This document shows positions 1-32,629 of a stretch of DNA of 32,629 nucleotides, in pieces. Source of the stretch: an uncultured Peptococcaceae bacterium (lineage in GTDB: Bacteria; Bacillota; Peptococcia; DRI-13; UBA5745); NCBI GenBank assembly GCA_937873525.1, contig CALMWJ010000353.1, positions 1 to 32,629 on the forward strand, in the 5' to 3' direction. The notes under the pieces are model-generated. The model was not told the origin of the DNA. It saw only the letters and a program-made list of their open reading frames with translations, and made no database searches. Position 1 is the stretch's first letter. Each line of letters starts with the position of its first letter. The translations under genes and the position numbers were made by a program.

Positions 1-42
1 CGCTGACCTGTTTTCGCCTTGCCTCTCGGCGACGGCTTTTAT

Positions 43-72
43 ATATTAGCACCATTCCGCTACGGATGTCAA
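43..72 (-). promoter_or_regulatory. sigma-A-type promoter (P2) reading out of the left window edge: TTGACA-N18-TAATAT, with an A-tract UP-like region upstream (73-100)
   Basis: Minus strand reads AAAAAAGTTAAAAAACAGGGTTGACATCCGTAGCGGAATGGTGCTAATATATAAAAG. Confidence 0.6.
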
Positions 73-185
73 CCCTGTTTTTTAACTTTTTTATCCTTCG
101 CGGACAGGATCCTTCGCCGCCCCGGAAATCATCCTGATTTCGATGGCGCGGGGCACGCTATGTGCCGCAGAAAGGTGCAGGCCTT

Positions 186-214
186 ATTATACGACGCCGG
201 GCCTCTGGTTTCAA
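186..214 (-). promoter_or_regulatory. sigma-A-type promoter (P1): TTGAAA-N17-TATAAT
   Basis: Minus strand reads TTGAAACCAGAGGCCCGGCGTCGTATAAT; consensus -10 with optimal spacing. Confidence 0.6.
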
Positions 215-252
215 GAGCATTTTGGTTTAAATTTTGGATTCTCCCATTCCCG

Positions 253-351
253 TTAGGCCAGGATGCTCCAAGGGATCAGGGAAGCGACAAAGGCCAGCAG
301 GACCAGGACCACGACGGTCTTCACAACCGCCTTTTGCAATCTTGGGTTCAT
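253..351 (-). CDS. putative 32-aa single-transmembrane microprotein (MNPRLQKAVVKTVVVLVLLAFVASLIPWSILA)
   Basis: ATG-to-TAA ORF on the minus strand, preceded by GAGAGGAGCTGAGTCGA (SD GAGGAG). Basic N-terminus then one hydrophobic helix. Below the length cutoff of the ORF track. Confidence 0.6.
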   Translation of the reverse strand: MNPRLQKAVVKTVVVLVLLAFVASLIPWSILA

Positions 352-390
352 TCGACTCAGCTCCTCTCGGGCGACATTTACATTACAAAT

Positions 391-419
391 AAAAAAGGCC
401 CCCCTGTTGGAGAGCCCTT
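391..419 (-). terminator. intrinsic terminator downstream of hpf
   Basis: Minus strand AAGGGCTCTCC-AACA-GGGGGGCCTTTTTT: stem with one bulged G and G-U pairs, followed by a T-run. Confidence 0.7.
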
Positions 420-451
420 GCCGTGCGTTTTGAACCGGGTTTTATCCAGTC

Positions 452-988
452 TTATTCTTCAGGCTCCAATAGACCATAGTTCCCGTCGTTACGGCGATAG
501 ACCACATTGATCGTGCCGGTTTCTGCGTTGCGGAAAGCGAAGAAAGCGTGCCCTACCATATCCATCCGCATGATCGCCTCGTCCAGCGTCATGGGTTTGG
601 CGGGGAACCTCTTGGTTCTTACATTGAGGGTGTCTTCTTCTTCGGTGGCAGGCGCGATTCCCGCCATGCTGGGGAGTTTGGTAATGGACAATCTGCCTTT
701 TCGGGAGAAACGCTCCTTGCTGCGAACCAGCTGCTTCTCCATCTTATCGGTCGCCAAATCGATGGCGGACAGAAAATCCACATCCTCTTCCTCGCCTCGG
801 AGGACATATCCACCGATGGGAATGGTGATCTCCACGCGTTTGTAATTCTTTCTGGGTTCTTCAATTAAGGTAACAACCGCTTCGACTTCCCTCTCGATCA
901 ATCGATCTAATTTGCTTAACCTCTTTTCCGTGTAATCCTTGACGTTGTCGGGAACCTGTAAGTTTCTTCCGCGTAGCTGAACTTTCAT
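452..988 (-). CDS. hpf: ribosome hibernation promoting factor, long form
   Basis: MKVQLRGRNLQVPDNVKDYTEKRLSKLDRL... with C-terminal dimerisation domain (KPMTLDEAIMRMDMVGHAFFAFRNAETGTINVVYRRNDGNYGLLEPE). Start moved from 1063 to the ATG at about 988. Confidence 0.93.
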   Translation of the reverse strand: MKVQLRGRNLQVPDNVKDYTEKRLSKLDRLIEREVEAVVTLIEEPRKNYKRVEITIPIGGYVLRGEEEDVDFLSAIDLATDKMEKQLVRSKERFSRKGRLSITKLPSMAGIAPATEEEDTLNVRTKRFPAKPMTLDEAIMRMDMVGHAFFAFRNAETGTINVVYRRNDGNYGLLEPEE

Positions 989-1045
989 ACAGTCCACCTC
1001 CAGCAATTTTGAGATGTCCTGAGAGTGCAGGACTATGTTATAAGT

Positions 1046-1072
1046 ATTCACGATTTTCAGCAAAAATCCTTC
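1046..1072 (-). promoter_or_regulatory. candidate sigma-H-like promoter upstream of hpf (GAAGGATTT-N11-CGTGAAT)
   Basis: Minus strand AGAAGGATTTTTGCTGAAAATCGTGAATACTT; resembles the Bacillus SigH consensus RnAGGAwWW/RnnGAAT with one mismatch in the -10. Confidence 0.35.
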
Positions 1073-1114
1073 TCTATTTTAACAGGGTGGGTCAATTATT
1101 TGTTTTTAAAGAGC

Positions 1115-1142
1115 AAGCCAGCTGCCTCAAAGGCGCCGGCTT
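1115..1142 (-). terminator. putative terminator hairpin downstream of csp
   Basis: Minus strand AAGCCGGCGCCT-TTG-AGGCAGCTGGCTT hairpin followed by GCTCTTT; weak T-tract. Confidence 0.45.
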
Positions 1143-1182
1143 GGGAGAAGACTTCTCAGTATTTGAAGGTATTGATCTGGAA

Positions 1183-1380
1183 TCAGGCTTTGACGACGTT
1201 GGCAGCCTGCAAGCCTTTGGGGCCTTCCACGATATCAAACTCTACGGTTTCGCCTTCCTGAAGGGTTTTGAAGCCGTCCTGCTGAATGGCAGAAAAATGC
1301 ACGAACACATCATTTCCGTCTTCACGTTCGATGAAACCGAAGCCTTTTTCTTTGTTGAACCATTTTACTTTGCCTTGCAT
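1183..1380 (-). CDS. csp: cold shock protein (CspA family)
   Basis: [62 protein letters not shown] with RNP1/RNP2 motifs; RBS GGGAGG. Confidence 0.96.
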
Positions 1381-1436
1381 GATTGAATTCCTCCCAAAAC
1401 ATTATCAAACTTTATCGCAGCCTAAGCCACCAACAG

Positions 1437-1465
1437 AGTATAGCACCCGGATTGGCAAAAGTCAA
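1437..1465 (-). promoter_or_regulatory. sigma-A promoter for csp: TTGACT-N17-TATACT
   Basis: Minus strand TTGACTTTTGCCAATCCGGGTGCTATACT, 57 bp upstream of the csp start. Confidence 0.7.
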
Positions 1466-1575
1466 ACGACATTCATCACCTCGATGATAGAATTATTTTA
1501 CAATATTGTCCTTCTTGCGCGCACGCATTTATCAGTCTTCTTTTGTAATGAGGAATGATTCTTTCCTAGGTTTTC

Positions 1576-1635
1576 TGTGGACAATGTGGATAACTTTGTG
1601 AATAACCGGCATTGTTTAGATTATTCTGTGGAAAA
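1576..1635 (-). promoter_or_regulatory. cluster of four DnaA-box-like 9-mers
   Basis: Plus strand TGTGGACAA (1576-1584), TGTGGATAA (1585-1593), TGTGAATAA (1597-1605), TGTGGAAAA (1627-1635). On the minus strand these are TTGTCCACA, TTATCCACA (consensus), TTATTCACA and TTTTCCACA. Confidence 0.55.
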
Positions 1636-1774
1636 ATTTATCTTGACACGCATCGAAAAAAAGGGTCATGTCCATCTCGATAGACACATCTTGGTCACAT
1701 GATTTTAGTAACAAAAAGATATCGGGAATAAAATAAATGCACCTTGCCTTTATATGACAACTATGGGACAAAAA

Positions 1775-2590
1775 CTACAGGCCATCGGTGTGCGCTTTGT
1801 TGCATCCTGCTGCAAATGTGATTGCGCAGATCTCTTGAAACCCGTTACTTTTCAAGGTTTCGGCACAAGCAAGCAGGGTGGCTCCGGTTGTGATCACATC
1901 GTCCACCAAAAGAACCGGCCCCTGTCCCGCCAGCCAGCTGCCGGGCGCCATGGCAAAGGTCCGGCCTAGACCCTGAAGCCTCTGGTTTTTATTCAAAGCA
2001 GCCTGCGGTTTTCCCGCCTGTTGCCGGATAAGCATCGGGCGGACAGGAATTCCCAGGCGTCTGCCCAGCTGACAAGCCAGGAGCATGCTTTGGTTAAATC
2101 CGCGGACTGCCTCTTTGGCCGGATGCAGCGGTACGGGGATAAGGCAGGATGGATGTCCTCCGCTCCGATCCGTTCGGGATGCAAGGACCCGTGCCATCAG
2201 ATCGCCCATCGGAACCGCCAGATCCATTGCGCCATCGTATTTCAAACGGTGGACCATCTGCCGGTATCCGCCTTCATAAGGTGCTGCCGCCAGGACCTGT
2301 CGCAGGTGATCCGACAGATGTTCGCAGGGGCCTCGGCAAGGCGCATCCCATGCAAAATACCCGCACCGTGGGCAGGGATTCCCATCACGGATGGTCTTCT
2401 CCCAGCGCTCCATACACCGGGGGCAAAGGCCGTAGAGTACCTGGGTACCGGGTGCAAAGCTCCCGCAGAACCTGCAGCTCTCCAAGCCGGGATATACCAG
2501 CGCAGCACACCGCCTAAAGAATTCATGGATCCGCAGCATCGCCATCATTCGATTCATCATGCTCGCGCGCTCAAGGCGCTTCCTCCCCAT
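1775..2590 (-). CDS. comF: ComF family protein (phosphoribosyltransferase-like, zinc-finger N-terminus)
   Basis: Cys-rich CRFCGSF...CPRCMERW...CPRCGYF and PRT motif VLLVDDVITTGATL. Confidence 0.9.
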   Translation of the reverse strand: MGRKRLERASMMNRMMAMLRIHEFFRRCAALVYPGLESCRFCGSFAPGTQVLYGLCPRCMERWEKTIRDGNPCPRCGYFAWDAPCRGPCEHLSDHLRQVLAAAPYEGGYRQMVHRLKYDGAMDLAVPMGDLMARVLASRTDRSGGHPSCLIPVPLHPAKEAVRGFNQSMLLACQLGRRLGIPVRPMLIRQQAGKPQAALNKNQRLQGLGRTFAMAPGSWLAGQGPVLLVDDVITTGATLLACAETLKSNGFQEICAITFAAGCNKAHTDGL

Positions 2591-2622
2591 TCAGCCAATG
2601 GATCTTTATTGCAATATGCAGC

Positions 2623-2653
2623 AAGGCCGGTCCTCTTGGCGAGAACCGGCCTT
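2623..2653 (-). terminator. hairpin, probable terminator downstream of the SH3 protein gene
   Basis: AAGGCCGGTcCTCttggcGAGaACCGGCCTT; long stem with no strong T-run. Confidence 0.5.
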
Positions 2654-2675
2654 TATGATCTGTCCAACCCGTTGA

Positions 2676-3293
2676 TTATTTAACGCTGACGAGCCAACCG
2701 GCAACCCAACCGATGGTTCCGTCCGCAAGCTGAACCTGATACCAGTCTTTATCCGCTTTGGTAATGGTAAAGGTATCGGTTTTACTGAGCTTTCGCAGGA
2801 TCTCCGAGGAGGTCGAGGCGGACTTCCTCAGATTAACCACGTTGTTATCCGGGGCGATCGTTGCAGATTTCCCGATGTTATTCGCAGAAACGGTGGTTCC
2901 GGTCGTCGTGGTGCCGGTCGTGGCACTTCCGGTGGTTGTTCCGGCTGTTCCGGTGGTGCCCGTCGTGCCGGTTGTCCCTGTTGTGCCTGCGGCGACCCCG
3001 CCAGTGGTGGATCCGGCGACCGTGCTCCGGGTTTTGCCAACCATGGCGTATAATTCTGTCAGGTCATTTTCAAGAACCTGGACCTTCAGGGTCAATTCTT
3101 CCACTTGAGCGGCCAGATCCTGGGTTGAGCTGCTGATCGACTGGTCGGCATAGCTTTGGGTGACCAAGGGGTCTTCTTCAGTGCCCGGTTCTGCCGCTGA
3201 GCCGCCAAGCAGGCCGGTGCCAAAGGCAAAGCCAATGACCACCGATAAGATGATTCCCAGAAGTACAATGACTTTCCAATCCATTCGTTTCAT
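2676..3293 (-). CDS. membrane-anchored SH3b domain protein with Thr/Gly-rich linker
   Basis: N-terminal TM helix (VIVLLGIILSVVIGFAFG), coiled-coil, GTT-rich linker, C-terminal SH3b (NVVNLRKSASTSSEILRKLSKTDTFTITKADKDWYQVQLADGTIGWVAGWLV). Confidence 0.85.
   Translation of the reverse strand: MKRMDWKVIVLLGIILSVVIGFAFGTGLLGGSAAEPGTEEDPLVTQSYADQSISSSTQDLAAQVEELTLKVQVLENDLTELYAMVGKTRSTVAGSTTGGVAAGTTGTTGTTGTTGTAGTTTGSATTGTTTTGTTVSANNIGKSATIAPDNNVVNLRKSASTSSEILRKLSKTDTFTITKADKDWYQVQLADGTIGWVAGWLVSVK
2889..3011 (-). repeat. low-complexity Thr-Gly repeat-encoding tract within the SH3 protein
   Basis: Encodes STTGGVAAGTTGTTGTTGTTGTAGTTTGSATTGTTTTGTT. Confidence 0.8.
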
Positions 3294-3392
3294 TGGCTTA
3301 GCCTCTCTTTCTTATCGTATCTTCCTTCAGATGGGCTTGGTTCCCTGGATTCTGAAAAACCCTCAAAGGGATCGGACGATGCGGATGCCCTG

Positions 3393-4451
3393 TTATTTTT
3401 GCACAATTTGAGGATGGCGCCTTCGGGGAACCGACGCTTTAGCCTTCCGGCCAAGGATGCCCAGCCGGTCAGCCCCATAGATGACCATGACGGTGACGAT
3501 CACCATGGCCATCATGGCTTTCTCCGTGGTGAGCATGACCATGCCGATGGCCGAGAAACTCAGAAACAAGCATACGCTATAGACGACCAGAACCGCTTTC
3601 GGATGGGAGAAGCCCATAGCCAGCAAGCGATGGTGCAGATGATCCTTGTCCGCCGCAAAAATCGGTTTGCGGTTCATAAAGCGGCGGATGATGGCAAACA
3701 TCGTGTCCATGATCGGCACACCCAGAACCACAATGGGCAAAAACAAAGATACGGTGGTCGCCATCTTGGTCAATCCCATGGTGGACAGAACGGCCAACGC
3801 ATAGCCCAAGAACAAGGCCCCCGTATCGCCCATAAATATTTTAGCGGGATGGAAATTATATTTCAGAAAGCCCAATGCCGACACGCCAAGGATCAGGGCC
3901 AAGATACCCGCCGCGGGGAACCCTTCCATCCAGGAAATGATGCCGATGGTCAAGGCGGCGATACCGGAAATGCCGGAAGCCAATCCGTCCAGGCCATCCA
4001 CAAGGTTGATGGCATTGGTCATTCCAATGATCCATAGGGTTGTCAAAGGTGCAGCCAGCCAGCCCAAAAGGATGGGGCTGCCGGCAAACAAATTGGTAAT
4101 AAATGTGACTTTTGTGCCGGTGGCAATCACAGCCGCCGCGCCCGCCACCTGGAACAGTATTTTCATGGAGGGCTTGATCCCCTTCATGTCATCCCAAATT
4201 CCGGAAACAACAATAAAGCAGCTGCCAATAAAGAAGCCCAGCAACTCCCGAGTGATCGGCTGGGTTGCCATCGCCGTGATCCAGAAACTTAAGAAGATCG
4301 CCAGTCCTCCCATTCGGGGCATGGCGATTTTGTGTACCTTCCGCTTGTCAGGCGCATCCATGGCATTCAATCGGATGGCTAACTGCCGTACCGGTGGCGT
4401 CAGGAGCAAGACGAGGGTCAGCGCCAACGCCATCGGGAACCACGTGTTCAT
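3393..4451 (-). CDS. glycosyltransferase family 4, undecaprenyl-phosphate sugar-1-phosphate transferase (WecA/TagO-like)
   Basis: Multi-TM; DKRKVHKIAMPRMGGLAIF, NLVDGLDGLASG, FMGDTGALFLG, DKDHLHHRLL. Start moved to the ATG after AGGGAGG. Confidence 0.9.
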   Translation of the reverse strand: MNTWFPMALALTLVLLLTPPVRQLAIRLNAMDAPDKRKVHKIAMPRMGGLAIFLSFWITAMATQPITRELLGFFIGSCFIVVSGIWDDMKGIKPSMKILFQVAGAAAVIATGTKVTFITNLFAGSPILLGWLAAPLTTLWIIGMTNAINLVDGLDGLASGISGIAALTIGIISWMEGFPAAGILALILGVSALGFLKYNFHPAKIFMGDTGALFLGYALAVLSTMGLTKMATTVSLFLPIVVLGVPIMDTMFAIIRRFMNRKPIFAADKDHLHHRLLAMGFSHPKAVLVVYSVCLFLSFSAIGMVMLTTEKAMMAMVIVTVMVIYGADRLGILGRKAKASVPRRRHPQIVQK

Positions 4452-4531
4452 CAGATTTTTCCTCCCTAATCGATTGGAGATGCGGTTTCCATCCATTACT
4501 GTGTCAAATCGCAGTCTCTAAAATCTTTTAT

Positions 4532-4560
4532 ATTATAGCAGTTAATAATATGAAAAACAA
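4532..4560 (-). promoter_or_regulatory. putative sigma-A promoter upstream of the wecA/tagO-like gene: TTGTTT-N17-TATAAT
   Basis: Minus strand TTGTTTTTCATATTATTAACTGCTATAAT in the murJ/wecA intergenic region. Confidence 0.5.
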
Positions 4561-4601
4561 ACGCTGGCTCAAAAAATTAATAATCCGTTCACACAATCGT
4601 C

Positions 4602-6146
4602 CTATTTTTTCCGGCGTTTCAGCGTGCCGATGAATTCCCACAGGATTTTTTCCCGCAGCAGGACGATTCCCAGGGCATAAACTGTGACGCCGGCCATGAT
4701 GGCCAGCCCTGTCCGGCCTGCTGCCTGAAGGCCTTTTCCGAAGCCGTCGAACCATGGTCCGCTGAGCCCATAGACCGCCCATGCGCTGAGTCCGGTCCCA
4801 AAGGAAGCCGCTGCGGTTTTCAGCAGGGTCGCCAAAAGATCCTTGCCCTGACGGTCCCCGATATGGCGCGAAAGGAGCACGTACATTCCCAGGGTGTAAA
4901 ACAGGCTGGCCAAGCTGTTGGCCAGGGCAAGCCCGCCTTGGTCCATCCGCGGCATCAGAAGCATGCTGGCAAGGATGTTGAACGCTATGGAGGCAAGGCC
5001 CATCCATAAAGGGGTCCTGACATCCCCCATGGCATAGTAAGACCGGGTCAGAACCTGGCTGGCCGCCATGGCCCCCATGCCGGGCCCGAACCAAAGCAGC
5101 GCGGAAGCCGTTAAAAGGGTTGCCTGCCGGTCAAAGGCGCCTCTTTCGAACAGCAGCTGGACGATAGGCACCCGAAGGGCCATTAAACCTGCCGCCGCCG
5201 GCAAGGTCACCAGCAAAACCAGCTTCAGGCCCCGATTGATGGAACCCATCAGAAGGGCCCGGTCCTTTTCCATCGCCTGTGCCGCAAGCAGGGGAAAGAT
5301 TGCCGAAGCGACCGCCGAAACAAAAATGCCCAAAGGCAGATTCATCAGTTTGGAAGCGTAATTCAAGGCAGAAATGCTGCCCTCCGATAAGCCGGAAGCA
5401 AAAAACCGGTTGATGGCCAAATAGATCTGGTAGGTGGCCGTTCCAATAAAAATCGGCAGAAGATTGGCGAAAATGCCCTGGACCTGGGGGTTGCTTAAAT
5501 CAAAGGAAAAGACATATCGGAATCCAGCCTGCCGCAAGGCCGGGACCTGGATCAGCATGAATCCAAAAAAGCTCAGCAAGGTAGCTGCCGGAAGCGCATA
5601 AGGATTGCTGCGGCCAAACAGCAGGACGCCGAAAATAATGATCAAGCTGGAAACCGCGGGCGCGGCGGCCGCCACCGCAAATTTCTGTCGTGAATTCAGG
5701 ATTCCGGTCATCAGCATCCCCACCCCCATCAAAATGATAGAGGGGAACATGATCACCGTCATCCGCACCGCCATGTCCGCCGTTTCGCCTTCAAATCCTG
5801 GCGCAGTGACCGACACAAGCAACCGGGCACCGGCCATGCATAAGAGCGTCAGTCCGGCCATCAGGACCCCTGTCCAGTTCATGGTGATGCTGGCGATTTT
5901 CCAGGCATCGTCTTCCCGGCCTTCACTGATCTTCCGGATCACCACCGGCACAATGGAGGATACCAATGCGGTTCCCAAAACCATTTGCAAAAAATAGGGC
6001 AGCGTATAGGCGACCTGATAGGCATCCGTGAACGCCGTCGCACCGAAAATACCGGCGATGGCCGTTTCCCGCACAAACCCCAGCAAACGTGCCATCAGGT
6101 TCATGATCATCAGAATGATGGCTGCCCCTGCAACTGACTGAGCCAA
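4602..6146 (-). CDS. murJ: lipid II flippase MurJ (MVF family)
   Basis: MAQSVAGAAIILMIMNLMARLLGFVRETAIAGIFGATAFTDAYQVAYTLP and about 14 TM helices; TTG start after GGAGG. Confidence 0.93.
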   Translation of the reverse strand: MAQSVAGAAIILMIMNLMARLLGFVRETAIAGIFGATAFTDAYQVAYTLPYFLQMVLGTALVSSIVPVVIRKISEGREDDAWKIASITMNWTGVLMAGLTLLCMAGARLLVSVTAPGFEGETADMAVRMTVIMFPSIILMGVGMLMTGILNSRQKFAVAAAAPAVSSLIIIFGVLLFGRSNPYALPAATLLSFFGFMLIQVPALRQAGFRYVFSFDLSNPQVQGIFANLLPIFIGTATYQIYLAINRFFASGLSEGSISALNYASKLMNLPLGIFVSAVASAIFPLLAAQAMEKDRALLMGSINRGLKLVLLVTLPAAAGLMALRVPIVQLLFERGAFDRQATLLTASALLWFGPGMGAMAASQVLTRSYYAMGDVRTPLWMGLASIAFNILASMLLMPRMDQGGLALANSLASLFYTLGMYVLLSRHIGDRQGKDLLATLLKTAAASFGTGLSAWAVYGLSGPWFDGFGKGLQAAGRTGLAIMAGVTVYALGIVLLREKILWEFIGTLKRRKK

Positions 6147-6159
6147 CGTCTTTGCCTCC

Positions 6160-7278
6160 TCATGAATCCAACAGGCCGATGGCCATCCGGGCGGTTTCCC
6201 ATGCCCGGCTATGCAGCCATTGCCTGTGTTTTTCTTGTTCTTCCAACATGTCTGGCGTTCTCCCGCTTAAACGATCCAGTGCCCCGATCAGTTCCCCGGC
6301 GCTGAAATCGGCGAGAGGAAAACAGGCATCCAGTCCCGTCTGCTCCATAAAGCGGTCCACCTTGGGATCATAGGAGAGCGCAACCATGGGGACCCCGGCG
6401 GCCATGGCAAAAATAAGGCCGTGGAGCCGCATCGCCAGCATCAGGTCCGCTTGCCTGACCAATGAAAAAAACGCTTGGGGTGTCACCGGCTGGCCGAGAC
6501 AATAGGTGCGTGATTTCATATGGTTGCTGACCTGCTGAATCGCCTGCATGTCACCGGGAAAATGCATAGGGACCAGGAGAATATCCCAGCCTTCGGCAGC
6601 CTTGGCATCCAGGGCTTCCCCGATTTTTTCGAAATAGTCATCCGGCGGCCAGCTGCGCAGAGCGGCCAGCAGCAAGGGCCGTTTTTTCTTTTTTTGATCG
6701 TCCATCAGGCCAAGCTCCTGTAAAAGCCGGCAGCCCGGCTCCTCCGGCGCATCCGCCGGATCCAGCGCCAGCACCGGGTCCGCCGTGACCGTCATGGGCT
6801 TTTGAAGGCCCATGGCCGCCAACTCATCCACAGAGGCTTGGTCTCTAAGGGTAATGAGGTCGCATCGTTCCAGAATCTTGACGGTCCGCCGGCGATTCTT
6901 TTCGATCGTCAGCGGGCCGATGCCCTGGGCATAAACCATCGTCCTTTTCGACAAACGCCGGGCCAGGGCGAGGAGGCCAAGGTAATACAGGGGGCTTTTG
7001 GCGCTGGTCACATCCTGCAGCAACGAGCCGCCGCCGCTGATGAACAGATCCGCCAGGAACAGCTTTCTTGCAATGGCGCCCAGCTTCCATCGGGACACCG
7101 CATTCACGCCGAAATTAGACTTGGTCTGCTCCGGATCGCCGGAGAGCACGGTCATGGACAGATCTGGGTCAAGGGCCTGCAAAGCCTTCAGCATGGCCAT
7201 CAGCACCCCTTCGTCTCCGCAGTTGCCAAAACCGAAATACCCGCTCAGCACCACCCGTTTTTTCTTTTTCTTACTCAT
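6160..7278 (-). CDS. csaB: polysaccharide pyruvyl transferase CsaB
   Basis: VVLSGYFGFGNCGDEGVLMAMLKALQ...GGGSLLQDVTS...MRLHGLIFAMAAGVPMVALSYDPKV. Start at MSKKKKKR, overlapping the stop of the upstream gene. Confidence 0.9.
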   Translation of the reverse strand: MSKKKKKRVVLSGYFGFGNCGDEGVLMAMLKALQALDPDLSMTVLSGDPEQTKSNFGVNAVSRWKLGAIARKLFLADLFISGGGSLLQDVTSAKSPLYYLGLLALARRLSKRTMVYAQGIGPLTIEKNRRRTVKILERCDLITLRDQASVDELAAMGLQKPMTVTADPVLALDPADAPEEPGCRLLQELGLMDDQKKKKRPLLLAALRSWPPDDYFEKIGEALDAKAAEGWDILLVPMHFPGDMQAIQQVSNHMKSRTYCLGQPVTPQAFFSLVRQADLMLAMRLHGLIFAMAAGVPMVALSYDPKVDRFMEQTGLDACFPLADFSAGELIGALDRLSGRTPDMLEEQEKHRQWLHSRAWETARMAIGLLDS

Positions 7279-9263
7279 GAATGGCCCCTGCCTTTCGGCG
7301 GTTTTGAAATCAGCCGCCAACCCCGGCTGAGCATGAGCACGGCCGCGCATCCTGCCAGCAGGCCAAGCCACAATCCGTTGAAGCTGCGGAACAAAGATAT
7401 CAGAAGCGGGGTATGCAGATGGGCGTAAGTGTTGATCAGGGAGACTTGGCCAATCAAGCCCAGCAGAAGCACCGGGTACATTTGGAAACGATATCCAAAA
7501 TAGAGCAGCACCAGCATCAGCGGATGTCCGATGGCAAATTCCTTGGTCCGGGGCCGTACGCCCAGGAAGGTGTCCAAAAGCTGTCTGAGCTTCAGCTCAA
7601 GGGAAGACACACTGCTGACACCCGTATTGCCGGTCCTTAAAATATAGATTGCCAGGGCCGCAAGCATGAGGGCGCCGGCCATGAGATGCCAGGCTTTGAC
7701 CGGTGTCTCCGCAGTTCTTAAAAAAAACTGTCCGGCCTTCCGTTCCCGCAGCCATAAGGCCAGGGGGACCAGAAGCAGCGGAAGGATATGGGCCAGCTTG
7801 ACCCCGGCAAAGCTGTCCAGCTTCAGCATGAAGCGGGTCTCCGTCAGCAGGGCGCACATCATCAAGGCGCCGCCTAAGCTGACCAGGCTCATCAGCAGCA
7901 GATCTCTTACCGCATGGGGAAGGGCCTGGGTCCGCCGCCGCTGCGCCATATCCTTTTTCAGGATCAGCAGGGCGCCCAGGGAAGGAAACGTGATTGCCGC
8001 CGCAAGGGCCATCAGCTTGACCGCCGGCACCGGCCAAAGGCGCAGGATCCCGCCCCAGGCCGCAGCGCTTAACACCATCAAGGCCATGAAGGGCACTTGC
8101 CAGCGGCCTTTCGCAAGGGGTGCTGCCGTGATGGCCAGAACCCAGGCGCCGGCAGCGATAACCCCAAGTCCGATGCAGAACCGGATGGCCATGGGCGTGG
8201 TTACCGGTGCCGCAGCCTCCGGAGTCCCGATGGCCATCCCTTCGGCCGTCAAGCCCGTCTTAACCTGCTTGATCAGCTCGAGATTGGTATCCAATGCCGC
8301 GACCGGCTGGTCCATTCCAAAGAAGCGGACATAAATGAGACGGATATTCCGTTCGGCGGCTGCCAGCCGGAAACGGTCGACGGCAGAAACCACGTTGTAT
8401 TTTTTGATCTCGTTGTCGGCAATGGCGTGAGCCCGAAGAACCCGGTCATCCATCAGCCCGGCCAATGAATTCAGTCCTGCCTGGTCATAAAACTCAAAAG
8501 ACACCAGGGGGATATTGAGGGACTTGAAATATTGGGCAAAGTAAGCCAGCGCGTTGGCATTATCCCCTCCGGGCAAAGTCTCGTCATTAAACCCGAACCC
8601 TGCCAGTCCAGGGATGCGGGCCACCGCTTCGGCTTCTGCCTGGATGCTTGGCTCATTCACCGGAGCCCAGTTGCGGATCCTGGGCACCACGCCCATGCCC
8701 TGCTCCGCAGCCGCCTTCAGTTCTTCCAGAGGATACCCGACGCCCAGCAGAGAAAGCTCTCCTGAATAAAGATCGGTACGGATCGCCTGGTATGGCCCGA
8801 TCCCCATCGCCTTCGGGTGACGTTTTTTGGCTTCCAGCAGTTTGAAGATCTGGTCATACACGGTTTGGTTTTCCGTCAGAATATAGGTGGCGCCGTCATC
8901 GATTTCCAGTTCGGCCGCTGCCTGTCCGAATTGGCCGCCTTGAACATTGACTTTCAGCTCAGCACCCTGGAGAATGACGATTTTCCCTGTTTTCTCCAGG
9001 TCGTCCAGCGTTCTTTCCCGGACAATGATTCCTGTGGCCCCTGAATTGTGCGCCTTCCGGACCGCCTCCTCAAAGGGTATCCCCCGTCCCTGGGCACAGC
9101 GGAACAGCTCGTCATAGTCGACCATGATCCCTGCGGTGCGGTTTGCCTGTTCCAGCTGGATCCTGTTGAAATCAACGCTGAAGGCCGCAGCCAGTCCCGC
9201 AAGGATCAGAAGGATTGCCAGCCACTGCATCCCGTTTAAGCTCGGCTTGATTTTCTTGTTCAT
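7275..9263 (-). CDS. DUF5693 family membrane protein
   Basis: Soluble N-terminal region then multi-TM C-terminus (GVRPRTKEFAIGHPLML); adjacent to csaB as is common for this family. Confidence 0.75.
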   Translation of the reverse strand: MNKKIKPSLNGMQWLAILLILAGLAAAFSVDFNRIQLEQANRTAGIMVDYDELFRCAQGRGIPFEEAVRKAHNSGATGIIVRERTLDDLEKTGKIVILQGAELKVNVQGGQFGQAAAELEIDDGATYILTENQTVYDQIFKLLEAKKRHPKAMGIGPYQAIRTDLYSGELSLLGVGYPLEELKAAAEQGMGVVPRIRNWAPVNEPSIQAEAEAVARIPGLAGFGFNDETLPGGDNANALAYFAQYFKSLNIPLVSFEFYDQAGLNSLAGLMDDRVLRAHAIADNEIKKYNVVSAVDRFRLAAAERNIRLIYVRFFGMDQPVAALDTNLELIKQVKTGLTAEGMAIGTPEAAAPVTTPMAIRFCIGLGVIAAGAWVLAITAAPLAKGRWQVPFMALMVLSAAAWGGILRLWPVPAVKLMALAAAITFPSLGALLILKKDMAQRRRTQALPHAVRDLLLMSLVSLGGALMMCALLTETRFMLKLDSFAGVKLAHILPLLLVPLALWLRERKAGQFFLRTAETPVKAWHLMAGALMLAALAIYILRTGNTGVSSVSSLELKLRQLLDTFLGVRPRTKEFAIGHPLMLVLLYFGYRFQMYPVLLLGLIGQVSLINTYAHLHTPLLISLFRSFNGLWLGLLAGCAAVLMLSRGWRLISKPPKGRGHS

Positions 9264-9288
9264 TTTCTGATGTCCTCCCGATCCGTGA

Positions 9289-11172
9289 TCAGTTTATAGA
9301 ATGCTCGTAAATCCGAGCACCCAGCCAATACAGTTCCCCAAAGGAAGGCTTTTGCTCCAAGGGGACCATATGGGCCAGGATATCTTCCGTCAGGATTCCC
9401 GCCTGAATCAGGGCTTCGGCAGGATCTGGCCCGGGCTGCAGCTGCAGCATCGCCGCTGCTTTGCTCAGCATGTCACGGCGGGTCAGCGGTGTATCATCAA
9501 AAACCGCCTGGCTTAGAGGCGCCTCCGGCCGAATTTGGCGGATCCGTTCTCCCACGCGGGACAGGATCCTCCGGATATCCCAGTACTCGGCGGTGCCGTC
9601 CAGGTTATACTGATTGGCATATCCGCCGGATGCCAGCCCCAGCGCGCGCATTGCCGCCAAACCATCATACGCCCAATGATCCATATCCGCAATACGGGGC
9701 GGCTGAAATTCTTCCAGATGGGCTCCGCGGCGAACCAGTTCCTGCTGCAGCACCTGAATCATCGGCTCACTTCGGCTCATCTGCCGGAACGTGACCTGCT
9801 GGTCAAGGGAAAGGGCTGCCGCCGTACCGGCCGCCTCCCCGGCGGCTACCCCGACCGGGACGACCCGGGCACTGCCGTGGGCCAGGGAATCGTAGGAGGC
9901 GCTTCGTCCAACGGTCAGCAAATTATCCACCCCCAGTGGGACCAGGCATCGGAAGGGGATGCTGTAAATTTCCGGTTTGCCGATCACATCCCCTAAATCA
10001 TCGGGCTGGGAGGATTGCAGATCCACAGGATAACTTCCTTGGGCAATCCGGTCCCATTGGTCCCGGTTCTCCAGGACATCGGTGATGGTCAGCCGATACG
10101 CTCCCAGAATATGGCGGCTCTCGCGCACATAGAGCCGGGGCGCAGTGCCTGCCAGCTTGGCATTCCCGAAACCCGCAAAATTCTGGCGCATATATTCGAT
10201 GATATAAGGGATCTCGGACTGGCCCCTTCGGATTCCCTCGTTGAGGCTTTGGGCATCCAGCGGATCCACATCAAAGATCAGCAGGGCATTGATCAAAACG
10301 TCGCCGTTCTTCTGGCGAGCCAGGTTGGGCCCCCGGAAACGCGTCAAAGGATCCTGGGGGACATAGGATAAGGCGGATGCGCCATAGCCCCATGCCAGTC
10401 TGCTTTTGGCGCCGGCCTGGGCATCCCCCCATCGGCGGTTCAACCGATTCAGCAGCCGCTGCCAGTTATTGTAGAGAAACACCTGTCCCCAACGAACCCC
10501 TTTGACCTTAAAGACCAGGGTAACCGCCATCTTTTGACCAGCCCGGCCGTAATCCTCCGCGCCCAAGGTAAAGGGCACGCCGCTTGCCGCAGATAGGTCC
10601 GCGTCCGCGGTGGCATCGATGAAACGTTCTGCGTAAACCTTGCGCTCCCCGATCTCCAGTGCGGTGAGGACCGATGCTTCGGCGCCCGGCTGCAGGACCG
10701 GCTCGCCATAGCCTGTGTTCAAGGCCACATCCAACAGCGGCTCCTTTGCCGTCACCTCCGCAAAATAGGCCGCCGCTTCATCCACATCGAAGGCATCTCC
10801 CAAGGCGTCATAAAACTCCTTGAAGATTCCATGGGTCAGCAATTCTCCGTCGGCCCCCTCGTTCATATCGAAAAAGTTCAGCCACCCCAAGGTCCAAAGG
10901 CCGCCTAAAACCGGGCCTTTTTCCAGAAGCAGCGTTTTCTTGCCGCTGCGGGCCGCAGCAAGCGCCGCGGCGATCCCTTCCGGCTCGCCGCTCGCCACGA
11001 CCACCTGATAATGGCTTTCTGCAGGCAGCACAAATCCACTCGGGGACGAATCACCGGCAGGCGTCCCTGAACCGGGACCATCGGCAGCACAGCCTGCCGC
11101 TGCCATCAGCAGCAGCAATCCAGCCAGGCTAAGACAAATGGCTTTTTTGATCAAGCGTGTGATTTGGATCAT
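9289..11172 (-). CDS. lipoprotein FAD-dependent oxidoreductase (FAD_oxidored-like) with SLH-like C-terminal region
   Basis: Signal/lipobox LAGLLLLMAAAGC; dinucleotide-binding-like VVVASGEPEGIAAALAAARSGKKTLLLEKGPVLGGLWT; C-terminal IADMDHWAYDGLAAMRALGLASGGYANQYNLDG. Confidence 0.8.
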   Translation of the reverse strand: MIQITRLIKKAICLSLAGLLLLMAAAGCAADGPGSGTPAGDSSPSGFVLPAESHYQVVVASGEPEGIAAALAAARSGKKTLLLEKGPVLGGLWTLGWLNFFDMNEGADGELLTHGIFKEFYDALGDAFDVDEAAAYFAEVTAKEPLLDVALNTGYGEPVLQPGAEASVLTALEIGERKVYAERFIDATADADLSAASGVPFTLGAEDYGRAGQKMAVTLVFKVKGVRWGQVFLYNNWQRLLNRLNRRWGDAQAGAKSRLAWGYGASALSYVPQDPLTRFRGPNLARQKNGDVLINALLIFDVDPLDAQSLNEGIRRGQSEIPYIIEYMRQNFAGFGNAKLAGTAPRLYVRESRHILGAYRLTITDVLENRDQWDRIAQGSYPVDLQSSQPDDLGDVIGKPEIYSIPFRCLVPLGVDNLLTVGRSASYDSLAHGSARVVPVGVAAGEAAGTAAALSLDQQVTFRQMSRSEPMIQVLQQELVRRGAHLEEFQPPRIADMDHWAYDGLAAMRALGLASGGYANQYNLDGTAEYWDIRRILSRVGERIRQIRPEAPLSQAVFDDTPLTRRDMLSKAAAMLQLQPGPDPAEALIQAGILTEDILAHMVPLEQKPSFGELYWLGARIYEHSIN

Positions 11173-11190
11173 GATGCCAGCCTTTCTGGT

Positions 11191-11240
11191 AAAAAATAAA
11201 ACCGCCCCGCTCGAAACCAATTGTTTCGGGGCAGAGCGGT
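11191..11240 (-). terminator. intrinsic terminator downstream of lysS
   Basis: Minus strand ACCGCTCTGCCCCGAAAC-AATTG-GTTTCGAGCGGGGCGGT followed by TTTATTTTTT. Confidence 0.7.
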
Positions 11241-11265
11241 TGTAAACCCTCAGTCATTTGACCTT

Positions 11266-12762
11266 TTAACCCTGGGGCCTTAAGGTAGGAAAGAGTATTA
11301 CATCGCGGATGGACGGCGCGTCGGTCAGCAGCATGACCAACCGGTCAATGCCGATGCCTAATCCGCCGGTAGGCGGCAGGCCCTGTTCCAGAGCGGCGAC
11401 AAAGTCATCATCCATCATCTGGGCTTCTTCGTCTCCTCTGGCTCTCGCCTCCATTTGCTGCATAAAGCGCTGGCGCTGGTCCACAGGATCGTTGAGCTCC
11501 GAATAAGCATTGCCATATTCTCTGGCTGTCATGAACAATTCGAAGCGTGCCGTCAGATTGGGGTCATCATCTTTTCTCTTCGCCAGCGGGGAGTCGTCGA
11601 TGGGATGGTCGATGACGAAGGTGGGCTGGATCAAGGTCTCTTCCACCTTTTCTTCGAAAATCGCCACGAGGATCTGGCCCTTGGTGGCCGTCTTTGCCAC
11701 CGGGACACCCAGTGCAGCGGCTGTCTTGAAGGCCGCGGCATCATCCGCCCAGGCATAGTAGTCGGCACCGGTCCGTTCTTTGACCAGTTCCGCCATGCTG
11801 GCACGCCGCCAGGGTGACTCGAGGTCCATCTCGACGCCCTGATACTGGAATCTGGCCGTGCCCTTGACTTTGATACAGACCGTCCGGATCAGATCCTCCG
11901 TCAGATCCATGATGTCGTTGTAATCCGCATAGGCCTGATACAACTCCATCAGGGTGAATTCCGGATTATGCCGTGTGGAGATCCCCTCGTTGCGGAACAC
12001 CCGCCCCAGTTCAAAGACCCGCTCCAGCCCCCCGACGATCAGCCGCTTCAGATGCAGCTCCAAGGCAATGCGCATATAAAGATCAAGATCCAGCGCATTA
12101 TGATGGGTCACAAAGGGTTTGGCTGCAGCGCCGCCGGGAATGTTGTGGAGGGTCGGTGTTTCCACCTCCAGAAAGCCTTTGCTGCTCAGGTAATTGCGGA
12201 TCTCCTGAATAATGCGGCTGCGGGTCACAAAAACATCCTTGACCTCCGGATTGGCGATCAGGTCCAGATGCCGCTGCCGGTATCGCGTTTCAACGTCCTT
12301 GAGACCGTGCCATTTTTCGGGCAGAGGGCGAAGGGCTTTGCATAACAGCGTTAATTCTTCTGCATGGATCGAAATCTCCCCGGTGCGGGTCCGGAACACC
12401 TTGCCCCGGATCCCCAAGATATCCCCCAGATCCAGACTCTTGAACATTTCGTAGGTTTCTTCACCCACATCGTCCCGGCGGATATAGAACTGGATCTGTC
12501 CGGACATGTCCTGCAGATGGGCAAAGGAGGCTTTCCCCATGCCGCGTTTGGCCATCATACGGCCCGCCACAGACACTTCCTGGTTTTCATATGTATCAAA
12601 ACCATTGAGGATTTCAGCGGCATGATGGGTTTGATCATAACGTCCCCCGAAAGGGTTGATCCCCGCCTGCTGCAGCGCCGTCATTTTTTCCAGACGGATC
12701 CGGTGCTGCTCGCTCAGTTCATTGCGCCAATCTTCAAATGATTCCCTAACCTGCTCTTCCAA
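11266..12762 (-). CDS. lysS: lysyl-tRNA synthetase, class II
   Basis: RYRQRHLDLIANPEVKDVF, class II motifs FLEVETPTLHNIPGGAAAKPF, GLPPTGGLGIGIDRLVMLLTD. Probable TTG start at 12762 preceded by AAAGAGGTGGCATCG. Confidence 0.95.
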   Translation of the reverse strand: MEEQVRESFEDWRNELSEQHRIRLEKMTALQQAGINPFGGRYDQTHHAAEILNGFDTYENQEVSVAGRMMAKRGMGKASFAHLQDMSGQIQFYIRRDDVGEETYEMFKSLDLGDILGIRGKVFRTRTGEISIHAEELTLLCKALRPLPEKWHGLKDVETRYRQRHLDLIANPEVKDVFVTRSRIIQEIRNYLSSKGFLEVETPTLHNIPGGAAAKPFVTHHNALDLDLYMRIALELHLKRLIVGGLERVFELGRVFRNEGISTRHNPEFTLMELYQAYADYNDIMDLTEDLIRTVCIKVKGTARFQYQGVEMDLESPWRRASMAELVKERTGADYYAWADDAAAFKTAAALGVPVAKTATKGQILVAIFEEKVEETLIQPTFVIDHPIDDSPLAKRKDDDPNLTARFELFMTAREYGNAYSELNDPVDQRQRFMQQMEARARGDEEAQMMDDDFVAALEQGLPPTGGLGIGIDRLVMLLTDAPSIRDVILFPTLRPQG

Positions 12763-12822
12763 CGATGCCACCTCTTTATAAATATATGTCGCATACATAC
12801 CGGCCGCAGCCGTTGCCGCGGA

Positions 12823-13302
12823 CTATTTGATGCTGACGATTTTGTATTTTATGGTGCCGGCAGGGACCTGCACTTCGAAGGTGTCTCCCTTTTTACGGCC
12901 GATAACGGACTGGCCGACCGGGCTTTCATGGGAAATGCGGTTTTTCATGGGATTGGCCTCGGCGGAGCCCACAATGGTATACTCCAGCTGATCGTCGTAC
13001 TCCATATCTTTGAGCACGACCGTGGAGCCGAGGTGCACTTGATTCAGGCCCTCCTCGATATTTTCGATCACCTTGACGTTGCGCAGCATTTTCTCCAGAG
13101 TAAGGATCCGTCCTTCGATGAAGGCTTGTTCATTTTTGGCATCCTCATACTCGGAGTTTTCGCTGATGTCCCCAAATTCGATGGCTTGCTTGATCCGGTC
13201 AGCGACTTCTCTGCGGCGCACGGTTTTGAGGGTCTCATACTCCTGCTCCAACTTCTGCAGCCCTTCCTGGGTCAAAACAACTTCTTTGTCTTTCATATTC
13301 AT
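12823..13302 (-). CDS. greA: transcription elongation factor GreA
   Basis: [53 protein letters not shown]-terminal [33 protein letters not shown]. Confidence 0.96.
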
Positions 13303-13356
13303 GTTACCGTCTCCCTCAGAAAAATCATTCGGTAAAATTCAAGCATAATTAACAAG

Positions 13357-13380
13357 AAGCACTGGTAAGCTCCAGTGCTT
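13357..13380 (-). promoter_or_regulatory. terminator/attenuator-like hairpin in the greA leader
   Basis: Minus strand AAGCACTGG-AGCTTA-CCAGTGCTT followed by CTTGTTAATT, between the greA promoter and its start codon. Confidence 0.6.
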
Positions 13381-13406
13381 TCTTTGTGCTTCTAAATCTC
13401 CCGATT

Positions 13407-13435
13407 ATTATATCTAGCGCCCCAATATTTGTCAA
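13407..13435 (-). promoter_or_regulatory. consensus sigma-A promoter for greA-lysS: TTGACA-N17-TATAAT
   Basis: Minus strand TTGACAAATATTGGGGCGCTAGATATAAT; both hexamers match consensus with 17-bp spacing. Confidence 0.85.
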
Positions 13436-13498
13436 GGCACTCCTATGCGGATGCGGGTGATCCGTGCCCGGCTGAATTGAAAAAGCAAATTCCTCCCC

Positions 13499-14485
13499 TC
13501 AGCCCCCCTGCTGCGATTGGAACGACCGTTCCTTCAGATAGTCCTGTAGCAGGCCCTCCGCCTCCGCCTCGCTTTGGCAAAGCATCAGCTGCCGTTTCAG
13601 CGGGGCTGTCTGGGGCAGCCCTTTCAGATACCAGACCAGATGTTTGCGCATTTCCGGGATGGCTTTTGCCTCCCCCTTAACCATAACCAGCTGATGCATA
13701 TGATGGATGGCGCCGGCGATCCGTTCCTCCGGCGATGGGTCCGGCAGCGGCGTTTTCCCAGCCAACAGCTGGACCGTCTGCCCCAGAAGCCAAGGGTTTC
13801 CCAAAGCGCCACGCCCGATCATGACGCCGTCACAGCCGGTTTGGTCCATCATGCGCCGGGCATCCGCCGGCTTCCAGATATCGCCGCTGCCGATCACCGG
13901 GATCCGGACCGCTTCCTTGACCTGCCGGATCAAATCCCAATCCGCCTGGCCGCTGTAATACTGCTCCCTTGTGCGGCCGTGGACCGTGACTAAGGATGCG
14001 CCTGCAGCCTCCATCCGCTGGGCAAAGGACACTGCGATAATATTGTTTTTGCTCATCCCCAGACGAATTTTGACGGATATCGGCACCCTGGCCGCCAGGG
14101 CCATGGCGGAGACAAGGCTGGCTGCCAGTTCCGGCGTCTCCAGCAAAGCGGAGCCTTCGCGATTCTTCACGACCTTGGGAACCGGGCAGCCCATATTGAT
14201 GTCGATGATATCCGCTCCGGCAGCTTCAGCCCGGACCGCCGCTTCCGCCATGACCTCCGGTTCGGATCCGAACAGCTGGACGGCGATGGGATGGGCTTCT
14301 CCCGCCAGGTCCAGCAAGGATTCAGTCCGGATGTTTTTATAGGATAAGGCTTTTGCGCTGATCATCTCTGTAAAAACCAGGCCGACGCCGAAGCTTTTGG
14401 CGATGATCCGAAAGGTTTTGTCCGTAATGCCCGCCATCGGCGCCAGCACCACCGGATTGTCCGTTTCCACAGATCCGATTTTCAA
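13499..14485 (-). CDS. dusB: tRNA-dihydrouridine synthase (DusB-like)
   Basis: PVVLAPMAGITDKTFR, DINMGCPVPKVVKNREGSALL, VTVHGRTREQYYSGQADW, DGVMIGRGALGNPWL. Probable TTG start at 14485 after GAAGGAGCGATCAGG. Confidence 0.94.
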   Translation of the reverse strand: MKIGSVETDNPVVLAPMAGITDKTFRIIAKSFGVGLVFTEMISAKALSYKNIRTESLLDLAGEAHPIAVQLFGSEPEVMAEAAVRAEAAGADIIDINMGCPVPKVVKNREGSALLETPELAASLVSAMALAARVPISVKIRLGMSKNNIIAVSFAQRMEAAGASLVTVHGRTREQYYSGQADWDLIRQVKEAVRIPVIGSGDIWKPADARRMMDQTGCDGVMIGRGALGNPWLLGQTVQLLAGKTPLPDPSPEERIAGAIHHMHQLVMVKGEAKAIPEMRKHLVWYLKGLPQTAPLKRQLMLCQSEAEAEGLLQDYLKERSFQSQQGG

Positions 14486-14498
14486 CCTGATCGCTCCT

Positions 14499-15272
14499 TC
14501 AATTCCCGGAAACATTCCGGTGGTAAATTATTCTCAGTCCTTCCAGGGTCAAGGTATCGTCCACTTGCTCGATGGTCTCCGAGGACTCGGCGATGAGCTC
14601 GGCCAACCCTCCGGTGGCAATGACCTTCACCCGCCCCGGCAGTTCTTTTTTCATCCGGGTCACGATGCCGTCCACCATGCCCACATAACCGTAGAAGATC
14701 CCGGCCTGCATGCTGCTGACCGTGTTTCGTCCAATCATTTGCTTCGGCTTGACCAATTCGATCCGGGGCAGTTTTGCCGCCCTCTGGAACAAGGCCTCTG
14801 CCGAAATGCCGATCCCCGCCGTGATGGCGCCGCCCATATATTGGCCTTTCTCATTGATGGCGCAAAAGGTGGTGGCCGTACCGAAATCCACAATGATCAG
14901 CGGAGCGCCGTATTTCTCAATGCCGGCAACCGCATTGACGATGCGGTCCGCGCCCACTTCCCGGGGATTGTCGTATAGAATCGCCAGTCCGGTTTTGATT
15001 CCGGGGCCCACCAACAAAGGCTCTGCATGGAAGCACGTGCGGACCATGCGTTCCAGCGTCGGCATCAGCGGCGGCACCACCGAGGAGATGATGACCGCAC
15101 GGATGTCCGAGGCCATGATGTTTTCATAGGCCAGGAAGGAGCGGATCTTCACCGCATATTCATCGGCCGTTTCATTGCGGTCTGTGGAGAGCCTCCAGGA
15201 ATGGACCAGCTGGTCCTCCCGGTAAGCGCCCATGACAATATTGGTATTTCCCACATCAAATACGAGCAGCAT
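14499..15272 (-). CDS. coaX: type III pantothenate kinase
   Basis: [68 protein letters not shown]. Confidence 0.96.
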
Positions 15273-15284
15273 GCGACTTCCTCC

Positions 15285-16919
15285 TTAGATCGATGAAAAA
15301 AAGCTCAAAAATGCGATGGCCACGCCGGTGAGGCTCTCCCCGCCGAAGACGCCGGAGGCTACTACCAAACCGTTGTCCGCCTGAGAGGGGAAATATTTCC
15401 CCACTGCCCAGCGGATGGCCCCGCCGATAAAAATTGCCGACGAAAAGCTGAAGGGCAGGTACATACCGATCCCCAGCGTCATGGAAGGCACCTTCAAAAG
15501 CACCAGCAGGATTCCAAGGGTGGCCCCGGACCAAAAGACCCGCGGATCAAAAGCATGATTGACCATGGAATAGACCATGGCGCTCTGGGGAGCCGGCAGT
15601 CCTTCTCCGAAGATCGGGCCAAACTGGCCGATCACCACAAAAATCGTTGCGGCGGCCACCACCGCCCCCAGCAAGCCCCCAAGGGCCTGGGATATGAGCT
15701 GGGCCCTGGGATCGGTCCCGATCACCTGCCCCGTTTTATAGTCAAACATGGTGTCCCCGGCGAATCCGCTGGCCACCGCTACCACAGCGGCAATCATCAG
15801 GGCCGTCTGGCCGTCGGTACGGACAAGGAAGCCAACCCCCATCATCACAATAATTCCAAAGATCTCCATAGGATCGATGCCGGTCTGGCCGGTGATCAGG
15901 CAGGCCATCAAGGTGGTCAGGACGGTGCCGGCAATCGCCAGAGTACCGGCGGCAAGACCCAGCCCGGCGGCCCAGCAGCTGCCCAGCGCAGCCAGAAACA
16001 GGACCACGGTGATGCGGAAGCTGTCCGGTTTTTTGCCTTGCCGGATCTGGGCCATGTTATAAAATGCCACTGCCTGGGGCCGTTTAAGGCGCTCGTAGAG
16101 AAACCGGAGCAGGACCCCCAGCCCCGAGCCGACCATCAGCCCCAGCCCCAGCGTATTTTTGAATGTTTCCGCCGCGGCTGCATCCGCAAAGAAATGCGCG
16201 GAAACCCCCAGGGGAATGATCAGGAAGTAGGCTGCCAGCGCGCCCGCCAGCAGTACGGCCGTATATAACGTTCCGATCATATACCCTATGGCCGGCGCCA
16301 TGGGCCAGAGCAGGATCCCCGCCTGGATGTTGTACGGGGCCAGGCTGCTGAAGGCCAGGACCTGGGGCAGCCGGCCGAACCAGTCCCGGATCATGGTGAC
16401 AATGCCGGTCAGAACCAGGGAGCCTCCCAGAAGCCACCCCTTCAGGCCGCCTGCGTCGCCGGCCTTGATGGTCTCGGCGGTGGCGATGCCCACCGGGAAG
16501 GGCAGTTTTTCTTGTTCCAACAGCATCGGCCGCCAGATCCAGGTCAGAACCAGGCCAAGAATCAAACCCGCAAGGGCAATCAGCAGGATTTTGGGGAACA
16601 TGGCCTCGAAAGCCACCGGCCCTCCGACCCATAATCCGGGCAGGGTAAAAGCCAGCCCGCCGGCGATCATCGAGCCTGCGGTCATGGCGGTCTGGGTAAT
16701 GTTGATTTCATGAAGGGTGGTGTTTCCCAAAAGCTTCAGCACGGTCATGGAGGCGATGGCCGCAAAGACCGTGGGCCAGGGCAAAGCCCCCATCCGCAAC
16801 GCAACATACATGGAGCTGGCCGTCAGAAGCGCGGAGCCCAGCGCCCCCAGCACCAGGGCACGGAGGGTCAGCTGTTTGGCCCCGCGGTTCCGGGGATTTC
16901 CGGAATTCACTTGATTCAT
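15285..16919 (-). CDS. OPT family oligopeptide transporter
   Basis: Multi-TM; LTLRALVLGALGSALLTASSMYVALRMGALPWPTVFAAI... and FSSAIFIGGAIRWAVGKY. Start at MNQVNSG after GGAAGG. Confidence 0.88.
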   Translation of the reverse strand: MNQVNSGNPRNRGAKQLTLRALVLGALGSALLTASSMYVALRMGALPWPTVFAAIASMTVLKLLGNTTLHEINITQTAMTAGSMIAGGLAFTLPGLWVGGPVAFEAMFPKILLIALAGLILGLVLTWIWRPMLLEQEKLPFPVGIATAETIKAGDAGGLKGWLLGGSLVLTGIVTMIRDWFGRLPQVLAFSSLAPYNIQAGILLWPMAPAIGYMIGTLYTAVLLAGALAAYFLIIPLGVSAHFFADAAAAETFKNTLGLGLMVGSGLGVLLRFLYERLKRPQAVAFYNMAQIRQGKKPDSFRITVVLFLAALGSCWAAGLGLAAGTLAIAGTVLTTLMACLITGQTGIDPMEIFGIIVMMGVGFLVRTDGQTALMIAAVVAVASGFAGDTMFDYKTGQVIGTDPRAQLISQALGGLLGAVVAAATIFVVIGQFGPIFGEGLPAPQSAMVYSMVNHAFDPRVFWSGATLGILLVLLKVPSMTLGIGMYLPFSFSSAIFIGGAIRWAVGKYFPSQADNGLVVASGVFGGESLTGVAIAFLSFFSSI

Positions 16920-16965
16920 TTCCATCCTTCCTTTCCGATCGGGACCATCATGGGACCTGGCAGCA

Positions 16966-17001
16966 GAAAAAAACCTTCGGACGAATGTCGCCGAAGGTTT
17001 T
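16966..17001 (-). terminator. intrinsic terminator downstream of folK
   Basis: Minus strand AACCTTCGG-cgacattcgt-CCGAAGGTTTTTTT. Confidence 0.8.
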
Positions 17002-17133
17002 GTCATCAAACGCTTCAGAGCATTCTGTCTCGGTCCTGGGATCCAAGCATGCCTGTTCTTGAAAACATCATGAACATTCAATTGTGTGCACTGCGGCCGC
17101 GTTTCCTTGAGATAAAACTCCTGGGATGCTTTT

Positions 17134-17664
17134 CTAAGACAGCCAGCCGTTTTGCTGCAGGAGTATTCTAACATCCGAAGCCGGGATTTTCAAGTCGATT
17201 CCGGCCCTGCGGGGAGGAAATCCCCATTTCTTCAGGATTGCCGGATCCATATCCTCCAGGGGCCCCAGCACAAATGCCCGCTCCTTCATCCGCGGATGGG
17301 GCACTTCCAAATCCGCCTCCGACAGGCGCCGATCGCCGATCAGCAGGATATCCACATCCAGCGTCCGCGGCCCCCACCGCAGCGCCCGTTCCCGCCGCAG
17401 GGCTTTTTCGGCCTGCTGGCACAAGACCAGGATCTCATGAGGAGGCAGGGTCGTCCTGACCTTCAGGACAAGGTTATAGAAGGGGGGCTGTTCCAAAAAG
17501 CCCACCGGGTCGGTTTCATAGATCCCGGAGCAATCTTCAAACATCAGCCCGCCCGTCAAAAGGATGCCCATGCCCCGGATCAGATTCTGCAGCCGGTCCC
17601 CAAGGTTGGAGCCCAGGGATAGCCAGACGGTCTGCAGGGGATTCTCATCGGTGCGCTTAATCAT
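17134..17664 (-). CDS. folK: 2-amino-4-hydroxy-6-hydroxymethyldihydropteridine pyrophosphokinase
   Basis: VWLSLGSNLGDRLQNLIRG, YETDPVGFLEQPPFYNLV, RWGPRTLDVDILLIGD. ATG start overlaps the folB stop. Confidence 0.95.
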   Translation of the reverse strand: MIKRTDENPLQTVWLSLGSNLGDRLQNLIRGMGILLTGGLMFEDCSGIYETDPVGFLEQPPFYNLVLKVRTTLPPHEILVLCQQAEKALRRERALRWGPRTLDVDILLIGDRRLSEADLEVPHPRMKERAFVLGPLEDMDPAILKKWGFPPRRAGIDLKIPASDVRILLQQNGWLS

Positions 17665-18049
17665 GGCGGCGGGTCTCCTGCCATTCCTGACGGCTGCGGA
17701 ACATTTCGATGGCAGCATATTCCAGGGGCCCGCCCAAAGGAGCCTGGGGTTTTTCAACCCGGACCCGGGCGGCAGTCACCTTATAAAATTCGAAGCAGAC
17801 GTCCATGATCCTGCCGGCCAGCGTCTCCAGCAGGTTGACGGAAGGCCCCTGCATGATGATCTTGATACCGGCATATAACGCCGCATAGTTCAGCGTATGT
17901 TCCAAAGCGTCGGTGGCGGCGGCTTTAGACAAGTCGTCCATGGTCAGCTCCGCATCGATCTGAAACCATTGCCCCAAAGCTTTTTCTGCCGGCAGGTTCC
18001 CATGGAAGCCATAAAACCGCATCCCCTTGAGAATCATTTTATCTTGCAT
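17657..18049 (-). CDS. folB: dihydroneopterin aldolase
   Basis: MRFYGFHGNLPAEKALGQWFQIDAELTMDL-type N-terminus; TLNYAALY; LLETLAGRI. Confidence 0.93.
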   Translation of the reverse strand: MQDKMILKGMRFYGFHGNLPAEKALGQWFQIDAELTMDDLSKAAATDALEHTLNYAALYAGIKIIMQGPSVNLLETLAGRIMDVCFEFYKVTAARVRVEKPQAPLGGPLEYAAIEMFRSRQEWQETRRHD

Positions 18050-18093
18050 GGACGGTCCCTCCTATTCTTGCCTTCCCGACGGCGGCTTGCGCT

Positions 18094-18951
18094 TCAAGCA
18101 TAGAGCAAAGCATGGGTCATGGCAAGGGTTTCCGCCGTTTCCCTCACATCATGGACCCGAATCAGCTCCACCTGCCAAAGGGCGCACCATGCCGCGACGG
18201 CCAAGGAACCCGGGACCCGCAAAGCCGGTTCTTTCTGGCCGGTCACGGCGCCAATGAAGGATTTTCTTGAAGCCCCGACCAGGATCGGTTTTCCCAAGCT
18301 GCGCAATTCCCGGACATGAGCCAGCATCTGGAGATTCTCTTCGATATCTTTTGCAAACCCCAGGCCGGGATCCACCACGATGTGTTCCGGGGATACGCCC
18401 GCCTTTTCGTATTCTTCCGCAAGCGCCCCCAGCGCCTCGGCCACCTCCTTGGCGACATCGCCATATTGCGGCTTCTCTTTCGGCCAATGCATAAGGATGA
18501 CTGGAGCCTTGTGCCGGGCGGCGATCTCCGCCATCACCGGGCTCCCGCCGCTCTCATCATTCAGGATGTGGGCGCCTGCAGCCAAAGCTGCCGCCGCAAC
18601 CTCCGGATGGGCCGTATCAATGGATATCGGGATCTTCACCAGAGGAAGCAGGTCCTGAAGCACGGGCAAAACGCGCCGCAGTTCTTCCTCCGGCCCGACT
18701 TGCCGGAATCCGGGCCGGGTCGATTGCCCTCCCAGATCAATCAGGTCCGCCCCTTCCTCGGCCATCCGGCAGCCCCGTTCCACGGCCTTCTGCTTGTCGT
18801 GGTATAAGCCTCCGTCGGAGAAGGAATCCGGCGTCACATTCAGGATCCCGGCAATCTTCGGCTTTCGTCCGTCCAGGATCAGCTGCCGGTCAGACCACTT
18901 CCAAAAAACCGGCGCCCGGCCCTGCTCCTCTTGAGGCAGATTCAACGGCAT
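18094..18951 (-). CDS. folP: dihydropteroate synthase
   Basis: IAGILNVTPDSFSDGGLY, GADLIDLGGQSTRPG, ISIDTAHPEVA, DPGLGFAK, VGASRKSFIG. Confidence 0.97.
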   Translation of the reverse strand: MPLNLPQEEQGRAPVFWKWSDRQLILDGRKPKIAGILNVTPDSFSDGGLYHDKQKAVERGCRMAEEGADLIDLGGQSTRPGFRQVGPEEELRRVLPVLQDLLPLVKIPISIDTAHPEVAAAALAAGAHILNDESGGSPVMAEIAARHKAPVILMHWPKEKPQYGDVAKEVAEALGALAEEYEKAGVSPEHIVVDPGLGFAKDIEENLQMLAHVRELRSLGKPILVGASRKSFIGAVTGQKEPALRVPGSLAVAAWCALWQVELIRVHDVRETAETLAMTHALLYA

Positions 18952-18994
18952 GGTGGATCGCTCCTTTCTTCCAGGCTCAAACGCCCTGTAACGT

Positions 18995-19029
18995 CAAAGC
19001 CCGCTTTGGTTCATTCCAAAACGGGCTTT
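18995..19029. terminator. hairpin between the thioesterase gene and folP; possible terminator/attenuator
   Basis: AAAGCCCGctttggttcattccaaaaCGGGCTTT inverted repeat with little T-tract. Confidence 0.45.
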
Positions 19030-19061
19030 GCTGAAAATGCTTTCTAGGTCGCTCCATTGCT

Positions 19062-19463
19062 TCAGCGCTTGGCCTGAACCCTCGACATGAATTTATCTGC
19101 CAGGATCATGAACCGTTCATGGGTGCCCTCTCCGATTTTTTCCCGGTCATCGAAGGCCTCCACCTGAAAGGTCAGTTTGCGTCCGGCGACTTCGGTCAGT
19201 TCCGCTCGGGCACGAACGCCCATTCCCACCGGGGTGGCCGCTAGATGACGGACATTCAGGGCAGTGCCAACGGTCGAATAGCCTTCCTCAAGATACTGCT
19301 CGGTACAGGCCACTGCAGCTTCTTCCATGAGCGCGATCATCGCCGGCGTTGAAAACACCGGCAGCAATCCGCTCCCATAGGCCATGGCCGTATTGCGCTC
19401 CGTGACCCGGACCGATGCCTCTCCGGCTATTCCGGGTTTCAGTTCGTTGTTCATGGTGATCAT
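19062..19463 (-). CDS. hotdog-fold thioesterase (FlK-like)
   Basis: [58 protein letters not shown]; start overlaps the ftsH stop. Confidence 0.85.
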
Positions 19464-21466
19464 TCCTCCAGGGAGGCGCCGACCGCCGGACTATCTACTG
19501 GTTTGAATGTTGCCGGAGACTCCTCGGCAGGTCCGTCAGGCTGTGGCTGTTCCTTCGCCGTTTCGCCTGGCTGGGCAGCCTTTGCTTCCCTCTTGGCCCG
19601 GTCCTCTTCTTCCCATTTCTTTTCCAAAATGCCCCAGGTCGGTTCAGGCTTTGTCAGTCCGGCAGCCGTAAAGACCGCTTTGACTTCCTCCGCATGCAGG
19701 GTCTCCTTGTCCATCAGGGTTCTGGCCAGTGCATGAAGGACTTCGATGTTGTCCTTCAGAATGGTTTCCGCCTCATGATAGCATTCGTTCATGATCCGTC
19801 GGGCTTCCTGGTCGATGGCTTCCGCCACCGCTTCGGAATAATCCCTATTCTGTGCGAAATCCCTACCTAAAAAGACCTGTTCCTGCTTCACGCCGTAGGT
19901 GAGCGGCCCCAAGGCCTCGGACATGCCGTATTCGGTGATCATTTTACGAATCATTTTGGAGGCGCGCTCCAAGTCATTGGTCGCCCCTGTGCTGATTTCA
20001 TCCAATACCAGACTTTCGGCGATCCGCCCGCCAAGCAGGGTTTTCACATCGTCCAGCAGTTTGCTGCGGGGTATATAATTGCGGTCCTGTTCCGGCAGCA
20101 TCAAGGTATAGCCGCCGGCCCGGCCTCTGGGAATGATCGATACTTTATGGATCGGATCCGTATGCTGAAGCATGGCAGCCACCAGGGTATGCCCCGATTC
20201 ATGGTACGCAACCAGGCGGTGCTCATACGCGCTGATGGTGCGGCTCTTCTTTTCCGGACCGGCGATCACCCGTTCAATGGAGTCCTCGATCTCCAGCATG
20301 GAAATCTTTTTCTTATTGCGCCGGGCAGCCAGGAGGGCCGCTTCGTTCATCAGGTTGGCCAGGTCGGCCCCGTTGAAGCCGGGCGTGCGGCGGGCAATGA
20401 TATCCAAGTCCACATCGCTGTCGAAAGGCTTTCCTTTTCCGTGAACCTTCAGGATCGCTTTGCGCCCGGTCAGATCCGGCGCATCCACAATGATCTGCCG
20501 GTCAAAACGGCCTGGCCGCAGAAGCGCCGGGTCCAGAATGTCCGGACGGTTGGTGGCCGCAATGATGATGATGCTCTCATTGACGGTGAATCCGTCCATC
20601 TCAACCAGCAGCTGGTTCAGGGTTTGCTCTCTTTCATCATGGCCGCCGCCCAAGCCTGCGCCTCTCTGCCGGCCTACGGCATCGATTTCGTCAATGAACA
20701 CGATGCAAGGGGAATTTTTCTTGGCCTGCTCGAACAGGTCGCGGACGCGGGAAGCGCCCACGCCGACGAACATTTCCACAAAATCAGAACCACTGATACT
20801 GAAGAAGGGCACGCCGGCTTCACCGGCTACAGCACGAGCCAGGAGGGTTTTGCCGGTGCCCGGTGAGCCGTACAGCAGGACGCCTTTTGGGATCTTGGCG
20901 CCAATGGCGATGAATTTATCGGGATTCTTCAGGAAATCCACGACTTCCTGGAGTTCTTCCTTAACCTCATCCACCCCTGCCACATCGGCAAAGGTCACTT
21001 TTTTCTTTTCATCGGTCTGGAGCTTCGCCCGGCTCTTGCCGAACTGCATCACTTTGCCGCCGCCGCCCTGGGTCTGCTGAAGCATGAAGAACATCAGCAC
21101 CAGAATCAGGATCACCGGAAGAAAACTGCTCAGCAGCGTCAGCCACCAGGGCGTTTCCGGGGCGGGATCCTGAAAATAGGGAATCTGCTTTGTTTTGATC
21201 ATTTCGGTCAGCTGCGCGTCATCAGGGGGTCCGGTTACCGAAAACTGCTCTCCCGAGACCAGTTCGCCGGTGATGGTCTGAACATCCGAATCCTTGCTGA
21301 TTCGGATGGACGCCACCTGGTCTTTTTCCAGCGCCTGCACAAATGCGTTGTAGTTACCGCTAAAGGGATCCACGGTTTCCTTGGGCGGCTGAAAACCGTA
21401 GACTGCCGCCACGACCAGCAACACCATCAAAATATAGATGGCAAGGTTTTTCATTAGTCGATTCAC
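19460..21466 (-). CDS. ftsH: ATP-dependent zinc metalloprotease FtsH
   Basis: Walker [18 protein letters not shown], Walker [20 protein letters not shown] zinc site; GTG start after GGGAGGAGG. Confidence 0.98.
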
Positions 21467-21612
21467 TAGGGGCCTCCTCCCAGTTTAATTATTGTCGAAA
21501 CTGCATACAGTCTCCAATCACTGCTTCATTAAAAACCGGCTGCTTTCCCCTGTTTTGAAAAATAATGGTAAAACAGCGCATTGTATATGATACCACGAAT
21601 TGCTGATCTTTT

Positions 21613-21631
21613 AAACCCGCTGGCCGGGTTT
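21613..21631. terminator. small GC hairpin downstream of tilS
   Basis: AAACCCG-CTGGC-CGGGTTT; no strong T-tract on the minus strand. Confidence 0.35.
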
Positions 21632-21671
21632 TCCGTAGAATCCTTCATATTTTTTTGACAATTCTATTGTT

Positions 21672-23135
21672 TTATTTTATCTTCCTCAGCTCGAAAAAGA
21701 GGCAGCCGTCGCTCTGGTCCGCGGTGAAGGGCCCTTTGGCCCGCAGCCATCCGGGGATCCAAAGCACTTGCCGGCCAACCGCAAGGAGGACTGCAGAATC
21801 TCTTTGCCCGTAAGGTATTTTTTGGTCGATAAACCATTCTTTCAGCTTTTTCCGGCCGTAGGAAAACTGGATCCAGTCGCCCGGCCGGCGGCCGCGCACT
21901 ACCGGCAGGCCCGCGGCAAGGTTCCATGGCAGGCAGAAGCAGGCCTCATGATCCTCTCGGATCAGGCCCTCCGGTTGAAGGGCTGGGCATACCTTTGGGC
22001 CAGGACAGGCCTGCAAACCAGCCGCTTCCTGCGGACGGGGCAGCCATCGGACGGCCAGCACCGCTTGAATTGCAGGAATGGGGACCGGATCGGACAGGCT
22101 GACCATGAAGGGCATGACCGAAACCTTCGGTTCGCCTGCCGGCACCCCTTCCGGAATACGGCGCTCCAGGCGAAGGGCAGAATAGGTTTTTCGAACATAG
22201 TATCCGCCGGTCAGATCGGCCTGGCTGCCGGTCCTTCCGTCGGCAGCCAGCCGCATCACCCGCTCCACACTGCCAAAGTCCATGGGCAGTCCGGACCACA
22301 GGCGAATGATCCGCCGGGCAAGAACCGGATCCTCAGCCGCGAGTCCGTCGAGCGGAAGGTCCTCCGGGAGGCCGTTTGGTCTGGATCCGGCAGCATCCGC
22401 CATGCGCTTCATCTTCCCCCGCGCCAGGCGGTCCAGATAGTCATCCTCCGACTGCAGCACCTGCGCCGTCCGGCCGAAGGTGCTGATCAGGGAGGGATTC
22501 AATTCTTTCAGAAGGGGCATGACATGGTGGCGCAGCCGGTTGCGCAGATAATCGTCGGAAAGATTGCTGTCATCCTGCCTGGGCTCGAGGCCGTTATCCC
22601 GGCAATATTCCATAATATCCCGCCGGGTGACCTGCAGCAGCGGCCGGATATAAGGCCCCCGTACCGGACGGATGCCGCCCAGACCGCCGGTACCGGCGCC
22701 ATTGAGCAGCCGGATCATCAGCGTTTCCGCCTGATCGTCCCCATGATGGCCCTGGGCAATCACCGCAGCGCCGGTTTTTCTCATCGTTTCCTGAAGAAAA
22801 TCCAGCCTGGCCTGACGGGCGGCTTCTTCGGGAGAGCGGCCCCGCAAAGGCTGGCTATGGCCTTCCCAATAGCCAAGGGTACAGGGAACCCCCCATTCCC
22901 GGCACAGCGCAGCCACCCACAAGGCATCCTGGGCCGAGGCTTCCCCCCTCAAGCCATGGTCCAGATGCGCGGCGTACAGATCGATCCCAAGGCTTTCCTG
23001 CCAGCTCTTTAACAGATGCAGCAATGCCAAAGAATCCGGCCCTCCGGAAAAGGCGACCAGAACCAGGTCTCCCCGGCGAACCATTTTATGCTTTTGAAGG
23101 GTTTCCAGGACCTGCTCAACCATGCTCCGGGCCAT
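21672..23135 (-). CDS. tilS: tRNA(Ile)-lysidine synthase
   Basis: VLVAFSGGPDSLALLHLL (SGGxDS PP-loop), AAHLDHGLRGEAS, QGHHGDDQAETLMIRLLNGAG; start placed at MARSMVEQ. Confidence 0.95.
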   Translation of the reverse strand: MARSMVEQVLETLQKHKMVRRGDLVLVAFSGGPDSLALLHLLKSWQESLGIDLYAAHLDHGLRGEASAQDALWVAALCREWGVPCTLGYWEGHSQPLRGRSPEEAARQARLDFLQETMRKTGAAVIAQGHHGDDQAETLMIRLLNGAGTGGLGGIRPVRGPYIRPLLQVTRRDIMEYCRDNGLEPRQDDSNLSDDYLRNRLRHHVMPLLKELNPSLISTFGRTAQVLQSEDDYLDRLARGKMKRMADAAGSRPNGLPEDLPLDGLAAEDPVLARRIIRLWSGLPMDFGSVERVMRLAADGRTGSQADLTGGYYVRKTYSALRLERRIPEGVPAGEPKVSVMPFMVSLSDPVPIPAIQAVLAVRWLPRPQEAAGLQACPGPKVCPALQPEGLIREDHEACFCLPWNLAAGLPVVRGRRPGDWIQFSYGRKKLKEWFIDQKIPYGQRDSAVLLAVGRQVLWIPGWLRAKGPFTADQSDGCLFFELRKIK

Positions 23136-23177
23136 TGAGATTCCTTTCTTTTTCATCCCTCCGAAAGGAAGGATCCG

Positions 23178-23714
23178 TCAATCGATGAACATCGAGGTTT
23201 TTTCTAAGGGTTTGCGGACTTTCGGCCGCAGCCGGTCGTCCGCGGAATAGCCCACCGCAATGACCAGGCGGACCCGCCGGGTCCTTTCGATCTTCAGAAG
23301 GTCTTTGATCCTCGATTCGTCAAACCAGCCGAGGATGCAGCTGCCCAGGCCAAGCTCTGTGGCCATCAGAACGATGTGGGCTGCCATGATCCCGATGTCG
23401 ATGGCCGCAAAGTCCTGAGATTTGAATTTGCCGGCCACCGTGGCGGTCAGCAGCGCCTTGTCTTCTGTGATAACGATAAATGCCGGGCATTGGGATGTAA
23501 AGCGGTTCATCCCCATCGCCTGGGTGGTGGCAGCGACCTCCGCCGCAAGCTTTGGATTGCGGATGATATGGGCGGTCCAGGGTTGGCTGTTGCAGGCGGA
23601 CGGGGCCAGACGGGCGGCTTCCATACACGCTGTCAGCTTTTCTTTTTCCACGGGACGGTTATGAAAATTTCGGCAGCTTTCCCGCCGGCTGGCTAATTCA
23701 AAAAATCCGTTCAT
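23178..23714 (-). CDS. nitroreductase family protein
   Basis: FFELASRRESCRNFHNRPVEKEKLTACMEAARLAPSACNSQPW; ATELGLGSCILGWF. Confidence 0.92.
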   Translation of the reverse strand: MNGFFELASRRESCRNFHNRPVEKEKLTACMEAARLAPSACNSQPWTAHIIRNPKLAAEVAATTQAMGMNRFTSQCPAFIVITEDKALLTATVAGKFKSQDFAAIDIGIMAAHIVLMATELGLGSCILGWFDESRIKDLLKIERTRRVRLVIAVGYSADDRLRPKVRKPLEKTSMFID

Positions 23715-23758
23715 GAAACCCTCTCCTTCTTTCCGGGCCGGTCTATGGCCCGAAGGCC

Positions 23759-24778
23759 TCAGCCCAGGCTGATCTTTTCCCGGGTGATCTCTTTCAATGC
23801 GGCACAGCCGGTCATTTTCATGACATCCTTCAATTCATCTATGATTTTTTTAGTATAAAGGGCTACCCCCTCTTTTCCTCCGCCGAAGGCGGCAATGGAA
23901 TAGGGTCTGCCGATCAGCACACCGTCCGCCCCCAAGGCAATGGCCTTGAACACATCGCCGCCGCTGCGGATGGCGCCGTCCACCCAGATTTTCATACCGG
24001 CCCCCACCGCCGCCCGGATCTCGGGCAGCACCGCGCAGGGTGCTTGGGCATAATCCAGGACCCGGCCGCCATGGTTGGACACCACGATGCCATAGGCGCC
24101 AGCTTTGGCGGCATGCATTGCGGCTTTTGCCGTCATGACGCCTTTGATCACGAAGGGCAGGGAGGTGGAAGAAATGATCTCCTCCAGCTCGGCAGGGGAT
24201 TTGGGATACACCGGCTTACCCTGGGCTGCCAGAAGAGCCAGGCCCGCCGAGTCCACATCCATGGCCAACGCCATGGCGCCCGCCTCTTCCGCCAGGCGGA
24301 TTTTCTCTAGCACATCGCCCAGACCCCAAGGCTTGATGGTGGGCACCCCCAGTCCCTGGACCTTTCGGATCACCTGCAGCGGCGCATTGAACACCACGTC
24401 GTTGACGCCGTCGCCGGTGAAGGCCGCGCAGCCTGCCATGGCCGCGCCCTCCACCACGGCTTCGCCATAGCTGTATTCGTCCATATTATTGTTGTAGTTC
24501 AGTCCGATGGCGCCGATCGGGGCTACGAAAACCGGTGCGGCAAAGGATTTTCCGAAGCATTCAAAGACCGTATCCTGGCCGCGGTCTTGGTAAATCACAT
24601 CCATTTTGAGGCGGATGCCGGAAAGATATTCATAGCTTCCGATGAAGCCGCTTCCGCTGCCCTTCCCCCCAAGCCCCGGAATCTCGCCGCGGCATGCGAT
24701 GCCGTTGCATTCCCGGCAAACCCGGCACTTCGGCGCGATCCTTCCCTTGGCCTGCTCCAATAGCTCCTGGTAATTCAT
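23759..24778 (-). CDS. FMN-dependent alpha-hydroxy-acid dehydrogenase/oxidase family protein
   Basis: FVIKGVMTAKAAMHAAKAGAYGIVVSNHGGRVLDYAQAP, IWVDGAIRSGGDVFKAIALGADGVLIGRP; Cys-rich N-terminus CRVCRECNGIACRG. Confidence 0.9.
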   Translation of the reverse strand: MNYQELLEQAKGRIAPKCRVCRECNGIACRGEIPGLGGKGSGSGFIGSYEYLSGIRLKMDVIYQDRGQDTVFECFGKSFAAPVFVAPIGAIGLNYNNNMDEYSYGEAVVEGAAMAGCAAFTGDGVNDVVFNAPLQVIRKVQGLGVPTIKPWGLGDVLEKIRLAEEAGAMALAMDVDSAGLALLAAQGKPVYPKSPAELEEIISSTSLPFVIKGVMTAKAAMHAAKAGAYGIVVSNHGGRVLDYAQAPCAVLPEIRAAVGAGMKIWVDGAIRSGGDVFKAIALGADGVLIGRPYSIAAFGGGKEGVALYTKKIIDELKDVMKMTGCAALKEITREKISLG

Positions 24779-24798
24779 ATGATCCGCTCCTTTCAAGA

Positions 24799-24855
24799 TA
24801 AAAAAAACCGGCAGCTTCCCTTCAAACCATAGAAGGTCGGCAGCACCGGCTCTTG
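24799..24855 (-). terminator. putative intrinsic terminator downstream of the HD-GYP gene
   Basis: Minus strand CCGGTGCTGCCGACCTTC-tatggttt-GAAGGGAAGCTGCCGG followed by TTTTTTTT; imperfect stem. Confidence 0.55.
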
Positions 24856-24860
24856 TTCTA

Positions 24861-25979
24861 TTAATTCCGGGTATCGGAACTGCCGGTACCCAAATCAAAA
24901 AAATGGCTGTCACAGCATCTTCCGGTGATGGTAATACTAATGTAATTGAAATTGCTCAGCAGGTCAATGTCTTCTGTGCAAGTTCCATCGTCCCGGATGA
25001 TGCGAATCACAGGGCGGAGGGTATTTCCGGGCTGGTTTTTTACGATGAGCGCCGTCTGGCCGTTGCTCAGCTTGACGAAAGTTCCCACTGGATAGACCGC
25101 CACACTCTTCAGAAACGCCTTGAGGATATCATAATCGAATTGGATCTCGGCATTGGCCATCATGTATTCGATGGCTTCATTGGCAAACCAGGCCTTTCGG
25201 TACGCACGGTTGGAGGTGATGGCGTCATACACGTCCGCCACGGCCAGGATCCTGGCAAACAGCGGAATCTCATCCCCTCCCAGGCCTTTGGGATAACCGG
25301 AGCCGTCGAACCGTTCATGATGGCTTTCGACGCCGGCCAGCACGGAAGAGGGCAGGATCTTGCTCTTTTTCAGATGCTCGTAGGCAATGACCGGATGCTT
25401 TTTCATGGCGCTGAACTCTTCCTCGGTCAGCTTATCCTGCTTATTCAATATTTTTATGTCGATCCTCATTTTTCCCAGATCATGGAGCAGCGCGCTGCAG
25501 GCCAGATCCGATAAAAGCCGCTTGCCAAACCCCAGATGGCTGCCGATCATGATGCTGAGGATCGCAACGCTTAAGGAATGGCTGTAGGTATAATCATCGT
25601 GGTCTTTCAAGTCGGATAAGTTCACCACGATTTCCTCGTTGGACAGGATATTCTCCACCAGGCTGTTGGCCAGCTCGGAGACGGTCCTCAAGCTGACATC
25701 GGCAACCAGTGTCTTTCGGGAATAGTTCTCAAAGATTTTCTTAATGTTGGTCAAGGCTTCCTGTTTCAGCTTTCGGCTGACGGTTTCTTTGACAACAACG
25801 TCTTCAAACTGGCTGCTTTCAATATAGACTCCGGTAATATTCAAATCCTGGATCCTCTGAATGAAGCCCGGCGTCAGGACCTGCCCTTTGGTCAGCAAAG
25901 GCAGCTTCCCGATCCCTATGTCGATATCCATGGCCAATGCCATTCCTGCCTTCAAGTGGTCGGTGGGAATGAAAATCAT
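24861..25979 (-). CDS. HD-GYP domain protein (putative c-di-GMP phosphodiesterase)
   Basis: LLHDLGKMRIDIKILNK, KHPVIAYEHL, GVESHHERFDGSGYPKGLGGDEIPLFARILAVADVYDAITSNRAYR. Confidence 0.94.
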   Translation of the reverse strand: MIFIPTDHLKAGMALAMDIDIGIGKLPLLTKGQVLTPGFIQRIQDLNITGVYIESSQFEDVVVKETVSRKLKQEALTNIKKIFENYSRKTLVADVSLRTVSELANSLVENILSNEEIVVNLSDLKDHDDYTYSHSLSVAILSIMIGSHLGFGKRLLSDLACSALLHDLGKMRIDIKILNKQDKLTEEEFSAMKKHPVIAYEHLKKSKILPSSVLAGVESHHERFDGSGYPKGLGGDEIPLFARILAVADVYDAITSNRAYRKAWFANEAIEYMMANAEIQFDYDILKAFLKSVAVYPVGTFVKLSNGQTALIVKNQPGNTLRPVIRIIRDDGTCTEDIDLLSNFNYISITITGRCCDSHFFDLGTGSSDTRN

Positions 25980-25999
25980 GATCTGACGCCTCCTGTCTT

Positions 26000-26021
26000 C
26001 ATGATTCAGATTTGAATCATG
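26000..26021. promoter_or_regulatory. palindrome in the HD-GYP leader, candidate operator
   Basis: CATGATTCA-GATT-TGAATCATG: 9-bp perfect arms with 4-nt centre, 20 nt upstream of the start codon. Confidence 0.5.
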
Positions 26022-26112
26022 CTGTAGACAAACATGTTAGATTATAGCCCCGAATGTCAAGAAATAAAGTCTTTTTTAACATTACGCAATAAAACGGAGC
26101 GCCGCCGCATGA

Positions 26113-26378
26113 TAAGAGCAGGCGCCTTACTGCCGGCAATATCTTGATCTCTATGAAAGAATCGACACATTGCGCGGAAAAATTCAGACCTTCGAGAACA
26201 TTTTAGAACAGATTTTCTGAAGGGCAGCCTGACCGAAGGCGTCTATGAAGAATACGCGGACCGCCTTGAGGTCATCGAGGAAGGACTGGCGCAGGCTAAG
26301 CAGGCGCTGAGTGAGAAACCCCTCCGGGAAGGCAAGCAGAATAAAAACCTTCCGGATTTGGTCCGGAAGGTTTGTTAA
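26113..26378 (+). pseudogene. frameshifted coding remnant, coiled-coil-like; family uncertain
   Basis: Frame 1: EQAPYCRQYLDLYERIDTLRGKIQTFENILEQIF*. Shifted frame: DFLKGSLTEGVYEEYADRLEVIEEGLAQAKQALSEKPLREGKQNKNLPDLVRKVC*. Contiguous protein-like sequence only if one frame shift near 26211 is allowed. Confidence 0.5.
26343..26374 (-). terminator. intrinsic terminator downstream of ppx/gppA
   Basis: Minus strand AACCTTCCGGA-CCAAA-TCCGGAAGGTTTTTATT. Confidence 0.8.
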
Positions 26379-26380
26379 CT

Positions 26381-27259
26381 TTACGCCCGATCCCCGCTTT
26401 CAAGAAGGATCCCGTACATTAAATCACGGTCGCAGATCCGCAATGACGGGATCCGGAAATGATCCATCACCACCGTCAGAATATGCAAGCCCCAGGGCAG
26501 AATGTCCTCCCGTCCCGGCAGCATGCCAGGCAATTGGAGGCGTTGCGCCGGGGACAGACTTTCCAGAAGATCAAGAACCGTTTGCACAGCCTGACGAGAC
26601 ATCTCGGTCCCTGTGAGGGCTTCGGGATCGTAGACCTTCATTTTCGTGTAGATCGCGCCTAAGGTCGTGGCTGTGCCGCCAACGCCCACCAGATTGCTGC
26701 CCGGGGGCAAGTCGAAGCCCTGCCAGCCCTCAACCAAGCAATGCAAAATCGCCGGATCATTCAGGGGCTTTTCCAGAAGCCGCAGCCCGCCGATGGGCGC
26801 GCTGGCTGCCTGGATCCCCATCTCTTTAGCAGCCATGATCTCGGTACTGCCGCCGCCGATGTCGATAACCACTGGATTTTTTAGCTGGGGTAAAGCACTT
26901 ACCGCCCCTAGATAACTCAGGTAGGCTTCCCGCTCGCCGGAGATGATTTCCAGCTCCCAGCCCAGGGCTTCTCTGACCCTGTTTCTGAAGTCCCGGCCGT
27001 TTTCAGCCTCTCGCAGAGCCTGGGTCCCGATCAGGAACACCTCGTCGATGGGATAATGCGCCATCACCCTGCGATAATCCTCCAGGGCTGCCAGCGTCCG
27101 CTGCATGCCCTCTTCTGTCAGACAGCGGCCGCCCTCGCCCAGGCCCTGTCCAATCCGCGTCGTGGTCAGTCGCCGGCTGACCGTTTCCAGCCGGCCTCCG
27201 GACGTATCCACAATGATCAAGCGGCAGGAATTGGTGCCAATATCCATAACTGCCTTCAT
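26381..27259 (-). CDS. Ppx/GppA phosphatase family protein
   Basis: MKAVMDIGTNSCRLIIVDTSGGRLETVSRRLTTTRIGQGL, VVIDIGGGSTEIM, NLVGVGGTATTLGAI. Confidence 0.94.
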   Translation of the reverse strand: MKAVMDIGTNSCRLIIVDTSGGRLETVSRRLTTTRIGQGLGEGGRCLTEEGMQRTLAALEDYRRVMAHYPIDEVFLIGTQALREAENGRDFRNRVREALGWELEIISGEREAYLSYLGAVSALPQLKNPVVIDIGGGSTEIMAAKEMGIQAASAPIGGLRLLEKPLNDPAILHCLVEGWQGFDLPPGSNLVGVGGTATTLGAIYTKMKVYDPEALTGTEMSRQAVQTVLDLLESLSPAQRLQLPGMLPGREDILPWGLHILTVVMDHFRIPSLRICDRDLMYGILLESGDRA

Positions 27260-27274
27260 GCTTTGCCTCCTAAG

Positions 27275-27302
27275 AAAAAAGCCGACTCCACAAAAAGTCG
27301 GC
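27275..27302 (-). terminator. intrinsic terminator downstream of the S1 domain gene
   Basis: Minus strand GCCGAC-tttttgtgga-GTCGGCTTTTTTC. Confidence 0.85.
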
Positions 27303-27338
27303 GCAAATGCTCATTTGTATGAATTGGACGAGACGGAC

Positions 27339-27764
27339 TCAGGACCGTCCGGCGCCTCTGCCGCCGCGCTTTGCGTCGGTACTGCGGCGAAATTCCAATT
27401 GCTTTTGTTCGCTCTCTTTGATGAATTTTGAAAGCTTGTCCTCGAAGGTTTCGGGTGCCGCACTCCGAATCGGCGGCCGGTCTCTCTTGACGAAAGGCCT
27501 CGGTGCCGGCGCAGGTGCTGCCGTCACAGGAGGCTTGGCCTGCTTGATCGAAAGCCCGATTTTTCCTTTGGCATCGACGTTGATGACTTTGACCTGAACC
27601 TGGTCCTGCTCTTTTAGGTAATCCTTCACATCTTTGACATAGGCGTCCGCCACCTCAGAAATGTGAACCAGACCTGTGACGCCACCGGGCAGTGTGATAA
27701 AGGCTCCGAAATTCGTGATCCCCGTGACGACACCCTCAACTATTGTGCCAACTTCAATTGCCAT
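27339..27764 (-). CDS. S1 RNA-binding domain protein (YabR-like)
   Basis: VGTIVEGVVTGITNFGAFITLPGGVTGLVHISEVADAYVKDVKDYLKEQDQVQVKVINVDAKGKIGLSIKQA. Confidence 0.93.
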   Translation of the reverse strand: MAIEVGTIVEGVVTGITNFGAFITLPGGVTGLVHISEVADAYVKDVKDYLKEQDQVQVKVINVDAKGKIGLSIKQAKPPVTAAPAPAPRPFVKRDRPPIRSAAPETFEDKLSKFIKESEQKQLEFRRSTDAKRGGRGAGRS

Positions 27765-27881
27765 GAAATGAAAATTCCTCCTGACTGCGTTTATTGATAG
27801 ATAACATTATAGCCAATTCTCCGAAGGGTTTCAATGCAGCCTGATATAAATTCCAAGGATTATTTTTGTGCCTGCGGCCAC

Positions 27882-28349
27882 TCAGTGGACGGCCTCGCCG
27901 GCTGTGATGCTTTCCTTTTGAGGAATATCCTCAGTGGGGATCGACTGAACCACTTTGCTTTCGCCGGGTTTGACCAATCCCAGATTCTCCCTCGCCATCC
28001 TTTCAATGATGACCGGATCATCCAAGCTGACAAGCTCCTGCTTCAGGCCTTCCTGGACCGACATCAGCCGGTCCCGCTCCGCCTGGAGCGCTTGGTATTG
28101 CTGGTTCAGATGATAATATGCCAAGCCGTCGCGAATCATCGGCAAAACCATCAGCATCATGACCGCAGCCAGGCAGATGGCAAAGCGACGCTGGCTTCTC
28201 CGCTTGCCCAAAGACGGCTGGCGGCGGACCTCGACCTGGATCAGTCCATCCTTCGCTGCGTCAGGGTTCGGCGGAAGCACGGTCAGGAAGACGGGTTTCT
28301 CTGAAGACCGTCTCGATTTGGCGGGTTCCCTTCCTGCGCCTTGATTCAT
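27882..28349 (-). CDS. septum formation initiator family protein (FtsB/DivIC-like)
   Basis: Single TM (AICLAAVMMLMVLPMI), coiled coil, DPVIIERMARENLGLVKPGESKVV; start at MNQGAG after AAGGAGG. Confidence 0.88.
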   Translation of the reverse strand: MNQGAGREPAKSRRSSEKPVFLTVLPPNPDAAKDGLIQVEVRRQPSLGKRRSQRRFAICLAAVMMLMVLPMIRDGLAYYHLNQQYQALQAERDRLMSVQEGLKQELVSLDDPVIIERMARENLGLVKPGESKVVQSIPTEDIPQKESITAGEAVH

Positions 28350-28443
28350 CCTTGCCTCCTTGACATTATGACTCATCGGGTATGATCCTTTTATTATTCG
28401 CCGGAGCTTATATTTCTCCTTCATTTCTTGTGATTTTATTATG

Positions 28444-28472
28444 ATTCTATGAATTATTCCGTTTCAGGACAA
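28444..28472 (-). promoter_or_regulatory. putative sigma-A promoter for ftsB/divIC-like gene: TTGTCC-N17-TAGAAT
   Basis: Minus strand TTGTCCTGAAACGGAATAATTCATAGAAT. Confidence 0.45.
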
Positions 28473-28540
28473 AGCCCGGCTGCCAAATCCGGCGCGCATC
28501 TCCCTTTGTACCGTCCCTGGACCGCCAGCGGCAAATTATA

Positions 28541-28588
28541 AAAGCATCTGCCTGGCAATCCAAGGATATGCCGGTAGGCAGATGCTTT
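28541..28588. terminator. long hairpin terminator immediately downstream of rqcP, bidirectional appearance
   Basis: AAAGCATCTGCCT...AGGCAGATGCTTT (13-bp arms) with inner GGCA/TGCC and ATC/GAT pairing; T-runs on both sides. Confidence 0.8.
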
Positions 28589-28591
28589 TTT

Positions 28592-28831
28592 TCATAAAAT
28601 TCGGTAGAGATTTTTTGATTCTTCTGCTTTAACAGTTTCTCGTATCTCCAATATCTCCGCCTTGGTGGCATTCTCCCCGAAGCCAATCTCGAGGAGGTCT
28701 CCGACGCTCACCTCAAAGCCGGGCTTAGCCGGTTTTCCGTTGACCCGGATGCGGCCTGCTTCGGCCATCTCTTTTGCCACCGTCCGGCGTTTGATCAGAC
28801 GTGACACTTTCAGAAACTTGTCCAGCCTCAC
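28592..28831 (-). CDS. rqcP: S4 domain RNA-binding protein (RqcP/Hsp15-like)
   Basis: MRLDKFLKVSRLIKRRTVAKEMAEAGRIRVNGKPAKPGFEVSVGDLLEI. Confidence 0.92.
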   Translation of the reverse strand: MRLDKFLKVSRLIKRRTVAKEMAEAGRIRVNGKPAKPGFEVSVGDLLEIGFGENATKAEILEIRETVKAEESKNLYRIL

Positions 28832-28849
28832 AAAATACCTCCAAAAGAC

Positions 28850-29125
28850 CTATTTTTCCACGGCGTCTTTCAACGCTTTGCCGGGTTTGAAAGCAGGTAC
28901 TTTTGATGCTGCGATCTGGATGGTTTCGCCGCTGCGGGGATTTCTTCCGGTGCGTGCGCCGCGTTCCCGTGTTTCAAAGGTGCCGAAGCCCACTAACTGT
29001 ACTTTGTCGCCGGCGACCAGGGTATCCTGGATCCCCTCAAATACTGCCACGACTGCTTTTTCTGCATCTTTCTTGGAGAGTCCTGCTTTTTCGGCAACCA
29101 AGCCGACCAATTCTGCTTTGTTCAA
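28850..29125 (-). CDS. HU family DNA-binding protein
   Basis: [25 protein letters not shown]...[47 protein letters not shown] start after GGAGGG. Confidence 0.97.
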
Positions 29126-29230
29126 AATAATTCCCTCCCATACTTTTAGTGAGTTTACCCACTTAAATTTCGATACACTCGGAGAAAATCCTGCAAGAAA
29201 TCCATATTTATATAGGTTTTTTCGAATTTT

Positions 29231-30658
29231 TTATCGATTTTTCACATTTTGCGGCAAATCGCGGGTCAATTTCTGGACCTTTCCGATCAAAGCCGTTTCG
29301 GGAGAGAAATGACAGGCCTTCGCGAATGCAGCCAGCGCAAAGAGGCAATCGCCCAGATCTTCTTCCCGAATCCCTTCTCCCGAAAACCGCATCTGCAGAT
29401 TGCGCCATCCGGCTGACAGCTGCTCTGCGGCCTCGGAAGCAGACAATTTTTCCCCGGTTGTCTTTTTCCTGAGCTTCAGATATTCTGTGGCCATCAGAAG
29501 CGCAGGCAGCCCGTTGTAAAGGCTCTGAGGCTTCTCTTCCGGCCTCGGCCCGCTTTTCTTCTCGTCAGACTTGATCTGTTCCCACAATACGGAGACCTGC
29601 TTCGCATGGTCCACATGCGCATCGCCGAAAACATGGGGATGACGGCGAATCAGCTTCTCCGTTACGCCCCGGATCACGCTGCCGCAGTCGAAATCCCCAC
29701 GGCCATGGGCCAGGGCAGCGTGGAACACCACCTGCATCAGGACATCCCCCAGCTCTTCCTGCAGCAGCGCCATGTCGCCCAAATCGATGGCTTCCATCAC
29801 CTCATGGGCTTCCTCCAGCAAGTAAGGCTTCAGGGATTCGTGAGTCTGTTCCCGGTCCCAGGGACAGCCGTCGGGGGCCAGCAGACGCTCGAAAACATGG
29901 ATCAGGGGATCCAGCGGATAGCGGCAGCCCTCCTCCGCTTCAGCCATGGGGGGCAATCCGGCACCAGGATCCAGCGCCGATAGATATACCGAGGTCAGGT
30001 GGTCAAACTGGTCTTCATAATCCAGTTCCGCCAAAGGGATCTGCCGCAGCTGCTGCAGATCCGCATCGCCGGCATGGCGCACCACCGTTACCGGATGGTC
30101 CGGCGGATAGGCCTCCAGGAGATTGAGCTTCAGGTCCGAAGCTGCCAGCCGGCTATAAACCTGGGTATACAGGCACCGGCACTGGCTGGGAAGCTCTGCC
30201 GGCAGCCGCAGGGCGTCCAGGACCGTGAAGCCCTCCCGGGCCGGATCGATGCCCAGCGCCGTGAAAACCGGATCCAGAAAGCTCATGGCAGACAAAACCT
30301 GAATCTCAACGCCTTGACCGGGAGCCGTCTCAAGCAGCCGCTGAACCGTCTCTTCCGCCACCAAGGGGTGACCCGGCACCGCATACAGCAATTCTTCTCC
30401 TTCGGCGCCCAGGGCTTTGGCCAAATCCAGCAGAAACTTCGCTATGGACTCATAAACCTTCTGGAAGTCTTCACAGGATTCATAAAACGCGTCACAGGTC
30501 TCAAAGGCAATGTGCCGTTCTCTCAAGGCCTGGGCAGCGGGATGGACATCGGTCCTTAATATGATCCGGCGGTGGGTCTGAAGCGCGTCCCAGGTTTCCA
30601 AGGTGATTTGACCCAGCCCGGCAGGCCCCAGCCCCGCAATCATGATTTTCGGTTTCAT
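29231..30658 (-). CDS. mazG: bifunctional tetrapyrrole methylase-like / MazG nucleotide pyrophosphohydrolase (YabN-type)
   Basis: N-terminal MIAGLGPAGLGQITLETWDAL, YAVPGHPLVAEETV; C-terminal CPWDREQTHESLKPYLLEEAHEVMEAI...LQEELGDVLMQVVFHA. Confidence 0.94.
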   Translation of the reverse strand: MKPKIMIAGLGPAGLGQITLETWDALQTHRRIILRTDVHPAAQALRERHIAFETCDAFYESCEDFQKVYESIAKFLLDLAKALGAEGEELLYAVPGHPLVAEETVQRLLETAPGQGVEIQVLSAMSFLDPVFTALGIDPAREGFTVLDALRLPAELPSQCRCLYTQVYSRLAASDLKLNLLEAYPPDHPVTVVRHAGDADLQQLRQIPLAELDYEDQFDHLTSVYLSALDPGAGLPPMAEAEEGCRYPLDPLIHVFERLLAPDGCPWDREQTHESLKPYLLEEAHEVMEAIDLGDMALLQEELGDVLMQVVFHAALAHGRGDFDCGSVIRGVTEKLIRRHPHVFGDAHVDHAKQVSVLWEQIKSDEKKSGPRPEEKPQSLYNGLPALLMATEYLKLRKKTTGEKLSASEAAEQLSAGWRNLQMRFSGEGIREEDLGDCLFALAAFAKACHFSPETALIGKVQKLTRDLPQNVKNR

Positions 30659-30710
30659 TCAAGCATCCCCTTCATCTTCATTCTCTTGCAAAGAGGTCGC
30701 CTTTCCGGAT

Positions 30711-30995
30711 CTACTCTTCCCGGCGGTCGGCATCGACCTGCTCTGCCTGGTATTTCCCCTGTACCATCCGGATCCTGTAAATCGCAAACATTTTAGGATC
30801 CAGGTCATAAGCCGCCATCCGGCGCCGGACATTTTCCAGCTCTGACAGGGCAAAGCGCAAAGAGATCCCGCATCCCTGGGAGATTTCCCGCAAGGTGGGC
30901 ATCATGGTCACTCTGAGGTGGCGTTCCAGATGTTTTTGGGTCCGTATGGCTGCATGGGTTGAAGCAAAGGTGATCACTCCGAAATCCATAGGCAC
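30711..30995 (-). CDS. DUF3343 family protein (putative Se/S carrier-like)
   Basis: Small protein with ...HAAIRTQKHLERHLRVTMMPTLREISQGCGISLRF; adjacent to yedF. Confidence 0.75.
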   Translation of the reverse strand: MPMDFGVITFASTHAAIRTQKHLERHLRVTMMPTLREISQGCGISLRFALSELENVRRRMAAYDLDPKMFAIYRIRMVQGKYQAEQVDADRREE

Positions 30996-31016
30996 TCCCT
31001 GCTTTCGCCTTAAAGG

Positions 31017-31637
31017 CTATAATGTAATGACCTTGTCCGCTTCCTGCAGACAGACTGTGATATCGTACATGTTGCTGATCATACCGATCCGGAGCGCCTC
31101 CTGCAGACCGTAGAAATTCAGGCAGGTCCCGCAGACCATAATCCTGCAGCCCTTTTCCTGGAGGGTTTCCAGGTGTTCCGCCACCTGATCATCCAAGGCC
31201 GGCAGTTTCACACCGTGGTTCATGAAAATGATCCAGCGGGGCAGATCCTCCGACTGGGCCAGTGTGTAAAAGAACATGCGGGCCAGGCTTTCCCCCAAAG
31301 TCTGATCGCCGTCGCCAATGGTATCCTTCCCCAGGAATACCGCCCATGACCGGGGCGGATGGGCCTGGCCGGCGGTCTTTGCCGGCTGATCCTGCAGAGG
31401 CTGACTGAGCCGCGGTTCAGAACCCCCCTTCTTGTGAAGGTCCATGGTGTATACGCCGCCGGTTTCCCGGACGCTTCCTTGATAGCCCTGGCTGTCCGCC
31501 AGTCGCTTTAGATTCTGTACCGCAATGTCGTTGTCCACGGTTATGGAGAACTGCAAATTTCCGGCATCCATTTCCTTTTTGGCCATGATCACCGGCATGG
31601 GGCAGGCCTTTCCGCGTGCATCAAGGTTCGTCTCCAT
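31017..31637 (-). CDS. yedF: sulfurtransferase-like selenium metabolism protein YedF (TusA-like + DsrE-like)
   Basis: N-terminal LDARGKACPMPVIMAKKEMD; C-terminal FFYTLAQSEDLPRWIIFMNHGVKLPALDD...GCRIMVCGTCLNFYGLQEALRIGMISNMYDI. Confidence 0.9.
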   Translation of the reverse strand: METNLDARGKACPMPVIMAKKEMDAGNLQFSITVDNDIAVQNLKRLADSQGYQGSVRETGGVYTMDLHKKGGSEPRLSQPLQDQPAKTAGQAHPPRSWAVFLGKDTIGDGDQTLGESLARMFFYTLAQSEDLPRWIIFMNHGVKLPALDDQVAEHLETLQEKGCRIMVCGTCLNFYGLQEALRIGMISNMYDITVCLQEADKVITL

Positions 31638-31648
31638 GGTCTCACTCC

Positions 31649-32200
31649 TCAGTTTTTTGATTGGACGGACAGTTCTCTGGTGTAGAGCGGCAAATACCGC
31701 AGTTCATCCTGGACCCTTACCGATTGCATCAGGCTGAACGCCTTGACGGAAACGGTCATGGGTTGAATTCTCCTGGAAAAAGCAGGCAGATCAAAATCCT
31801 TGGGCAGCACCACCTGACGGCCTAAGGTCAGGTGGGGTTTATATTCCCTTTCTTCCAAAACGAAGCCGGCCGCCTTCAGCCCCTCACTTAATTGAGTGAC
31901 CAGCGCGAAAAGGGGCTCGCTGGGCTCAATGCCAAGCCAGCAGATGCCGCCGCCGCGGCGGGGAAATCGTCCAAAACCCTTGATCCGCAAAGGAAAAGGA
32001 GACTGCTTGACCGCTTTCATGACGCTTTCGATCTTCTCCTGCTCCGCAGGGCCTCCTTCCCCGATAAAAACCAGGGTTAAATGCATATTCTCCTTGTTCA
32101 CAAATTTTCCGGTGACCCCAAGGCGTTTCAATGCCTCGATGGTCTCGTTCATGCCTTCCCGGATCGCTTCTTCAAAGTTGATCGCAATGAATAATCGCAT
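31649..32200 (-). CDS. thpR: RNA 2',3'-cyclic phosphodiesterase (2H family, ThpR)
   Basis: MRLFIAINFEEAIREGMNETIEAL; two HxT motifs MHLTLVFIGE and YKPHLTLGRQ. Confidence 0.93.
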   Translation of the reverse strand: MRLFIAINFEEAIREGMNETIEALKRLGVTGKFVNKENMHLTLVFIGEGGPAEQEKIESVMKAVKQSPFPLRIKGFGRFPRRGGGICWLGIEPSEPLFALVTQLSEGLKAAGFVLEEREYKPHLTLGRQVVLPKDFDLPAFSRRIQPMTVSVKAFSLMQSVRVQDELRYLPLYTRELSVQSKN

Positions 32201-32203
32201 AGC

Positions 32204-32545
32204 CTACTCCCAAGTCTTCCAGATTTCAGGCTGATAGCCAATGGTTGCTTTTTTGCCGTTGCGAACGATCGGTGTCTTATATAATGCCGGATTTGCCAGC
32301 AGTTTCTCTTCGATGGCGCTTTCCGTGGACAGATAGGGGATGAACAAGGCTTCGTATGCCTTCGATTTCTCATCGATCAAGGCCCGCAGTCCGCCTGCCG
32401 CGGCTTTGACGCTCTGAAATTCGCCGCGGCTGAGGCCGTATTTCAGGATATCGACGCGCTGATAGGGGATATGCCGTTCTTTGAAATAACGCTCCGCTTT
32501 TTGGGTGTCAAAGCATTTCGTTTTGCCGTATATTTGAATCGTCAT
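32204..32545 (-). CDS. ArsC/Spx-family protein (arsenate reductase-like)
   Basis: IQIYGKTKCFDTQKAERYFKERHIPYQRVDI...YKTPIVRNGKKATIGYQPEIW. Confidence 0.88.
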   Translation of the reverse strand: MTIQIYGKTKCFDTQKAERYFKERHIPYQRVDILKYGLSRGEFQSVKAAAGGLRALIDEKSKAYEALFIPYLSTESAIEEKLLANPALYKTPIVRNGKKATIGYQPEIWKTWE

Positions 32546-32593
32546 GGTGTCTCCCTGCCCTTCCTTCCTAATAATAGCAGGTTTTTGCCTTTT

Positions 32594-32629
32594 AGGGGAC
32601 GGGGACTTTTTGTGTGCGACGCAAAAAGT
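32594..32629. repeat. partial palindromic repeat truncated by the window edge (GGGGACGGGGACTTTTTG-type)
   Basis: AGGGGACGGGG ACTTTTTG tgtgcgacg CAAAAAGT; inner 8-bp arms perfect, outer arm expected beyond the window. Confidence 0.6.

Follow-up and report, generated by a model that had tools for sequence, protein, structure and literature searches.

A conserved cluster of four predicted DnaA boxes outside the replication origin, at the comF-csp junction of an uncultured Peptococcaceae bacterium

The gap between a comF-like gene and the cold-shock gene csp of an uncultured Peptococcaceae bacterium holds four predicted DnaA boxes within 60 bp, and it raises the question of what such a cluster does in a stretch of 32,629 nucleotides (contig CALMWJ010000353.1, here called the window) that, as a first-pass annotation had stated, contains neither dnaA nor dnaN. 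Three roles had been offered in that annotation: a cluster that titrates DnaA, a promoter region controlled by DnaA, and a part of a replication initiation site. The comparison with related genomes indicates that this is probably a conserved DnaA-box cluster outside the origin, which would titrate or tune DnaA. Both the binding of DnaA and this function are what we infer from the DnaA-box clusters of Bacillus subtilis. In B. subtilis, high-affinity DnaA clusters outside oriC are among the regions most tightly bound by DnaA (PMC4447404), and deletion of six DnaA-box clusters leads to early initiation (PMC5295017). The B. subtilis clusters outside oriC (gcp-ydiF, ywlC, ywcI, yydA, sda-yqeG and trmE) are intergenic, have at least four boxes and are few per genome, as is found here, whereas the csp/hpf locus is absent from the 16 of the top-20 DnaA-bound regions of PMC4447404 with which it was compared.

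The comF-csp gap extends from the 3' end of the comF-like gene to the csp start and has 394 nt with 36.8% GC. Along its minus strand, the order is box A (TTTTCCACA), 21 nt, box B (TTATTCACA), 3 nt, box C (TTATCCACA), 0 nt and box D (TTGTCCACA), all four co-oriented (Table 1). The four 9-mers are present where they had first been annotated, C and D are the two boxes described as directly abutting, and the cluster does lie upstream of the csp promoter, since the box nearest to it is some 110 bp away from a promoter-like site. With several DnaA boxes close together in non-coding DNA, the csp cluster shows a mark by which a DnaA-box cluster (DBC) of the B. subtilis type is recognized.

Table 1. 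Positions of the boxes, the conserved unit and the neighbouring genes in the window
Feature	Position	Strand	Remarks
hpf, long-form ribosome hibernation factor	452..988	-	downstream of csp; Pfam S30AE + S30AE_C
csp, cold-shock domain protein, 65 aa	1183..1380	-	downstream of unit; Pfam CSD 5.3e-32
csp promoter, predicted, TTGACT-17-TATACT	1437..1465	-	10/12 match; conserved in relatives
Whole conserved unit, profile R1 match	1488..1637	-	E 5.4e-22; the sequence itself is in the training set
Second conserved block, CTGATAAATGCGTGCGCGCAAGAAGGACAATATTGTAAAATAATTC	1490..1535	-	GGAC 64 nt after box D in the window
DnaA box D (predicted), TTGTCCACA	1576..1584	-	abuts C, 9 nt from C; most relatives have TTATCCACA
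DnaA box C (predicted), TTATCCACA	1585..1593	-	exact consensus; 12 nt from B
DnaA box B (predicted), TTATTCACA	1597..1605	-	start-to-start distance to A 30 nt; in other families TTATYAACA-like
DnaA box A (predicted), TTTTCCACA	1627..1635	-	CCACA core invariant in 14/14 aligned units
comF-like gene, phosphoribosyltransferase domain	1775..2590	-	26.2 bits vs cut-off 26.3; 3' end borders unit

Boxes of this kind could gather by chance in AT-rich DNA, and the gap is AT-rich, yet the probability of this explanation is negligible. In simulations of the 394-nt gap by a first-order Markov model with the same dinucleotide make-up, at least three co-oriented boxes fell within 60 nt in 0 of 40,000 simulated gaps, and two boxes in 0.05%. 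The window has eight matches to TTNTNCACA (2.5 expected), half of them within the 60-bp cluster. Genome-wide box counts were obtained by pattern searches, and in the assembled sequence of the draft genome (2.25 Mb, 355 contigs) the search for head-to-tail pairs, TGTGNANAA-N0-30-TGTGNANAA, gives three matches, all of them neighbouring pairs of the csp cluster, while the reversed control pattern gives 0 matches. Because close co-oriented pairs are confined to the csp cluster in this genome, comparable clusters in many intergenic regions, which the first-pass annotation had named as a finding that would speak against it, do not appear there. Chance is ruled out by the simulations and the pair search, and the conservation of the cluster across families also stands against it.

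Conservation in relatives, which had been proposed as a check, extends through the family and the order and beyond. Four genomes of the window's family (G001, G002, G005 and G008, one from the window's genus and three from another) have a comF-csp gap with these four boxes at near-identical spacing, the contig of G008 stopping short of csp, and their ComF proteins are only ~38-47% identical to that of the window. G003, a fifth genome, retains the order of the four boxes, three of which are degenerate. G004, of the same family, has an A-B-C-D array that lacks the second block described below, at another locus (G004:C279:1323-1396; L077 / L093), and profile R1 finds no unit in two further members, G006 and G007, which are 85% and 83% complete. 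The G004 array is located upstream of a gene for a ferredoxin-domain-like protein, and the csp-hpf locus of this genome has lost the cluster.

The conserved unit is built by box A, box B after 30 or 31 nt, box C after 12, box D after 9, and a GGACA-type block. Upstream of csp-hpf in families f3, f4, f6 and f7, the offsets of boxes A, C and D are 0, 43 and 52 (0, 42 and 51 in the window), box B is TTATCAACA or TTATTAACA, and in G018 box C is off-consensus too. The second block is centred on GGACA and is often followed by an AATTGT..ACAATT-like inverted repeat; its distance to box D is 63-64 nt in six genomes of the window's family and, in eight genomes that belong to other families of this order, 74-76 nt, so that the two distance classes differ by about one helical turn. 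In the 14-sequence alignment, GGAC is invariant in 14/14 units, and so are the CCACA or CACA cores of boxes A, C and D. By eye, the GGACA block has no convincing fit to known regulator motifs of the CodY, Rex, Spo0A, CIRCE and LexA types. Between the block and the csp start there are 100 to 239 nt, depending on the genome, and the downstream neighbour varies as well, being csp-hpf in f1 (the window's family), f3, f4, f6 and f7, and glnH in f2, f5, f8 and some class-level genomes.

Within the order, 23 of 25 genomes have a match to profile R1, a sequence-only model built from these 14 units, and within the class 42 of 46. Matches with better scores, and those of full length, are flanked by comF or fliD-fliS on the upstream side and by csp-hpf or glnH on the downstream side, and genomes that were not used for training (G024, G015, G009, G022 and G012, the last two with partial matches) match at this locus. 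In the class-level genomes G025, G034, G039, G042 and G043, the match is within ~150 bp of the comF 3' end; comF homologues are present in 52 of 60 relatives. The weaker matches, which lack the block, correspond to a cluster beside a CNNM/CorC gene near tsaD and have the same A-B-C-D spacing.

A place for the cluster in replication initiation was suggested by a box layout like that of origin sub-regions, by the AT-rich gap, and by the neighbour genes in the window (ftsH, tilS, mazG, coaX, folB and others), which in B. subtilis lie near oriC. The GC skew, also proposed as a check, does not change sign at the cluster in the relatives in which it was run. In G002 and G005, both of the window's family, it flips at dnaA, and its sign is the same to the left and to the right of the csp unit. 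For G009, a complete genome from the same order, sampled skew values are negative between 1.00 and 2.52 Mb and positive from 2.71 Mb on, with dnaA at 2.67 Mb, the csp-locus unit at 2.28 Mb and the CNNM-site cluster at 1.91 Mb. The skew of the window is constant throughout, and in relatives gene orientation switches at dnaA and not at the cluster. The dnaA-dnaN gap of the family contains an origin-like module that combines boxes with a GC-rich step and with repeated TAC triplets, the last being presumably DnaA trios (TAC/TAG) read on the other strand, while inspection of the sequence after the csp unit boxes finds no such arrangement of a GC-rich step and DnaA trios or an unwinding element. The csp locus shares head-to-tail arrays and the same box consensus with a bipartite oriC of the B. 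subtilis type, but differs from it by the lack of a skew change, of DnaA trios and of dnaA/dnaN. The csp cluster is not the replication origin, a reading rejected on GC skew, and that it forms part of the chromosomal oriC or a second initiation site is very improbable; of the three roles first offered, the one in replication initiation falls. By the skew of relatives, the cluster is located outside the origin, which is a further mark of a DBC.

The DnaA protein and the dnaA locus of the window's family have features of their own. The DnaA N-terminal domain (PF11638) is not found anywhere in 8 of the 9 genomes of the family, G004 being the one that has it, and is present in 21 of 22 genomes outside the family; the exception, G014, lacks the DnaA C-terminal match too. 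In six of the eight genomes without PF11638 (G005, G002, G001, G003, G008 and G006, at loci L055 and L058-L062 of family f1), the dnaA frame opens at a GTG immediately ahead of domain III, mostly with a good ribosome-binding site before it, and domains III and IV are the only ones that Pfam recognizes in the two family DnaA proteins searched. Most DnaA proteins of the family therefore appear, from these gene models, to lack domain I (and II). The dnaA gene of the window's genome is truncated by a contig edge (C212), and G007 has no dnaA match. A DnaA-like match in the genome seems to be a helicase-loader-like AAA protein encoded beside a DnaD-like gene, not DnaA. DnaA boxes upstream of dnaA are absent in all seven family genes with upstream sequence (L055, L057-L062) and present in the order's other families; at this locus, the window's family keeps its boxes in the dnaA-dnaN gap only.

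Among the roles first offered, titration is the best supported, by the rigid layout kept across families, by its independence of the downstream gene and by the likeness to the B. subtilis clusters, from which DnaA binding is taken over. The unit looks functional in itself, because its geometry is kept while the downstream gene and the distance from block to csp change. DnaA would bind boxes A to D cooperatively, B, C and D forming one tight head-to-tail array with A about three helical turns away, and the resulting complex may include whatever binds the phased GGACA block. The cluster would then hold DnaA or change its nucleotide state, at a locus doubled by the passage of the fork, and re-initiation at the true origin, in the dnaA-dnaN region, would thereby be delayed. 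G004, G006 and G007, which belong to the window's family and either have no unit or have the cluster elsewhere, speak against this explanation.

That csp and hpf are lasting neighbours would also be in keeping with control of transcription, and the main rival of titration or tuning is that DnaA acts as a transcription factor for the downstream csp and thereby for hpf, which would connect the state of replication with cold shock and ribosome hibernation. In B. subtilis, sda is activated by DnaA, and ywlC is among the genes that DnaA represses (PMC4447404); here the unit lies upstream of csp-hpf in the five families named above, with the csp promoter at the distance already given. A scan of the exact B-C-D triple in named genomes, which also counts for the conservation of the cluster and so for the main reading, gave at least 80 loci. 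Among the matches listed, hpf is nearby at 18 of 80 loci, others are at glnH, tsaD or dnaA-dnaN and about 50 are at other genes; since the sample of the scan is not random, the recurrence of hpf should be trusted, and not its frequency. The hpf group among these matches includes Lachnospiraceae, Paenibacillus and Chengkuizengella, in the order fliS-side genes, cluster, (csp), hpf, Caloramator, in the order comF, cluster, hpf, secA, and further taxa. In Lachnospiraceae and Caloramator the cluster is directly upstream of hpf. Many of the listed triple loci have box A at 30-32 or 40-44 nt from B. Nothing relevant on a DnaA cluster at hpf/yvyD or csp was found in the open-access literature searched.

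Control of csp and hpf is nevertheless rather unlikely. The boxes do not keep a conserved distance from one target gene, as both gene and distance vary: glnH takes the place of csp while the unit stays, which weakens a csp-specific operator as the sole explanation, and the block is found at 100 to 239 nt from csp. In Paenibacillus and Chengkuizengella (Paenibacillaceae), the direction of the boxes is reversed relative to csp/hpf. The promoter region first proposed is possible and is the weaker option, because neither the downstream gene (csp, glnH or hpf) nor the distance to the start of csp is constant.

Titration or tuning has a stricter version, in which the unit, like datA or DARS, acts with a second protein at the phased block to alter the nucleotide state of DnaA and is not a passive sink. 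A partner protein is suggested by the phased second block; with such a partner, the unit would resemble datA or DARS more than a passive sink, and this agrees with the invariant GGAC and with the two block-to-D distances about one helical turn apart. The boxes of datA and DARS work with IHF or Fis sites (PMC5295017). As a whole this stricter version is unlikely, and it counts against it that both elements are reported to be missing from B. subtilis, an organism also reported to be without IHF (PMC13220808). This 2026 review treats as open whether B. subtilis has regulators that balance ATP- and ADP-DnaA. E. coli datA, likewise outside the origin, is a cluster of some five boxes; it lowers initiation and may need an architectural partner site, but it is characterized by an IHF site and DnaA-ATP hydrolysis, whereas the csp unit is known from sequence alone. 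DARS1 and DARS2 of E. coli also combine boxes with a regulatory segment apart from them, in fixed positions, but they are characterized by ADP release from DnaA, whereas the csp unit is known from sequence comparison and has all four of its boxes head-to-tail. Tentatively, the unit might be an ancient Bacillota counterpart of datA/DARS, formed by a four-box platform and a helically phased site for a second factor, whose place at the fliS/comF-csp-hpf junction would go back to the early history of the phylum and which would control active DnaA independently of neighbour genes. The open-access literature searched holds no description of an A-30-B-12-C-9-D layout with a phased second block. The fixed geometry and the phased partner site, at one locus in many Bacillota families, give a specific 150-bp candidate, and comparative genomics can in this way find candidate DnaA-control sites beyond the two model organisms.

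The window's genome has a second cluster, downstream of tsaD on contig C134 at ~46.4 kb (L002:1501-1573), with two exact boxes, three with one mismatch and a layout different from that of the csp cluster. It is in the same position, at tsaD (gcp), as the gcp-ydiF cluster of B. subtilis. At the tsaD/CNNM site of other families, the A-B-C-D array has the same spacing as the csp unit and is accompanied by more boxes.

A structured RNA at the csp cluster was considered and set aside, the window having no Rfam match. On the plus strand, a TTGACA adjoining box A (1643-1670) is kept in the family with no gene after it, and possibly belongs to an unannotated small transcript.
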